Shown here: positions 1 through 64,000 of the stretch, one piece after another
Layout: every line of letters begins with the position of its first letter
How positions within the stretch are numbered: position 1 is the first letter of the stretch
Assembly (NCBI RefSeq): GCF_000025725.1
Contig: NC_013943.1
Span: 1,798,001-1,862,000, forward strand
Reading direction: 5' to 3'
Source: Denitrovibrio acetiphilus DSM 12809
Lineage (GTDB): Bacteria > Chrysiogenota > Deferribacteres > Deferribacterales > Geovibrionaceae
DNA: 64,000 nt
The notes under the pieces: model-generated
Databases searched by the model: none
Seen by the model: the letters and a program-made list of their open reading frames with translations, nothing else
What the model was told of the DNA's origin: nothing
Position numbers and translations under genes: made by a program

Positions 1-165
1 GGTGTTCCTGCTCTTGGCAAAAGTGTTATAGGCGACCTTTATGTTGTTATCAAAATAACTATACCACAGGTTGCACAAGAAGCAGACCGTACAGCCCTGA
101 AAGAGATGCAGAAGAAATACATGACCGGACAGCGTGACAAACTGGTAGAAAAAGCGAGGCTTTAA
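1..165 (+). CDS. dnaJ: DnaJ-family co-chaperone, C-terminal end only
   Basis: Open frame from the first base of the window to a TAA at 163-165. The visible 54 residues have the beta-strand pattern of the DnaJ/CbpA C-terminal substrate-binding domain (GDLYVVIKITIP) followed by a charged helix. The J-domain and any zinc centre lie upstream of the window, so DnaJ and CbpA cannot be told apart. The stop is 3 nt before the next start, so it is probably co-transcribed with the HspR-like repressor and ClpB, a known arrangement for HspR-controlled heat-shock operons. DnaJ proteins stimulate DnaK ATPase and feed ClpB/DnaK disaggregation. Confidence 0.75.
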   Translation, partial: GVPALGKSVIGDLYVVIKITIPQVAQEADRTALKEMQKKYMTGQRDKLVEKARL

Positions 166-168
166 AAA

Positions 169-543
169 ATGAAAAATACGCCGCTGTACATTATCAGCAT
201 AGTTTCTGAAATGCTGGATCTGCACCCGCAGACACTCAGACAGTATGAGAGACTTGGGCTTGTACACCCTCAGCGGACGCAGGGAAATACCAGGCTCTAC
301 TCAGAAGATGACCTACAAACACTGAAGTTTATACTCACCCTTACGAAAGACATGGGCGTAAACCTTGCAGGTGTCGAGGTTATAATGAACATGCGGGAAC
401 AGATGGCTGAACTACAGGAGCAGAACAATCAGCTTAAAGAATTTATTAAGCAAAATGCTCAGCACCTGCAAAAAGCTAAAGAAGGGCTTGTCCCCTCCAG
501 CCACACAGGAATTATAAAAGTAAAAATAAACGAAGAAGATTAG
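169..543 (+). CDS. hspR: HspR-like MerR-family heat-shock repressor
   Basis: A 124-residue MerR-type regulator. Residues about 8-75 form the winged helix-turn-helix (LHPQTLRQYERLGLVHPQR, then the wing with TRLYSEDD), and residues about 78-110 form a heptad-rich dimerisation coiled coil. HspR proteins repress dnaK/clpB operons and use DnaK as co-repressor. The position between a DnaJ end and clpB supports this over a generic MerR protein. It has no cysteine cluster for metal sensing. The gene starts 3 nt after the dnaJ stop and ends 39 nt before clpB. No HAIR-type inverted repeat was seen inside the window; the operator probably lies upstream of the operon. Confidence 0.85.
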   Translation: MKNTPLYIISIVSEMLDLHPQTLRQYERLGLVHPQRTQGNTRLYSEDDLQTLKFILTLTKDMGVNLAGVEVIMNMREQMAELQEQNNQLKEFIKQNAQHLQKAKEGLVPSSHTGIIKVKINEED

Positions 544-582
544 AAAAACTTTGAAAAACGAGAATACAAAAAGAGGAAAATA

Positions 583-3186
583 ATGTTCAACTTTAACAAA
601 ATGACCATTAAAGCACAGGAAGCTGTGCAGTCTGCATTGGAGCTTGCAGAACAGCATAGCCACCAGCAGCTTATGCCTGAACATCTCCTCCTCGCTCTGA
701 TGACTCAGGAGGAAGGGATGGTCACCCCTCTGCTCCAGAAAGCAGGGGTGAACACTAACCAGCTTATAACCGATACTGAAAAACTGCTGGGGAAATACCC
801 TAAAGTTGAAGGAAATGTTCAGTTATATATCGGACAGGAAGCAAAAAAGGCTCTGGACTACGCCTTTGAAATGATAAAAAAGTTCGGGGACGAATATGTC
901 TCAACTGAACACATACTTCTGGGTGTAGGAGAAAATGCAGACTCAAATCTCCGGTCGGCACTCTCTGCGAACGGGTACAGTCTGAATACTCTGCTTAAAG
1001 CATACGAGTCAGTAAAAGGCTCAACACGTGTTACAGATCAGAATCCGGAAGATAAGATGAACGCACTGGATAAATACACCATAGACCTTACCGAGTCAGC
1101 ACGTGCAGGAAAACTTGACCCAGTGATAGGACGTGACGAAGAGATAAGGCGTGTCATACACGTTCTCTCAAGACGCACCAAGAACAATCCTGTGCTCATA
1201 GGTGAACCCGGTGTGGGTAAAACTGCCATAGCCGAGGGACTTGCCCAGAGGATTGTGAACGGTGACGTACCGGAAACCCTTAAAGGGCGCACAGTAGCCG
1301 CTCTTGACATGGGTTTACTCATTGCAGGAACAAAATTCCGCGGAGAGTTCGAAGACAGACTGAAAGCTCTTTTGAACACTATAAAAGAACGCCACGGTGA
1401 AATAGTGCTCTTCATAGATGAAATGCACACCCTTGTCGGAGCAGGAAAAACTGACGGAGCAATGGACGCTGCAAACCTTCTGAAGCCCGCACTTGCAAGG
1501 GGAGAGCTCCACTGCATTGGAGCTACAACCCTCGACGAATATAAGAAATATGTCGAAAAAGACACAGCCCTCGAAAGAAGATTCCAGCCTGTAATGGTTA
1601 AGGAGCCTTCTGTAGAGGACACAGTATCAATTCTGCGTGGGCTGAAAGAACGCTACGAAGTTCACCACGGAGTGAGGATTACTGACAATGCTATTGTTGC
1701 AGCAGCGCACATGGCAAACAAATACATCAGCGACAGGTTTATGCCTGACAAAGCTATCGACCTTATTGATGAAGCAACAGCCAAAATCCGTATGGAGATA
1801 GACAGCCTGCCCACAGAGCTGGACGAGCTTGAACGTCGTATCACTCACCTTGAAATAGACAAACAGGCGCTTAAAAAAGAGAAAGACAACGCCAGCAAAC
1901 AGCGTCTTGAAAAACTTGAAAATGAACTCGCCAATCTTAAAGAGCAGGCACAGAGTATGCGTGCTGCATGGCAAAACGAAAAAGACGTGATACAGAATGT
2001 CCGGCACATAAAAGAGCAGATCGAACAAACTAAACACGAAATGGCATCAGCAGAAAGGCTGGGTGATCTGACAAAAGCATCTGAACTTAAGTACAGCAAA
2101 CTTGTGGAGCTTGAATCCCGACTACAGGGAGCAAACAGTAAACTGAGCGAACTTCAGAAAAATAAACGCATCCTTAAAGAGGAAGTAGACGAAGAAGACA
2201 TTGCTACTGTTATAAGCAAATGGACAGGTATACCGGCAACCAGACTCCTCGAAGAGGAAGCAGACAAACTGATACGCATGGAGGATTATCTTCATAAACG
2301 TGTAGTAGGTCAGGACAACGCCATCAGAGTTGTGAGCGAATCTGTCAGAAGAAGCCGTGCCGGTCTGAATGACCCCGGCAAACCAATCGGTTCATTTATA
2401 TTTCTGGGACCTACGGGTGTTGGTAAAACAGAGCTTGCCAAGTCGCTTGCGGAATTCCTGTTCGACTCGGAAGATGCTATCGTAAGGATAGACATGAGTG
2501 AATACATGGAGAAACACTCCGTGGCAAGGCTTATCGGAGCGCCTCCGGGATATGTAGGCTATGACGAGGGCGGTCAGCTCACCGAAGCTGTTCGCAGACG
2601 TCCCTACTCTGTTATCCTTATGGACGAAATTGAAAAAGCACATTCTGACGTTTTCAATGTGCTCTTGCAGCTTTTGGATGACGGCAGGCTTACAGACTCC
2701 AAAGGGCGTACTGTCAGCTTTAAAAACTGCGTCATCATCATGACATCGAACATTGCAAGCGATATGATACATGATGCATTCGCTGAAGATGGTGACTGGG
2801 AACAGAAATACAGCAGTATACAAAAAATTGCCATAAGTCAGCTCTCCGGCTATTTCAGACCTGAGTTTCTAAACAGAATAGACGATATCGTTGTGTTCCA
2901 CCCTCTGAATGAAACTCACATTACGGAAATAGCAGAGATACTTATGCAAGTTTTTGCTAAACGTGTTCTTGAAAATAACATAGAACTTAACTGGACAAAA
3001 AATGTCATAAATGAGATAGTTAAAGCGGGTTTTGATGCCGCGTACGGAGCAAGACCTATGAAACGTGCCATACGAAGGATGGTAGAAAATTTTATCGCAG
3101 AAAAGATTATCAAAGGAGAACTGAAAGCTGGTGACAAATGCCTGCTGGACTTTGACGGGAACCAGATGATTTTAAAATTTTCTTAA
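583..3186 (+). CDS. clpB: ClpB protein disaggregase (Hsp104 family)
   Basis: An 867-residue protein, the normal ClpB length. Order: N-terminal Clp repeat domain (1-145), first AAA+ module with Walker A GEPGVGKT (207-214) and Walker B LFIDEMHT, a long coiled-coil middle domain (about 400-530) that separates ClpB from ClpA/ClpC, second AAA+ module with Walker A GPTGVGKT (609-616) and Walker [10 protein letters not shown], and the C-terminal D2 small domain. It extracts polypeptides from aggregates with DnaK/DnaJ in the cytoplasm. SD AGAGG precedes the ATG. It is the last gene of the dnaJ-hspR-clpB unit; the next gene has its own promoter-like sequence. Confidence 0.97.
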
Positions 3187-3211
3187 CTTAAGAGCGAAAC
3201 GTATCCCCGTA

Positions 3212-3220
3212 TGCTATAAT
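3212..3220 (+). promoter_or_regulatory. Extended -10 promoter for the alternative sigma factor gene
   Basis: TGCTATAAT, a TGn extended -10 hexamer matching the sigma-70 consensus, lies 18 nt before the ATG at 3239, giving a leader of only about 12 nt. No good TTGACA is spaced 16-18 nt upstream, as is common for extended -10 promoters. A CTTAAC-N17-CCCCGTAT arrangement just upstream loosely resembles a sigma-32 promoter, but this is weak. Confidence 0.5.
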
Positions 3221-3238
3221 TCACCAAATGGTGGTTTA

Positions 3239-4144
3239 ATGAGAGAAACAGAAGAAACTGAAAAAAAAGAAAAATCTGAAGATGAGAGTGCAACAACAGC
3301 TAAAGTAATGCCCGCTCCTGTGAGTGAGACTTCACTTAAGCATTACCTGAACTCTATCTCTGCATACAAACCCATGACAAAAGCTCAGGAGTTTGCAATA
3401 GGAGAGCGGATTCAGGCAGGCGATGAAGATGCGCTTAACACACTCATCCTATGTAACTTAAAATTTGTAGTATCCATAGCCAACAGATACCGGAATACCG
3501 GTCTGCCCATTGCGGATATTATAAATCAGGGGAATCTGGGGCTTGTGGAGGCTGCGAAAAGGTTCGACCATACAAAAGATGTCAAGTTCATATCCTACGC
3601 CGTATGGTGGATCCGTCAGTCCATAATTCAGGCTCTAGCTGAACAGTCGGGTACTGTCAAACTACCTATCAAACAGGCGGGGATCCTCTACAAGATAAAC
3701 GGTGCTACAGAAAAGCTCAACAAAAAGCTAAACCGTGAACCGACAGCCAGCGAGCTTGCCGAACAGCTTGAAATGGATGAAGCGGATATCGAGAATGTTC
3801 TGCGGGTTTCAAGAAACTATCTCTCACTTGAAGCACCTATTAAAGACGGAGAGGACAGGTCTTTCATCGACCTTCTGGAATCAGGCACAAAAGATATTGA
3901 AGAAGATATCATCTCGAAAACACTAAAAACCGCTCTGGACGACATCGTTGATGAACTTGATGAACGTGAATCACAAATAATAGAGTGGCGTTTCGGTCTG
4001 AATGAAGAAGCACCTAAAACTCTTGAAGAAATCGGGGAGCTGATGGATATAAGCCGTGAACGTGTCCGGCAGCTTGAAACACGGGCTCTTTCAAAACTCC
4101 GCAAGAAGGCGATGAAAAATAAATTACAGGATTTTTTAAACTAA
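3239..4144 (+). CDS. Alternative sigma-70 family RNA polymerase sigma factor (RpoD-like, short)
   Basis: A 301-residue sigma factor with a charged N-terminal tail (1-30), region 1.2/2 (SLKHYLNSI, then NLKFVVSIANRYRNTGLPIADIINQGNLGL and the region 2.3-2.4 stretch SYAVWWIRQSIIQAL), region 3, and region 4 with a helix-turn-helix (TLEEIGELMDISRERVRQLETRALSKLR). It lacks region 1.1 and the large non-conserved insertion of the primary factor encoded at 46621-48501, so it is a group 2/3 factor. Lying 52 nt after clpB suggests a stress or stationary-phase role, but the target promoters cannot be read from sequence. The stop overlaps the next start (TAATG). Confidence 0.88.
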   Translation: MRETEETEKKEKSEDESATTAKVMPAPVSETSLKHYLNSISAYKPMTKAQEFAIGERIQAGDEDALNTLILCNLKFVVSIANRYRNTGLPIADIINQGNLGLVEAAKRFDHTKDVKFISYAVWWIRQSIIQALAEQSGTVKLPIKQAGILYKINGATEKLNKKLNREPTASELAEQLEMDEADIENVLRVSRNYLSLEAPIKDGEDRSFIDLLESGTKDIEEDIISKTLKTALDDIVDELDERESQIIEWRFGLNEEAPKTLEEIGELMDISRERVRQLETRALSKLRKKAMKNKLQDFLN

Positions 4145-4515
4145 TGGAAACATATACACTTGTCCGACCTGAACACCTTAACCACTACGGATATCTTTTC
4201 GGTGGAGTTCTTCTAAAATGGATAGATGAATGCGCATTCCTAACTGCAGCTAAAAATTTCAGAGGAGTGTCATTTGTAACTGTAGCTATGGACAAGATTG
4301 TGTTTAAACATCAGGTGGCAAACGGATCTGTACTCAGGTTTAAAGTTGAACCTGTAAAGCAGGGAACAACATCTATCACATATGAAGTAAAAGTTTTTGG
4401 CGATGCCCCATGCGCAGAACGAGAGCAAGAAGTATTCAGCACTAACATAACTTTTGTAAGCATAGATAAAAACGGTCGGCCGACACCGCTACCGCATAAA
4501 TTAGATATAAGTTAG
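4144..4515 (+). CDS. Acyl-CoA thioesterase, hotdog fold (YciA-like)
   Basis: A 123-residue single hotdog domain with the acyl-CoA hydrolase signature: an N-terminal HLNHYGYLFGGVLLKWIDE segment with the catalytic aspartate, and a conserved strand SFVTVAMDKIVFKHQV. Such enzymes hydrolyse short- to medium-chain acyl-CoAs in the cytoplasm. Its ATG overlaps the sigma-factor TAA by one base, so the two genes are translationally coupled. The 3' end overlaps the convergent bioB by 4 nt. Exact substrate unknown. Confidence 0.85.
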   Translation: METYTLVRPEHLNHYGYLFGGVLLKWIDECAFLTAAKNFRGVSFVTVAMDKIVFKHQVANGSVLRFKVEPVKQGTTSITYEVKVFGDAPCAEREQEVFSTNITFVSIDKNGRPTPLPHKLDIS

Positions 4516-5447
4516 CCGAGCGCTCTCATATCATCATCGATATCTACGCCCTTTACAGTAAGATAGTCTCCAACCATTAATGCGTTAGCTCCCGCTCTGA
4601 GAAGCTTTTCTGCACTATTTTCTCTAAAAACAATACTCCGCCCGCCGCAAATTCTGATATCCTGTTTCGGAAGAATAAACCTGACCATAGCAACTATACG
4701 GAGAGCCTCTTCTTCACTAAGAACCTGCTGGTTGTCCATAGGAGTTCCTTTTATGGGGTTTAGAAAATTAATTGGAACAGAATCAACGTTGAGACCTCTC
4801 AGGATAAATGCAAGCTCTGCCCTATGCGCCCAGCTCTCTCCCAATCCGAATATCCCGCCGCAGCAGACATAAACACCGGCACGCACTGAATCTCGCACAG
4901 TTTCGACATCTCTTTCATAATCATGTGTTGAGCATATTTCTGGAAAATAGCTTCTAGCCACTTCTAGATTATGGTGGTATGCCGTCATGCCAGCTTCTTT
5001 AAGTTCTATAAGCTGTTCATAACTAAGACATCCAACAGACGCATCCGCCAGAAGTCCATGCTTATTTATAACGCCCATAGCTTCTTTGATCTTCTGAAAC
5101 TCTTCATCATTCGGTCCGATACCGCTTGTAACAATACTGAAGCGTTTAACTCCTTTGGCAGCAAGATCTTTTGCAGCGGCATCAATACGTTCCATATCTA
5201 TGAATCCGTAAACAGGCGCACCGGTACTGAAGTGAGAAGACTGTGCACAGAAGGAACAATCTTCACTGCATAGCCCGCTCCTTGCATTTATAATAGCGCA
5301 CGTCTCTGCTTTAATACCTTTATACTGCTTTTTAATCTGCTCAGCAAGGAACAGAAGCTCGTCCAGATCAGCATTAACTATAGTGCTGACATCCCCTGCC
5401 CCTGCTTCTCCCCCTGCGATTATCTTTTCGTAAATATCTCTGATCAT
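4512..5447 (-). CDS. bioB: Biotin synthase (radical SAM)
   Basis: A 311-residue radical SAM enzyme. The CxxxCxxC cluster CSEDCSFC is at residues 60-67, followed by the AQSSHFSTG segment typical of BioB that contributes to the [2Fe-2S] site. Further conserved blocks are YHHNLE, CCGGIFGLGE, VPINFLNPIKGTPM and ICGGR. It inserts sulfur into dethiobiotin. No other bio gene is present, so the pathway is dispersed. The start overlaps the stop of the upstream lipoprotein gene by 4 nt (ATGA), implying co-transcription with it. Confidence 0.96.
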   Translation of the reverse strand: MIRDIYEKIIAGGEAGAGDVSTIVNADLDELLFLAEQIKKQYKGIKAETCAIINARSGLCSEDCSFCAQSSHFSTGAPVYGFIDMERIDAAAKDLAAKGVKRFSIVTSGIGPNDEEFQKIKEAMGVINKHGLLADASVGCLSYEQLIELKEAGMTAYHHNLEVARSYFPEICSTHDYERDVETVRDSVRAGVYVCCGGIFGLGESWAHRAELAFILRGLNVDSVPINFLNPIKGTPMDNQQVLSEEEALRIVAMVRFILPKQDIRICGGRSIVFRENSAEKLLRAGANALMVGDYLTVKGVDIDDDMRALG

Positions 5448-6127
5448 TTTTTACCCGATATAATAATGAATCTTGAATTCACATAACCTGTATAGTCATT
5501 AGTTTTGACCTTCCACCATGTCATGCCCGCATTAGTTATCTTTTCCAAAAGGCTGAGCTGTTGCCAGCTTACGAGTATTTCGAGTACATCAGACTTAGTC
5601 GACGGGTACTGCCATAATATCACACCATCCTTCACCGCATATCCGAACCCAGGTTTCTGTCTGGCAGCATCAGGTTTTTCAGGTCCAGGCAGTTCAACAG
5701 AATCTTCCGAAGGCTGGGGTTCTGTATACATCTTCGTTACAGCGCCATCCTGCTCAGTTTTAACAACGTAAGGAACTGCGGTATCGTTCGACCTTATCTC
5801 ACGCAGTTCTTCTCTTTTTGCCGGAAGTTTTTCCGACTCAAGAACAACTACAGAATCTTTCAAGCCATCAACAACCTCTTTCAGCCTTTCATGATATTGC
5901 CTCTGTATCTCTATTTCATCAGCCTGAAATTTTACACTTTCATCAACCATATCCATAGACTTACGCATATTACCAAGCTCAGCCCGCATTTCATCAGTCA
6001 TAATTCTGATATTTCGAACTTCATTGCGTATACCATCTATATCTTTTTCATAGCTTTTAAGCCGTGCTCTGCTTGCGCAGGAAACGAGCGAAAGGGTAAG
6101 AATTACCAAAAGGATTTGCTTAAACAT
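5444..6127 (-). CDS. SH3-domain lipoprotein with coiled coil
   Basis: A 227-residue predicted lipoprotein: hydrophobic signal with lipobox LVSC (Cys17), a long coiled-coil (about 22-110, many E/R/I/M heptads), a Pro/Glu linker, and a C-terminal bacterial SH3 domain (about 155-225) ending MTWWKVKTNDYTGYVNSRFI. The architecture suggests an envelope protein whose SH3 domain binds peptidoglycan or another envelope partner. The upstream gene in the same direction also ends in an SH3 domain, so the two may act together. No enzymatic motif. Function not recognised. Confidence 0.75.
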   Translation of the reverse strand: MFKQILLVILTLSLVSCASRARLKSYEKDIDGIRNEVRNIRIMTDEMRAELGNMRKSMDMVDESVKFQADEIEIQRQYHERLKEVVDGLKDSVVVLESEKLPAKREELREIRSNDTAVPYVVKTEQDGAVTKMYTEPQPSEDSVELPGPEKPDAARQKPGFGYAVKDGVILWQYPSTKSDVLEILVSWQQLSLLEKITNAGMTWWKVKTNDYTGYVNSRFIIISGKK

Positions 6128-6166
6128 TATAATAAAACCTCAAATATGTTGAATAATACAGACTAA

Positions 6167-7678
6167 TTAATTTGCACACTGGTCGGGGGTTTCGACTATT
6201 TTTATATACTTGGCGTACATATATCCGAATCTTCCCTGATATTTAGTTTTCCACCAGTTACCGTCCTCAGACAACTCATAAAGCTCTATATAAGCCTCAC
6301 TCGGAGCTGTACCCAGAAGTTCAGTGTTAACTGACGGACCGGATCTGATCTTAAGCCCACTATTGGCTGTTATACATCCGTGCTGAAAGGCAGGTTCTTC
6401 AGGCTGAGCTTCTTCTAATTCTGTATCTATTGCTGCATCATCTTCAGAAGTAGACGCAGTTATGTGCTCTGGTTCAGCCTTACTGTTGTCTGCCTGCGGC
6501 TCAGGCTCTATCTTCTCTTCAGGCTCAGAGGCTGCGGAAGGATTTTCTGATTGTAACTTCTGTTGAGCTAATTCATTATCGGCAGCAGATTTTTCAGTTT
6601 GGACAGACTCCTGCTGATCAGTAACTGGCTGTTCGGGGATTGTTTCCTGAACGACAGAACCTGACGAGTCGGACTCTGATACCTCCGGAGTATTTTCAGC
6701 AGCGGGTGCGTCTGCCTCCGAAGATTTCTTTTGTACCATTACCACTGAAAAGATGTCAGTTACCTGATTATCAAAAAAAGAAATAATTGTATCTCTGTAA
6801 AAGAGCCCTGCCCCTATGACAACCACTATTAGTGCTATCATTATCATGCCTTTGCCGCCAGACCGTCTGGACACTTTGACTCCATATAGCCTTGCTGCTG
6901 CCATTTTTATATGAGACGAAGTGATCTTAGCCTGTTTTCCCTCTTTGGCTATGGCAAGAGCCTTTTGGGCTATCCTGTTAATCTCAGAAGGGATACCTTT
7001 CGAGTAGTTATATATTTCAGTGTAGGAATTATTTTTAAAAAGGTGCTGATCATCGTCACCAATGGCGGTTTTGATACGGTGTTCAACATATTCTACTGTA
7101 TCGTGAAGATTAAGCGGAGCAAGCTCCACCGTAAAGGTAAACTTCGGCCCCAGGTCTCCGCCGATGTGCTTTAATCTATCGTGAAGTTCAGGGCATCCGG
7201 ATATGATCACCTGCACAAGCTTACATTTTTCAATTTCGATTTCCATAAACTTATTAAGCATTTGAAGACTTTCGTCAGAGATATTTTCAGCATTATCAAC
7301 AATAATAAGGTTATTCTTTCCTTCCTTATACTGATCAACAAAATACTCCATGATAAGCCCAAAAAGCTCCTGCCTGTCAGCTTCTTCAACCTCAAGTCCG
7401 AACCCTTTGCATATATCCAGCATCAGTTTATCTGTACTGGAGTCTTCATATCTGGTCATAGAAACATTACAGTCTTTTGCATTCTCTTTTAGGATTTTAC
7501 AGGTCATAGTTTTCCCTGTCCCTTTCAATCCTGTGAGAAGCATAAAGCCTTTACGGCTGTTCAGACCATATTCAAGCAGAGTAATCGCTTTATCATGGTG
7601 TATCGAAGAAAAAAAGTACTTGTTATCGGGATAAGCACTGAAGGGTTCGTCCTTCAACCCGAATAAGTCCCTGCTCAT
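6167..7678 (-). CDS. ExeA/GspA-type AAA ATPase with membrane segment and C-terminal SH3 domain
   Basis: A 503-residue protein. The N-terminal AAA module starts in the ExeA/MshM manner (LFGLKDEPFSAYPDNKYFF) with Walker A GLKGTGKT (50-57) and Walker B LIIVDNAENI (about 122-131). One transmembrane helix lies near 279-297. A long acidic, Pro/Glu/Ser-rich linker (about 310-425) leads to a bacterial SH3 domain (about 430-495). In ExeA a similar layout joins ATPase activity to peptidoglycan binding during secretin assembly; that role is an inference here because no secretin or pilus genes are in view. It lies 39 nt upstream of the SH3 lipoprotein gene. Confidence 0.85.
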   Translation of the reverse strand: MSRDLFGLKDEPFSAYPDNKYFFSSIHHDKAITLLEYGLNSRKGFMLLTGLKGTGKTMTCKILKENAKDCNVSMTRYEDSSTDKLMLDICKGFGLEVEEADRQELFGLIMEYFVDQYKEGKNNLIIVDNAENISDESLQMLNKFMEIEIEKCKLVQVIISGCPELHDRLKHIGGDLGPKFTFTVELAPLNLHDTVEYVEHRIKTAIGDDDQHLFKNNSYTEIYNYSKGIPSEINRIAQKALAIAKEGKQAKITSSHIKMAAARLYGVKVSRRSGGKGMIMIALIVVVIGAGLFYRDTIISFFDNQVTDIFSVVMVQKKSSEADAPAAENTPEVSESDSSGSVVQETIPEQPVTDQQESVQTEKSAADNELAQQKLQSENPSAASEPEEKIEPEPQADNSKAEPEHITASTSEDDAAIDTELEEAQPEEPAFQHGCITANSGLKIRSGPSVNTELLGTAPSEAYIELYELSEDGNWWKTKYQGRFGYMYAKYIKIVETPDQCAN

Positions 7679-7740
7679 ATAGTCCTAACCCTTTTACTGC
7701 AATAATTTAGGTACATATTAAAGTAAATATACATAAATGT

Positions 7741-8097
7741 CTACTTTTCTATTGTTGAAAATATTAAAACATCTTCTGCGGCAGTATCAATACTCTCGCG
7801 CTGCTTTCTAAGCGCTCTGGTCTGCACCACGCCTTTGTTTATATCTCTGCTAACAATGTATAATTCGGTCTCCTGATCAAAAACATTAGCCGGAAGCATA
7901 TCTATAGGATCTTTCATTGTAGCCACCATCTGAAATGTCTCCAGACCAAACGGAGCAATAATGTCAAACTCACCAAGGCTTATCCACTTGTTAACTTCAT
8001 CAGCATCAACATATCGTATAAATTTCCTGTTCCCCTGTACAGCATAAAAATCTATCAAATAGGAAAACCTTTCACTCTTTTTGTCAACATGCCCCAC
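7741..8097 (-). CDS. DUF4384-like C-terminal half of a split envelope protein
   Basis: A 118-codon open frame that would start at MGHVDKKS, but the same frame stays open upstream to the G tract at 8148-8157. Read from there it gives ESVELFAKINKPGYFFLVGH, the usual entry of a DUF4384 beta domain. So this is most likely the C-terminal half of the gene at 8138-9139, separated by a one-base length change in the tract. No good SD precedes the internal ATG. With 9 instead of 10 Gs the two halves fuse into one 465-residue protein (7741-9139). Confidence 0.6.
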   Translation of the reverse strand: MGHVDKKSERFSYLIDFYAVQGNRKFIRYVDADEVNKWISLGEFDIIAPFGLETFQMVATMKDPIDMLPANVFDQETELYIVSRDINKGVVQTRALRKQRESIDTAAEDVLIFSTIEK

Positions 8098-8137
8098 AAG
8101 GAAAAAGTATCCCGGCTTGTTGATTTTTGCGAAAAGC

Positions 8138-9139
8138 TCAACCGACTCCCCCCCCCCTGTAAAGCATAGCTTTCTTTCCGTTTGCTGTGGAGAGCCTAGC
8201 AGTAAAGCCGTCAGAACTGCTCAGCCCCATTTTCAAAAGCTTCTCAAAGCTGACAGATACAGGTTTGTAGTTAAGTCCGGCATATGCCTTCTCTTTCAGC
8301 TTCTTCACGCTGGTCCCCGCAACCAGACCGTTTCTGTCTGTAAGGGTAGCAGTTATGTATATGCTATTATCTGCCGCTACATATTCTGACTCAAGAAAGT
8401 AATCTGCACTTCGCAGTGAATCTGCGGTCTTCATGCCGGAACTGAGCATACCTTTGAAAACAGAAGCAAACTCTGTGACTTCTTCCGAAGTGTGATAAAC
8501 AGGATAATAAACATAGGTGTTAGCTTTACCAAGCTCGACAGATATAATATTTGCAGTGTGCTGCATACTGTCTGATGCATATGTGAGTTCATCTCTCATC
8601 CTCAACAGGCTTTCGTATGTAACATCAGGAAAACTTTTATAATCACCATTCAGAAGATATATTACAGATTTAAGCTTTTTGAAATTCTCAAACGCAGTCA
8701 CAGCAGCCATAGTCAACTTATATCTATCCGTATCAGACTCAGACTTAAGCAACTGTTGCTGAATAGAATTAATCACTTTAACAGATTGGTCAGCATTTTT
8801 GATATACACAGGGAGTGCTTTTGAAGCCTTAAGCACAACTTCGCATTTATGGTCTGCACCGTTTCGAGAGAAACTATACTCAGCTCCGAATATAGGCAGC
8901 ACACTTGTAATATCCACTTGCTTTTCAACAATCTGTTTTGCGTTTTGGATGTTATCACTCATATCTGTGTGAAGTTCTGTCCTAACATCAGTGTATAAAA
9001 TAAAAGACAACTCTGAAACTGCATTTGCTCTTGCCTCTGACTCTGAGCGCCCATACCCCTCAGCAAAATAGTCAAACGCAAAAGAATATGAAATGCTAAA
9101 AATTAAAAAAGATAAAATTAACAAAATCTTACTGTTCAT
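8138..9139 (-). CDS. LPP20-like exported protein, out-of-frame ON/OFF candidate
   Basis: 333 residues. A signal peptide (about 1-21, ending SYSFAFD) is followed by an LPP20-type domain (YFAEGYGRSESEARANAVSEL, typical of Campylobacterota and other envelope proteins), then a region of unknown fold. The last residues are RGGGVG and a stop created by the 10-G tract. The sense frame continues after the tract in the neighbouring open frame (7741-8097). The gene is therefore a frameshifted or phase-variable version of an LPP20+DUF4384 protein. Assembly or sequencing error in the homopolymer is the main alternative. Confidence 0.75.
   Translation of the reverse strand: MNSKILLILSFLIFSISYSFAFDYFAEGYGRSESEARANAVSELSFILYTDVRTELHTDMSDNIQNAKQIVEKQVDITSVLPIFGAEYSFSRNGADHKCEVVLKASKALPVYIKNADQSVKVINSIQQQLLKSESDTDRYKLTMAAVTAFENFKKLKSVIYLLNGDYKSFPDVTYESLLRMRDELTYASDSMQHTANIISVELGKANTYVYYPVYHTSEEVTEFASVFKGMLSSGMKTADSLRSADYFLESEYVAADNSIYITATLTDRNGLVAGTSVKKLKEKAYAGLNYKPVSVSFEKLLKMGLSSSDGFTARLSTANGKKAMLYRGGGVG
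8148..8157 (-). repeat. 10-G homopolymer tract inside a coding region
   Basis: Ten C on the plus strand, ten G on the coding strand. Ten Gs give Arg-Gly-Gly-Gly-Val-Gly-stop; nine Gs give Arg-Gly-Gly-Glu-Ser-Val and an open frame to 7741. Tracts of this length are known slipped-strand sites in other bacteria. Confidence 0.9.
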
Positions 9140-9174
9140 AAAGAAAATATAGCATGACTTGAAAAATGGGCAAT

Positions 9175-9205
9175 AAAAAAAGGTTCCCGCTACGAGAACC
9201 TTTTT
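9175..9205 (-). terminator. Rho-independent terminator, probably bidirectional
   Basis: Stem GGTTC/GAACC (9182-9186 with 9196-9200) extended by an A-run on one side pairing with a T-run on the other, with a 9-nt loop. It sits just after the HU gene on the minus strand and in front of the LPP20-like gene. Confidence 0.75.
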
Positions 9206-9233
9206 AAAGAAAAAACATTTCCAAATATTCTTC

Positions 9234-9506
9234 TTAGTCGATGGAATCTTTGAAAAGCTTGCCAGGTGTGAATTTAGGCACTTTCTTAGCAGGAATAGTC
9301 ATCTCAGCGCCTGTCTGAGGGTTTCTACCCTTGCGTTCTTTTCTTTCTGATACAGAGAATGTACCAAAACCAACAAGTGTTACTTTGTCGTCAGCTTTAA
9401 GTGCAGCTACTGTTGCATCTTCAAAAGCTTTAAGTGCTTTTTCAGCATCTGATTTTTTCAGACCGGCCATTTCGGCGATCTTTTCGATGAGCTCTTTCTT
9501 GTTCAC
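9234..9506 (-). CDS. hup: HU-family DNA-binding protein
   Basis: A 90-residue histone-like protein: N-terminal helices (KELIEKIAEMAGLKKSDAEKALKAFED), the beta-saddle VTLVGFGTFSVSERKERKGRNPQTG and the DNA-binding arm (EMTIPAKKVPKFTPGK). It bends and compacts DNA as a dimer. The start is a GTG with a strong SD (AGGAGG, 8 nt upstream). It is monocistronic, with a terminator directly downstream. A GAAGCCT/AGGCTTC inverted repeat (9550-9583) lies in its upstream region. Confidence 0.96.
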   Translation of the reverse strand: MNKKELIEKIAEMAGLKKSDAEKALKAFEDATVAALKADDKVTLVGFGTFSVSERKERKGRNPQTGAEMTIPAKKVPKFTPGKLFKDSID

Positions 9507-9741
9507 TACAACCTCCTAAACGTCAAGAAGTTAAAATTATATACACTCGGAAGCCTATAAAATCAAGTAAATAATCAGGCTTCTGCAAAAAAAGTCTATC
9601 ATTGATTAATATTTATTAAAGCAATAGTGAAAATTACCCAACAAATAACCCTGACAGACCAGCATATGCTCTTAACTTTACTCCCCGACAAACATTTATT
9701 ATATATGACAATTACCTTGTATAAAATTTCATACAAGAAAA

Positions 9742-9768
9742 ATCCCCCGCCTTAAACGGACGAGGGAT
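9742..9768 (-). terminator. Rho-independent terminator after asd
   Basis: Imperfect GC-rich hairpin (ATCCC...GGGAT outer stem, two mismatches, loop near TTAAA) followed on the minus strand by TTTTTCTT. It lies 30 nt beyond the asd stop codon. Confidence 0.65.
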
Positions 9769-9797
9769 ATTCAATTCTGATAAGTTAACTAACAAAT

Positions 9798-10817
9798 TTA
9801 TTGAACAAAAAGTTCAGCAATCTGCACAGCATTAGTTGCTGCTCCTTTCCGCAGCTGATCGCCCACAACCCAGAATGTAAGGGTATTTTCACGAGCGATG
9901 TCCTTTCTGATTCTGCCGACATAGCAAGTATCCCCGCCAGCCACAAAAAGAGGCATCGGGTACTTAGCATTTGCAGGGTCGTCTATCACTTCAAGCCCGG
10001 GAGCAGCAGCAAAAAGTTCCCGTGCTTTCTCCACACTAATAGGCTCAACAGTCTCAACAGTCACAGCTTCAGAATGAGCAGAAAGTGTCGGAACACGGAC
10101 ACAGGTTGCGCTGACTTTGATGTCTTTATCGTGCAGCATCTTTTGTGTTTCGTTGAACATCTTCATCTCTTCTTTTGTGTATCCGTTTTCTGTAAAGCTG
10201 TCCACATGAGGAATAACATTGAAAAGTATCTGATGTGCAAATTTATCAACAACGATATCTTCACCGTTAACCCATTGCCTTGCCTGATTTTCCAGTTCTT
10301 CCATAGCCTGTGCTCCTGCACCGGATGTAGACTGGTAAGAGGAGACAATGACATTTTTTATTTTAGAATAGTCATAAAGTGGTTTGAGAGCCACCAGCAT
10401 GACAATAGTTGTACAGTTAGGGTTTGCTATTATCCCGTTATGTTTGAAGGCGTCCTCTGGGTTCACCTCCGGAACAACAAGAGGAACTTTAGGATCCATA
10501 CGGAACGCTGACGAGTTATCTATAACGACTGCACCTGCTTTAACAGCGGAAGGGGCAAACTCCAGACTTCTGCCGCCGCCTGCACTGAAAAGTGCTATAT
10601 CCACACCTTCGAAACAGTCGTGTGTCAGCTCTTCAACTTTATACGTTTTGCCTTTGAACGTAAGTTCCTTGCCTGCTGAGCGTTTGGAAGCGAGAAGCTT
10701 AAGCTCTGCAATGGGGAAGTTTCTCTCTTCAAGGATGTTAAGGAATGTTTCACCGACTGCGCCTGTAGCACCTGCTATAGCTACATTATATGCAGCTTTC
10801 TTTTGAAATTCTGACAC
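9798..10817 (-). CDS. asd: Aspartate-semialdehyde dehydrogenase
   Basis: A 339-residue enzyme with the NADP-binding motif GATGAVGETFL (about 15-25), the SAGGG and DNSSAFRMD blocks, the catalytic cysteine in NPNCTTI, and the substrate-binding helix with SYQSTSGAGAQAMEE. It reduces aspartyl phosphate to aspartate semialdehyde for lysine/DAP, threonine and methionine synthesis. The SD GAGGTG precedes the ATG. Monocistronic: a terminator follows and a divergent gene lies upstream. Confidence 0.96.
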   Translation of the reverse strand: MSEFQKKAAYNVAIAGATGAVGETFLNILEERNFPIAELKLLASKRSAGKELTFKGKTYKVEELTHDCFEGVDIALFSAGGGRSLEFAPSAVKAGAVVIDNSSAFRMDPKVPLVVPEVNPEDAFKHNGIIANPNCTTIVMLVALKPLYDYSKIKNVIVSSYQSTSGAGAQAMEELENQARQWVNGEDIVVDKFAHQILFNVIPHVDSFTENGYTKEEMKMFNETQKMLHDKDIKVSATCVRVPTLSAHSEAVTVETVEPISVEKARELFAAAPGLEVIDDPANAKYPMPLFVAGGDTCYVGRIRKDIARENTLTFWVVGDQLRKGAATNAVQIAELFVQ

Positions 10818-10897
10818 ATTACACCTCGCATATAAAGTTGTGAATACAACACATATGATGTAAACCGCCTAATGTCAATATATTTTGGCACCTGCCG

Positions 10898-10925
10898 TTG
10901 ACAATTATTCAATTTCAAATACTAT
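10898..10925 (+). promoter_or_regulatory. Sigma-70 promoter of tag
   Basis: TTGACA (10898-10903), 16-nt spacer, TACTAT (10920-10925). It ends 35 nt before the ATG at 10961 and lies within the only upstream in-frame alternative start, which supports 10961 as the true start. Confidence 0.7.
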
Positions 10926-10960
10926 GTACTCTGTTAAAACAGCAGTTTCAGAGGTACACT

Positions 10961-11539
10961 ATGGATATTGGAAACGACGGTAAAGCAAGGTGCTTCGGCG
11001 GAAAACCAGGACAGGAACTCTACGCAGATTATCACGACAACGAATGGGGGATCCCAGTATATGATGACAGGCTCCTCTTCGAAATGCTCGTACTGGAAGG
11101 TGCTCAGGCAGGACTTAGCTGGGAAACTGTCCTCAAAAAACGCGAAGGCTATAAAGAAGCATTCCACAACTTTGATGTTCAGAAAGTTGCCGGTATGACT
11201 GATGCAGACCTTGAAAACCTACGAAACAACCCGAACATAATAAGAAACCGCCTGAAAATTAACTCCGCAAGAAAAAACGCCGTAGTCTTTATAGCGATCC
11301 AGAAAGAATTTGGAACATTCTCTGACTATCTCTGGAGCTATGTAGACAACAAGCCAATCATAAACCATTGGAAAACCCTCAAAGACCTTCCAGCTAATAC
11401 AGAAATAAGTGACGCTTTGGCAAAAGATCTGAAAAAAAGAGGGATGAGCTTTGTAGGCACTACAATTATGTACGCATATATGCAGTCAGTGGGTCTTGTG
11501 AATGACCATATGGAAGGTTGCTGGCGCTGCGAAAGCTGA
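10961..11539 (+). CDS. tag: DNA-3-methyladenine glycosylase I
   Basis: 192 residues from the ATG at 10961 (SD AGAGGTA); an earlier in-frame start at 10898 lies in the promoter and is rejected. Tag features: ARCFGG...LYADYHDNEWG at the N-terminus, LVLEGAQAGLSWETVLKKRE, and the C-terminal VNDHMEGCWRC with His and Cys ligands of the zinc site that Tag also builds from the N-terminal cysteine. It excises 3-methyladenine from alkylated DNA. The PrmA-like gene follows after 12 nt, probably in the same transcript. Confidence 0.93.
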   Translation: MDIGNDGKARCFGGKPGQELYADYHDNEWGIPVYDDRLLFEMLVLEGAQAGLSWETVLKKREGYKEAFHNFDVQKVAGMTDADLENLRNNPNIIRNRLKINSARKNAVVFIAIQKEFGTFSDYLWSYVDNKPIINHWKTLKDLPANTEISDALAKDLKKRGMSFVGTTIMYAYMQSVGLVNDHMEGCWRCES

Positions 11540-11551
11540 GAATATAACTGT

Positions 11552-12103
11552 ATGAATGAAAAAGTAATACATAACATACCACTGAGAAACGGAAAAACAG
11601 CACAGATTTATCAGGGGGCATTCGGAAGCGGCGAACACGAAACCACCCGAGCATGCATCAAACACCTTGAAACCATGAGCCTTTCAGGTAAAAAAGTTCT
11701 GGATGTCGGCTGCGGAACAGGGATACTGGGAATATGCGCATCTCTGCTGGGAGCAAAAGATGTTTACGGATATGATATCTCATGGGAAGCATGCAAAACT
11801 GCCGTAGAATGCAACAAACTTAACAATATATCAGACTACCATATAATATGCGGTTTTCAGGACTGTATAAACGGCGTTTTTGACATTATTTTTGCAAATA
11901 TATACTTTGACATACTCATAGACATATCCGGCTTTATAAAGGATTCTATGGCAAATGGCGGTCTGCTCGTCCTTTCCGGCATACCGATAGAGTTCAATTA
12001 TGATGTCAGGGCACATTATATAAAATGCGGATTTGAAGTTATTCGCTTGCAAATTCATGAAGATTTCTCTACTGTCTTGTTGAAGAAAACTTCAGAAGTG
12101 TGA
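11552..12103 (+). CDS. PrmA-like SAM-dependent methyltransferase, catalytic domain only
   Basis: 183 residues. FGSGEHETTRACIKHLE resembles the PrmA substrate/SAM lid, LDVGCGTGILGICASLLGAKDVYGYDIS is SAM motif I and II, and ANIYFDIL stands at the PrmA motif IV position. PrmA enzymes are about 300 residues and use a separate N-terminal domain to hold ribosomal protein L11; that domain is absent. It may be a minimal protein methyltransferase with another target. It follows tag closely and precedes tRNA-Arg by 28 nt. Confidence 0.75.
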   Translation: MNEKVIHNIPLRNGKTAQIYQGAFGSGEHETTRACIKHLETMSLSGKKVLDVGCGTGILGICASLLGAKDVYGYDISWEACKTAVECNKLNNISDYHIICGFQDCINGVFDIIFANIYFDILIDISGFIKDSMANGGLLVLSGIPIEFNYDVRAHYIKCGFEVIRLQIHEDFSTVLLKKTSEV

Positions 12104-12131
12104 TACATGCTTTCTGATTTGCGTAAACCGA

Positions 12132-12205
12132 GGGCGGTTAGCTCAGTTGGATAGAGCACAGGCCTCCGAAGCCTGGTGTCGTGAGTTCGATTCTCATGCC
12201 GCCCA
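12132..12205 (+). tRNA. tRNA-Arg, anticodon CCG
   Basis: Complete cloverleaf: acceptor GGGCGGT paired with GCCGCCC plus discriminator A, D-arm with GCTCAGTTGGATAGAGC, anticodon stem CAGGC/GCCTG with loop CTCCGAA (anticodon CCG at 12166-12168), and T-arm with GAGTTCGATTCTC. The 3' CCA is not encoded. It reads CGG codons. Confidence 0.96.
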
Positions 12206-12376
12206 TTATTTTTATTAATTAATACCAGTCATTTAAAATCACAAAAATAATTTAGTATATATTTGGTACAACCTGCCATAGATTCCCACGGGTAAAACTG
12301 TGCTTCTATTGCTTCGCACATGCTTAACATACGAAGTTACAACTTCGTTGTCAAAGGTAGGGCATATGAAAAATAC

Positions 12377-12464
12377 GTCACAGAGAAGCCCGCAGGGTTG
12401 TGGCAATCTCTGGATTCGTTAGTTAACCCTTAGATTGCTTCGTCATCACATTCTTCACAATGAC
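12377..12464. repeat. Interspersed inverted-repeat element (REP/MITE-like)
   Basis: Two 33-base imperfect arms (12377-12409 and 12432-12464), each running from GTCA at the outer end to CAATCT at the inner end when read inward, surround a 22-base centre. The inner motif with AGATTGCTTCGTC and the outer CAATGAC resemble a family of intergenic repeats recalled from many bacterial genomes (GTCATTGCGAG...GCAATCT type). Only one copy is seen here. Confidence 0.6.
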
Positions 12465-12536
12465 TTATAAACTCTAAAGCTGTGATTAGCTCATTCATCC
12501 ACGCATAAATGCGTGATGTTCTGTCTTCGACCGCAT

Positions 12537-12566
12537 AAAAAACACCCCCACCGTTTCCGACAGGGG
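12537..12566 (-). terminator. Probable terminator for the lipoprotein gene
   Basis: CCCC/GGGG stem with an inner CG pair and GAAA loop, followed on the minus strand by TTTTTT. It is 118 nt beyond the lipoprotein stop codon. Confidence 0.5.
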
Positions 12567-12683
12567 CATGATTTTAACTTTAAGTACATCACTTAAGTGC
12601 AAACGATAGCACAAAAAACCGCTCCGCAGAACCGCAGCAGACACAATTATTTCGATTATCTTAGACTGTATTATAACAGTGAA

Positions 12684-13112
12684 TTACTGAGCAATAGTAA
12701 ATTCTGAACAGTCACCTGAGAAAGTAGCGTGCTCATCAAGATCAGTGTTATGCCATTCACCCGCAATTGTTACATCATCCTCGTTGCCGCTCAGAGTGAT
12801 AACCACATACTCTGTATCATAAACAAAGCTGTATTTACCATCAGTATAGCCAAAAGAACCGCTTTCCACCTTCGAATAACCGGCATTAGTAGTTGTATAT
12901 TCATATGCGTCATTTTCAATTTCAAAACTGAAAGTCCCTGTTTTATCACCCTGTAAACTTCCGGAGCACACAACCATGTCTACTTTTAATCCGGTAACTA
13001 TATCATCTGAATCATTATCAGCATGATCACCGGCTAAATAGTCGTCGTCACCGCCACAGGATATTAAAAAAACTGACATGCACAAAACAATTAGCAGAAA
13101 GATATTTCTCAT
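12684..13112 (-). CDS. Small lipoprotein of unknown function, 10-G ribosome-binding site
   Basis: 142 residues from the ATG at 13112, chosen because it opens directly on a lipoprotein signal (RNIFLLIVLCMSVFLISC, Cys19). An upstream in-frame ATG would place Gly-Gly-Gly from the G tract in front of the signal and is less likely. The mature part starts GGDDDY with an Asp-rich segment and then a small beta-rich domain (SLQGDKTGTFSFEIENDAYEYTTTN, YVVITLSGNEDDVTIAGEW) ending in FSGDCSEFTIAQ. No family recognised. The ten Gs end 3 nt before the ATG and can pair with the anti-SD. Confidence 0.7.
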   Translation of the reverse strand: MRNIFLLIVLCMSVFLISCGGDDDYLAGDHADNDSDDIVTGLKVDMVVCSGSLQGDKTGTFSFEIENDAYEYTTTNAGYSKVESGSFGYTDGKYSFVYDTEYVVITLSGNEDDVTIAGEWHNTDLDEHATFSGDCSEFTIAQ

Positions 13113-13115
13113 ATT

Positions 13116-13125
13116 CCCCCCCCCC
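13116..13125 (-). repeat. 10-G homopolymer tract in the lipoprotein leader
   Basis: Ten G on the minus strand, immediately followed by AAT and the start codon at 13112. It is the only SD-like sequence of the gene. Changes in tract length would alter SD spacing and also the frame relation to an upstream ATG at 13127. Confidence 0.9.
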
Positions 13126-13399
13126 ATAGTTTTCATTGTAAAATATTCTAGACAAAAAAGGAGATATCGCAAGCATAATTAGAGATCATACGTATATTGT
13201 AAGACAGAATAACAATAAAACCGCTTACTTTTACACTCTGAAAGCGGCATATTTAATCTTCATGAAAATAGCCCTGTCAAAAAAAATATATATCCTATAA
13301 GATGCCCACGGTTTGCAGGGTAAATTGACTGCAAGTCATACAACTTACCGCTGAGTTTTAGTTATTAATCTTGCCTCAGCATAACCACAAGGAGAAAAA

Positions 13400-13600
13400 A
13401 TGAGCTTTCCAGATCAATATCAGAAGAAAACAGGAAACCGTATACACAAATTTGAATGTTCTAACTGCAAAGCACTTGTCAGCGTAGACTTCAGTAAAGT
13501 CAAAAGAGGCTACTTCGCTATTTGCAGACAGTGTGGCACTGAGTTCCCTTTTAACGAATCCGATGAGAGACTTGTCAGAAAAATCAAAAAGTCTATCTAA
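13400..13600 (+). CDS. Small zinc-ribbon protein
   Basis: 66 residues with CSNC (20-23) and CRQC (43-46), a two-CxxC zinc ribbon, plus a basic C-terminus (RLVRKIKKSI). SD AAGGAG precedes the ATG. The upstream 287 bases hold possible leader structure, including GCTGAG/CTCAGC at 13350-13380. It may bind nucleic acid or protein; no specific family recognised. Confidence 0.7.
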   Translation: MSFPDQYQKKTGNRIHKFECSNCKALVSVDFSKVKRGYFAICRQCGTEFPFNESDERLVRKIKKSI

Positions 13601-13809
13601 TTATCTACAATTTTAATCCTGCCATGCTTACACACTTAAGATAATTAGCCTATTTATGCCTTTCTGCTCATCTCTAACTATTCTACAACGTTCAGTATCA
13701 GACTTAACTTAAACACTTCATTCTGAAAGAATTATTTTACTGTGCTTGTTCAGCATAAAATTATCGTCATATCTTTATTGCAATTGCCACATATTAATGT
13801 AAAATATCT

Positions 13810-13828
13810 ATAGATAAAATTTATCTAT
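13810..13828. promoter_or_regulatory. Perfect 9-1-9 inverted repeat, PerR/Fur-like operator upstream of catalase
   Basis: ATAGATAAA-A-TTTATCTAT. The 7-1-7 core AGATAAA-A-TTTATCT has the geometry of PerR/Fur boxes. It lies 52 nt before the catalase start in a very AT-rich leader. A peroxide-sensing Fur-family repressor is the natural candidate, but none is encoded in the window. Confidence 0.55.
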
Positions 13829-13880
13829 TAATTAGCAATATTATATATCAATAACGCTATTAAGTTAAAAGGAGGCATCT

Positions 13881-15326
13881 ATGAAAGATAGAAAAACGTT
13901 GACCACAGCAGCAGGAATACCTGTACCTGATAACCAGACATCACTAACCGCAGGCGAACGCGGTCCGACTTTACTTCAGGACCATTACCTTATGGAAAAA
14001 CTTGCTCATTTCAACAGAGAAAGAATACCTGAGAGGATAGTCCATGCAAAAGCTGCCGGAGCTCACGGCACATTCACTGTGACACACGACATCACAAAGT
14101 ATACTAAAGCAAAAATATTCTCTGAAATTGGCAAAAAAACCAAGATGTTCGGACGATTTTCCACTGTAGCAGGAGAAAAAGGGTCTGCAGACACCGTACG
14201 TGACGTGAGAGGATTTGCTTTAAAATTTTATACGGAGGAAGGCAACTGGGATCTGGTTGGAAACAACACTCCTGTTTTTTTCATCAGGGATGCAATCAAA
14301 TTCCCTGATTTCATCCACACACAAAAGCGCGACCCTCAAACCAATACCAAAAATGACACAATGCAGTGGGATTTCTGGTCACAAGTCCCCGAAGCTCTTC
14401 ATCAGGTGACAATACTTTTCTCTGACAGAGGTCTCCCGGCTGGAATACCGTATATCAACGGGTACGGAAGCCACACTTACAGTCTCATTAACTCTGAAAA
14501 TGAACGATTCTGGGTCAAATTCCATTTCAAAACTCAACAGGGGGTAAAAACCATGTCCCCTGCCGATGCAAACAGGCTTGCAGGAGAAAACCCTGACTAC
14601 CACACTGTTGAACTTTTCAAAGCGATAGAAAAAGGGGACTTTCCGAAATGGAATCTACGCATACAGGTGATGCCTGAAAAAGATGCCGAAAAATATAGAT
14701 ATAACCCTTTCGACCTTACGAAAGTCTGGCCTCACAGCGATTATCCACTCATAGATGTAGGCGTGCTGGAGCTGAACAAAAACCCTCAAAACTACTTCGC
14801 AGAGGTTGAGCAAGCGGCATTCTCTCCCGGAAACGTCGTTCCCGGCGTATCATTTTCGCCGGATAAAATGCTTCAGGCAAGAATAGTATCATACGCTGAT
14901 GCACATAGATACAGGCTGAGCGGAAACTACGAACTCATACCTATAAACTGCCCTCATGCGGCAAAAGTACAAAACACCTATCAGCGTGACGGAATCATGA
15001 GAGTTGACGATAACGGAGGAGCAGAACCAAACTATGAGCCGAATAGTTTCGGCGGCCCTGTTGAAAACCACGCTTACGATGAACCGCCTCTTAAAATATC
15101 CGGCGATGCCGCCAGGTACGAACAAAAAAGAGGTGTGGACGATGACTATGTCCAGCCCGGTGATCTTTACAGGTTAATGTCTCCTGAGCAGCAAAAACAA
15201 CTTGCAGAGAACATAGCAGGCAGCCTTAAGAATGCTCCGGTTGACATACAGAAGAAAATGGTTGAGCACTTCTCCAGAGCAGACAAGGAATACGGCGAGA
15301 AAGTTGCAAAAAAATTAGGATTATAA
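13881..15326 (+). CDS. katA: Monofunctional haem catalase, small-subunit type
   Basis: A 481-residue clade 3-type catalase. The distal haem histidine is in [13 protein letters not shown] (His55), the catalytic asparagine in [12 protein letters not shown] (128-129), and the proximal tyrosine in [17 protein letters not shown] (Tyr338). There is no large-subunit flavodoxin-like C-terminus. It dismutates hydrogen peroxide; no signal peptide, so it is cytoplasmic. SD AAGGAGG is 7 nt before the ATG. It is monocistronic with its own terminator and a likely peroxide-responsive operator upstream. Confidence 0.97.
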
Positions 15327-15335
15327 ACAAATCAA

Positions 15336-15359
15336 GGGGCTTCTCGGAGCCCCTTTTTT
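15336..15359 (+). terminator. Rho-independent terminator after catalase
   Basis: GGGGCT/AGCCCC stem, 6-nt loop TCTCGG, then six Ts. It starts 10 nt after the catalase stop codon. Confidence 0.92.
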
Positions 15360-15429
15360 AACTACAGTAACTCCACAAAACAATGAACGAAAAACAGCAA
15401 CAGAAAGCTTCAGAGCCGTTCTCTGTTCC

Positions 15430-15804
15430 TCACTCTGCCAGCACCTGCCTGATTTTAGCTTCAACATCCCGCAGGTTTCTGAAAGGCTTCAGGATGTAAT
15501 GGTCAGCTCCGATCTTGTGGCTTTTCAAAACTCTATCAAGAGTTGAGTAAGCTGTCATCATAATAACTTTCACATTTTTATTTTTTTCTTTGAGCTTATT
15601 CAGAACTTCGATCCCGTCCATTTCAGGCATCATAATATCAAGCAGAACAACATCAAAGTTTGATCCGTCATATGCTCTCACTGCTTCAACAGGATTATAA
15701 AAAGACTTAACGCTTTTAAACTCAGATTTTCTGAATGCTGTCTCAAGCATTTTGAGAATTTCCCGTTCATCATCAACAATCATAACATTAATGTCTTTAG
15801 TCAT
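15430..15804 (-). CDS. Single-domain response regulator
   Basis: A 124-residue receiver domain with the acidic pair at Asp11-Asp12, phosphoacceptor Asp56 ([13 protein letters not shown]), the conserved Thr/Ser in VIMMTAYS and Lys in YILKPF. There is no output domain, so it works like CheY/Spo0F through protein contact. It is the last gene of a three-gene minus-strand operon after a chemoreceptor and a hybrid kinase, overlapping the chemoreceptor by 4 nt. The kinase downstream of this circuit is probably the one at 17147-19045. Confidence 0.92.
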
Positions 15805-17135
15805 TTTACTTTACCTGCCTGCTTTTTGTTGTCGAAAAGAGCATCAATAGCCTCGTGCATCATCTTTCCTGAACGTTCTTCTATCATATGGTCGAGGGAG
15901 GCAAAAACTTCCTGACTTGCAACTTCAATCTTTTCTATCCTGTCTTTTATCTCATCAAACGTGCACCCCTGGAACTGTTCGATACAACGGGTATAAAGAG
16001 TGTTAGCCTCTTCATGAACAGTCTTGTGAGGGTGCATAAGCTCACGATACCCCGAAGTGTCGCTGAATGTCTCTTTCCCCTTCCCTTCATTATACCAGTG
16101 CCCCAGCCTGCAATCGTCATGAGAAACACAGCTAAAGTCGTTTGTGCCTTCAAGTACACTGTTATAAAGATTATTTTTATATATGATATGGTCTATTTTC
16201 GCCAAATTAGCAAATATCTGATTACTGAGGTGCATAGTTTCATACATAACTCTATTGGCATTTTTGTTAAATGTTTTGACCATGCCGTAAAGATCGTCGG
16301 TATTCTGTGACACTGCCCCCATATTTTCCTGAACATTTGAGGTATTTGCAAGCAGCTCCTTTATGTCTTTGTGCATCCCGTCTACAACGCCTGCGATCTC
16401 GGAAGTTGCGCTCTGTGTCCGTTCAGCAAGTTTCCTCACCTCATCCGCCACAACGGCAAAGCCTCTGCCGGCCTCTCCTGCCCTTGCTGCCTCAATAGAA
16501 GCATTCAAGGCAAGCAGGTTTGTCTGATCCGCAATATCTTTGATCAAATTTGTCACCTGCGAAATCTCTTCGCTTCGCCGTGATAAAGCGGAGCTTGTAT
16601 TTGTGGATTCGTCTATGAATTTTGAAAGCCCCTCTACTTCGTGACTGAGCACCTGAACATTGGACATACCATGATCGGAAAGTTCCGCTGTTTCTTTTGA
16701 TTCAGCAATCATGCCGTCCATCTCATCCAGCATTTTTATAAAAAAATCCTGATTCATTTTAAAAGAAGTGCTGACTGTCCCCTGATGAATCTCCGCAAAA
16801 AGCTGATGAATTTTTGAAGCGACAGCATCCATACTTATAGCATAGGCTATCTCACCTGATGGAAGTTTTTTAGTTTTAATATGCATAGACCCGTGTGGTG
16901 TTTCAATTTCTGATGCTCCGGAAACTAGCTGTCCTGCAACCTCATCAAAATTTGCATATTCTTCAGCGTTATGATTTTTATATACAACCACACCGTCTTT
17001 CATGACCACAAGCAGTTCGTGATGAGACAAAGACGCAAGTTCTTTATAGAACTCCAGCTCAGCATTCAGTTTTTTTATCTCCTGTGCTGTGTTCTCATCC
17101 TGCAGCAGCCTTTCTCCTTTCTTCGAAAAAAACAT
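15801..17135 (-). CDS. Soluble methyl-accepting chemotaxis-type receptor with zinc-binding CZB domain
   Basis: 444 residues from the ATG at 17135, which has a strong SD (GGAGGGGA); an ATG 12 nt upstream overlaps the kinase stop and is less likely. It has no transmembrane helix. A short N-terminal coiled coil and PAS-like segment ([19 protein letters not shown]) lead to an MCP signalling domain with the hairpin tip [45 protein letters not shown] cut short here to its key words [10 protein letters not shown] and [10 protein letters not shown]. The C-terminal CZB domain carries [17 protein letters not shown] and HPHKTVH. CZB receptors sense zinc or oxidants such as hypochlorite. Confidence 0.9.
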
Positions 17136-17146
17136 ACTCCCCTCCA

Positions 17147-19045
17147 TTAAATATTGATCTCAAAAGCCGCCCCATTGTTAATATTATATGCTCTTATAGT
17201 TCCATTGTGTTTTTCGACTATACTCTTTGCGATATTGAGCCCTATCCCCATCCCTTTGTGTTTTTTGGAACTGGAAAAAAGCTCGAAAAGTTTATTCAGC
17301 ATCTCAGGTGCAATCCCGCCTCCATTGTCTTTAATTGTTATTCTATAACCCTTTATATTTGGTTCGATGTCAATCATAATAGATTTTTCATCAAATGTTA
17401 AGTCTCTATGAGCCAGTTGGTCTAAACTGTTGTTCAAAAGGATTATCCAGACCTGCCCCAACATTACAGGCACAATATACGCAGGCATATACTCCTCATC
17501 AGGTTTCAGCTCCATAGTCAGCATTTTTCTATTGATGTATATGGGAGCAATATGCTTAGACCTGTTGTAAACCATTCTACCCGCCATGACAAAAGTCTCA
17601 TAGAGGTTTGCATGTTCAAACTCAAATTTTGCGTCTCCGGTAACTTCTCTCATAGACTCTATAATAAGTGTGATTCGTGATATCCCATCTTTTATCGAAT
17701 GAAAATACTCCTGCAGTTCTCCCTGACTACTATCACGATCAGCGTCTTCCAGACTCCATTCCAGAAGCTCTATGTTCCCTTTTATGTATGTAAGAGGAGT
17801 ATTGATTTCATGAGTGACTCCTGCAGCCAGCTTACCGATTGAGGCAAGCATCGCCCCTGTCAGTTCTTTTTGTTTAAGATCCTCCAGCTCTGTTATATCA
17901 TTAAGGCGTACCACGGTGAGCTTGTCCAGCCCGAGATACGACTGATCCAGCTCAAACACATTGACGATAAAATATGATTCTTTTTCATCGGGTGGTTTTC
18001 GTATCACAACACGGGAGCTGCTGACTGTTCCGTCACTTCGAAAAAGTTCTTTTATATTTTGTTCCCCTATGGGGATTTTCTCACTTCGCTCACCCTCAAT
18101 GTCAACAATATAGTCCCGCAGGTTAAAGCCTGACTCAGCAGCAGCTTCTGTAGTATCAAAACGGAAATAATCCAGAAAAGCCTGATTTGAAAGTTTAAGT
18201 TTCATTGACGAATCATATGCAAACATCACCGAGCTGTCTGCATCAAAGAAAGCCTGAAGCTGTTCGGTATATCTCGAGACAACAAGACTCATATCTTTTT
18301 CTATGGAAATGTACCCTGCCAATTTCCCGTTCTCTACAATGGGCAGCAGGTTAACCTCTGCAAGATACTCATATCCGCTTTTTGAAATACTAGTGATGTA
18401 TCCGTGCCAGACATTCTCATCGCCGTTGTCTCTGTTATCCACTGACTTAATATCATATATGTCGTCAGTCTTGCGTACGATACTGTAATGTTCCCCCAGA
18501 AGCTCTTTTTCAGAATACTGGGACGCGATGCAGAAATTACTGTTAACATAGGTAAAGCAACCTTCACTGTCCAAAAGTGAAAAGATAGTTGAAGAATCTA
18601 CACCATACCTGTAAGCCTTAAGAAGATTCTGGTAGCGAGTCAGTTCTTTAGCAATCCGCAGATCCTCAAGGAACAGATTAAGCAAATGCTGTAGCTTATC
18701 TTTGTAAACAGGCTTCTCAAGAAACCTGTCCACCCCCATGTTAATAGCTTTAATAAGGACATCTGAATCTGTATAGATCGTCATCAGGACAAGCTTTGTC
18801 TGCGGTGCCTCAGTGCGCATCACACTGAACATCTCAAGTCCGCTCATACCAGGCATATTATAATCTGAAAGAACTATTTCCGGGCGATGGAGACGAAACA
18901 ATTCTAAACCCTGTTCGCCGTTTTCAGCAAGAATCATCTCAAGCCCGATCGAGTTGAAGATACCCTCCAGCATTTTTCTGGTAAGACGGTCATCCTCAAC
19001 TACAAGTATTCTGGCGGGGGTATTGTCCACGAAAGAATTTACCAT
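17147..19045 (-). CDS. Receiver-PAS-histidine kinase
   Basis: 632 residues: an N-terminal receiver ([12 protein letters not shown], phosphoacceptor Asp61 in [13 protein letters not shown]), a PAS/PAC domain (about 145-260), a second PAS-like domain (about 260-390), a HisKA dimerisation domain with the histidine in [14 protein letters not shown] (near 411) and a HATPase with [11 protein letters not shown] and [13 protein letters not shown]. There is no membrane helix, so it is cytoplasmic. It heads the operon with the CZB receptor (TAATG overlap region) and the stand-alone receiver, which suggests a chemosensory-like or redox phosphorelay not linked to a cheA in this window. Confidence 0.9.
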
Positions 19046-19203
19046 TGATAATGAGTCTCCGTTATCTCTTCAAAATGCCCGGAAGAGCTCTACACAAAAA
19101 CACTAACACAAACATGATAAAAAGACACTGATTAACTAAAAGAACTCTGTAAATTTCATTAGTTTTTTGCTAAACTGACTCTAAAATGATTTAAAATAAA
19201 TAT

Positions 19204-20676
19204 ATGAAAACTATAAAGAATAAAACAAGCTTATTTATAATTGTGGGAACTCTTCTTACTGTCGGCTTTCTGATTACTAACCTGATCAGCTATTACGCTG
19301 CCAAAAATACCATGAGAGACAGCATCATCAATACCTCACTCCCCCTCACCAGAGACAATATTTACTCTGAAATACAGAGAGACATAATGCTTCCGGTTTA
19401 TGTTGCCTCGCTGATGGCTAATGATACTTTCCTGAAAGACTGGGTTATCAACGGAGAAGAGGACTTATCCACTATTCAAAAATACCTCAGAGAGATAAAG
19501 TTTAAATATCACCTTTTCACATCTTTTTACGTATCTGAAAAAACAAAACACTACTACTATTATGGCGGACTGCTTAAAACTCTGTCCAAAAACGACAGCC
19601 ACGACAAATGGTATGATGAATTTATCTCACAACATGTCCCTTATGAGCTGGTAGTAGACACGAATCAGGCGGCAAATAACGCACTTACTATTTTTATCAA
19701 CCACAGGGTTTACGACTATGAACATAACCTTCTCGGAGTTACAGGGGTCGGACTTGACCTTGAACGCATAACAAATCTCCTGTCAGCCTACAGAGTCAAA
19801 TATAACAGAGACATCTATCTGGTTGATCAGGAAGGTCTGATAAAAGCTCATTCAGATAAGGAACTTGTTGAAGCTGCAAACATTCGCCTCATGCCAGGCA
19901 TTAAAGATATTGCACACTCAGTCCTGAATATCTCACAGCACTCCGAAGACTTTGAATATAACAGACATAGAGAACACATCCTTCTTACCAAAAGATATAT
20001 CCCTGAGCTTAGATGGTTTCTGCTGGTTGAACAAAGCCAGGACAAGGCCATAGCCAACATCTGGTATAATTTTATTAAAAGCACTATTCTGGGGCTTCTC
20101 GTAACAGCTATTGTAGTATTCATAATTATGTCCTCCGTGAACTACTATAACAGACGCTTAGAAAGACTGGCGATAACAGATGAGCTAACAGGCAGCTATA
20201 ACAGAAGAGAGTTCTCCCGCATATACGACAAAGCGGTTCAGTGGTACAAAAAGAATGAGGAACCATTTTCAGTTATACTGGTGGATATAGACAATTTTAA
20301 GATAATTAACGATGCAAAAGGGCACGCTGCCGGTGACTCTGTAATCAAAGCTGTAACCAGAATATGCAAAAACAGTATCCGCGGAAACGACCTCATCGCA
20401 AGGTGGGGCGGAGATGAATTCATAATGCTCATTTATGGCGACAGCAACACAGCAAGCACTATTGCAGAACGTATACAGAGATACATGAGCCAGGATGAAG
20501 AACTGCTTACCATAACCTCAGACATAGACGATATCACCTTAAGCATAGGTATATCAGAGTATACCGTAACGGATTCTGAAGACAGTATAACAATACGTGC
20601 CGACAAAGCTCTCTACAGTGCAAAAGAAAGCGGGCGCAACAAGGTCATAATAACGCAGTCTCCTCAGAAATACTGA
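19204..20676 (+). CDS. Membrane diguanylate cyclase with periplasmic Cache domain
   Basis: 490 residues: transmembrane helices near 11-29 and 286-305 enclose a periplasmic double-Cache sensor (about 35-280), followed by a GGDEF domain. The active-site motif GGDEF is at 402-406 and the product-inhibition I-site RGND at 393-396, exactly five residues upstream, so both catalysis and feedback inhibition look intact. It makes c-di-GMP in response to a small periplasmic ligand. The upstream region has TTGCTA-N17-TTTAAA as a possible promoter. Its 3' end overlaps the convergent regulator by 32 nt. Confidence 0.93.
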   Translation: MKTIKNKTSLFIIVGTLLTVGFLITNLISYYAAKNTMRDSIINTSLPLTRDNIYSEIQRDIMLPVYVASLMANDTFLKDWVINGEEDLSTIQKYLREIKFKYHLFTSFYVSEKTKHYYYYGGLLKTLSKNDSHDKWYDEFISQHVPYELVVDTNQAANNALTIFINHRVYDYEHNLLGVTGVGLDLERITNLLSAYRVKYNRDIYLVDQEGLIKAHSDKELVEAANIRLMPGIKDIAHSVLNISQHSEDFEYNRHREHILLTKRYIPELRWFLLVEQSQDKAIANIWYNFIKSTILGLLVTAIVVFIIMSSVNYYNRRLERLAITDELTGSYNRREFSRIYDKAVQWYKKNEEPFSVILVDIDNFKIINDAKGHAAGDSVIKAVTRICKNSIRGNDLIARWGGDEFIMLIYGDSNTASTIAERIQRYMSQDEELLTITSDIDDITLSIGISEYTVTDSEDSITIRADKALYSAKESGRNKVIITQSPQKY

Positions 20677-20965
20677 CAGATCCCCCTTCGTAAACAGTAA
20701 GCAAGTATCTTCGCGGAAACCGTCTGCCTTTGCAGTCATAGTCATCAGACAGCAAACTGTCAAGAGGTATCCCCAGAAGATCCGCGATGCTGTTCAGTGT
20801 GAAGATATCAGGCAGTCTTGCCCCTGTGACATAGTTACTGAGCCTTGACGGACTTATCCCCAGCTTCTTAGCAAATTCTAACTGGCTCTGACCGGTTCTC
20901 TTTATTTCATCTTTTAGTCTGCTTCCTAGAAAGCTGACTTTTCCTATATTTATCTCATCCGGCAT
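20645..20965 (-). CDS. XRE-family helix-turn-helix regulator
   Basis: 106 residues from the ATG at 20965, which has a strong SD (GGAGGGAG); the ATG at 20977 is an alternative. A Cro/CI-type HTH spans about 18-70 (SQLEFAKKLGISPSRLSNYVTGARLPD), followed by a short C-terminal tail of unknown fold (PRRYLLTVYEGGSVSISEE). It is divergent from a second XRE regulator, and the 111-nt space between them carries a repeated ATAGCATAT word. It probably controls itself and the divergent gene. Confidence 0.85.
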   Translation of the reverse strand: MPDEINIGKVSFLGSRLKDEIKRTGQSQLEFAKKLGISPSRLSNYVTGARLPDIFTLNSIADLLGIPLDSLLSDDYDCKGRRFPRRYLLTVYEGGSVSISEETALL

Positions 20966-20980
20966 CGCTCCCTCCATTTG

Positions 20981-21047
20981 ATAGCATATGCGACATTAAT
21001 TTACATTCTGCTGACATCATGTTATAATTATATATTATATATGCTAT
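20981..21047. promoter_or_regulatory. Candidate shared operator pair between divergent regulators
   Basis: ATAGCATAT (20981-20989) and its reverse complement ATATGCTAT (21039-21047) face each other 49 nt apart. The first copy overlaps GCATATGC, itself a palindrome, next to the start of the minus-strand regulator. The second lies just before the plus-strand regulator. Confidence 0.45.
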
Positions 21048-21076
21048 ACTACACAGGAAGTCAACAAATATTACAT

Positions 21077-21652
21077 ATGCAATATAAAAAAATAGCAGAC
21101 AGGCTCAAAGAGCTTCGTAAAGCACTGGACATGTCACAAACAGATTTTGGCAGAAAAATTGGTAAGAACTATCACTCTGTCATGCGTTGGGAGCTTGGCA
21201 GAGTGCTCCCGCCATCAAATGTGATAGTGCACATCTGCGAATCTTTCGATGTTTCCCCTGACTGGCTGAAGTCAGGCAAAGGCAAAATGTTTCTGAACAG
21301 TGACCCGTATATTGCTGAAGCAGAAACCGCACCATATGACTTTCAGCAGGAAAAAATATCATTGCAGCCCGACAGTATATTCATGCCTGACGGGGCTGCC
21401 GCTATGAAAGCAGCAAGCGGCTCCACACCGCCTGTAAGCGAAAATGACATCATAGTCTATAATCCGGCTTGTGATGTTGACGGAGATGGGATGTACCTTA
21501 TTGAAGATAACTATGGGGACTGTTACGTGCGTTTCTACAAGAAGGCTGACAGACTTTTTCATTCTAAAAGACCAGACTACCCTGATGTTGATTATTCACA
21601 GGCAAAGGTTACCGGTAAGGTGATAAAAATTATGCGGGAAATTATTTTTTAA
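21077..21652 (+). CDS. CI-like XRE regulator with S24-like C-terminal domain
   Basis: 191 residues if started at MQYKKIADRLK (21077); an open frame extends upstream to 20978 and the start is uncertain because no strong SD is adjacent. The HTH covers about 1-65 (LDMSQTDFGRKIGKNYHSVMRWELGRV). The C-terminal part (DVDGDGMYLIEDNYGDCYVRFYK, then VTGKVIKIMREI) has the pattern of the LexA/CI peptidase fold. The GDSM nucleophile motif is not recognisable (SGSTPP at that place), so self-cleavage is doubtful. It could be a domesticated phage repressor. The hybrid kinase follows 30 nt downstream. Confidence 0.7.
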   Translation: MQYKKIADRLKELRKALDMSQTDFGRKIGKNYHSVMRWELGRVLPPSNVIVHICESFDVSPDWLKSGKGKMFLNSDPYIAEAETAPYDFQQEKISLQPDSIFMPDGAAAMKAASGSTPPVSENDIIVYNPACDVDGDGMYLIEDNYGDCYVRFYKKADRLFHSKRPDYPDVDYSQAKVTGKVIKIMREIIF

Positions 21653-21682
21653 GAAATGAAATCCCGTATACAAGGGTGAGCA

Positions 21683-24600
21683 ATGAAGATGTTCAGACCG
21701 GATCTTAAATTTAAAATTCTTTCTCTTATATTTGTGTTTATATCTGTCTCTGCGATTATATTAATACTTAGCACATACTCAAAGCTCCGCAATGATATTT
21801 TACAGAAAAATTCTGAGATTTTTCAAACCTTTACCGATATATTCCACAGCGAAAAAGACATTCTGACCAAAAAATACTCAATGTCTCTTGATATATTGAT
21901 GGAAAACCGCGCCGTTCTTGATGCGTTCAGGTTACAGGACAGGAACAAACTAAAATCGCTCATAAATGACCTTTATAACAACAGGCTTAAAAACTTTTAT
22001 GACATTGAACAGCTTCATTTCCACCTCTCACCAGCCGTGAGCTTATACAGAGTCCACGCCCCGAGTAAATTCGGAGATGATCTTTCAGGGTTCAGAAAAA
22101 CAGTATTGAAGGCAAATCTGAGTAAAAGTATGGTTGCCGGGCTTGAAGTAGGGCGGGCAGGGCTCGGGCTGAGAGTTGTCAAACCCGTCTGGAATAACTA
22201 TGATTTTATAGGTACAGTTGAACTTGGCGGCAACATCAATAACCTTTTGTCCACGCCGGCAAATGCGACAAAAATTGAATATGCTGTCGGCATTTTTATG
22301 AAATCTCTCGAAAAATCAAATTTTTTTGACAACAAACATAATAAGATAACATATAAAAACATGCACATCTATGACTACTCATCACCTCAGATAAAAGACC
22401 TTATAACATCAAGCAGTATCGACAGACCAGATGAGCTTATACATGCAGGCAATCAATATTTTATGGTAAAACATATTCCACTAAAAGACTTTTCATCCGA
22501 CCAGATCGGATATCTGCTCTTAAGCAGAGACACCACAGCAGAAGTCAGTGCAATGCATACTGAACTCCTCAAACAGGTTATTATAATATTCTCATATGCC
22601 CTTGCTGCGGTGGCTCTTCTGAGCGTTATTCTTATTAAACTCATCTTTAGCCCTCTGGATAAAATCACCAATCACATCACTGCCGTTCAGAAAGAAACAG
22701 ATATCCCTATAAAGCCAGTAATCATTAAGGGGAAATCAGAAATAGCAACTCTGGCAGCAGCTTTTAACCTTATGAATGTTAAGCTTGCAGAAAGCTTTGA
22801 GAGAATCAATACCCAGATGCACCAGATACAGGAGATAAACACCAGTCTGGAAAGACGTGTAAGCGAACGTACGCAGCAACTGGAGTTGACCAACACACGT
22901 CTTAAAAACGCAATGGGGGAAATACAGTTTGCGAATGAGGCTAAAAGCGAATTTCTCGCAAGCATGAGTCATGAAATACGAACCCCCATGAACGCTGTTC
23001 TGGGATTAAGCTATCTTATGATGCAGACCGAACTGACCGGCAAACAGTACGACTATATTAGTAAAATCAGAAGCTCTGCCAACCTCCTCTTAGAAATAGT
23101 CAATGATGTCCTTGATTTTTCAAAAATTGAGGCGGGAAAGCTGGAACTTGAAACTGATGTTATGAACCTTAAAGACAATATCAAACGTATTGCGGGCATA
23201 ATAGAAGTTACTGTAAGCAAAAAAAATGTATCAGTGCAACTGGAGATTGATGAAAACATACCTGACTACCTTGTGGGTGATTCTTTGCGGATCACTCAGG
23301 TTTTGAACAATCTCGCCACAAATGCAGCAAAATTCACGGAGCAGGGGCACATTGAAATATCCGCATTCCTGCTGACCAAAAATAAAAACTATGCAAAAAT
23401 CCGCATAACAGTCAGCGATACCGGTATAGGCATCCCTACGGATAAGATCCCCATCCTCTTCGATTCCTTTACACAGGTTAAAAGGAAAAATCAGAAAAAG
23501 CAGAGCGGTTCCGGTCTGGGACTTTCGATATCTAAAAAGATACTCAATGCCATGGAATCCGATATAACTGTTGAAAGCAAGGAAGGTGAAGGCTCTGTCT
23601 TTACATTTATTCTCACTCTGATGATAGCAGATAAAGACGCCATCGTCACATCCTGCAAAAATGAAGAAAAACTAAACAATAAAAGAATCCTAGTCTGTGA
23701 ACCTGCTCAACAAGACTGCGGTTCGGTTACGTCCTTTTTCAGAGAAAACATGGCAGACGTGCTCAATGTCACCAATCAGTTTAGCCTGATAAAACAAATC
23801 AGCAAAAATACAGACTGTAGCAGTTCGCTAATTTTTGATATGCTGGTGATTGACACAAGCACGCTCACAGACGAATCATTCAGTATGATCAGAACGGCAA
23901 TAGAAAATATCTCTAAGGAAACTTTTCCGCCGGTTATACTCATATCAGGAAACAGCAGGATAACCGACGCCGCTAACGAGGCAATAGGCGATATCAGACT
24001 ATTCGTAGTTCATAAAGATCAGGCAATGGAAACACTGCCGTCTCTTGCCTATGAGCTGCTCATGGGAGAACAATCCGTTAAACCTGATGTTGAATGCCTC
24101 AAACGGACGAAACATACTAACAGCGGTATCAAAGCACTTATCGTGGATGATAACAGTATAAACATACAGGTTGTCACTGAGTTCGCAGACATGCTGGGGC
24201 TGTCGTATGTGACAGCCAAAAGCGGAACCGAAGCCGTTAGAAAGGCAAATGAGTCTGAGTTTGACATTATCTTCATAGACATCATAATGCCGGAAATGGA
24301 CGGCATTACAGCAACTGAAAAAATACGCCAAAACCCTAAACATGCCAAAACACCCATATATGCACTCTCCGCAAGCACTATGCCGGAAGACGTCAACAGA
24401 TGCAGACGTGCAGGAATGAATGGACACATAGCTAAACCTGTAAAGCTTCAGGACATAACAATGGCTCTCAGAGACTGCGCAATAAAGACGCCCTCTCCTG
24501 AACATACAAAGCCGAATGAAATAGATATTCCTGCCGGTGATGAACTTCTGAATACGGAAGAAGCCCTTTCAAACCTCAACGGGAATAAAAAACTTTACCT

Positions 24601-24886
24601 TGAGCTGCTCACAAAATACTATTCAGAGTATGCAGGACTGGACATCAAAACCAGGCATATGCTGAAAGACTCTTCACCTGCTCAGGCAAAAGTCTTCTTT
24701 CATACGATAAAAGGGGTAGCCAAAACTCTGGGAGCTACCAAACTCAGCGAATATGCCGAAGCTCTTGAGATCATGACTGATAGTCACACACAACTCCTGG
24801 AAACTCCAGCAATGGAACATTTCTGTAAAGAAGGGAGAGCTATCGACCTTAAGCTGAGAGATTTTCTGAAGAATAATCCACTCTAA
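21683..24886 (+). CDS. Hybrid sensor histidine kinase with two receivers and HPt
   Basis: 1067 residues. Membrane helices near 12-30 and 295-315 flank a periplasmic double-Cache-like sensor. Then come HAMP, a coiled coil, HisKA with His430 (SMSHEIRTPMNAV), HATPase (DTGIGIPTDKIP, GSGLGLSISKK), a degenerate receiver (about 670-800, no acidic pair), a complete receiver with phosphoacceptor Asp866 (IIFIDIIMPEMDG) and Lys in HIAKPV, and a C-terminal HPt with His1007 (FFHTIKGVAKTLG). A full phosphorelay in one chain. The final response regulator is unknown. The start context is GGTGAGCAATG, 30 nt after the CI-like gene. Confidence 0.93.
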   Translation: MKMFRPDLKFKILSLIFVFISVSAIILILSTYSKLRNDILQKNSEIFQTFTDIFHSEKDILTKKYSMSLDILMENRAVLDAFRLQDRNKLKSLINDLYNNRLKNFYDIEQLHFHLSPAVSLYRVHAPSKFGDDLSGFRKTVLKANLSKSMVAGLEVGRAGLGLRVVKPVWNNYDFIGTVELGGNINNLLSTPANATKIEYAVGIFMKSLEKSNFFDNKHNKITYKNMHIYDYSSPQIKDLITSSSIDRPDELIHAGNQYFMVKHIPLKDFSSDQIGYLLLSRDTTAEVSAMHTELLKQVIIIFSYALAAVALLSVILIKLIFSPLDKITNHITAVQKETDIPIKPVIIKGKSEIATLAAAFNLMNVKLAESFERINTQMHQIQEINTSLERRVSERTQQLELTNTRLKNAMGEIQFANEAKSEFLASMSHEIRTPMNAVLGLSYLMMQTELTGKQYDYISKIRSSANLLLEIVNDVLDFSKIEAGKLELETDVMNLKDNIKRIAGIIEVTVSKKNVSVQLEIDENIPDYLVGDSLRITQVLNNLATNAAKFTEQGHIEISAFLLTKNKNYAKIRITVSDTGIGIPTDKIPILFDSFTQVKRKNQKKQSGSGLGLSISKKILNAMESDITVESKEGEGSVFTFILTLMIADKDAIVTSCKNEEKLNNKRILVCEPAQQDCGSVTSFFRENMADVLNVTNQFSLIKQISKNTDCSSSLIFDMLVIDTSTLTDESFSMIRTAIENISKETFPPVILISGNSRITDAANEAIGDIRLFVVHKDQAMETLPSLAYELLMGEQSVKPDVECLKRTKHTNSGIKALIVDDNSINIQVVTEFADMLGLSYVTAKSGTEAVRKANESEFDIIFIDIIMPEMDGITATEKIRQNPKHAKTPIYALSASTMPEDVNRCRRAGMNGHIAKPVKLQDITMALRDCAIKTPSPEHTKPNEIDIPAGDELLNTEEALSNLNGNKKLYLELLTKYYSEYAGLDIKTRHMLKDSSPAQAKVFFHTIKGVAKTLGATKLSEYAEALEIMTDSHTQLLETPAMEHFCKEGRAIDLKLRDFLKNNPL

Positions 24887-25037
24887 CGGCAAAATCTCTC
24901 TTATATTCTATACTTTATATATTGTTCGACGTAGCTTCACAACATTTTCGAACTGCTGATAACAGCTAACGAGGCAAGATGTTTAGCACAAAAGATCAAA
25001 ACTGGTATTGAAACAGCCCAAACAGCATGATATTCTT

Positions 25038-25052
25038 CTCAAAAGTTTTGAG
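25038..25052 (+). promoter_or_regulatory. Perfect inverted repeat covering the SD of the thioredoxin gene
   Basis: CTCAAAA-G-TTTTGAG ends in the GAGG that serves as SD for the ATG at 25061. As RNA it would hide the SD in a hairpin; as DNA it has 7-1-7 operator symmetry. Confidence 0.4.
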
Positions 25053-25060
25053 GTAAAATA

Positions 25061-25468
25061 ATGAAAAAATCCCTTGCGCCAATTGTAATAATATTAATTG
25101 TCATTTCTGTTGTGTTTTTCGCCATTATGCCGAGCACCCCGCAGGCAACCAAAAAACTACAGGAAGAAATATCAGAAGCAGTCGCAGACGGTAAAACCGT
25201 TTTTCTACAACTCAGCTCCACCGGCTGTGTCACATGCCGCAAGATGAAACCCGAGGTTGAAAAAGCACTGGCTGAGTTTGAAAACAGCAACCGTTATAAA
25301 ATAATAAATATCGATGTAAACTCACATAAGGCAATCGCTTCACATTTCGCTATTACTGGGGTCCCTACACAAGTCATTCTCTCAGGAGAAGGGAAGGAAG
25401 TATTCCGCAATATGGGTTATATGTCCTTTGATAACATTAAATATGCAATGACAACAGCCACTAAATAA
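25061..25468 (+). CDS. Membrane-anchored thioredoxin-fold protein
   Basis: 135 residues: an N-terminal transmembrane helix (7-23), then a thioredoxin fold facing the periplasm with the redox pair Cys56-Val-Thr-Cys59 (SSTGCVTCRKMKPEVEK) and the cis-proline loop in ITGVPTQVIL. The non-standard CVTC pair and context resemble DsbD-gamma or thiol-disulfide exchange proteins rather than cytoplasmic thioredoxin. SD TGAGGT lies within an inverted repeat. It stands alone between signalling genes; its partner is unknown. Confidence 0.85.
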   Translation: MKKSLAPIVIILIVISVVFFAIMPSTPQATKKLQEEISEAVADGKTVFLQLSSTGCVTCRKMKPEVEKALAEFENSNRYKIINIDVNSHKAIASHFAITGVPTQVILSGEGKEVFRNMGYMSFDNIKYAMTTATK

Positions 25469-25662
25469 TAATAAAGATTTGCCGGCTCACCTCTTGCAGA
25501 TTATGATTTTAGGGTTGAGCCCTCTCAAAACAGATTCACAACAAGAAAATAAACATATTTTTCAAATTCACACTATTCATGTCATATGGTTTGTATGTGA
25601 ATTAGCTGTTGCCCTTTTTATTTTTCTATTGTAGGAAAGAGGCTTATTAAAAGCAGGACACG

Positions 25663-26934
25663 ATGTTAAGAGATATAGATATACACAACATTATTGCTGA
25701 AAAAAATGTTGTAACATTATTTCAGCCGGTTATAAGTTTGCGGGAAAAAAGAATAATAGCATTTGAGGCACTGACAAGGGGTATATGCTCCGAAACAGGA
25801 GCCATTATTCACCCTATGGAACTTTTCAGCGCAGCAAAAGCAGAAAACTGCTCAACCGAGCTGGACAGACTTTGCCGTAAAAATGCGCTTAAAGCCTTTA
25901 AGACTATACCAGACCACGAAAAATACATTCTATTCATAAACTTTGATACCACTGCAATAGAAGCAAACGACCCGGATGTCAAACGCATAACACAGGAATA
26001 TACCGATGAACAGGGGCTTGACTACTCCTCTATATCTATTGAAATAGTTGAATCGAAAATAGATAATCAGGATAATCTTGCAGATTTTGTCGACCACTAC
26101 CGCAAGCTTGGTTACTATGTGTCACTTGATGATTTCGGAGCTATGCACTCGAATATGAACAGAATAATTGTCTCAAAGCCTGATATCATAAAGATTGATA
26201 TGGAACTTATCAAAGATGTCCACCTAAACTACTATCAACAATCAATCCTGAGCTCGATAATAGATCTCGCAAAGAAAACAGGAGCTCTCACCCTTGCAGA
26301 GGGGCTGGAGGCAGCCGAAGATATTGTAACCTGTTATGAACTGGGCATAGACCTTTATCAGGGCTTCTATTTCTTTCGTCCATGTATTGATATACAGGGA
26401 AATTATCCTTTCATAGAAACACGCATAGACTATCTTGTCATGCTGATAAAAAATAAGCTGAAAGAAAATGTTCTTATCAGAAAAAATCAACATCTAAGTT
26501 TCGATTTCATCATCAACATATTAAAAGAAGGAGCACAAGATTGTGATGTTGAAAATTACATAAAATTTCTGTCACAGCAGATAACCAATTTTGATGAAAT
26601 TGAACGTGTCTTTCTGTTGGACGAATCCGGGCATCAGCCTTTCAAGTCCATAAGCAATATCTGCATAAACTCCAAAAAACAGCGTTCATTCCTCATGATG
26701 CACGAATATAATGCTGATCATTCACTTAAAGATTACTTTTATTACCTTGACAAAATTGAGTCTGACAGGTTTTATACAGAGACATATCTATCTTCTGTGA
26801 CAGGGAAAGTTCTTCGTACGATGTCTAGCAGGATGGAAATTCAATCAAAGAAATATGTACTCTGCGTAGAGTTTGTGGATACTGTTTCCGCTCAGAAACA
26901 CTACAATAGAAGTGCCGGAGAACTTAAACGGTGA
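25663..26934 (+). CDS. EAL-domain c-di-GMP phosphodiesterase (first of tandem pair)
   Basis: 423 residues, cytoplasmic. The EAL domain (about 15-245) has E35-A-L, the Asn/Asp-type metal segment LFINFD, IEIVES, SLDDFG, KID, LAEGLEA and QGFYFFRP, so the catalytic set appears complete. The C-terminal half (about 250-420, IERVFLLDESGHQPF) is a separate sensory-like domain, perhaps similar to the Cache/PAS-like YkuI C-terminal domain; this is tentative. It hydrolyses c-di-GMP to pGpG. The stop overlaps the GTG start of its paralogue by 4 nt. Confidence 0.88.
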   Translation: MLRDIDIHNIIAEKNVVTLFQPVISLREKRIIAFEALTRGICSETGAIIHPMELFSAAKAENCSTELDRLCRKNALKAFKTIPDHEKYILFINFDTTAIEANDPDVKRITQEYTDEQGLDYSSISIEIVESKIDNQDNLADFVDHYRKLGYYVSLDDFGAMHSNMNRIIVSKPDIIKIDMELIKDVHLNYYQQSILSSIIDLAKKTGALTLAEGLEAAEDIVTCYELGIDLYQGFYFFRPCIDIQGNYPFIETRIDYLVMLIKNKLKENVLIRKNQHLSFDFIINILKEGAQDCDVENYIKFLSQQITNFDEIERVFLLDESGHQPFKSISNICINSKKQRSFLMMHEYNADHSLKDYFYYLDKIESDRFYTETYLSSVTGKVLRTMSSRMEIQSKKYVLCVEFVDTVSAQKHYNRSAGELKR

Positions 26935-28178
26935 AAAGCAGCCTTCTTTCAGAAATACAGACTATAATACAACAGGAAATGATCAAAATTGAATTCCAGC
27001 CTATAGTCAGCCTGAAACTGAAGAAAGCGGTCGGAGTGGAAGCACTCAGCAGAGGCATTCACCCAGTCACAAACGAGATAATACCACCTGTTAAGCTCTT
27101 TGAAAATGCAGCAAAATGCGGAATGACACTTGAGCTGGACAGGTTATGCCGACGTTCTGCCATGCGAGAGTTCGTTAAATTTAAGAATTCAGACGAAATG
27201 GTGCTCTTCCTTAATTTTGACCCTGCCGTACTGGATATAAACACAACTCTCCATGAAAAATCGTGGACTGTAAAATATGCAGACGATGCAGGACTTGATT
27301 ACAACAATATTGCTGTGGAAATAACAGAATCTCAGATAGAAAATAATTATAAACTGGAACAGATAACAGAAAAATACTCAAGCATCGGCATGTTTGTTGT
27401 CCTTGATGATTTCGGAGCACTTCACTCAAACCTTAACAGACTTGTAATCTCAAGACCTGACATAATAAAGATAGACAAGCAGCTTATCAATAACGTGAGT
27501 GAAAGCTATTACCAGCAGTCGATTATCAAATCAATCATTGACCTTGCAAAGAAAATAGGATCACTAACCCTCGCTGAAGGGGTTGAAACAAAACAAGATG
27601 TCCTTAAGTGTCATGAACTGGGTGCGGATCTTTTTCAGGGGTTTTACTTTGCCAGACCTCAGGGCATTGAGGATATGGAATCAATTGAATTCGGTCCTGT
27701 AATGGACATGATTTCCTATGAGATAAAGGAATACATGTCAGCCAACATCGAGATAAAAAAATCACAACATGCCAAGTTCGAAAATATCTTTGATAAGATA
27801 CTCGCTTTTCTCACAAAATGTAACGAATGCTGCTTTGAAAAACGACTGGAAGAATCTGTCAGAATGAACGATGACATCGAATGCATATATGTGCTTGATA
27901 AAGACGGCATACAAATTGGTGATACAGTCTGCCGGCTCGATCTTCAGTTTGCAGACAACAACCTCTTTCACCCGTCCAAAGCAGGAACAGACCACTCTTT
28001 AAAAGAATATTTCTACTACATAAGCAGCCTGAACCTCACAAGCTATTATACCGACCCTTACATATCTCTCGCAACCGGCATCCTGTGCCGAACCATGGCA
28101 AAGAAATTCGAATGCGACGGTAAACTTCACGTTCTCTGCATAGACTTTATAGACAAGAAATCCTGCCAGATTTTTTAA
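26931..28178 (+). CDS. EAL-domain c-di-GMP phosphodiesterase (second of tandem pair)
   Basis: 415 residues with the same architecture as the upstream gene: EAL domain (E37-A-L, LFLNFD, VEITES, VLDDFG, KID, LAEGVET, QGFYFARP) and a related C-terminal domain (IECIYVLDKDGIQIG, then DHSLKEYFYYISSLN as in the first copy). Clear tandem duplication that has diverged. It starts with GTG overlapping the first gene, so the two are translationally coupled and could form a heterodimer. The 3' end overlaps the convergent radical SAM gene by 4 nt. Confidence 0.88.
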   Translation: MKSSLLSEIQTIIQQEMIKIEFQPIVSLKLKKAVGVEALSRGIHPVTNEIIPPVKLFENAAKCGMTLELDRLCRRSAMREFVKFKNSDEMVLFLNFDPAVLDINTTLHEKSWTVKYADDAGLDYNNIAVEITESQIENNYKLEQITEKYSSIGMFVVLDDFGALHSNLNRLVISRPDIIKIDKQLINNVSESYYQQSIIKSIIDLAKKIGSLTLAEGVETKQDVLKCHELGADLFQGFYFARPQGIEDMESIEFGPVMDMISYEIKEYMSANIEIKKSQHAKFENIFDKILAFLTKCNECCFEKRLEESVRMNDDIECIYVLDKDGIQIGDTVCRLDLQFADNNLFHPSKAGTDHSLKEYFYYISSLNLTSYYTDPYISLATGILCRTMAKKFECDGKLHVLCIDFIDKKSCQIF

Positions 28179-29068
28179 ACAAGGCTCCCCTGTGTTATCC
28201 CCTTCTCCTTCATTATCTGGATAAGCTTCTGTTCTATTTCATTTTTGCTTACATTCCAAATCGGCGCAACGAGCGTATCTCCAGCTGCATCTCCTGAGAT
28301 TCTGGCAACCACAATGCTGTTATCCAGATATCCCATAGCTTCAGAAAGCACATCTATGTACTCTTCCAGACTCATAACATCGGCATCACCAGCAAGAAAC
28401 ATCTTCTCAAGAACCGTGCCTTTAACAACATGCAGATGATGGAACTTGACCGAGTAAACACCCAGCTCTGTTAACATCCGAACTGATGAAATCATATCCT
28501 GCCTGCTGTCTCCTGGGAGTCCGAATATCACATGCGCACATACTTTCAGACCATATTCATGAGTCAGAGCAACTGCATCTTTAAAATCCTGCACAGTATG
28601 ACCTCTGTTAACCTTAGCAAGTGTTACATCATTTGCAGACTGCAAACCGTACTCCACAACGACTTCATAAGTTGCATTCAGCTCTTGCAGATATTCAAGC
28701 TTTTCCCTGTCGATAACATCCGGTCTGGTACCAATATGAACAGCGACTATCCCGTCATCCACAAGAGCACAATTGACACGTTCCCTGATAGTTTCAACTG
28801 TTCCGTATGTGTTGGAATAAGACTGAAAATATATAATATATTTATTTATACCCCTTCTTTTCAGCTTCTCAATCCTCTCTGCAACCTGCTCAGCGATTGT
28901 CCCCTCTTCTGCCCCGTCGAAAGAATCGACACTGCAATATATGCAGCCTCCGATTCCGGCATGACCATCTCTGTTAGGGCAGGTAAATCCGGCATTAACA
29001 GGCACTTTCCAGACTTTCTCGCCAAATCTTTCTTTAAGATATTCACTGAACTTATAGATATATGTCAT
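28175..29068 (-). CDS. Radical SAM protein, YhcC/TIGR01212 family
   Basis: 297 residues from the ATG at 29068 (MTYIYKFSEYLKERFGEKV, the usual family beginning); an in-frame ATG at 29107 adds 13 residues. Cysteines in GFTCPNRDGHAGIGGCIYC form the family's spaced radical SAM cluster (C-x8-12-CxxC). Further conserved blocks: IYFQSYSNTYG, IGTRPDV, YGLQSAND, INRGHT-like VNRGHT, HVIFGLPGD and KFHHLHVVKGT. Members have no firmly assigned reaction. Convergent with the EAL pair. Confidence 0.9.
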   Translation of the reverse strand: MTYIYKFSEYLKERFGEKVWKVPVNAGFTCPNRDGHAGIGGCIYCSVDSFDGAEEGTIAEQVAERIEKLKRRGINKYIIYFQSYSNTYGTVETIRERVNCALVDDGIVAVHIGTRPDVIDREKLEYLQELNATYEVVVEYGLQSANDVTLAKVNRGHTVQDFKDAVALTHEYGLKVCAHVIFGLPGDSRQDMISSVRMLTELGVYSVKFHHLHVVKGTVLEKMFLAGDADVMSLEEYIDVLSEAMGYLDNSIVVARISGDAAGDTLVAPIWNVSKNEIEQKLIQIMKEKGITQGSLV

Positions 29069-29150
29069 ATACACAACCCGCTCTTTAGAAACATGTTTTA
29101 TTGTCAAAAAATTTATATTATACTAACTCTATAACATCCCGGAGTACGAA

Positions 29151-31862
29151 TTGAAGCACATAATTATTATTCTGGCAATTTTCCTTACAGCAATCATTGT
29201 ACACGCAAAGCCGTATAATATATTAATAATACACTCCTACCAGCAGGAATTCCCTGAGACAAAACTCCAGCACAACGGCTTTGTGAAAGGACTTCGCAGC
29301 TCCGACAGTAAAGACAGATATAACATATTCACTGAATACCTGAATGCAAAAACATCATATGCAGGGCTGGAAAATACTGAAGTAATAGACAACTATATGC
29401 TGGCTAAATATCTAATGAATAAGCCGGATCTCATCTATGCCACCAACGATGAAGCCTTGTCTTATCTGAGCAGCACAAGCCTGGGCTTTCTCAGAGAGGT
29501 TCCGCTAATAGTCACAGGAATATCAGACAGTCCGGCAATCTACCGCTCCGGTACAACCTACGGCATACTCATTAATCACAATATAACCAAAACCATAGAG
29601 ATTATAAACACATTACTAAACAGCACCCCAGACATCACTTTCATAGACTCAGAAAACGGGTCATCCAAAAAAACAGAGAACTATGTCAGCACTCTCAGCA
29701 ATAATAAGCAGCAGATTCTTTTCAAAACTGAAAAAAACATAGATAAACTGCTTACAGAGCTAAAAGGCGGCAAAGACTCGGCTTTCGTTATAGTAAATGC
29801 CGGTGGATTCTACAGTGAAAACCGCCACGAAACAACAGCATCTTCACTCAGGAAACTTAAAGAGTCCCTCCCCTCCCCTTACATATTTGCTATGCACAAA
29901 CTTGAAATACAGGAGGGTGTTCTCGGCGGGTTTGTCACCAGCGAATTAAAGCAGGGGGAGGAAGCAGGCATAGCAGCGAGACAGACTCTTCAGGGGAATC
30001 CTCCCCAGAAATCCCATATATACACAGGCAATCACCTTATATTTGACAGAAAAGCAGTCGACAGAGCATTCCTGCGAATCCCCGAACCGCTGAACAGTCA
30101 GATAACCTTCATAAACAATTATCCGACATTTCTTGAAAAACACGGACAGCTTCTCATCTGGATAACAGTATTGCTGGCACTTACAACGCTGATAACTCTG
30201 ACCGCTTTCAGCATCCATTCGACATCACAGCGCAAACAACTAACTGCAACAACAAAAAAGCTCGCCGAGGCAAGCAGAAAAAATAAACAGTATATGGACG
30301 CAGTGGATGCATCAAACTTTGTGTCCATTGCCGACCAGAAAGGACGTGTCAAATATATCAGCAATACATACCTGTCTGCTATAGGGTACAGCAGTGATGA
30401 AGTGATAGGGCAGAAACACCATATGCTCAACCACCCTGAAATGGATGTCAAAAGATACAAAACCTTAATAAAAACTGTTTCCAGCGGTAGAATATGGGTC
30501 GGCATCCTTCTGAACAAAACGAAAAACGGCGATACCCTTTACCTTGAAACTTCTGTGGTCCCCATTCAGAACGAAGATGGAGTAATAACTGAATACCTGT
30601 CAGTAAGAAAAGATATCACAAAAGTTATTATGCAGCAGAGGGAAATTCAGAGTCAATATCAGGATGTGCTGACAGGACTTCCGAACAGAGTTAAAATGCG
30701 TCTGGACAGAAACCGTGCAACGCTCCCCGCTGTGGCACTGATGAATATTGACGGCTTCAGCGCTATCAACACTTATTACGGTATGGAAGGCGGTGACTAC
30801 CTTCTCAAATCTGTAGCAGGGAAACTCGCAGCTCTGATACCCGACAGAATGAGCGTTTATAGAGTGAGCGGCGACGAGTTCGGCATACTTTGCTATGATG
30901 TTACTGACTACGATGCTTTCAACTCTGTTATCCAGGATATTCTGAATAAAATATCAAAAAGCACTTTCATATACAAAGAAACAGAAATGCACTTCTCCCT
31001 GACAGCGGGCACAGCATCAGGGATGGAAACAACAATAACCAAAGCAGGGATAGCCCTTAGGCAGGCAAAAAAGAATAAGAAATCATTCATGACATACGAC
31101 GAAGCAGAGTCAGAGATGGAAAAAATCCGTGAAACAGTCAAATACTCCGGCTCTCTGCGGGATGCCCTGAGCCATGAAAAAATAATCCCGTACTTTCAGC
31201 CTATCGTAGACACTGCGACAGGTGAGATCATCAAGTATGAGGCTCTGATGCGCATTGAAAATGAAAAAGGCGACATAATGACACCCAACATGTTCCTCAG
31301 CATGTCAAAAAGCCTTAAGCTATACAACAGCCTGTCGCTCATGATGCTGGAGAAAAGCCTTAACTCGCTCTCAGATACAGTCAATGATATCTGTATCAAC
31401 TTTGATATGGAAGATATACGCAACAACAAATTTCAGACATACTTTTTCGATATAATATCCCAGAAAAACCTTCAGGGGCGTATAACAGTTGAAATAACTG
31501 AATCAGAAGGTATAGACAACATGGACGAATTATCGGTTTTTATCGCAAGAGCCAAAAAGCATGGCTGTCTAATCGCTCTGGACGACTTCGGTACGGGATA
31601 TTCCAACTTCATGTACATCCTCTCCCTTCAGCCTGACTTTCTTAAAATAGACGGTTCCATCACAAGGCAGATAAATGTCTCCGGCAGAGCCAGACTCCTA
31701 ACCAGCACTATTGTTGAAATGTGCCGTCAGGCAGGTATAAAAACCGTTGCGGAATATGTTTCTACAGATGAAATTTACTCAACAATAAAAGAAGTCGGTG
31801 TAGACTACTGTCAGGGCTACCTCTTCGGCAAACCCGCACCAAATTTCATAAAAAGCATCTGA
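29151..31862 (+). CDS. Periplasmic-binding-domain PAS-GGDEF-EAL sensor
   Basis: 903 residues starting at a TTG with SD GGAG. A signal/anchor helix (1-18) leads to a periplasmic ABC-substrate-binding-like domain (YNILIIHSYQQEFPETKLQHN cut to its key words, about 22-310), a transmembrane helix (about 330-352), a PAS/PAC (about 370-490), a GGDEF domain reading SGDEF at 573-577, and an EAL domain with E697-A-L, CINFDM, VEITES, LDDFGTGYSN, KID and QGYLFGKP. The first Gly of GGDEF is Ser and no I-site is evident, so it is probably a phosphodiesterase with a degenerate or regulatory GGDEF. AEGVE reads AEYVS, with the key Glu kept. Confidence 0.9.
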   Translation: MKHIIIILAIFLTAIIVHAKPYNILIIHSYQQEFPETKLQHNGFVKGLRSSDSKDRYNIFTEYLNAKTSYAGLENTEVIDNYMLAKYLMNKPDLIYATNDEALSYLSSTSLGFLREVPLIVTGISDSPAIYRSGTTYGILINHNITKTIEIINTLLNSTPDITFIDSENGSSKKTENYVSTLSNNKQQILFKTEKNIDKLLTELKGGKDSAFVIVNAGGFYSENRHETTASSLRKLKESLPSPYIFAMHKLEIQEGVLGGFVTSELKQGEEAGIAARQTLQGNPPQKSHIYTGNHLIFDRKAVDRAFLRIPEPLNSQITFINNYPTFLEKHGQLLIWITVLLALTTLITLTAFSIHSTSQRKQLTATTKKLAEASRKNKQYMDAVDASNFVSIADQKGRVKYISNTYLSAIGYSSDEVIGQKHHMLNHPEMDVKRYKTLIKTVSSGRIWVGILLNKTKNGDTLYLETSVVPIQNEDGVITEYLSVRKDITKVIMQQREIQSQYQDVLTGLPNRVKMRLDRNRATLPAVALMNIDGFSAINTYYGMEGGDYLLKSVAGKLAALIPDRMSVYRVSGDEFGILCYDVTDYDAFNSVIQDILNKISKSTFIYKETEMHFSLTAGTASGMETTITKAGIALRQAKKNKKSFMTYDEAESEMEKIRETVKYSGSLRDALSHEKIIPYFQPIVDTATGEIIKYEALMRIENEKGDIMTPNMFLSMSKSLKLYNSLSLMMLEKSLNSLSDTVNDICINFDMEDIRNNKFQTYFFDIISQKNLQGRITVEITESEGIDNMDELSVFIARAKKHGCLIALDDFGTGYSNFMYILSLQPDFLKIDGSITRQINVSGRARLLTSTIVEMCRQAGIKTVAEYVSTDEIYSTIKEVGVDYCQGYLFGKPAPNFIKSI

Positions 31863-31955
31863 AACATGCCTTTTCACATTTAAAACCTACATGGTCTTGT
31901 AATTATCCGCTTATTGTTTTAAATTGACGTATACGTATTTTAATTGAGGAAGAAC

Positions 31956-32138
31956 ATGATAAAACAAGAACTTCTCGATGTACTCGCATGCCCTAAATGC
32001 AAGAAAGCTGTCAGAGCTTCCAAAGATGAAAAATTCATCATATGTGACCCTTGCGGTCTTTTATACGAGATAAAAGAGGATATCCCTGTTATGCTTGTTG
32101 ACGAAGCAAAACAGGTCGAAAACACCTCTGGCTACTAA
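31956..32138 (+). CDS. Trm112/UPF0434-family small zinc protein
   Basis: 60 residues from the ATG at 31956 (SD GAGGA); an in-frame TTG at 31944 overlaps the SD and is rejected. It begins IKQELLDVLACPKCKKAV and contains CDPCGLLYEIKEDIPVML, the Trm112/YcaR fold with two CxxC pairs. Bacterial members accompany lipid A or methyltransferase genes; no such partner is visible here. It starts a plus-strand run of housekeeping genes. Confidence 0.9.
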   Translation: MIKQELLDVLACPKCKKAVRASKDEKFIICDPCGLLYEIKEDIPVMLVDEAKQVENTSGY

Positions 32139-32167
32139 CCCGAACCACACCCCATACGGAGCTTATA

Positions 32168-33688
32168 ATGGAAATACTGAACTCCTCTCAGATGGGCATA
32201 GCTGATGCCTACGCTATCAATGAGACAGGAATACCTTCTGCTGTGCTTATGGAAAATGCTGCTATATCTGTTGTTGATGAGGTTATGGCTGCCATGCCTA
32301 ATGCCGTCAGTGCCGCTATTGTAACAGGCACCGGCAACAACGGCGGGGACGGTTTTGCTGTTGCGAGGCTCCTTATCAACGCAGGACTCGCATGTGATAT
32401 CTATCTCGCCTGTGACGAAACTAAACTAAAGGGCGACGCTCTTATTAATTTCAATATTCTTAAAAATTATGATGCACCAATATTTAATGTAGAACAAAAT
32501 GATCTGCCGTCCTTTGCAGATTATGACTTTGTAGTTGATGCACTTTTCGGAACAGGGCTGGCAAGACCTCTGGAAGGTTTTTATGAAGCTCTGGTGCAGA
32601 ATATAAATCTTACAGCGAATTTTGTGGTTGCAGTGGATATACCAAGCGGACTTTCCGGTGACACACATAACGTAATAGGTGAGTGTGTGGACGCAGACCT
32701 TACCGTTACTTTTGCCAGACCTAAACTTCCCCATGTTATGTACCCTGCCAGAGGATTTTGCGGAGATATCGTAGTAGCTGATATCTCTATCCCTGACTTC
32801 GCCGTTGATGAGGCTGACTGTAACATATTCCTTCTGGATGAAAATACTCTCCCCTGTACTCCGCCGAGAGAACCGGACAGCTATAAGGGAGACTTCGGAC
32901 ATGCCGTGATGGCCGGAGGCTCGGAAGGTAAATCCGGTGCTGTGTTTATGGCGTCCAGAGCCTGTGCAAGATGCGGAGCGGGACTTACAACAACCGCTGT
33001 CCCAGAGGGGCTTATTCAAGCGGCAGAGATAGTTAATCCTGAAATAATGTCTATCAGGCTCGCAGGCGACACTCATTTCACCTCTGCCGGAGCGGAAAAA
33101 CTTTCAGAATTTATGAAAGGGAAAACAGTCCTTGCCATCGGTCCCGGGATAGGCAGAGAAGAAGAGACGGCAGAGTTTGTTAAAAATGTAGTCTCCATGA
33201 CCGACACCCCTCTGATAATAGATGCAGACGGTATAAACCTTATAGGCGACATGCCCCTCGACAAGCTTTCAGGCAGATGCATTCTAACCCCGCACATAGG
33301 AGAATTCGCACGTCTTATAGGTAAAGATAAAGAACATATAATGAGCGAAAGGCTTGAGCTTGCTATGCTTTTTGCCCAGCAGAACGATATAGTGCTTGTA
33401 CTGAAAAGCGCAGATACTATAATAGCTCTCCCTTCAGGTGAAGTGTTCGTCAATACCACAGGCTCACCGTCACTGTCCAAAGGGGGGAGCGGAGACTGTC
33501 TCACCGGACTGATAGCAGGTTTTGTGTCACAGGGGTACGACCTCGACGAATCTGCATGTCTCGGCGTATACACCCTGGGCAGAACAGCAGAGATCGTATC
33601 TGAAGGGGTAAACGAAAAATCTGTCCTGACAACAGACATAATAGAAAACATATGGAAGACACTGAATGAACTTGAAGAGAACTCTTAA
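32168..33688 (+). CDS. nnr: Bifunctional NAD(P)H-hydrate epimerase / ADP-dependent dehydratase
   Basis: 506 residues. The N-terminal YjeF_N epimerase half (1-215) has ENAAISVVDEV, GTGNNGGDGFAVARLL, DALFGTGL and DIPSGL. The C-terminal carbohydrate-kinase-like dehydratase half (220-500) has HAVMAGGSEGKSGA, GPGIG, DADGINL, LTPHIGEFARL and the GSGD motif in LSKGGSGDCLTGLIAG. Together they repair hydrated NAD(P)H. SD GGAG. The end overlaps tsaE by 23 nt, a pairing common in bacteria. Confidence 0.95.
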   Translation: MEILNSSQMGIADAYAINETGIPSAVLMENAAISVVDEVMAAMPNAVSAAIVTGTGNNGGDGFAVARLLINAGLACDIYLACDETKLKGDALINFNILKNYDAPIFNVEQNDLPSFADYDFVVDALFGTGLARPLEGFYEALVQNINLTANFVVAVDIPSGLSGDTHNVIGECVDADLTVTFARPKLPHVMYPARGFCGDIVVADISIPDFAVDEADCNIFLLDENTLPCTPPREPDSYKGDFGHAVMAGGSEGKSGAVFMASRACARCGAGLTTTAVPEGLIQAAEIVNPEIMSIRLAGDTHFTSAGAEKLSEFMKGKTVLAIGPGIGREEETAEFVKNVVSMTDTPLIIDADGINLIGDMPLDKLSGRCILTPHIGEFARLIGKDKEHIMSERLELAMLFAQQNDIVLVLKSADTIIALPSGEVFVNTTGSPSLSKGGSGDCLTGLIAGFVSQGYDLDESACLGVYTLGRTAEIVSEGVNEKSVLTTDIIENIWKTLNELEENS

Positions 33689-34085
33689 TAGCGAAGCGGA
33701 CACGGCTGCGTTTGCCAGAGAAATTGCAGAAAAGCTTGTGGGAAATGTAGTGCTTATGAACGGAACACTGGGCGCAGGTAAAACTTTTTTTACAAAGTCT
33801 GTTGCATGTCATTTTAACTGTCCGGAAACAAGCAGCCCGACATTTACACTGCATCAGAGATATTCCGGTGATGTCACAATACATCACTTTGACCTTTACA
33901 GGCTTGAAAATATCGTTGAACTGGACAATATAGATTTTTTTGAATATATCGACAGTGGTGAAACATGCTTTGTGGAGTGGGCAGACAGGTTTAATCTTAA
34001 GGACGAGCTTGAAAAATATATAGAAATCACTATAACTGTAAATACCCCGACAACCAGAACAATAACGGTAAATTCCGTCGGGTAG
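33666..34085 (+). CDS. tsaE: TsaE, tRNA t6A-modification ATPase
   Basis: 139 residues with the P-loop GTLGAGKTFFTKSV, SSPTFTLHQRY, HHFDLYRLEN and FVEWADRF, all TsaE signatures. TsaE acts with TsaB, TsaD and TsaC to make threonylcarbamoyladenosine on ANN-decoding tRNAs. It starts inside the nnr gene. The partner genes are not in the window. Confidence 0.93.
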   Translation: MNLKRTLNSEADTAAFAREIAEKLVGNVVLMNGTLGAGKTFFTKSVACHFNCPETSSPTFTLHQRYSGDVTIHHFDLYRLENIVELDNIDFFEYIDSGETCFVEWADRFNLKDELEKYIEITITVNTPTTRTITVNSVG

Positions 34086-34099
34086 AGGATATTTAATTT

Positions 34100-34339
34100 A
34101 TGATGCTTTTAAAGCCGGAAATGTGCCCCTATTGCGGGGAGAAGAGACTGGAGGAACTTCAGCCAACTGAAGTTGTCATCGACGACATGCTGTGGACAAT
34201 ATATCACTACGAGTGCCAGTTCTGCTCAGAGGTCTTTGACAAAATAGTTCCTGAAGGAGAGATGAAATACGATATCTTTTCTGAAGGATTCGATGCTGAA
34301 ACTGATGAGGATGATGGTGAAAAAAGATTCAATAACTGA
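34100..34339 (+). CDS. Small zinc-finger protein (YgiT-type CxxC/CxxC)
   Basis: 79 residues with CPYC (9-12) and CQFC (39-42) and an acidic C-terminus (DAETDEDDGE). SD GAGG. The two-CxxC finger resembles YgiT/MqsA-like zinc domains, but no HTH follows. It overlaps the next small gene. Function unknown. Confidence 0.65.
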   Translation: MMLLKPEMCPYCGEKRLEELQPTEVVIDDMLWTIYHYECQFCSEVFDKIVPEGEMKYDIFSEGFDAETDEDDGEKRFNN

Positions 34340-34589
34340 TATCCTCGACCATCTCAGTGAAGAGGAGCTAAACAGAATAATGATACTGAAAAGCGGACTG
34401 GAAGACCTTAATCTCATTTTGCAGGAGATAGAGGAAACCTATCAGCTTTTATCAGGTGTTAACCTTACAGAGAAAGAACGTAAACACCAGAAACTGCGCC
34501 TGCTCTCACTTGAAAGGTATATGGCAGAGCTGAACCAAAAGGTGAACACAGCTATGGGAACAGAAGAAGGAAAAAAGAAACTATCCTAA
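34311..34589 (+). CDS. Small helical protein of unknown function
   Basis: About 92 residues if started at the ATG at 34311 (in-frame ATGs at 34293, 34305 and 34314 are alternatives). It is predicted all-helical with long amphipathic stretches (SEEELNRIMILKSGLEDLNLIL, LTEKERKHQKLRLLSLERYM) and no recognised motif. It overlaps the zinc-finger gene by about 29 nt in another frame and ends 15 nt before valS, so it belongs to the same transcript. Confidence 0.55.
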   Translation: MMVKKDSITDILDHLSEEELNRIMILKSGLEDLNLILQEIEETYQLLSGVNLTEKERKHQKLRLLSLERYMAELNQKVNTAMGTEEGKKKLS

Positions 34590-34604
34590 CGGAGTAACAT
34601 ATAA

Positions 34605-37229
34605 ATGCAGAAAGAATACCCTACCAGAATCGACCCCGCTGAATTTGAATCTTCGATTTATAAAGAATGGGAAGAAAGGAAATATTTTCACGCTGATGAA
34701 ACCAGCGACAAGCCCCCATATTCCATAGTTATTCCTCCTCCGAACGTCACAGGGTCGCTCCATATGGGGCACGCCCTTAATAATACATTACAGGACATTA
34801 TGATCCGTTTCCATAAACTAAACGGATACGAAACAATGTGGATGCCTGGGATGGATCACGCAGGTATCGCCACACAAAATGTTGTGGAGAGACTCCTCGC
34901 ATCCGAAGGGAAATCCCGCCATGAGCTGGGACGTGAAGAATTTATCGAGCGTGTATGGGAGTGGAAAGAGGAATCCGGCGGAAAGATCATCAATCAGCTC
35001 AAAAGACTCGGCTGCTCATGCGACTGGGACAGAGAGCGATTCACTATGGACGAAGGACTAAGCAAAGCTGTCCGTAAAGTGTTTGTGACTTTGTATAAGG
35101 AAGGTCTTATATACCGTTCGAAAAATTATCTCGTTAACTGGTGCCCGAGATGCCATACAGCACTCTCCGACCTCGAGGTCGAGCACGAAGAGATAGACGG
35201 TGCTTTTTATCACCTGCTCTACCCTGTTAAAGGAACTGATTTCAAATTCGAAATCGCCACCACAAGACCGGAAACAATGCTTGGTGATACCGCTGTTGCA
35301 GTTCACCCTGATGACGACAGATATAAACACCTGATAGGCAAAACAGTTATCCTTCCTCTTATGAACAGAGAAATACCTGTCATTGCTGACGAATACGTTG
35401 ACATGGAGCTGGGTACAGGATGCCTTAAAGTCACACCGGCACATGACCCTAACGACTTCCTCCTTGGTGCTAAACATAATCTGGACTCCATAAGCGTTAT
35501 GGACGACGACGGAAAAATCAATGCCGAAGGCAAAGGCTTTGAAGGGATGGACAGGTTCGATGCAAGAAAGAAAATCATCGAGCTTCTTGATTCTGTCGGT
35601 CTATTTGTTAAAAAAGTTGATCATAAACATCAGGTCGGGCACTGCTATAGATGCAAGACCATTATTGAGCCTAAACTCAGCGACCAGTGGTTTATTAAAA
35701 TCAAGCCTATGGCTGATGAAGCCGTGAAAGCTGTTGAAACAGGTCAGATAAAAATACTGCCGGAAACATGGCACAAAACATATTACAACTGGATGAACGA
35801 AATCCGTGACTGGTGCATCAGCAGGCAGATATGGTGGGGACACAGAATACCAGCATGGTATTGTGATGATTGCGGAGAGATCGTTGTTGAGATGGAAGAC
35901 CCTACAGAATGCACAAAATGCGGAAGCAAAAATCTCCGGCAGGAGACTGACGTTCTGGACACATGGTTTTCTTCCGGTCTCTGGCCGTTTTCAACACAGG
36001 GCTGGCCTGAAGAGACTGAAACTCTTAAAAAATTCTATCCTACATCATGCCTTATAACAGGCTTTGACATCCTCTTTTTCTGGGTGGCAAGAATGATGAT
36101 GTTCGGTCTGAAATTCAGAGACGGAGTTGAACCTTTCAAAGAGGTTTACCTGCACGCCCTAATCCGCGACAAAGACGGACATAAGATGAGTAAATCTAAA
36201 GGGAACGTTATCGACCCCCTTACCATGATAGATAAATACGGTGCAGACGCTTTCCGTTTCACCCTTGCGGCATTTGCTGCTCAGGGGCGGGACATAAAGC
36301 TGGACGAAGCCCGGATAGACGGTTACCGCAACTTTGTAAACAAGATATGGAACGCATCAAGGTTTATCCTCTCAGGCTACAACGGGCAAAAGCTCGAAAG
36401 CTTTAATAACCTGGAGATCGAAGATAAATGGATTCTGCAAAACCTTAAAGAAGCTGAGCAGAAAATATCAAAAGCAACCAGAAACTATGATTTCAACGAA
36501 GCAGCCGGCTCTATTTATCAATTTTTCTGGCATAAATTCTGCGATTGGTATATTGAGCTCATCAAACCACGTATCTATGACGATGAAAGGAAGGAAAAAG
36601 CGCTTGCTGTTGCTTCATATGTTCTGGAAAAATCTCTTATACTTCTGCACCCGTTCATGCCTTTCCTCACAGAATACATTTATCGTCTGGTCACAGAGAA
36701 AGAGTCCATCATGCTGGCTGAATGGGAAACATTCGAATACGACTTCGCAAATGACAGAGCAGAAATGGATGATGCTATAGAACTGATCAGCCTGATAAGA
36801 AACATCCGCGGCGAATACAACATAGCACCTTCCAAAGAGCTGAATGCATTTGTTAAAACTGAAAAAACTGACGTTAAAGACACCTTTGCAAAAAACAAGG
36901 CTCTCATACTGAATATAGCCAGACTTGAGAAACTTGAACTTACAGACAATAATGTTGATAAGTCCGCCTCCAATATCTCTAACAACTTTGAGGTATTTGT
37001 ACCCCTCGAAGGATTGGTTGATTTCGAAGCGGAGATACAAAAGCTTAAAAAAGAACTGAAGAAACTTGAAAAAGATCATAACATCTTCGGTGGTAAACTT
37101 AAGAATGAAAAATATCTTGCAAACGCTAAACCTGAAATTATCGAAAAAGATAAGGCAAAGTTTACTGAGATCGATGAAAAACTCAAGAAAGTTAACGAAA
37201 CAATTGAGAGGTTGTCCAGACTATGCTGA
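34605..37229 (+). CDS. valS: Valyl-tRNA synthetase
   Basis: 874 residues, class Ia synthetase. HIGH-type motif HMGH at 53-56 (PPNVTGSLHMGHALNN), the editing domain with TTRPETMLGDTAVAVHP, a zinc-like CDDCGEIV...CTKCGS segment, KMSKS at 527-531, the anticodon-binding helical domain and the C-terminal tRNA-binding coiled coil (about 810-874). It attaches valine to tRNA-Val. SD GGAG. The end overlaps nadC by 7 nt. Confidence 0.97.
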   Translation: MQKEYPTRIDPAEFESSIYKEWEERKYFHADETSDKPPYSIVIPPPNVTGSLHMGHALNNTLQDIMIRFHKLNGYETMWMPGMDHAGIATQNVVERLLASEGKSRHELGREEFIERVWEWKEESGGKIINQLKRLGCSCDWDRERFTMDEGLSKAVRKVFVTLYKEGLIYRSKNYLVNWCPRCHTALSDLEVEHEEIDGAFYHLLYPVKGTDFKFEIATTRPETMLGDTAVAVHPDDDRYKHLIGKTVILPLMNREIPVIADEYVDMELGTGCLKVTPAHDPNDFLLGAKHNLDSISVMDDDGKINAEGKGFEGMDRFDARKKIIELLDSVGLFVKKVDHKHQVGHCYRCKTIIEPKLSDQWFIKIKPMADEAVKAVETGQIKILPETWHKTYYNWMNEIRDWCISRQIWWGHRIPAWYCDDCGEIVVEMEDPTECTKCGSKNLRQETDVLDTWFSSGLWPFSTQGWPEETETLKKFYPTSCLITGFDILFFWVARMMMFGLKFRDGVEPFKEVYLHALIRDKDGHKMSKSKGNVIDPLTMIDKYGADAFRFTLAAFAAQGRDIKLDEARIDGYRNFVNKIWNASRFILSGYNGQKLESFNNLEIEDKWILQNLKEAEQKISKATRNYDFNEAAGSIYQFFWHKFCDWYIELIKPRIYDDERKEKALAVASYVLEKSLILLHPFMPFLTEYIYRLVTEKESIMLAEWETFEYDFANDRAEMDDAIELISLIRNIRGEYNIAPSKELNAFVKTEKTDVKDTFAKNKALILNIARLEKLELTDNNVDKSASNISNNFEVFVPLEGLVDFEAEIQKLKKELKKLEKDHNIFGGKLKNEKYLANAKPEIIEKDKAKFTEIDEKLKKVNETIERLSRLC

Positions 37230-38050
37230 GAGAAAGATTGATACAGCTTGCACTTGAAGAAGACATAGGAACGGGAGACCTTACCGCAAGAGCCTTCCGT
37301 AAACAAAATAAACGTGGAATCTTTAAGTATCTGGCAAAAGATGACTTTATACTCTGCGGTACGAAATCAGCCTCCCTCGTCTTTGAAGAGCTGGACGAAG
37401 ATATCAACGTCCGATTTTATCACGAAGACGGAGCATGCCTTAAAAAAGGTGAGTATTTCGGTGAAGTTGAAGGTCCTATATATTCTATCCTCACAGGGGA
37501 AAGAACATCGCTCAACTTTCTTCAGCGTCTTTCAGGTATAGCGACTGAGACAGCAAGCTATGTTAAAGAGCTCAAAGGAACAAACATAAGGCTCCTAGAC
37601 ACAAGAAAAACCACCCCCGGGTGGAGAGTCGCTGAAAAATATGCCGTACTCACAGGCGGCGGACACAACCACCGCATGGGACTTTTTGACGGTGTGATGC
37701 TCAAAGACAACCATATCGACGCAGCTGGCGGGATCAAAGAGGCTGTGGATCTGGTCAAAAGAAACATCCCAAGCACTGTAAAAGTTGAAGTAGAGGTCAG
37801 AGACCACGAAGAGGCTCGTCAGGCGGCAGAATATGGCGCTGATATAATTATGCTGGATAACTTTGCTGTGGAAGATATACAAAAAGCTATCGACATAATA
37901 AACAAAAGAGCCAAAATAGAAATATCCGGAGGAATCCGCAAGGAAAACCTGAAAGATTATAGAAATCTGGATATAGACTATATATCAGTTGGCGCACTCA
38001 CACACCATGCCACAAGTGTGGATATCAGCCTTAAAATACAGAAAGGATGA
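37223..38050 (+). CDS. nadC: Quinolinate phosphoribosyltransferase
   Basis: 275 residues. Signatures: EDIGTGDLTARA, LTGERTSLNFLQRLSGIAT, LLDTRKTTPGWRVAEKYAV, GGGHNHRMGL, KVEVEVRDHEEA, IMLDN and EISGGI. It makes nicotinate mononucleotide from quinolinate and PRPP in de novo NAD synthesis. Overlaps valS and the next gene (4 nt), so it is internal to the operon. Confidence 0.96.
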   Translation: MLRERLIQLALEEDIGTGDLTARAFRKQNKRGIFKYLAKDDFILCGTKSASLVFEELDEDINVRFYHEDGACLKKGEYFGEVEGPIYSILTGERTSLNFLQRLSGIATETASYVKELKGTNIRLLDTRKTTPGWRVAEKYAVLTGGGHNHRMGLFDGVMLKDNHIDAAGGIKEAVDLVKRNIPSTVKVEVEVRDHEEARQAAEYGADIIMLDNFAVEDIQKAIDIINKRAKIEISGGIRKENLKDYRNLDIDYISVGALTHHATSVDISLKIQKG

Positions 38051-38583
38051 GATTTAAAAACTTAGTTAACAGCAAAAGCATACTCGTGTTTATACTCGTC
38101 GGGCTCAGCTTTCATATGCTCTACAAATACAGAGCGAATGTAAATGTGTTAGAAGCCGGACTACAGGCGCCTGATCTCGCTTTTGAGACATTAGACGGTC
38201 AGAAATTTGATCTTTATGATTTTAATTCGCCGGTGATGCTTGTTTTTCTTAATACAAAAACGCTTATGTCCAGCGCTCTCTACCCCGATCTGCTTTTAAA
38301 ACGCATACCGAAACTGAAGCTTATAGAAAAACGAAATATAGCATCACTAATCGTAATGTTAGACACAAAGCAGACCCCAGAGGCTGTCATGGATAAAATC
38401 AGGTCAAAAAAGTATAAAATTCTTGAAAATACTGTCTATTTAAGTAATATAGAAGTTGCAACAGAAAAATACGGGCTTTCAAGCTGGCCCCATTTTTTTC
38501 TTATAGACAGCACACATAACGTTATTTATGAATCAAAAATACCATCTGTGAGCGTCATAGATTCTATTCTGGAAGGGAGTTGA
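38047..38583 (+). CDS. Membrane-anchored thioredoxin-fold protein lacking the CXXC pair
   Basis: 178 residues: an N-terminal transmembrane anchor (about 9-27), then an AhpC/TlpA-like fold (AGLQAPDLAFETLDGQKFDLYDF, SPVMLVFLNTK). At the usual CXXC place it has TKTLMSS, and it holds no cysteine at all. A WPHFFLID strand with the cis-proline place is retained. Probably redox-inactive, perhaps a binding or scaffold protein. It is in an operon immediately before a thioredoxin-reductase-like flavoprotein (1 nt gap), a suggestive pairing. Confidence 0.75.
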   Translation: MRFKNLVNSKSILVFILVGLSFHMLYKYRANVNVLEAGLQAPDLAFETLDGQKFDLYDFNSPVMLVFLNTKTLMSSALYPDLLLKRIPKLKLIEKRNIASLIVMLDTKQTPEAVMDKIRSKKYKILENTVYLSNIEVATEKYGLSSWPHFFLIDSTHNVIYESKIPSVSVIDSILEGS

Positions 38584-38584
38584 T

Positions 38585-39544
38585 ATGCAGGATTTTTTCA
38601 ATGTACAGGACATCAAAGACGAATACGATATTGTTGTTTTAGGAGCTGGCCCAGCCGGGCTCACTGCTGCAATGTATGCTGCAAGAGACAAACAGACAGT
38701 GCTCGTTCTGGAAAAACAGTTCCCCGGCGGTTTTGTTGCCATAACTGAATGGGTTGAAAATTATCCAGGCTTTTTCGATGGAATAATGGGAGCTGATCTT
38801 TCAGAAAAGTTTTATCAACATGCTGTAAAATACGGCGCTCTTGTAAGAAGCGGAAACTGCACTAACATAGAAAAAGATGGTAAATATAAACTTGTTCACG
38901 TTGAAAACCGTGAAACTCCTGTTAAATGCAAAGCTGTAATCATAACCTTCGGGTGTGAGCCTAAGAGACTTGACGTACCGGGCGAGAATAAATTCTACGG
39001 ACGTGGTGTATCTTTTTGTGCAACATGTGACGGTTCATTCTACAAAGATAAAGAGGTTGCCGTTGTTGGCGGCGGTGAGTCTGCACTTGAAGAAGGGATG
39101 TATCTCACCAAATTCGCAAACAAAGTAACAGTGATTCACAGAAGAGATCAGTTCCGAGCCTCAAAACTTGCAACTGAAAGAGCACAAAATAACGAAAAAA
39201 TGGAATTTATATATGATTCTGTGGTAGAATCTATTAATGGAGACACAAAAGTCGAGTGCCTGACAGTGAAAAACCTTAAAACAGGCAACGTCACAGAACT
39301 CGCTGTTGACGGACTTTTCATCTTCATAGGTCAGTCAGCTAAAACAGAACTTGTTAAAGACCTGGTAGACACTGACGAATGGGGATTTATCATTGCGACC
39401 GAATCCACACAAACGTCAGAACCCGGTATTTATGTTGCAGGAGATGTCAGGACGAAAGAGTACAGACAGATCACTACTGCTGTGTCAGATGGTACAGTCG
39501 CTGCAAAATCCTGTGAGAAATATATTACAGATAACTTCAGCTAA
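38585..39544 (+). CDS. trxB: Thioredoxin reductase-like flavoprotein
   Basis: 319 residues: FAD-binding GAGPAGLTAAMYAAR, redox pair Cys145-Ala-Thr-Cys148 (SFCATCDGSFY), NADPH-binding VVGGGESALEE and the HRRDQFRA basic cluster, and the C-terminal FAD loop GIYVAGDV. It fits low-molecular-weight TrxB (NADPH to thioredoxin), although the ferredoxin-dependent and NADH-selective relatives cannot be excluded. SD GGAG in the end of the preceding gene. DUF2914 gene follows after 17 nt. Confidence 0.92.
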   Translation: MQDFFNVQDIKDEYDIVVLGAGPAGLTAAMYAARDKQTVLVLEKQFPGGFVAITEWVENYPGFFDGIMGADLSEKFYQHAVKYGALVRSGNCTNIEKDGKYKLVHVENRETPVKCKAVIITFGCEPKRLDVPGENKFYGRGVSFCATCDGSFYKDKEVAVVGGGESALEEGMYLTKFANKVTVIHRRDQFRASKLATERAQNNEKMEFIYDSVVESINGDTKVECLTVKNLKTGNVTELAVDGLFIFIGQSAKTELVKDLVDTDEWGFIIATESTQTSEPGIYVAGDVRTKEYRQITTAVSDGTVAAKSCEKYITDNFS

Positions 39545-39561
39545 GATATACGGAGGTCAAT

Positions 39562-39945
39562 ATGAGACTGCTGCTTTTAATCGTTTTCGCTACACTTTTC
39601 ACCCTTGCAGGTGCCATTGCGGAGACCTCTGTCAGTAGGATTACCATGACCACAGACGTTACTAATAGAGAGCCGGTGGACTCTGCTGTTGAATTTAAAA
39701 ACGATATAGGCAGGCTTTTCTGTTACACAGAGATTGAAGCCGATGAGTACCCCACTGAAGTAACACATATCTGGATTTATGATAAAAACATCGAAGCAGA
39801 AATTAAGCTGCCGGTTAAATCACCGAAATGGCGGACATACAGCTCTAAAGCTATACTCCCTGAATGGACAGGTAACTGGAAAGTCGAAGTTTATTCCGAA
39901 GACGGCAAGCTTATTGACTCTGTAGATTTTAAGATAAATGAATAA
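39562..39945 (+). CDS. Exported DUF2914-family protein
   Basis: 127 residues: a signal peptide (about 1-20, ends GAIAE), then a compact beta domain with IGRLFCYTEI, VTHIWIYD and TGNWKVEVYSEDGKLID, the DUF2914 signature. Function unknown in the family; it is often found near envelope or redox genes. SD GGAGG. Overlaps rsmI by 8 nt. Confidence 0.82.
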   Translation: MRLLLLIVFATLFTLAGAIAETSVSRITMTTDVTNREPVDSAVEFKNDIGRLFCYTEIEADEYPTEVTHIWIYDKNIEAEIKLPVKSPKWRTYSSKAILPEWTGNWKVEVYSEDGKLIDSVDFKINE

Positions 39946-40756
39946 TAAACCACAAGTTTCTTTTGTACCAACCCCTATAGGCAATCTAGGTGACATAACA
40001 AGGCGCTCTGTTGAAACAATGGAGCAGTGTGACGTTATTTTTGCCGAAGACACAAGAACAGCAAGATCACTCCTGTCAGCCCTTAACATCAAAAAACCTG
40101 TGGAATCATACCATAAAGACAACGAGGTATCCGCTTCTTCAAGGATACTGAATGCTGTCCATGAAGGTAAAAGTGTTTGTATAATATCCGAAGCAGGAAC
40201 CCCCTGCATAAGCGACCCTGGGAACACCCTCACCTCTGTCTTAACAAAAGAGAATATAACATTTGAAGCTCTGCCGGGTGCAACAGCCTTTATCCCTGCT
40301 CTCCTTATGTCAGGCTTTCCTGTGGAAAATTTTTATTTTCACGGGTTTCTCCCTCATAAAAAATCTGAAAAAACTAGAATTGCCGAGTCACTGACAGGCA
40401 TGAACACTGTAATGGCATTCTATGAATCACCACACAGGGTCAGGGAAACACTTGAGATTATGTTAGAGATCTTTCCGGCACCAATATTCTGCGCCAGAGA
40501 GATAAGTAAAATATACGAATCAGGCTACTTCATCGTTACCGCATCAGATATAGAAGAGATTACATTTAAAGGCGAATTTGTAATTATTATCAACAACAGA
40601 CACACTGCCAACGAAACACTCTCTGGCTGCTCAGACACAGCAAAAAAGCTTATCAAAGCCGGTTATGAGGGAAAAGAAGCTGTTAACATCCTTAAGGCAC
40701 TTGGCTATAAAAGGAATGAAGCATACTCAACGATACAGGATATTATAAACTCCTGA
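39938..40756 (+). CDS. rsmI: 16S rRNA 2'-O-methyltransferase RsmI
   Basis: 272 residues of the SAM-dependent tetrapyrrole-methylase-like fold: PTPIGNLGDITRRSVE, FAEDTRTARSLL, SEAGTPCISDPG, LPGATAFIPALLMSGFP, FHGFLP and AFYESPHRV. It methylates C1402 of 16S rRNA. Its start overlaps the DUF2914 stop region, and its 3' end overlaps a convergent membrane-protein gene by 30 nt. Confidence 0.95.
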   Translation: MNNKPQVSFVPTPIGNLGDITRRSVETMEQCDVIFAEDTRTARSLLSALNIKKPVESYHKDNEVSASSRILNAVHEGKSVCIISEAGTPCISDPGNTLTSVLTKENITFEALPGATAFIPALLMSGFPVENFYFHGFLPHKKSEKTRIAESLTGMNTVMAFYESPHRVRETLEIMLEIFPAPIFCAREISKIYESGYFIVTASDIEEITFKGEFVIIINNRHTANETLSGCSDTAKKLIKAGYEGKEAVNILKALGYKRNEAYSTIQDIINS

Positions 40757-41242
40757 CCCGATAAAGAACACAGTGAGGATCACGAGAACAAACCTTAGGA
40801 ACCTTCTCTTTTTTGCTATCAGTTTAGGTGTTACAGGTTTAATCAGTGAGTCCACAGGTTCCTGAAGTCTGTCTTTCAGAGAATCAACAAAACTTTCGAA
40901 ATCTTCATATAAAGACGAAATAAATACAAACTTATGCGGGTCTGAAATAATAAGGATTATGCGCCAGCGAAGTTTTACAATTCCGATATCTTCTATTTCA
41001 TCAATTCTGACACGCTTACGACCATATATGGTGGTCTGGACTATCTCATCTTCTGAAACTTCTATCTTTTTTGAAAAAAGAACAACAATATTAAAAATAA
41101 TAAAAGCAACAATAGCAAAACTAATAATAAGCCCGCCGTTCCCCATGCCTGAAAGAAAAACCGATAAAGCAAAGAATAATGAAGCCGCAAGTAAAATAAC
41201 AGTAAGAATAACGAGTTGTCTGTCAACTTTATAAACCATCAA
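40727..41242 (-). CDS. Membrane protein with PH-like domain
   Basis: 171 residues: two N-terminal transmembrane helices (about 10-30 and 36-57), a cytoplasmic bacterial PH-like beta domain (KIEVSEDEIVQTTIYGRKRVRIDEIEDIGI) and a C-terminal helix near the end (FVLVILTVFFIGSGVY). No enzymatic motif. It overlaps the TPR lipoprotein gene upstream by 14 nt, so the two are coupled and perhaps work together. Confidence 0.7.
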   Translation of the reverse strand: MMVYKVDRQLVILTVILLAASLFFALSVFLSGMGNGGLIISFAIVAFIIFNIVVLFSKKIEVSEDEIVQTTIYGRKRVRIDEIEDIGIVKLRWRIILIISDPHKFVFISSLYEDFESFVDSLKDRLQEPVDSLIKPVTPKLIAKKRRFLRFVLVILTVFFIGSGVYNILYR

Positions 41243-44045
41243 TTGTCATCTCCAGTGGTAAAGATTTGAGGAAATTACTATCCTCTTTTTTAAGGTCGTT
41301 CAGACTGTTCAGAGCCAGTTCAAAGTCTTCTTCTTTTATAGAATACAATATCCGCACAGCTTTACCTTTGATATCCGCCGGATATTCCTTCATATAGGAT
41401 TTAACAGAACTGATCAGTCTGCGTCCATTATAGTTAAGCATAAAATAGAGCATCTTGTAATAGTCAACATACGAATCAGTATAATTCAGGCTGTCTAGGG
41501 AAGTGTAAGATGCCTCAGCATTTACAAAATCCTCAACCCACATAAAATAATACAAAGATGCTTTATAAAGCTCTGTAGACCGTATGGTTATACGGCTGAG
41601 CTGCTGAAGATATTCAAGAGATTTATCCCTGTCACTCATCAGTATGGTATAGTAAACCAGCTCTTTCAGAACCATTATGTCATCAGGATACTCTTCTGGT
41701 TTGATATCAGGCGCACCGGCTCCTTGCTTAAGTATAGCATAAGCCTTCATAAACCTGTAAAGCCTGTCAACTTTAATTGATTCATCAAAGGTTGCAGTCT
41801 CCCCTTCAAGAGTGCCCAGCAGGTCTCGGAGCGCATGACCTCTGAATATTGTATTTGGTTCCTGTAGCGGGTTAAGCGCTTCGAAATTCCCCGTTTTCAT
41901 GTATTCGGCAATGGAGACCATCGCCGCAAGGAAAGAGTTATCATCTTTTTTATCACCAATAGCATCTATCACACGGGTATATCCTTTAAACCCCATTTCT
42001 GCCAGAAAACCGGCATAGATAACAGGTTCGGGGATTTTTCTCTTGCCCTCTGCCACCTGCTCAACCCTGTCACGTACAAGGTTGTAATAGTCCATAGCCT
42101 TATGCATCTGCCCTTTCTTACTAAAACAGACAGCCATACCGAGATAAGCAGGAAAATGGTAATTATTCTGAAGAATAGCAGTATCAAAGTATTTCGCCGC
42201 ACCGTTAACATCGCCAAGGTTAAGCTTTGCAAGCCCCATATTATAAAGCGCATACGGATTATTATTCAAAAGCTTATTAGCCTCTTCAAACTTATTGTAG
42301 GCCTGCTGAAATTTGTAGTCGAGCAGCAGAGCAACGCCGTCATTATTAAGCTTTATCCCTTCAGAATATTCAACAGACCGCTCAAGCTCCTGAAGGGCAA
42401 CAACTTTAGAGTCCTCCTGAAGCATCTTATAACCAAGTGCAACAAAGTCCATCATATCATCAGGGTCCATAAACAGAGGATAGAGAATCGTTGTCAGCAT
42501 ATCTTCAAAACTGCCGTCAAACCTGTATGAAAAATCAATATCTTCAATCCTGGGGACAAGGTGAAATGAAACACGCATAAGTTTTCTGTATTCAGCCTTT
42601 CTCGCCACCTGTTCAGCCAGAAGCTCCTGAACTCCCCGAATGTCACCCATATTAAAATATGCCACAAATCTGTACCAGAAACTTTCAGGGCGAATATTGT
42701 TTATCCCTTTGGCAAATGCAAGGGCATTGTCATATTTGCCATACCTCTGGAGGATGTATGAGCGAAAAACATAATAGTCATTATCTGTTTCCGGCGGGAC
42801 ATTGAGGATATGCTCTCTTGCCTTCAGCATGATGTCTTTTGCTATATAATAGGCGGTACGTCCAAGCTCAAGATAGGGTGATGTTCTGTCAACAAATAGT
42901 CTGCTTTTAATACTTTCGACATCTTCATGATAAATTATTTTATGCTTTACAACAGTATAAAGGGTGTTGTCTGTTTTAAATTTATTATAAGCGTCTTCAG
43001 CCATCTCGCCGGCTTCTCTTATATATCCGAGAGCGATAAGAACTTCATAATATAGACGATAATATTTATGTATCTCAGGGTAGGTTTCGATAAGACTCCT
43101 GATTTCGTTCTGCGACTGAGTCATTTTACCATTCAGATAATACGCACGCGCCAAACGAAACATATATTCTTTATCAGGATTTATCCCGATAAGAAAATCA
43201 AGTGACTTTATCTCGTTATAAAAATCGCCGAGAGCATGGTAAGCATCGGCAGCCAGCGACAGGGCATCTTCTGTGCGGTTGATACGCAGAGCACGCTCTA
43301 CAGAATCCAGAGCAGCTTTATCCATATTTATATTCAGGTAAGCTTTTGCAAGGTTATAATAGTCGGTGTAGTCTTTATATTCCAGCTTTTCGATTATCTG
43401 AATCCCGTCTTTATACTCACCAACAGACATAAGGAAATACGCATAATTAGAAAGGACATATTTGGAATTATCACCTTTATCCATCGCTTCACGGAAATAC
43501 TGCGCAGCTTTGGCAGTTTCGCCTCTTTTCAGGTGTATATTCGCCATATTTACTAAAAGCTTAGCAGAGTTATCATCCTTCAGAAGCTGCTCGACATACT
43601 TTTCCGCCTCAGCAAGCTTGTCTGTCTGTATCAGTACAACAGCAAGATTCATCAGCGCTTCGCGAAAGGTGGGGTCTTCTGCTACTGACCGTCTGAATGC
43701 CTCTTCGCTTTTTTTAATATTTCCCATCAGATAGTAACTGACACCAATATTATAAAATGCTACAGATCTGTTCTGCGCTATGCCGTTTTCATAAAAATCA
43801 ATTGCTTCTTTGAACTCGCCCTTCAGAAAAAATTCATTGCCTTTCGTAATGTCAGCATTACTGCTGAGCATAGGCGAAACAACAGGGGCAGCCTCTGTAA
43901 GGTTTTCTTCAAGCTGCTGGTTGCTCTCCTTGCCTGAGCATGACGAGAGCGTCAATGACAAAACAACAGCCAGAGCAAGAACAATGACTGATGAAAGTCT
44001 GATAATATTTTTTAAGTCTATGCTTATTTTGCTGCCCGGCGGCAT
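41229..44045 (-). CDS. Large TPR-repeat lipoprotein
   Basis: 938 residues. A long signal with lipobox LSSC (Cys36), then a nearly continuous TPR array: clear units at about 65-180 (AIDFYENGIAQNRSVAFYNIG, EEAFRRSVAEDPTFREALMNL) and 560-650 (ALYNMGLAKLNLGDVNGAAKYF). SD GGAGGG. Such proteins scaffold envelope assemblies. There is no catalytic domain. Followed in the same operon by the PH-like membrane protein. Confidence 0.85.
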   Translation of the reverse strand: MPPGSKISIDLKNIIRLSSVIVLALAVVLSLTLSSCSGKESNQQLEENLTEAAPVVSPMLSSNADITKGNEFFLKGEFKEAIDFYENGIAQNRSVAFYNIGVSYYLMGNIKKSEEAFRRSVAEDPTFREALMNLAVVLIQTDKLAEAEKYVEQLLKDDNSAKLLVNMANIHLKRGETAKAAQYFREAMDKGDNSKYVLSNYAYFLMSVGEYKDGIQIIEKLEYKDYTDYYNLAKAYLNINMDKAALDSVERALRINRTEDALSLAADAYHALGDFYNEIKSLDFLIGINPDKEYMFRLARAYYLNGKMTQSQNEIRSLIETYPEIHKYYRLYYEVLIALGYIREAGEMAEDAYNKFKTDNTLYTVVKHKIIYHEDVESIKSRLFVDRTSPYLELGRTAYYIAKDIMLKAREHILNVPPETDNDYYVFRSYILQRYGKYDNALAFAKGINNIRPESFWYRFVAYFNMGDIRGVQELLAEQVARKAEYRKLMRVSFHLVPRIEDIDFSYRFDGSFEDMLTTILYPLFMDPDDMMDFVALGYKMLQEDSKVVALQELERSVEYSEGIKLNNDGVALLLDYKFQQAYNKFEEANKLLNNNPYALYNMGLAKLNLGDVNGAAKYFDTAILQNNYHFPAYLGMAVCFSKKGQMHKAMDYYNLVRDRVEQVAEGKRKIPEPVIYAGFLAEMGFKGYTRVIDAIGDKKDDNSFLAAMVSIAEYMKTGNFEALNPLQEPNTIFRGHALRDLLGTLEGETATFDESIKVDRLYRFMKAYAILKQGAGAPDIKPEEYPDDIMVLKELVYYTILMSDRDKSLEYLQQLSRITIRSTELYKASLYYFMWVEDFVNAEASYTSLDSLNYTDSYVDYYKMLYFMLNYNGRRLISSVKSYMKEYPADIKGKAVRILYSIKEEDFELALNSLNDLKKEDSNFLKSLPLEMTIDGL

Positions 44046-44169
44046 AGTCCGTTATCCCTCCGGAATCTGGTTGTTACGCAAGATCCACCTGCGGTATCTT
44101 TAGAAACTTAGATATACATAAATAAAATCGGACATTCTCTGAAAAAGTTAAGCCCTGTCAGCATATTAT

Positions 44170-44571
44170 TTATATAGAATGTTCGTCGATGGCCATGTTT
44201 GCAAGTTTGTCCGCTTCTTTGTTCTGTGCACGGGGGACATGATTAAAAGTAACCTGTTTACCATTAAGAACTTTATCAATCTGAAGCTTAACGGGGATGA
44301 GCCCCTCATTCTTAAGCTTATATTCACCCTTCATCTGCTTAACAACAAGCTCGGAATCAAGATAGAAATTTAATTTATCAAACTGGTTAAGAATAGGATC
44401 TTTTGCAGCCACAAGCAGTGCATTGTATTCCGCAAGATTGTTTGTTGCAGTGCCTATGAATTTTGTACCAGAGGCAATCTCCTGACCGTCAGCATAGATT
44501 ATGTATCCGCATCCGGCGGGGCCGGGATTTCCCCGACACGCGCCATCGCTGAATATTTTGATATCAGGCAT
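44170..44571 (-). CDS. Ribonuclease HI-family protein
   Basis: 133 residues from the ATG at 44571 (a GTG at 44580 adds three residues). The DEDD active site is Asp9 (IFSDGACRGNPGPAG), Glu48 (NNLAEYNALL), Asp72 (YLDSELVVKQMKG) and Asp121 (NKEADKLAN), with His111 in HVPRAQN. It is the short archaeal/YpdQ-like form, without the basic handle of E. coli RnhA. It cleaves RNA in RNA/DNA hybrids. Overlaps the end of the zinc-ribbon gene. Confidence 0.9.
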   Translation of the reverse strand: MPDIKIFSDGACRGNPGPAGCGYIIYADGQEIASGTKFIGTATNNLAEYNALLVAAKDPILNQFDKLNFYLDSELVVKQMKGEYKLKNEGLIPVKLQIDKVLNGKQVTFNHVPRAQNKEADKLANMAIDEHSI

Positions 44572-45280
44572 CTTCTTCACTTTTGTAGTAAAGGAATCTC
44601 TGACAGTTAGGACATTGAAGAAGTTCCTTATCCTTCACAACTTCAACATAAAGCTGTGGTGGAACTTTAATATAGCAGCCGGTGCATGTTTCATCATCCA
44701 CACGTACGACGGCAAGGTTATTTCTGGCGTTTCTTACTCTGTCATATCTGGCGAGCAGAGATTTTTTAACACCCTTAACAGCCTCGATTCTCTTCTCTTT
44801 GTTTGAGGCAAGCTCGGCGGTGAGTTCTTTGTTCTCATCGTCTCTCTGTTTCAGACTTGCTTCATAAGCAGCTTTGGCATCTTCGAGTTTCTTAACAACC
44901 CCGTCATCCTCAGACTTATGTTTGTCCACAGACTCGCCGAGTTCAAGAAGCTTGTACTCTGCTTCATTAACGTGCTTTTTGAGTACATCCATCTCTTTAA
45001 GAACAGCTTCATACTCTTTGTTGTTTTTAACTTCGGGGAGTTTTTGCTGAGCTTTTTCAAGCTGGGCTTTGTTTTCTTCGTAGCCTGTCTGAATTTCGTT
45101 TTTGGTGTTTAGGTCTTTTTCGTATTTCTTTTTGAAAGAATCAAATTCTGACTGAGCTGTATCCAGCTCATTTTTGGCGTTCTCCAGATAGTCCGGCACT
45201 CCGGCAAGTCTCTGTTCCGCATCTGCGATAAGATTGTCCAGTCTCTGGATCTCAATTAGCTTTGAGATAGCTTCAAGCAT
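44564..45280 (-). CDS. C4 zinc-ribbon coiled-coil protein
   Basis: 238 residues: a long antiparallel coiled coil (1-180, LIEIQRLDNLIADAEQRL onwards) and a C-terminal zinc ribbon CTGC...CPNC (about 196-230). Members (CT398-like, zf-RING_7) are widespread next to Nif3 and RNase HI genes and may bind nucleic acid or flagellar/secretion parts; no assured role. SD GGAGG. Sits between the Nif3-like and RNase HI genes with short gaps. Confidence 0.85.
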   Translation of the reverse strand: MLEAISKLIEIQRLDNLIADAEQRLAGVPDYLENAKNELDTAQSEFDSFKKKYEKDLNTKNEIQTGYEENKAQLEKAQQKLPEVKNNKEYEAVLKEMDVLKKHVNEAEYKLLELGESVDKHKSEDDGVVKKLEDAKAAYEASLKQRDDENKELTAELASNKEKRIEAVKGVKKSLLARYDRVRNARNNLAVVRVDDETCTGCYIKVPPQLYVEVVKDKELLQCPNCQRFLYYKSEEDA

Positions 45281-45286
45281 TGTATA

Positions 45287-46396
45287 TTACCTCCAGTTTA
45301 TGACAGAGGGCTCTTCCTCTATCACAACAGTCTCTATGTTAAATTTTTTGCTTATAAGTTTGGAAAGGTAGTTCATGAAAATTTTCTCAGTTTCGTAATG
45401 TCCCGCGTCAACAACCAGAATGCCGTTTTCCGCTGCATCTATTGCATCATGATGCTTCAAGTCACCTGTGAGCAGAACGTTAACCCCTGCCCCCACGCAA
45501 GCTTTCCACATGGAAGCCCCGCTCCCTGTGACGACAGCAAACCTCCTGACACTGCCAGTCGGTTTTTTATTAAGCCTGAGAGTATCACAGCCGAGTTTTT
45601 CTTTAACAAGTCTAAGGAAATCTTCTGTCTCCATAGGTGCAACAAACTCTCCGATACGTCCGAGCCCATACGGTTTGCCCATATCAAGCTTATAGATGTC
45701 GTGTGCAACCTCTTCGTATGGGTGCGCTTCAATAACAGCGGAAAGGAGTCTGCCGACATCTCTTTTATCAATAATTGTTTCAATACGCAGCTCATCGACT
45801 TTTTCCATGACATCTTTTGTCCCTATATAGGGATCAGTTCCTTCTCCGGGGATAAATGTCCCTTCACCAGGGATGCTGAATGTACAGCCTGAGTAGTTGC
45901 CTATTGAACCGCCGCCGGCATCAATAATGGCCATCCGAACTGATTCTGCATGTGTTTTAGGGACAAAAACTGCAAATTTTACAAATTCGTGTTTACCCTC
46001 TTCCACAAAAGAGGAATGAACTTCCGCACCCAGTATTGTGCAGATGTAGTCGTTGAGGCTGAAGTCTGCAAGATCCAGACTTGTGTGCGCAGCTATTACA
46101 GAGAGGTTGCCTTTGATAGCTTTAATGACTTTCCTGTCAAAGGTTTTAGAAACATCAAGGCTTCTAACTTTACCAAAAAAAAGGGGGTGATGAGTTATAA
46201 GTAACCCACACCCCTCTTCAATTGCTTTGTCTATTACCTTTTCAGTAGGATCAAGTGCAAGAGCTGCTTTTTTAACTTCCTGATCTTCCAAGATCAGTTG
46301 TTTGCCGCTGTTATCCCAATCATATTGTCGGGTTACGTCAGCAAAGCCACGCTCTAAAAAATTGAGAATATCCTTAATACTTATCACTCTACCCAT
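45287..46396 (-). CDS. Nif3-like dinuclear metal protein with inserted domain
   Basis: 369 residues: N-terminal Nif3 half (LLITHHPLFF metal motif, AHTSLD), an inserted CutA/PII-like domain (about 130-240: HEFVKFAVFVPKTHAESVRMAI, AHPYEEVAHDIY) and the C-terminal half with LLTGDLKHHDAIDAAENG and DAGHYETE metal ligands. The long version matches YqfO-type proteins. Proposed GTP cyclohydrolase I type 2, unproven. Heads the operon with the zinc-ribbon and RNase HI genes. Confidence 0.92.
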   Translation of the reverse strand: MGRVISIKDILNFLERGFADVTRQYDWDNSGKQLILEDQEVKKAALALDPTEKVIDKAIEEGCGLLITHHPLFFGKVRSLDVSKTFDRKVIKAIKGNLSVIAAHTSLDLADFSLNDYICTILGAEVHSSFVEEGKHEFVKFAVFVPKTHAESVRMAIIDAGGGSIGNYSGCTFSIPGEGTFIPGEGTDPYIGTKDVMEKVDELRIETIIDKRDVGRLLSAVIEAHPYEEVAHDIYKLDMGKPYGLGRIGEFVAPMETEDFLRLVKEKLGCDTLRLNKKPTGSVRRFAVVTGSGASMWKACVGAGVNVLLTGDLKHHDAIDAAENGILVVDAGHYETEKIFMNYLSKLISKKFNIETVVIEEEPSVINWR

Positions 46397-46449
46397 ACCG
46401 TATTTTGTTTAAAGACATGCAGCCCCCCAAAAGAGAAGCTGCATTAAAA

Positions 46450-46523
46450 TGGGCCAAGTTGGAATCGAACCAACGACCTACCGGTTATGAGCCGGTGGCT
46501 CTAGCCAACTGAGCTATTGGCCC
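46450..46523 (-). tRNA. tRNA with CAT anticodon (elongator Met or Ile2)
   Basis: Complete cloverleaf on the minus strand: acceptor GGGCCAA/TTGGCCC plus A, D-arm GCTCAGTTGGCTAGAGC, anticodon stem ACCGG/CCGGT with loop CTCATAA, T-arm with TTGGTTCGATTCCAA. CCA is not encoded. It is not an initiator type, because the first pair is G-C and the anticodon stem lacks three G-C pairs in series. Met and lysidine-modified Ile2 cannot be separated by eye. Confidence 0.93.
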
Positions 46524-46593
46524 CTGTTTTATAATACCACTCCGTCGGCTGCATTTCCACAACCTGCACGGGAGTTGATGTTTTTAACTAAAA

Positions 46594-46609
46594 TTGACGT
46601 ATTTGTCAA
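46594..46609 (-). terminator. Weak terminator after rpoD
   Basis: TTGAC/GTCAA stem with a 6-nt loop, followed on the minus strand by TTTTAGTT, 12 nt after the rpoD stop. The stem is short. Confidence 0.35.
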
Positions 46610-46620
46610 CAAGTTTTTAC

Positions 46621-48501
46621 TTATTCCGTAAAGGTTTTCAGAATCCGGCTTCTGGTGGGGTGCCTCAGCTTCCGAAGTGCTTTGGCCTCAATCTGTCTGA
46701 TACGTTCACGTGTAACATTGAATTGTTTCCCTACCTCTTCCAGAGTATGATCTGAATCACACTCAATACCGAATCTGAGTTTAAGTACGCTCGCCTCTCT
46801 GTGTGAGAGCGTCTCTAGTATCTGCTTTGTATGTTCTTTCAGTTTAAGGTACGTTACCTCTTCTGACGGATTCTTAGCAGACTTATCCTCTATGAAGTCA
46901 CCAAGGGAGCTGTCTTCATCTTCACCTATAGGCGTTTCAAGCGAAACAGGCTCTTTTGCTATCTTCATAACTTTCTTTATCTTTTCGACAGGAATATCCA
47001 TTTTACTTGATATCTCCTCAGGCGTAGGTTCTCTGCCCATATCCTGCTGGAGCTGTCTTGTTATCTTCATCATTTTATTGATGGTCTCTATCATGTGGAC
47101 AGGGATACGGATAGTACGTGCCTGATCCGCTATTGCTCTTGTAATAGCCTGTCTTATCCACCATGTGGCGTATGTGGAGAACTTGTATCCGCGTTTATAC
47201 TCAAATTTCTCTACAGCCTTCATAAGACCAATGTTCCCTTCCTGTATCAGATCAAGGAACTGAAGCCCTCTGTTTGTATATTTCTTCGCAATAGATACAA
47301 CAAGCCGGAGGTTGGCTTCTATAAGTTTTGATTTAGCTTTTTCGGTTTCGTTCTCCCCCATCAGGAGAGAATCGTGAATAACATCAAGTTCGGCTTTATC
47401 AAACCCCAAACTGTTGATGCATTCATCAAGCCCTTTCTTTGCTTTCTTATATTTTTTGACAATTATTTCATAGTCAGGCAGAGCCATGCCTCTGTTCTCG
47501 CAGGCTCTAGTCAGCTCGTCCTCAGTAACGGACACCGCATCAGTATAATCGGTATATCTGATAAGTTTACAAATTTTGTCGATATCCTTCGAACGGTCAT
47601 AAATAGCCTGATGTGCGTCTTTTATCTCATTAGCTATCAGACATATTTTAGAATAGTTAACTTTTATCTCCAGAAGTTTATCTGTGATATCATCAACTGT
47701 CTCATGCATCTTGAACTTTATGTTCAGCATTTCATCGATGGAGCATTTATTTTCTTTTATCTTATCATTCAGGTCAATATTTTTATGGAGCTTGTCGGCA
47801 ATATCTTCAAGAATTTCAATAAACTGAACTTTTATCTGTTCCTCACGTTCTTCCGCAAGCTGTTGTTCAGCCTCAACCTCTGCTGCAATCTCTTCAAGAG
47901 TCTTAACAGGTTCCGGCTGTTTAATCTCCGGCTGTTCTGCTGCATTTTCCTCGTTTTCGTTCTCATTTTCCACAGCATCCAGATCATCATTTTCCGCATC
48001 TGAGCCATCATCAATGTCGATGATGTCTTTCAGGCGCATACTGTCATTGCGTATGTTCCGCGCAATATCCATTATCTTCATTGCTGTGTTCGGGTAAAGG
48101 AGTACGGCACGAACGACCTTACGCTGACCTTCCTCTATCTCTTTGGCAACTTCAATCTCTTCTTCACGATTGAGAAGAGCTATATTGCCCATTTCTTTAA
48201 GATAAAGCCTGACAGGGTCGTCTGTACTGATAGACTCTTCTACTTCCTTCAGAAGGGATATAGAATCTTCGTCGTCATCATCGTCGTCAGCCGAATATAA
48301 TCCAGGCTTATCAACTTTTGAATCAATTACGTCTATCTTAAGCTGTGCCAGCAGCATCATTATTTCGTCTATCAGTTCGGTTGAAAGGATGTCATCTGGC
48401 AGGTTTTCGTTGATCTCATCGAAGGTCAGGAAGCCCTTTTCCTTCCCCAGTGCGATGATACTTTTAACTTCGGGGCTTTTTATCTTTCGAGACATAGACA
48501 T
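46621..48501 (-). CDS. rpoD: Primary RNA polymerase sigma factor RpoD
   Basis: 626 residues: region 1.1 (about 5-75), an acidic linker (DDDDDED), region 1.2 ([21 protein letters not shown]), a large non-conserved insertion rich in Glu/Asp/Asn (about 160-330), region 2 ([48 protein letters not shown]), region 3 and region 4 with the C-terminal HTH ([28 protein letters not shown]). It directs housekeeping transcription. SD GGAGG. It follows dnaG by 21 nt, the classic dnaG-rpoD pair without rpsU. Confidence 0.97.
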
Positions 48502-48522
48502 AAAATACGAATCCTCCGGGGT

Positions 48523-50232
48523 TTACTTTTCCTGCAGCTTCTTTTTAGTATTGAACTTTTCTATTACTAATCTGCGCTTTTCATCCATATCAGAAGCGTC
48601 TTTTATCTTACGGTTCATGGAATCTTTCACAGAATTAGCCAGTATCTTTTCTCTACTGGCGGCTGCTGAACGGTACAAATCCGAATTCAAATCACTAACA
48701 AGAACAGGAGAAAGCTCCTTAGCTATATCGGGAGTACTCAAAAGGACATTGATATTATCACCATTTTCTAAAACATCAAGCACTTTCTTGTAGATTTCTG
48801 ACATTCTTCTGTCATGAAAATATTCAGGCAGAATGTTGTCTGTATAGTTAAGCGCCACATCCTCCGGCAGCTGTACCAGAGCTGCTATGAAATCTCTTTC
48901 ACAGAAGTAGGTAACACCCCTGCCCCTCTCCTGCTGTTTTTCAACTGTACCGCTCGTCCTTTTTAATGTAGTTTTCGCGGCAGAAATATCAATATCCTTT
49001 CTTAAGGTATTTTCATCCACCTGAAACATAACAGCTAATTTCTGTGCATAATAATCCTTCCGATATGGACTTTTAACGGATATAAGCATGCTCTTAATTT
49101 TATCAAGACTTCTGAGTTTTGCATTGAAATCTTTTGACTTTTTTAGAAGTACCTCTGCGGCAAAGAGAAAAAGATCCTTTTTCGCCCCTATTAGCTGGTC
49201 AAAACTATCTTTTCCATGCTTATCTATGAATGAATCCGGGTCTTCACCCTCCGGCAGAAATACCACATAAGGAAACGTATCCGCCTGCACGAAAGTTTCA
49301 AGACTTTTCAATGCAGATTTATAACCAGCCTGATCACCGTCAAAAAGCATGTATATATCTCCGGTATATCTCCGCAACAGACCTATATGATCGCTGGTGA
49401 GCGATGTTCCCATGGAGGCAACACAGTTTCCATAGCCGTATTCATGCAGACGCATAACATCAAAGTACCCCTCCACGACCATTGCGAACTCAGATTTGCG
49501 AAGTGACTGTTTCGCCTTGTCCATGTTGAACAGCACACGGCGTTTTTTAAATACCTCTGTCTCAGGCGAGTTGATGTATTTGGGCTGCTGGTCACTGATT
49601 GTCCGTCCGGAGAAAGCTATAGTCTTCCCCGTAACCCCTTTCACAGGGATCATAACACGATCGTAAAACATCAGCCGAAGCCCGTATTTCCCCTCTTTAA
49701 AAAGACCGGAGTTAATGAGAACCGACTTGTCGTATTTCCTTATGTATTTGGCGGGGTCAACATTAGGCGGGAAATAACCCACCTGATATTCCTCGAGGAG
49801 CCTGTCGCTGAATTTTCTTTCAGTAAGATATGCAAGAGCCTTTTTCCCTTCTATTGAATAAAGGTACTTGCGGGAATCTATAATAAGCTCTTCGTGCAGA
49901 GCAACGATATCTTTCGCATCCTTTGACGCTGTCTGGTCATACTCAATCTCCACACCGCAGCGCTCGCCAAGCATGCGCACAGCATCAGGGAAACTCAGTC
50001 CATGATATTTCATAGCAAAGGAGATTGCGTTTCCGCCCTCACCGCAGCCGAAACAGTGAAAATACCCTTTATCAGGATGTACGTTAAATGACGGCGTTTT
50101 TTCAGTATGAAAAGGGCAAAGCCCCTTAAAGCTGGAACCACCGGCTTTCTTCAACGGGACTACTTCATCAACAAGCTGATAAAGATCTGTTTGCTCAAGA
50201 ATTTCATCGATTTTCGAGTCAGGAATTTTCAA
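48523..50232 (-). CDS. dnaG: DNA primase
   Basis: 569 residues from a TTG at 50232, chosen because GAGG lies 8 nt upstream and the protein then starts MKIPDSKIDEIL as in primases; the open frame extends further upstream to 50331 but that part has no primase similarity. Zinc-binding domain CPFHTEKTPSF...FHCFGCGEGG, TOPRIM core with VVEGYFDVMRL, GTSLT and LFDGDQAG, then the helicase-interacting C-terminus. It makes RNA primers for replication. Confidence 0.95.
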   Translation of the reverse strand: MKIPDSKIDEILEQTDLYQLVDEVVPLKKAGGSSFKGLCPFHTEKTPSFNVHPDKGYFHCFGCGEGGNAISFAMKYHGLSFPDAVRMLGERCGVEIEYDQTASKDAKDIVALHEELIIDSRKYLYSIEGKKALAYLTERKFSDRLLEEYQVGYFPPNVDPAKYIRKYDKSVLINSGLFKEGKYGLRLMFYDRVMIPVKGVTGKTIAFSGRTISDQQPKYINSPETEVFKKRRVLFNMDKAKQSLRKSEFAMVVEGYFDVMRLHEYGYGNCVASMGTSLTSDHIGLLRRYTGDIYMLFDGDQAGYKSALKSLETFVQADTFPYVVFLPEGEDPDSFIDKHGKDSFDQLIGAKKDLFLFAAEVLLKKSKDFNAKLRSLDKIKSMLISVKSPYRKDYYAQKLAVMFQVDENTLRKDIDISAAKTTLKRTSGTVEKQQERGRGVTYFCERDFIAALVQLPEDVALNYTDNILPEYFHDRRMSEIYKKVLDVLENGDNINVLLSTPDIAKELSPVLVSDLNSDLYRSAAASREKILANSVKDSMNRKIKDASDMDEKRRLVIEKFNTKKKLQEK

Positions 50233-50414
50233 GTGTGAAACCTCTTTTGAAACAGAGAAAAAAAATAAGCCAAACCAGGTGCAACAGACAACCAAAGAAA
50301 CTTTTACGAAAATTATTGGATTACTGTGCAAAAAACACTCAGAATGACTACACTTCTTAACATCTCTATTTATATTTTATAGACATAGACGGAAATATCA
50401 AATATATTTTTCTA

Positions 50415-51356
50415 ATGCTTGAAGTCAATGACCTAACAATAGAGCTGAAAAGCTCGTCCAACAGCTTTATAATCCTGCGCAGTGTTAACTTCACCCTGAA
50501 AAAAGGTGAGATTCTGGGCATCGCCGGTGAATCCGGCAGCGGCAAAACCATACTGGCAAAGACTATACTCAACCTGATTAAAAATCCAGTTGTAAAAACA
50601 GCAGGCGAGATTATTCTGGATGGAAAGACACTTAAAACTGAAAAAGATTTCAGAGCTGTCCGCGGCAAAAAGATATCTATGATATTTCAGAACCCCACCG
50701 CATCACTGAACCCTGTGTTCACTGTCGGCAGTCAGATCATAGAAACTATCCGCACCCATAATCCGGAAATATCAGCAAAAGAAGCGGAAAAAAGGGCAGA
50801 AGAACTGCTGTCAGAAGTTGAGATACCCCACCCCAAAGAACGGCTTAAATCTTTCCCCCATCAGCTTTCAGGAGGGATGAATCAACGGGTAATGATTGCG
50901 ATGGCTCTTGCCTCTAGTCCCGAAATACTGATTGCGGACGAACCGACAACGGCACTGGATGTGACCATTCAGCAGCAGATAGTGGAACTAATTAAAAAAC
51001 TTAACCGAGAAAAAGAGCTGTCGGTCATTTTCATAACTCACGATCTCTCACTTCTGGCGCAGGTAGCGGATGAGAGCTTTATAATGTACGCAGGGGAAAT
51101 GATGGAGAGACTAACCGGCAAAGACCTTAAAGATGGCAACATGCGTCACCCATATACCAGGAACCTTCAGAACTGTGTGCCAAAACTCGGTGACAACAGA
51201 GAATTCCTGAACACAATCAAAGGAACCATAACATTCAACAATTCAGATTTTGATAATGCCTGCATCTTTCACCCTAGATGTGAAAAAGCCACTGATAAAT
51301 GCCGTAAAGAAAAACCTGAATTCATAAACGGCTTCTCCTGTTTCTATCCACACTAG
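50415..51356 (+). CDS. Oligopeptide/dipeptide-type ABC transporter ATPase (orphan)
   Basis: 313 residues: Walker A GESGSGKT, Q-loop MIFQNPTASLNP, signature LSGGMNQRV, Walker B ILIADEPTTALDVT, switch His in FITHDLSL, and the OppD/DppD C-terminal cysteine motif CIFHPRCEKATDKC that binds an iron-sulfur cluster in relatives. It energises uptake of peptides or nickel with partner permeases. No permease or binding protein is adjacent. Convergent with the MATE gene (4-nt overlap). Confidence 0.9.
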   Translation: MLEVNDLTIELKSSSNSFIILRSVNFTLKKGEILGIAGESGSGKTILAKTILNLIKNPVVKTAGEIILDGKTLKTEKDFRAVRGKKISMIFQNPTASLNPVFTVGSQIIETIRTHNPEISAKEAEKRAEELLSEVEIPHPKERLKSFPHQLSGGMNQRVMIAMALASSPEILIADEPTTALDVTIQQQIVELIKKLNREKELSVIFITHDLSLLAQVADESFIMYAGEMMERLTGKDLKDGNMRHPYTRNLQNCVPKLGDNREFLNTIKGTITFNNSDFDNACIFHPRCEKATDKCRKEKPEFINGFSCFYPH

Positions 51357-52672
51357 ACCTTTATCGTCTTCCAGTGACCTTTACGGAAACGGCGCATGAG
51401 CACAAAAGCCCTGAACACCACTTCAAAAACGCAGACAACATATATCCATACGGGGGTATCAGTTACATATGATAAAACCCACGCAGGGAATATACGCACC
51501 CCCCAGAGAGATGCGGTATTTATATAAAATGTCCACTTTGTATCACCGGCTCCACGGAGACATCCGGACAATACGAATGTAACCGCAAGCGGAACCTGTG
51601 AAAACCCCATAATACGCAGATACATAGCCGCCTCATCCACTGTCGCCTGATTATCCGCAAAAAGACCTGCGAGGGGATAAGCAAAGGCAAACATCACAAA
51701 CCCCATAAACCCCATAACAACCCCCGCAGACACTACTGTTGCGATGGCGTCACTCTCTGATTCTTCCGGTTTCCCTGCGCCAAGCCCCTGACCCACGAGC
51801 GCCATGCCGGCCATAGAAAATCCAACACCAGGCATAAATGCCATCCCTTCAAGGCGCAAACCTATCTGGTATCCGGCAAGACTGTCTACACCGTATTTTG
51901 CTACAAGAGCAGATAAAAATAGATATGACGGGTGAGTGGATATACGTTCTATCCAGACTGGAACACCAACCTTGAGTGCTCTCATCAGAAGACTGAAATC
52001 TGGTTTAGGAATTATCACTATCTTTCGGCGGACGAAATAAACATAAAGATAGAGAATTATCTGAAAATAGATCACCAGCACAGTTGCCAGAGCAGCACCT
52101 TGTATCCCCATAGGCTTAAAACCGAGATTTCCGAATATAAATACCCAGTCGAGAAAGACATTAAGGCAGTTTCCGGTAATACTTATCGCAAGAGGAACTT
52201 TTGTGGCGCCGATGGCATTCATACCACTGAAAAGAACTCCCATGACATACATTGCAGGAATGCCCAGTGCAAACGTTTTCATGTAAAGAGTCCCCTGCTC
52301 AACAACAACATCACCCGCATTAAGGATGCGGAAAAGAACTTCGCCATAGTCATAAGCAATATATGCCATGGGAATGGAGATCACAAACGAAAAACAAAGC
52401 ATCATGAAAATAGTCTGCCCCGCCTTCTCCATATCCCTACCACCAAAGAAACGTGACACCAAAGCATTTGTCCCTGTATATATTAGTGACATAAAAGCAT
52501 AAAGCAGCCCCATATACTGCATACTCACCCCGACAGCAGCAACACTGGCAGGAGAAATGCGCCCCACGAAAAACATATCTATCAGCCCCTGAACCATGTT
52601 CAGAAAGTTATGCATCGCAGACGGAATGGAAATACGAAGGACTCTACGGTATCTTTCATTGATAAACGGCAT
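51353..52672 (-). CDS. MATE-family multidrug/organic-cation efflux protein
   Basis: 439 residues with about 12 transmembrane helices and the two-fold MATE repeat (LRISIPSAMHNFLNMVQGLIDMFFVGRI in the first half; a matching VGVPVWIERI segment in the second). NorM/DinF-like. It exports cationic compounds by Na+ or H+ exchange. The gene is alone on its strand and overlaps the ABC gene end by 4 nt. Confidence 0.9.
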   Translation of the reverse strand: MPFINERYRRVLRISIPSAMHNFLNMVQGLIDMFFVGRISPASVAAVGVSMQYMGLLYAFMSLIYTGTNALVSRFFGGRDMEKAGQTIFMMLCFSFVISIPMAYIAYDYGEVLFRILNAGDVVVEQGTLYMKTFALGIPAMYVMGVLFSGMNAIGATKVPLAISITGNCLNVFLDWVFIFGNLGFKPMGIQGAALATVLVIYFQIILYLYVYFVRRKIVIIPKPDFSLLMRALKVGVPVWIERISTHPSYLFLSALVAKYGVDSLAGYQIGLRLEGMAFMPGVGFSMAGMALVGQGLGAGKPEESESDAIATVVSAGVVMGFMGFVMFAFAYPLAGLFADNQATVDEAAMYLRIMGFSQVPLAVTFVLSGCLRGAGDTKWTFYINTASLWGVRIFPAWVLSYVTDTPVWIYVVCVFEVVFRAFVLMRRFRKGHWKTIKV

Positions 52673-52795
52673 TTTTTACCTACTTTAGTTATAAGAAATA
52701 TAATGTATGTCACGTGAAAGCATATTGCAATAAATCAATTCCTGATTTAATATAGACTCTAAATATAAAAGGATTCTAATTGGAGAACAAAGGAC

Positions 52796-53482
52796 ATGAT
52801 CAGTAAACTGTTTAGCAAAAAGCAAAATACAGGAGTACCAAAAGACCCTGTAGCTATCTTTGTTAACAAAAAATGTGAAAATATAAATAATAACAAAACA
52901 CTCAATACAGATATTCAAAACGCTGTTTTTTCTGTTATAGATACAGAAACCACCGGGCTGGATCTGAACGATGCCCGAATAATCAACGTTGCCGCGGTAA
53001 AAGTTCAGAATTTTAAAATTATAGACTTCTACAACTCTTTTATAAATCCTGAAACAGAAATACCTAAAGAATCTATTCAGTGGCATAACATAACAGATGA
53101 AATGGTAGCAGATAAACCAACAGCAGGGGAAGTCCTGCCGGATTTTCTAAACTTCGTTGACGATTCTATAATCGTCGGACACCATGTCACATTTGACATA
53201 AAGATGATAAACAAAGAGATGATGGACTCCTTCAGCTGCCAGATAAACAACAACTGGCTGGACACGATGCTGATATATTCCCACGCTATAATTAAAAAGG
53301 ATGAAAGATATAGTCTTGATTATCTGCTTGACCTTTACAATGTTACCTGCAACGGCAGACACACTGCCCTTGGTGACGCTCTTGCCACAGCAGAGGTTTT
53401 CACTAAAATGATCATGCAGGCTAGCCGGGAGTTTAAAACCGTAAGAGAACTTTGTGACTGCCAGAAGTCTTTCATAGGATAA
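52796..53482 (+). CDS. DEDDh 3'-5' exonuclease (DnaQ-like)
   Basis: 228 residues. Exonuclease domain (about 45-210) with motif I VIDTETTGLDL, motif II GHHVTFDIKM and motif III HTALGDALATAEVF, the DEDDh catalytic set. The first 42 residues are polar and of unknown role. Like PolC-type or epsilon-type proofreaders and RNases, its substrate cannot be decided. The SspB-like gene follows after 55 nt. Confidence 0.9.
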   Translation: MISKLFSKKQNTGVPKDPVAIFVNKKCENINNNKTLNTDIQNAVFSVIDTETTGLDLNDARIINVAAVKVQNFKIIDFYNSFINPETEIPKESIQWHNITDEMVADKPTAGEVLPDFLNFVDDSIIVGHHVTFDIKMINKEMMDSFSCQINNNWLDTMLIYSHAIIKKDERYSLDYLLDLYNVTCNGRHTALGDALATAEVFTKMIMQASREFKTVRELCDCQKSFIG

Positions 53483-53537
53483 ATCATTTTAATTGACTAT
53501 AAAAAATCTGATGCTATAGTTAGTATAAGGTTTTGTT

Positions 53538-53942
53538 ATGAATCAATTTAGACAGAATATTTTTCAGGAAATCCTGAAAAATTATGAAAAATTCTATGTC
53601 CACCTTATGCCGCATCCGGAGCTGATAATAGGGGTTCGCGGACTTCTTGGTGACGAAAATAAAAACGGACTTGTTCTTGTTTTCGGTCCTCACTCTTACG
53701 ATAAATTATCTTTAGAAAGCGACTGCATTACAGTAAACATGAAATTTTCAGGAAGCTGGGAAAGCCTTTATATCCCATTAAATGCAGTAAGCGCAATATT
53801 CAACGATCCGGTAAAGCCCGAGTTTATGTTCAGCTTCAAACCTGTCGTAAGAACAGAAGGCTCCGAAGAAACCGTAATGGATGACCCTGCCGACAATGAC
53901 TCCGGCGGTAAAATACTGGAATTCCCTAAAAGAAAAAACTAA
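53538..53942 (+). CDS. SspB-like ClpXP specificity-enhancing factor
   Basis: 134 residues: an alpha helix (1-20), then the SspB beta fold with GLVLVFGPHSYDKLSLESDCITVNMKFSG and SLYIPLNAVSAIF, the pattern of SspB (a hydrophobic groove that takes ssrA tags), and a C-terminal tail ending ILEFPKRKN, similar to the XB tail with which SspB docks on ClpX. It would deliver tagged proteins to ClpXP. Similarity is moderate. Convergent overlap of 4 nt with the next gene. Confidence 0.65.
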   Translation: MNQFRQNIFQEILKNYEKFYVHLMPHPELIIGVRGLLGDENKNGLVLVFGPHSYDKLSLESDCITVNMKFSGSWESLYIPLNAVSAIFNDPVKPEFMFSFKPVVRTEGSEETVMDDPADNDSGGKILEFPKRKN

Positions 53943-54370
53943 ATTTTGCGGTTTATATTAATCTCTTCTAAATAATCGAACAACATCGTAACTGTTTTCG
54001 CCGTCAATTTCTGACACATATCTGTCGCCTCTTCACCCTCATATCCTTCACGCAGTTTATTGCATATGGTGGTATCAAATTCCTTTATAAATATTTCTCT
54101 GAAATCTGCAATTACAGGATGAATGCCGTCAACGCTCTTAGAAGGATCATCCCTGCCAACAAGCATATTTAGAGCTGTAACACTCCCTGTGAGGGCTCCG
54201 CAGGCCTCTTCTCTGCTGCGCCCCATCCCACCGCCAAAACCTGTGACAAGGTTTGAATAAGAAAAACCTATCTCAGGCAGATAATACCTGCCCGCCATAA
54301 GCATAACTGTCTCGGCACAGTTATATCCAATCTGCATAATACTTAAAGTTTCGTCATAAATACTCTGCAT
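53939..54370 (-). CDS. C_GCAxxG_C_C-family redox protein
   Basis: 143 residues with the family motif: GYNCAETVMLMA, then GFGGGMGRSREEACGALTGSV and later C-terminal cysteines (TICNKLRE, ATDMCQKL). Family members are small redox proteins of unknown reaction, often near molybdenum or iron-sulfur genes. It lies 13 nt downstream of the transglutaminase-like gene on the same strand. Confidence 0.88.
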   Translation of the reverse strand: MQSIYDETLSIMQIGYNCAETVMLMAGRYYLPEIGFSYSNLVTGFGGGMGRSREEACGALTGSVTALNMLVGRDDPSKSVDGIHPVIADFREIFIKEFDTTICNKLREGYEGEEATDMCQKLTAKTVTMLFDYLEEININRKI

Positions 54371-54383
54371 ATTTAATTATCTC

Positions 54384-55952
54384 CTATATATCCGGGTCGA
54401 TAATGACTGGGCTTGTGTCCTTATATTGCGGCATAACCATTCCGGCAGTGGCGTTTATATATGTAGGGTCAGTGACAGAATAATGCTTCCCATTGTATTC
54501 AAGCATTGTTCCGGTGTTGTACTCTCCGAGGTCAATCGCTGCTGCTATATGCCCTGGGAAGTCAAGCATCACAATGTCCAGCTCCAAAAGGTTCTTGATC
54601 AGATAAGCAAACAGCACACTTCTGTCCTCACAGTCAGAGTACGGATAAAAAACTGTCTCTTCAGTAAAAAGAAATTTCTCACGCCCGAACTGAGCATCAT
54701 CTGTTTTATACTGAAAAGCTGTCTGGACAAAATGAAGGATAATATCCACAGACTCTTTTGCATTCTTCCCTTCGATCAGTTTTTTAAGCTCCGGCAACAA
54801 GGTTTTATCAATCCATTCAGGAGTTTTTGCACTGGTGTATACCGACAGGTCGGCCTGTGGGAAATTATTCAGATATGCTATACTGTATCTATTCGCAATC
54901 GTTGTAATTTTATGCTCTTTCCCATCGACCGTAAAACTAAGGTCACGGGAAAAGCCTGCAAAACCAAGCTTAGGGTATAGCATTTTCTCGAGCCTAACCG
55001 GTTTATCCGCCTCTGGGTATTTCCCTTTATATGTATAAAGTGCCTCCGTTGTCTGCTTAGTACCAAAGACATCCACCACATAGTAGCGCACACCGGAAAA
55101 TGTATAGTAAGAAACACCGTAAAGCTCTTTATCCGAAGGCACCATAACTTTGACAGTCCCTTCATCTGTGTAGCCTAATTTCGCGTTATACCCCGCCTTG
55201 TTCATGAAAAACCAAACCAGCATCTTCCTTTCAGGGATATCACCCAGAAGTTTTGCAGCAAAACGCTCCACCAGATTCACATATCCCCAGTCGCCAAGGT
55301 TCATCTCTTGGGCTTGTGACTGCATATAATTAAGTGTTGGTTTATAGTTTGATGACGCCACGGCTTCCCACCATGCGGCTATATTTTTAGATGACAGGGG
55401 CTTACCGACAGCAGTGACAAGTTTTTTATCAGTAGGAATATCAAGCTCTCTGCCATAGAAAGAAAGTCCAAGCCCCTTTGCCTCTTTCGAAGGCTCATAG
55501 GCAGGAGCAGGCTCTTTCACTGCTGGTGTTTGTGGCTGGGGGGCAACTGGCAAAGGAACAACCGGAGCAGGTTCCTTCACCACTGGGGGAACAGGAACCG
55601 GCTCCTTCACTATATCTTTTTCAGGTTCTTTTCGGGGTTCACCCACCGACACCGGCTCTTCAACAGGTTTCGGTGCAGGCTTCGGCTTTATGACCACAGG
55701 TTCCGGCTTAACATCCGGTTTAGCAACAGGTATCTCCACTGGTTTTGGCTTATCCAGAAGTGCCACCGGAGGTTTTCCGTCGTATGATTCCCACTTTTGC
55801 TTGAGGAAAGACGAAAACTCACGGTCAATCTCTTCCAGATAAGAATTATAAGCGCTCATCTCCTGCTTGAGATAATCGTCAAAAGAGAGTGCAAAAACCG
55901 AAAACACTGATGTTGATACAAGTAAGGCTGTAAGCCAGTATTTATGCTCCAT
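54384..55952 (-). CDS. Exported transglutaminase-like protein with proline-rich linker
   Basis: 522 residues: a signal peptide (about 1-21), a short helix, a long Pro/Lys/Glu/Val linker (about 60-155, repeated PVKEPAP-like units), a beta domain and a C-terminal transglutaminase/protease-like fold. A Cys-His-Asp triad is visible: Cys441 (YPYSDCEDRS), His468 (FPGHIAAA), Asp495 (VTDPTYI). The linker could span the periplasm. Acts as a crosslinker, protease or amidase in the envelope; no substrate known. Confidence 0.8.
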   Translation of the reverse strand: MEHKYWLTALLVSTSVFSVFALSFDDYLKQEMSAYNSYLEEIDREFSSFLKQKWESYDGKPPVALLDKPKPVEIPVAKPDVKPEPVVIKPKPAPKPVEEPVSVGEPRKEPEKDIVKEPVPVPPVVKEPAPVVPLPVAPQPQTPAVKEPAPAYEPSKEAKGLGLSFYGRELDIPTDKKLVTAVGKPLSSKNIAAWWEAVASSNYKPTLNYMQSQAQEMNLGDWGYVNLVERFAAKLLGDIPERKMLVWFFMNKAGYNAKLGYTDEGTVKVMVPSDKELYGVSYYTFSGVRYYVVDVFGTKQTTEALYTYKGKYPEADKPVRLEKMLYPKLGFAGFSRDLSFTVDGKEHKITTIANRYSIAYLNNFPQADLSVYTSAKTPEWIDKTLLPELKKLIEGKNAKESVDIILHFVQTAFQYKTDDAQFGREKFLFTEETVFYPYSDCEDRSVLFAYLIKNLLELDIVMLDFPGHIAAAIDLGEYNTGTMLEYNGKHYSVTDPTYINATAGMVMPQYKDTSPVIIDPDI

Positions 55953-56017
55953 AATTCACCTGCCATGATAAGTATTATATACTTACTAAGCGATTAAACG
56001 AGTGAAAAAGCACAAAT

Positions 56018-56491
56018 CTAATTAAATTTTACTTCTAAAACTTCATATTCGAGTTCGCCGCCCGGAGCAACAACAAGTACCTCATCGCCAACTTTCTTGT
56101 TAACGAGAGCCCTTGCCAGAGGTGACATGATAGATATTGTACCGTTTGAAATATTAGCTTCGTCAGGTCCGACAATCTTATAATTTTTCTGTTCTTCTGT
56201 TTCTATGTTTTCAATAGTAACAGTAGCACCAAAGACTATCTTGTCTCCGGACAGAGATTTAGTATCGATAACCTGAAAGCGTCCCATCTTGCTTTCAAGC
56301 TCTGCAATCCTGGCCTCAATCATCCCCTGCCTCTCTTTGGCAGCGTCATATTCAGCATTTTCACTGAGGTCACCGTGGCTGCGTGCTTCTGCAATAGCTG
56401 CAACGATTTCTTTTCTGTCAATTGTTTTGAGCTTTTCCAGCTCTTTTTTAAGCCTGGCATAACCTTCCGTAGTGATCGGAATTCTATCCAT
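56018..56491 (-). CDS. greA: Transcription elongation factor GreA
   Basis: 157 residues from the ATG at 56491 (SD GAGG). N-terminal coiled coil with the tip motif SHGDLSENAEYDAAKERQG and C-terminal FKBP-like domain (LVVAPGGELEYEVLEVKF). It stimulates RNA cleavage in backtracked polymerase. An earlier in-frame start lies within xseA and is rejected. The 5' end overlaps the xseA stop by 8 nt. Confidence 0.96.
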   Translation of the reverse strand: MDRIPITTEGYARLKKELEKLKTIDRKEIVAAIAEARSHGDLSENAEYDAAKERQGMIEARIAELESKMGRFQVIDTKSLSGDKIVFGATVTIENIETEEQKNYKIVGPDEANISNGTISIMSPLARALVNKKVGDEVLVVAPGGELEYEVLEVKFN

Positions 56492-57965
56492 CGTTTTCCT
56501 CCGAGACTTTCTTTCCGGTAACGAAGCTGTTAATATAGCCATCATTTAGCCTTATTTCAAGCTCATCTTGCAACGAGATGTCAAAAACACTCTTAACCGG
56601 CTTCCCGTCCTTCATCACAAAGCTATATCCTTTTGACAGGATATTGTGTGGATCAAGAGCTTCCAGTTTTGCTGTCAGCGGCGTCAGTCTATTTTTATTA
56701 TCAGATATTTCAGAGCGGGCAGCAGTCTGTATTCTATATAGCAGACTGTCCAGTTTACTTTTATATTTTTCAGCTTTCCTGTCTGGGGCATACCTTGCAA
56801 CAGTTTGCATCAAATTATTTATTTTATCGGATTCCGTCCGTTTTTTTGCAAGCAGAGCATCCTTCAGCCGTCTTTCATAATCGCTGAGGCTGCTTTTGCG
56901 TCGTTCCAGTTCATTCTGAGGCGTAAGCTTCGCCATTACTTTTGACAATTCATTCACACGGCTTTTCCCCGTATGGACAGACTGAAGCATGTGTAACGAC
57001 AAAGACTTAACCATATGCTCAAGGTGTCTTCTGTCTGACAAAACCCTCTTCGCAGGAGACGCACTATTAACAGAAGATATCAGCATATCCAGACGTTGAT
57101 TAGCCGTCATCATCTGCTGATTCATGATGTTTATCATCCGTCTGCCAAAATCCTTCAGATCGCGCCCTGCACTTCTGTACCCCTCACCTAACAGGCTGGC
57201 AGCAGCCGTGGGGGTGGCGACCCGTACATCAGCCACAAAATCGCATATCGAAACATCACGCTCGTGACCTATGGCGCTCACAGTAGGAACCTCACACGCA
57301 GCAAGAGCCCTCGCCACATACTCTTCATTAAAAACAGCAAGATCCTCCAGAGAACCTCCGCCGCGCATAAGCACCACAACATCATATCTATCTGTCATGG
57401 CACCCGCTTTCGAAAGAGCACTGACTATAGGGGCAACAGCGTCCTTCCCCTGAACAGGAACTCCCCATATATCCACTTCGAAAACAACGTCGTTGTTCTT
57501 CATAGTGATAAGGAAATCCTTTATAGCCGCCCCTTCAGGAGAGGTAATTACTGCAACACGTTTCGGGAGAAAAGGGAGCGCCTTTTTAAGCTCTTCAGCA
57601 AAAAGCCCCTCTTCTTCAAGTTTTTTCCTGACCTCTTCGAAAAGCTGCCAGAACAGCCCGACAGAATCGTAGTCAAGTTTTTTCACCAGAAGCTGATAGT
57701 TCCCCCCTGCCTCATAGACAGTAAGTTCCCCAACGGCTTCCACGCTATCTCCGTTTTTAGGGCTGTAATCGAGCTTTCCAGCCATCCCACGAAACATAAC
57801 ACACTTTATCTGTGCTTTTTCGTCCTTCATGACAAAATACAGATGCCCAGCGGGCGAGCGTGAAAAACTGGATATCTCGCCTTTCACAGCTACATTATCC
57901 GCAAAGGTATTTTCAATGAGCCCTTTTACAGCTCTTGTAATTTCCGTAACGGTATATTTTTTCAT
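56484..57965 (-). CDS. xseA: Exodeoxyribonuclease VII large subunit
   Basis: 493 residues: an OB fold (ITRAVKGLIENTFADNVAVKGEISSFSRSPAGHLYFVMKD cut to key words GEISSFSRSPAGHLYF), then the catalytic domain with ALPFLPKRVAVITSPEGAAIKDFL, RGGGSLEDLAVFNEE and SAIGHERDVSICDFVADVRVATPTAAA, and the C-terminal coiled coil. Together with XseB it degrades single-stranded DNA. XseB is not adjacent. 4-nt overlap with the upstream gene. Confidence 0.95.
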   Translation of the reverse strand: MKKYTVTEITRAVKGLIENTFADNVAVKGEISSFSRSPAGHLYFVMKDEKAQIKCVMFRGMAGKLDYSPKNGDSVEAVGELTVYEAGGNYQLLVKKLDYDSVGLFWQLFEEVRKKLEEEGLFAEELKKALPFLPKRVAVITSPEGAAIKDFLITMKNNDVVFEVDIWGVPVQGKDAVAPIVSALSKAGAMTDRYDVVVLMRGGGSLEDLAVFNEEYVARALAACEVPTVSAIGHERDVSICDFVADVRVATPTAAASLLGEGYRSAGRDLKDFGRRMINIMNQQMMTANQRLDMLISSVNSASPAKRVLSDRRHLEHMVKSLSLHMLQSVHTGKSRVNELSKVMAKLTPQNELERRKSSLSDYERRLKDALLAKKRTESDKINNLMQTVARYAPDRKAEKYKSKLDSLLYRIQTAARSEISDNKNRLTPLTAKLEALDPHNILSKGYSFVMKDGKPVKSVFDISLQDELEIRLNDGYINSFVTGKKVSEENDG

Positions 57966-58267
57966 TTATTCTTTTCAGGAGTTCCTTCGGGAGTATCTTT
58001 AGGGTCTTCGATAATATACAGGTCTTCGTCAGGTTTCTTAAGGCTTAGTTCTTTCTTAATAACCATTTCAAGATATTCGACATTCTTACGCACTTGCTTA
58101 AGCTCATTATCGAGATCGTTCACTTTTTTCTCTGTGACATGAAGCTGAAGCTCATAATTATTTTTTATGCGTACAAGTTCCCTGTATTTAAGCAGACCGT
58201 TATGACCAAATATCATATAGGCGGCAAGAACGGCTATTACTATCAGGAAAACTATATTAACCTTCAT
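57962..58267 (-). CDS. FtsB/DivIC-like septum protein
   Basis: 101 residues: a transmembrane helix (4-20), a coiled coil (about 28-72, ELVRIKNNYELQLHVTEKKVNDLDNEL) and an acidic tail. Divisome FtsB/DivIC proteins have this layout and link FtsL and FtsQ. It starts an operon with xseA and greA. Confidence 0.85.
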   Translation of the reverse strand: MKVNIVFLIVIAVLAAYMIFGHNGLLKYRELVRIKNNYELQLHVTEKKVNDLDNELKQVRKNVEYLEMVIKKELSLKKPDEDLYIIEDPKDTPEGTPEKNK

Positions 58268-58407
58268 GAAACCTCTTTAAAAATAACGGCTTAACTAAAA
58301 TTTTCTATAACTTCAATCATTATATATTTATACCATATTTGAAGAATTTTGTCATAATAAAAATCTACAGCTAAAAGGTTAAGTAAAACCCTGCATCACA
58401 ATCTTAC

Positions 58408-58426
58408 AAAAAAATAATGAATTATT
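58408..58426 (-). terminator. AT-rich hairpin terminator after the DUF4416 gene
   Basis: AATAAT/ATTATT stem around TC, followed by seven Ts on the minus strand. The stem contains no GC pair, so it is weak. Confidence 0.4.
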
Positions 58427-58429
58427 GAA

Positions 58430-58990
58430 TTATCTTGAAGGGACAATACCGCAAGTGTCAGACATTCCGATACTCTCTTCCAGAAGCTTACGTGCCTTTT
58501 CGAAAAACCCAAGCGTAGAATCAAAAGAATAGTCCTGAAATGTCCACTCCAGAGGAACATAGCGCCCTTTTCTGCGGTAAAGCTGAAGATCTCCGTAGAT
58601 ATTATCTCTGAGATAAACTCTGTGGGTGAAGTTTTTTGTACTGGCAGCAACGATTTTTTCCATTGCAACATAACCTGGATCAATGTTGATCACTCGTTTG
58701 CAGTCCTGCTGAAGCCCGTCTTCGATGCTGACGGCATGTATCTTATAATCAGGAAGGTCGTCAGGCTGCTCAATCCTGTCATAAAGCGCAAAGTATTTTA
58801 CAAGATTCTGCCCCATCTCACGTTCATAGTATGAAGTATGGGAAAAGTCGAACTCCGGAGACCTCAGTATAGGCTCACCAAAAATAGGTGCAGCTATAGA
58901 ATCCGGATCTTTCACCAGGTCTTTGTTGTAGAGTATCGCATTAAAATAGATAACCATTCCGGTTTGTTTAAAACCGCCGCCCGTAACCAT
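58430..58990 (-). CDS. DUF4416-family protein
   Basis: 186 residues, soluble. Conserved segments: YFNAILYNKDL, FGEPILRSPEFDFSHTSYYEREMG, RVINIDPGYVAMEKIVAAST, HRVYLRDNIYGDLQLYRRKGR. The family has no known reaction. The ATG overlaps the hfq stop by one base (TGATG), so translation is coupled to hfq. Confidence 0.85.
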   Translation of the reverse strand: MVTGGGFKQTGMVIYFNAILYNKDLVKDPDSIAAPIFGEPILRSPEFDFSHTSYYEREMGQNLVKYFALYDRIEQPDDLPDYKIHAVSIEDGLQQDCKRVINIDPGYVAMEKIVAASTKNFTHRVYLRDNIYGDLQLYRRKGRYVPLEWTFQDYSFDSTLGFFEKARKLLEESIGMSDTCGIVPSR

Positions 58991-59214
58991 CAGTTCATTT
59001 CGATTTCGAGAATCTCCTCAGACGGCTCGATGGTTGAAATTGCGTGTTTGTAGATCATCTTCTGAGATTCATCTTTAAGTATTACAACGAAATTGTCGAA
59101 GCCTTTCACATAGCCTTCGATTTTTACACCGTTAACAAGGTATATAGTCGCAGATATGCGCCTTTTTCTAAGGTGATTGAGAAATACATCCTGAATATTG
59201 ATCTTTTTGCTCAT
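58990..59214 (-). CDS. hfq: RNA chaperone Hfq
   Basis: 74 residues with the Sm1 motif ([33 protein letters not shown] cut to key words NHLRK and [18 protein letters not shown]) and the Sm2 motif [12 protein letters not shown]. It pairs small RNAs with mRNAs as a hexamer. The C-terminus is short. SD is a GGGGGT run 8 nt upstream of the ATG. Co-directional with miaA, as in many bacteria. Confidence 0.97.
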
Positions 59215-59289
59215 CCGGTTTACCCCCTGAATAAAGAAATCATGAACTGATAACTCTGTACGTTAATTTATAAAATAATTCGTTTATAT

Positions 59290-60195
59290 TCAAGTAAAAA
59301 AGAACTTATCTAATCTTTTTAACTCATTTGCATCTGATAAGTCCACATATTTTATTTCTGACATATGTCTGAACCATGTCAGCTGACGTTTCGCGAAATT
59401 TCTTGTTCTGGTTTTGATTTTCTCAGAAACAGTATCCACGCTTACTTTGTCTCTGATGCAGCCTGCTATGTCACGATAGCCTATGGCCTTAAATGAATCC
59501 AGCTTCTCACTATATCCCATTTCAAGTAATTTCTGAACCTCTTTCTCCCAGCCGGAGTTAATCATTAGGTCAACACGCCTGTTTATCCTGTTATATATTT
59601 TTTCACGTTCTTCGGTGAGAACGAAAATTGCATAATCGTAGTCAGGGTTACGGTGAAATTCTGCCTGAGCATCGCCGACATTCATCTTAAGCTGACGGTT
59701 GAGCTCCAGCCCTCTCATGATTCGTGCTCGGTCTGCGGGCTTAATCTTCTCTGCAAAGACTGGATCAATGCCTGCAAGCTCTTCATAAAGCGCCTCTGCA
59801 CCCTTTTGCTCCATCTGATCTTCGATGTCCCTGCGGATATTCTCATCTCTGTCAGGACCTGCAAATATACCCTTTTGGAGGGTTTCGACATACATTCCTG
59901 TACCGCCTGCCACAACAGGTATATTACCACGCCCGAGAATGTCTCTTATGCATTTCTGTGCCTGCTCGAAAAACACACCGGCGGAATAAGTTTTGTCCGG
60001 TGTATAGATATCTATCAGGTGATGCGGAGCTTTTTTAAGCTCTTCTGAGTCCGCCTTTGCTGTTCCGATATCCATATATTTATAAACCTGATACGCATCA
60101 GCACTTATTATCTCAATATTGTATCTCTCGGCAAGCCCCAGCACAACAGCAGTCTTTCCGGCTGCCGTAGGACCAGTTATCACAGGTATTCTCAT
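59290..60195 (-). CDS. miaA: tRNA dimethylallyltransferase MiaA
   Basis: 301 residues: P-loop GPTAAGKTAVVLGLA, SADAYQVYKYMDIGTAK, HHLIDIYTPDKTYSAGVF, VVAGGTGMYVETLQKG and GYRDIAGC, with the C-terminal FAKRQLTWFRH. It isopentenylates A37 of UNN-decoding tRNAs. 4-nt overlap with mutL. Confidence 0.96.
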   Translation of the reverse strand: MRIPVITGPTAAGKTAVVLGLAERYNIEIISADAYQVYKYMDIGTAKADSEELKKAPHHLIDIYTPDKTYSAGVFFEQAQKCIRDILGRGNIPVVAGGTGMYVETLQKGIFAGPDRDENIRRDIEDQMEQKGAEALYEELAGIDPVFAEKIKPADRARIMRGLELNRQLKMNVGDAQAEFHRNPDYDYAIFVLTEEREKIYNRINRRVDLMINSGWEKEVQKLLEMGYSEKLDSFKAIGYRDIAGCIRDKVSVDTVSEKIKTRTRNFAKRQLTWFRHMSEIKYVDLSDANELKRLDKFFFT

Positions 60196-61931
60196 CTGCC
60201 GAACTTCCTGAGAAAAAACTCTTCCGGCTGTTTAAAAACTATTGGTCTGCCGTGAGGACAGGTATACGGATTGTCAGTGGTGAAAAGGTCGCTCACAAGC
60301 CTCCGCATTTCATGCATCTCCAGTTTGTCGCCGGCTTTAACAGCAGCCTTACAGCTCATCACAAGTGCTCTGTAATCAACACTGGTATCTTTCCGCTCTT
60401 CCAGCATATCAGCCAATATCCCCTTGACCTGAGCTTCTATGTCACGGTTAAGAACATCTGTCGGCACACGGCTCACTTTCAGGCTTTCACCGCCGAACGA
60501 CTCTATTTCGTAGCCGAATTTATCAAAAACATCTTTACTGTCTTCTGCCACAGCGAGTTCATCTTCACCTACATTAATCAGCAGCGGCTCATACATAACC
60601 ACGCTCGGAACTGTCATGGCTGCTTCCCTGATGAATTTTTCATAGAGAACCCGCTCATGGGCAACATGCTGGTCGATAAAAAGAGCTTCCCCGTCCTTCT
60701 CACAAACTATGACAGTGTTGAAAAGTTGCCCTACCACACGCACAGCGCTCTCTGCACCGGACTGCTCAGGGATATGGACTATCTCCGCACTGCTCCTGTG
60801 CTCATATTCCACAACTTCCATTTCGCTTGCGATGTCGTAACTCTGGGTTGCGAACTGGTGGTCATATTTTGTATCCGGCTCCGGTCTGGAATAGGAATTT
60901 GATGTGATATGCTCTGTCGAATCGGGTGTGCGCATCTGCACCCCCTGATCGTGTCCGGCATCATCAAGCCTGTTTTTTATATTGTGATGCACAAAGCTGA
61001 ATATATCTCTGGCATCCAGTAATTTTACAGTAGTCTTGGCAGGGTGAACATTCACATCGACCTTATCAGGGTCAACATGAAGCGAAACGGCACACGCAGG
61101 AAATTTCCCGTCCGGTATCATGCGGTGATAGGCAGTTACAACAGCCTGAACAATCGAAGGGTCTTTGACAACACGTCCGTTCACCCCTACAATTATCATA
61201 TCCTTTCTGTACCTCTGCACAGTGGCAAGTGAAGTTACGAAACTGAGCTTCATCCCTTCATATTCACTCTCACCGTAGACAAGGTCTTTCTCGCGGGTCA
61301 CCTGAACAGCTCTCGCCGTCATGTCCATACCCGCTGTTGCTGTATAAGTGTTTTTACCGTTAATGCTTAGTTCGATGGCAATATTAGGATTTATCACGCT
61401 GAAAAAACGCACAAATTTTGCAATTTCACGCTCTTCTGCTGAGAAACTTTTAAAAAACTTCAGTCTGGCAGGAACGTTTGCAAAGAGAGACCTGACCTCA
61501 ACGGTTGTCCCTTCTATGGCTGGGGCAGGCACACCGGAAGGAGTTCCGCCGTGTTTAATGCGTATCTCCGCACCATCATAATCTTTTCTGCACGACCTTA
61601 TAGAGAAATCAGAAACAGAAGAGATGGCAGCGAGAGCCTCTCCTCTGAAACCAAAGGTTTTGACATTATAAACGTCATCCGCATTTTTAATTTTGCTGGT
61701 GGCAAACCTCTGTAGTGCAGCAGGCAGATCGTCCGGCAGAATGCCACGACCGTTATCTGTGACACGAACCATCCCCACACCGCCATTCTCCACAACAACG
61801 GATATGCGTGTTGCTCCTGCGTCTGCGGAGTTCTCCATCAGCTCTTTTACGACATTAAACGGCCGCTCGACAACTTCGCCGGCGGCCACCATATTTGCTA
61901 CATCTTCACTTAATATTAATATTTCATTCAT
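60192..61931 (-). CDS. mutL: DNA mismatch repair protein MutL, endonuclease type
   Basis: 579 residues. GHKL ATPase: VVKELMENSADAGAT, DNGRGI, GFRGEALAAISSV. The variable linker (about 335-390) leads to the C-terminal domain with FIDQHVAHERVLYE, which fits DQHA-x2-E-x4-E with Val for Ala, plus SCKAAVKAGDKL and CPHGRPIVF metal-site motifs. This is the nicking-type MutL of bacteria lacking MutH. 3 nt from accA. Confidence 0.95.
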   Translation of the reverse strand: MNEILILSEDVANMVAAGEVVERPFNVVKELMENSADAGATRISVVVENGGVGMVRVTDNGRGILPDDLPAALQRFATSKIKNADDVYNVKTFGFRGEALAAISSVSDFSIRSCRKDYDGAEIRIKHGGTPSGVPAPAIEGTTVEVRSLFANVPARLKFFKSFSAEEREIAKFVRFFSVINPNIAIELSINGKNTYTATAGMDMTARAVQVTREKDLVYGESEYEGMKLSFVTSLATVQRYRKDMIIVGVNGRVVKDPSIVQAVVTAYHRMIPDGKFPACAVSLHVDPDKVDVNVHPAKTTVKLLDARDIFSFVHHNIKNRLDDAGHDQGVQMRTPDSTEHITSNSYSRPEPDTKYDHQFATQSYDIASEMEVVEYEHRSSAEIVHIPEQSGAESAVRVVGQLFNTVIVCEKDGEALFIDQHVAHERVLYEKFIREAAMTVPSVVMYEPLLINVGEDELAVAEDSKDVFDKFGYEIESFGGESLKVSRVPTDVLNRDIEAQVKGILADMLEERKDTSVDYRALVMSCKAAVKAGDKLEMHEMRRLVSDLFTTDNPYTCPHGRPIVFKQPEEFFLRKFGR

Positions 61932-61934
61932 AAA

Positions 61935-62891
61935 TTATTCTGCAAAGACACCCATCGAACGGTACTTTTGATATCTGTCTTCAAAAAGTTCATCTCTGGA
62001 CATCTTTTTCAAATCTGCGAGAGAGCGCATAAGAAAATCTTTCACCCTCTCTGCTGTCAGTGTATGGTCTCTGTGGGCACCGCCCGCAGGCTCCTGTATT
62101 ATCTCGTCGATAATATCCAGCTCTTTAAGGTCTTCTGATGTGAGCTTAAGCGCTTCTGCTGCTTTACCGGCATAGGCAGCATCTTTCCAGAGGATAGACG
62201 CACAGCCTTCAGGGCTGATTACAGCATAAATAGAGTGCTCCAGCATCGCCACACGGTTACCCATAGCTATCCCGAGCGCGCCACCGGAACCACCCTCACC
62301 TGTCACAACGGTAACCATAGGAACAGTTAGCTCCGCCATCATCATAAGACATCTGGCTATAGCTTCCGCCTGTCCTCTCTCTTCTGCACCGATACCGGGA
62401 TATGCACCGGGTGTATCTATAAAGGTTATCAGTGGTCTGTTGAAGTTTTCCGCCATCTCAAACATACGCTGAGCCTTGCGGTAGCCTTCGGGGTTCGCCA
62501 TACCAAAGTTTCGGTAGATATTCTCTTTGGTGTTACGCCCCTTCTGGTGCCCCATAACAAGAACAGGTTCACCGTTCAGCTTTGCAGTTCCACAGACAAT
62601 AGCCGGATCGTCACGGTAAAGCCTGTCGCCGTGCAGTTCAACAAAATCAGTAAAGATATTATTGATATAATCCAGCGTATAAGGTCTATCCGGATGTCTC
62701 GCCACCATAACTTTCTGCGGCGGGGTCAGTTTCTTATAAACATTGGCTTTCATCTTCGCCAGCTTGTCTTCAAGGCTTTTCAGCTCTTTGTCTATGTCGC
62801 CGCTTCCGATACCGGAAACGTTCTTAATCTCGTCAATACGGCTTTCGATCTCCAGTATAGGAGCCTCAAAGTCCAGTGTATGCATGGGCAT
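61935..62891 (-). CDS. accA: Acetyl-CoA carboxylase carboxyltransferase alpha subunit
   Basis: 318 residues: N-terminal helices (MHTLDFEAPILEIESRIDEI), then VARHPDRPYTLDYI, HGDRLYRDDPAIVCG, GHQKGRNTKENIYRNFGMANPEGYRKA, FIDTPGAYPGIGAEERGQAEAIA and GEGGSGGALGI. With AccD it transfers carboxyl to acetyl-CoA to make malonyl-CoA. Start ATG at 62891 or the next Met at 62885. Confidence 0.96.
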   Translation of the reverse strand: MPMHTLDFEAPILEIESRIDEIKNVSGIGSGDIDKELKSLEDKLAKMKANVYKKLTPPQKVMVARHPDRPYTLDYINNIFTDFVELHGDRLYRDDPAIVCGTAKLNGEPVLVMGHQKGRNTKENIYRNFGMANPEGYRKAQRMFEMAENFNRPLITFIDTPGAYPGIGAEERGQAEAIARCLMMMAELTVPMVTVVTGEGGSGGALGIAMGNRVAMLEHSIYAVISPEGCASILWKDAAYAGKAAEALKLTSEDLKELDIIDEIIQEPAGGAHRDHTLTAERVKDFLMRSLADLKKMSRDELFEDRYQKYRSMGVFAE

Positions 62892-62959
62892 AGTTCACCT
62901 CTTAAATCATCAGCTAATGGTTGCCTATAATAACTATTGTTTCTGGCAATATCAAGACC

Positions 62960-63799
62960 TTACTTAAAGCTGTCCAGAGCAAGATTATACATGCTCTGTT
63001 TAAATCCGCCAACAGGTTTCCCGTCGAAGAAGAGCTCTGGTGTGCCTGTGATGCCGAGATCAGCAGCCATATCAGCCTGCATTTTAATTTTGCCTGCAAC
63101 GGAAGGTGACTTAACAAGGGCTTTAAATTTCGCTGCATCTTTTGTCATCTTAGCGAAATGCTCTATAATCTCCTCATCCGGTTTGGCATCAAACTCTTTA
63201 TTTGTTCTGTAAAGGTCGTCACCGAAATCTGCGCCCACCTCTTTACCAGCTTCAAATATCTGAGCATAAATCTGTGCTTTCGGATGGAATGAAAGTGGAA
63301 GGTGCATCATATAAACAGCAACATCAAGATTCCGCCTTTCAATTTCGCTGTGGAGGTACTCGTACGCCTTTCTGCAATACGGACACTGGAAATCGCTCAC
63401 TTTTACAATAACATGTTTGGCGTCTTTGTTACCTTCCATGAGAGTAAGTTTTGAAAGATCCATCTCAACCTTTTCGGAAGCATTAAATGTCAGAATATCC
63501 TTAAGGCTTGTGTTTCCGTCAATGGTGAGTATGTCCGGCATGATGTACTTGCCGTCTGAAAAAACAAACTGTTCCTGACTCCGTCCTGATGCCGGATCAG
63601 AAAGTGTCATTTGTATAAAATAAAGTCCTTTAGGCTCTTTAACTTTGCTTATAACCTGTATTTTTATATCAAGCGGAATCTCATTCTCTTTAAAATATTT
63701 CTTCATACCACTTTCGACTTTTGCTCCGATATCTTCCGCAAAAGCCTGCCCTGTAAACAACATTGCGAATGCCATCAGGGTTAAAATCAATTTTTTCAT
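62960..63799 (-). CDS. Periplasmic DsbA/DsbC-like thiol-disulfide protein
   Basis: 279 residues from the ATG at 63799 (SD GGAGGA). A signal peptide (about 1-20, ends GQAFAED) is followed by a DsbC-like N-terminal domain and a thioredoxin fold with the redox pair Cys139-Pro-Tyr-Cys142 (SDFQCPYCRKAYEYL) and cis-Pro loop ITGTPELFFDG. It oxidises or isomerises disulfides of exported proteins. A partner DsbB/D is not in the window. Confidence 0.9.
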   Translation of the reverse strand: MKKLILTLMAFAMLFTGQAFAEDIGAKVESGMKKYFKENEIPLDIKIQVISKVKEPKGLYFIQMTLSDPASGRSQEQFVFSDGKYIMPDILTIDGNTSLKDILTFNASEKVEMDLSKLTLMEGNKDAKHVIVKVSDFQCPYCRKAYEYLHSEIERRNLDVAVYMMHLPLSFHPKAQIYAQIFEAGKEVGADFGDDLYRTNKEFDAKPDEEIIEHFAKMTKDAAKFKALVKSPSVAGKIKMQADMAADLGITGTPELFFDGKPVGGFKQSMYNLALDSFK

Positions 63800-64000
63800 A
63801 CGTGTTCCTCCGTAAAATATGTTCATTTTATTATTTATACTTACATTACTAAGAACGGCAACACCTATTTTTGTTCAGGTGTTTATGTAAATAATTGTCT
63901 CCTTCTACTTGATAAAATCTCCATTTGGTGCTAATTAATCCGTTCTACATATTATGTGGTTCAGCACTACAGGTGCGTTCAAAATCGCAAATTATGTTGT
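63800..64000. other. Non-coding end of the window
   Basis: AT-rich stretch upstream of the DsbA/C-like gene with no convincing gene, tRNA or hairpin. It probably contains the promoter of that gene. Confidence 0.5.

Follow-up and report, generated by a model that had tools for sequence, protein, structure and literature searches.

Two open reading frames (ORFs) on the minus strand of the 64-kb window of the Denitrovibrio acetiphilus DSM 12809 genome (the whole stretch of 64,000 nucleotides analysed here, to whose numbering the coordinates refer unless noted otherwise) are a single gene split at a tract of ten G residues. In the best explanation, to which we give a probability of roughly 45%, the tract is an incidental slippage-prone G run that was caught one base out of frame in the sequenced culture. 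Read directly from the sequence, the minus strand at 8157–8148 is ATGCTTTACA-G10-AGTCGGTTGAGC (C10 on the plus strand). The 333-aa ORF from 9139 to 8138 meets its stop six residues into the tract-shifted frame (...MLYRGGGVG*), whereas the alternative frame, which reads SVELFAKINKPGYFFLVGH...ILIFSTIEK, passes the tract and stays open as far as the stop at 7741 (Table 1). The initial annotation of this DNA had placed the tract, the end of the ORF six residues on, and the open frame to 7741 correctly.

Table 1 Coordinates of the split gene, its G10 tract, and adjacent putative signals in the window.
Feature	Coordinates	Strand	Remarks
5′ part of split gene	8138..9139	-	333-aa ORF; signal-peptide-like N terminus, LPP20-type and LpoB/FlgO-like domains; final six residues out of frame
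G10 homopolymer	8148..8157	-	One base longer than the corresponding stretch in congeneric orthologues
3′ part of gene, shifted frame	7741..8145	-	C-terminal DUF4384-type beta-sandwich; stop codon position conserved in orthologues
Putative promoter TTGCCC-16-TATATT, TG before second hexamer	9140..9173	-	Consensus match; ca. 0.5 expected by chance in the region; abuts the ATG
Terminator-like inverted repeat AAAAAAGGTTC..GAACCTTTTT	9178..9206		Lies between the split gene and the HU gene; noted by direct inspection of the sequence

We searched 51 genomes of the phylum (one genome per species) and found homologues in 22 of them, D. acetiphilus itself included. Both congeners carry an uninterrupted 466-residue gene without the tract. 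When the DNA was aligned with these two orthologues, the window contained exactly one extra base, located at the tract, and the flanks and the stop codon were collinear. In the register of the orthologues, the gene is open on both sides of G10, and a change in tract length would alter the reading frame. The earlier claim that one fewer G would give a full-length protein was thus borne out, since the congeners have exactly one base fewer. It had also been proposed to check whether the ORF is intact with nine Gs in relatives; the ORF is intact in both congeners and collinear downstream, but there is no tract in either. No G/C run of at least 6 bases was found in the two congeneric genes, and among the remaining homologues of the phylum such runs were limited to G8 in an incomplete homologue (L025) and 6-base runs in a distant one (L078). 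A contig scan for further D. acetiphilus strains found none; the matches were Denitrovibrio sp. MAG BM701, a contig of which is matched by the gene of one congener, a Desulforapulum MAG, and a Vibrio hannami homologue.

The region 3′ of the tract showed dN values of 0.17 and 0.21 to the two congeners, compared with 0.165 between the congeners themselves (synonymous sites were saturated), and contained no second stop or frameshift. Judged from these comparisons, the gene has not decayed 3′ of the tract and appears still constrained there; the lesion must accordingly be of recent origin, be reversible, or not exist. This absence of decay cannot tell slippage from sequencing error. It does argue against a fixed recent loss, in which the truncated gene would be permanent in the strain and en route to a pseudogene, as does the length of G10, which is unlikely to stay fixed. 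We consider such a loss very unlikely, even though the gene is patchy in the family (two sister genera, with four genomes, and one genome of a third gave no match), 70 pseudogenes are annotated in the D. acetiphilus genome (PMC3035293), and an independently frameshifted copy occurs in another genus. This latter homologue (L011:1480-2600), which belongs to a different genus of the same family, ends at 348 residues at an A8 run in the same C-terminal domain, and its other frame runs on to the usual end. The truncation of L011 may be accidental, erroneous, or a sign that the domain tends to be lost.

To describe the product, we used an alignment of 14 sequences and a structure model built for an uninterrupted congeneric protein (mean pLDDT, 85.8). 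The fragments in the window had no match in Pfam, and NCBIfam gave nothing useful for the homologues. Weak Pfam matches to LPP20 (PF02169) were obtained for nine of the 14 aligned members (best, 5e-5), and residues 22–95 of the alignment profile matched the Helicobacter pylori LPP20 protein HP1454 (PDB 4kzs) at E = 3e-6. DUF4384 (PF14326) was matched weakly by 11 of the 14 members at E up to 1 (best, 2.6e-5), and the two best matches that were checked scored 24.7 and 24.1 bits, below the 27-bit cut-off. The LPP20 and DUF4384 names in the initial annotation are therefore backed by the homologues through weak matches. In the model, an alpha/beta domain at the N terminus is followed by a helical stretch, a further domain (residues 191–284), and a C-terminal Ig-like beta-sandwich (ca. 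308–466). The top structural match of the domain at 191–284 was LpoB (Z 9.4, rmsd 2.7 Å, 91 aligned residues, 13% identity), and FlgO gave one weak match among the homologues. Foldseek matches to histidine kinases, arrestin, and complement were set aside because they cover helices or generic sandwiches. The N terminus appears to carry an export signal, and these comparisons support the assignment of the product as an exported LPP20/DUF4384-type envelope protein.

G10 lies at about codon 327–328 of about 465, late in the gene and just inside the sandwich; therefore, the 333-residue product lacks most of the C-terminal domain, and the lesion causes truncation, not silencing. The frameshift removes about 135 residues, which is most of the DUF4384 domain. 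The gene had been described as OFF in the sequenced clone, a view that is not supported, because a tract at this position deletes the C-terminal domain rather than switching expression.

In the 64-kb window, no G/C run between 6 and 10 bases was found. Across the D. acetiphilus genome (a single contig of 3,222,077 bp), G/C runs of at least 7, 8, 9, 10, and 11 bases numbered 111, 20, 5, 3, and 1, respectively, a near-geometric decay without a bimodal or excess class of long tracts. For runs of at least 10 bases, 0.5–0.6 were expected under Markov orders 1, 2, and 4 and about 3 under order 3, against 3 observed (Poisson P of ca. 0.02 and ca. 0.6, respectively). The G10 tract is locally striking and represents at most a weak excess genome-wide. 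A rare-codon argument for selection on the tract was rejected: GGG accounts for 24% of Gly codons in the window, and AGG-GGG-GGG has P of ca. 0.01 per Arg-Gly-Gly. Since GGG is an ordinary codon, AGG-GGG-GGG requires no special selection. As far as MutS is concerned, mismatch-repair loss was likewise set aside as a cause, since the gene is present and full-length (open frame, 857 residues).

Runs of 8 or more bases numbered 20 in total. Of these, 16 fall in intact frames, one lies upstream of an Rrf2-type gene, another at the start of a lipoprotein gene, and a third between genes, and the last breaks a gene; none was located in a promoter spacer. Among the 17 coding tracts of 8–11 bases, G10 at 8148–8157 is the sole out-of-frame case. 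The longest run is a C11 on the coding strand (G000:C1:3167687-3167697; L047), which encodes a Pro run just past the membrane anchor of a divergent polysaccharide deacetylase and is in frame. The run near the Rrf2-type regulator is a G9 (G000:C1:248563-248571; L029:1500-1508) that lies 7 nt 5′ of the ATG, at the would-be ribosome-binding site. A second G10 run is present in the window itself at 13116–13125 on the minus strand, immediately 5′ of the ATG of a 143-residue lipoprotein (12684–13115) that has a single weak match elsewhere in the phylum (G022).

An evolved phase-variable switch, in which selection would maintain the tract and subpopulations would make the full-length or the truncated protein (C-terminal, translational variation), was weighed against these data. 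The base and length of the tract match those of known contingency tracts, the protein is probably exported, and late poly-G tracts of at least 10 bases have been proposed for C-terminal switching in Helicobacter canadensis (PMC2823697); the A8 truncation of L011 in the same domain and the second G10 at a lipoprotein start 5 kb away are also in line with it. However, both congeners and all other homologues are without the tract, which itself lies late in the gene, MutS is present, and no bimodal tract class exists in the genome, unlike the Mucispirillum-like genome described below. We consider an evolved switch improbable. Because the run is unique to the species and the genome has no genome-wide switch system, incidental slippage or a miscall is likelier. 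From the phase-variable ON/OFF switch proposed in the initial annotation, the split gene and the one-base difference stand, and the contingency locus is not supported, given the tract-free congeners, the missing bimodal class, and the presence of MutS. A stronger version, that a free-living Deferribacterota species swaps an envelope protein with and without its DUF4384 domain via the late poly-G, perhaps in concert with the second G10 at the lipoprotein start, is somewhat less probable still. A point against incidental slippage is that the genome has three runs of 10 or more bases, its longest, and that two of these lie within about 5 kb of each other (8148 and 13116).

Ten bases is about as long a run as 454 sequencing reads with accuracy, and such runs are where pyrosequencing is at its weakest. 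The D. acetiphilus DSM 12809 reference (CP001968) combines 454 reads at 27.5x with Sanger reads at 7.8x, with a stated error rate of less than 1 in 100,000 (PMC3035293). A homopolymer miscall, with an intact gene in the chromosome and a tenth G that arose as an error in the 454/Sanger consensus, is therefore a live rival that ranks next after incidental slippage, although we judge it unlikely. Short-read polishing was not reported for this assembly (PMC3035293), and the intact gene of both congeners, the lack of decay beyond the tract, and the fact that G10 is the only one of the 17 coding tracts out of frame are what a miscall would leave. On the other hand, every other coding tract of this assembly, whether of 8 or 9 bases or the C11, is in frame (16/16), so the assembly does not generally err at such runs; the Sanger coverage and the stated error rate also speak against a miscall. 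Incidental slippage would imply a real tenth base and cell-to-cell variation in tract length.

Under the preferred explanation of incidental slippage, substitutions on the D. acetiphilus lineage would have made a short codon stretch into an unbroken G run long enough for slippage. In the sequenced culture, the run would have put the gene out of frame by one base, so that the product stops at 333 residues and is without most of the C-terminal domain. Such a change would be of recent date and could in principle revert, so that the gene may switch passively back and forth between the full-length and the truncated form at the slippage rate, and the tract would be an incidental mutational hotspot outside any evolved phase-variation system. 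Slippage on long homopolymers is established in general. It could also act at the expression level, where slippage of RNA polymerase or the ribosome on the G run would yield some full-length protein so that both forms are always present; the conserved downstream frame would suit this bypass, but the orthologues produce the protein without slippage, and we regard it as the least probable of the alternatives, with hardly any weight.

The TATATT hexamer of the putative promoter lies 5–7 nt before the ATG and is conserved in three species (window 9140–9151; same place in L007 and L008). A conserved TATATT so near the ATG would mean a leaderless mRNA. A scan of the sequence did not report the inverted repeat at 9178..9206. 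The downstream neighbour on the same strand (6167–7678) encodes an AAA ATPase with a C-terminal SH3 domain; it is compatible with an envelope setting, with no link proven.

Within the phylum, a Mucispirillum-like genome (G040; 2,347,083 bp; 31% GC in the stretches examined), which is probably Mucispirillum, served as a positive control. The whole genome (L112-L149) has 54 G/C runs of at least 7 bases, 43 of them of at least 9 bases (33, 8, and 2 of length 9, 10, and 11, respectively) versus 11 of length 7–8. This bimodal pattern is the one expected of contingency loci, and D. acetiphilus is without it. Seven of the 43 runs (L117:2033, L126:2054, L128:2055, L136:1967, L139:2010, L142:2026, and L143:1977) lie inside the spacers of promoters with at least 11 of 12 consensus bases, whereas ca. 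0.06 were expected. Promoter-spacer runs were also found in L086 (G029), L103 (G044), and L074 (G047). These runs consist of 9–13 C or G within the 14–19 nt spacer of near-consensus TTGACA/TATAAT (sigma-70) promoters, often 5′ of lipoprotein-like genes; in G040, the runs of L128, L139, L142, and L143 precede lipoprotein-like ORFs. Many of the G040 runs are intragenic without closing the reading frame. The excess recurs in G043 and G044, with 34 and 31 runs of 9 or more bases, respectively; G029 has 65 such runs and G032 has 18. On sequence grounds, the promoter-spacer runs are strong candidates for transcriptional phase variation in Mucispirillum-like Deferribacterota. The main text of the Mucispirillum genome paper makes no mention of phase variation (PMC5285517), and no papers on phase variation in Mucispirillum were found in the literature searched. 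The remark in the initial annotation that contingency loci are poorly described in Deferribacteres-like lineages agrees with this search, the lineage that shows them being Mucispirillum-like and not Denitrovibrio.

If the tract length varies, D. acetiphilus would be a natural replication-slippage reporter in a MutS-bearing, non-host-associated anaerobe, and the C-terminal domain of the gene could be lost and then regained; if the tenth G is a miscall, the annotation needs correction. The larger point is the contrast within one phylum between apparently gut-associated genomes, in which G/C tracts run to dozens and in part occupy promoter spacers upstream of lipoprotein genes, and a free-living genome without them. 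This contrast allows a direct test of whether host association and contingency loci are linked, and the Mucispirillum-like tracts are a more interesting finding than the D. acetiphilus G10.

The D. acetiphilus protein resembles HP1454 of H. pylori in its N-terminal LPP20 domain (4kzs, E = 3e-6), but is longer and adds the middle LpoB/FlgO-like and C-terminal DUF4384 domains. The modelled fold of residues 191–284 is similar to the LpoB C-terminal domain (Z 9.4); at 13% identity, however, neither peptidoglycan synthase activation nor a flagellar-ring role is implied. As in the contingency loci of Campylobacter and Neisseria, a G homopolymer of switch-competent length is found in a gene for an apparently exported protein. 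Unlike those loci, the tract is away from the 5′ end and the promoter, is not common to congeners, and occurs in a MutS-bearing genome without a genome-wide tract class. In Helicobacter canadensis, eight genes with late poly-G tracts whose copy number varies between reads have been reported (Snyder et al. 2010, PMC2823697). The D. acetiphilus gene shares with these a coding-region poly-G of at least 10 bases at which a tract change alters the C terminus and does not stop expression (PMC2823697). In contrast to the eight genes of H. canadensis, in which mostly a few residues are changed, D. acetiphilus has one isolated tract, known from a single reference, at which about 135 residues are lost.
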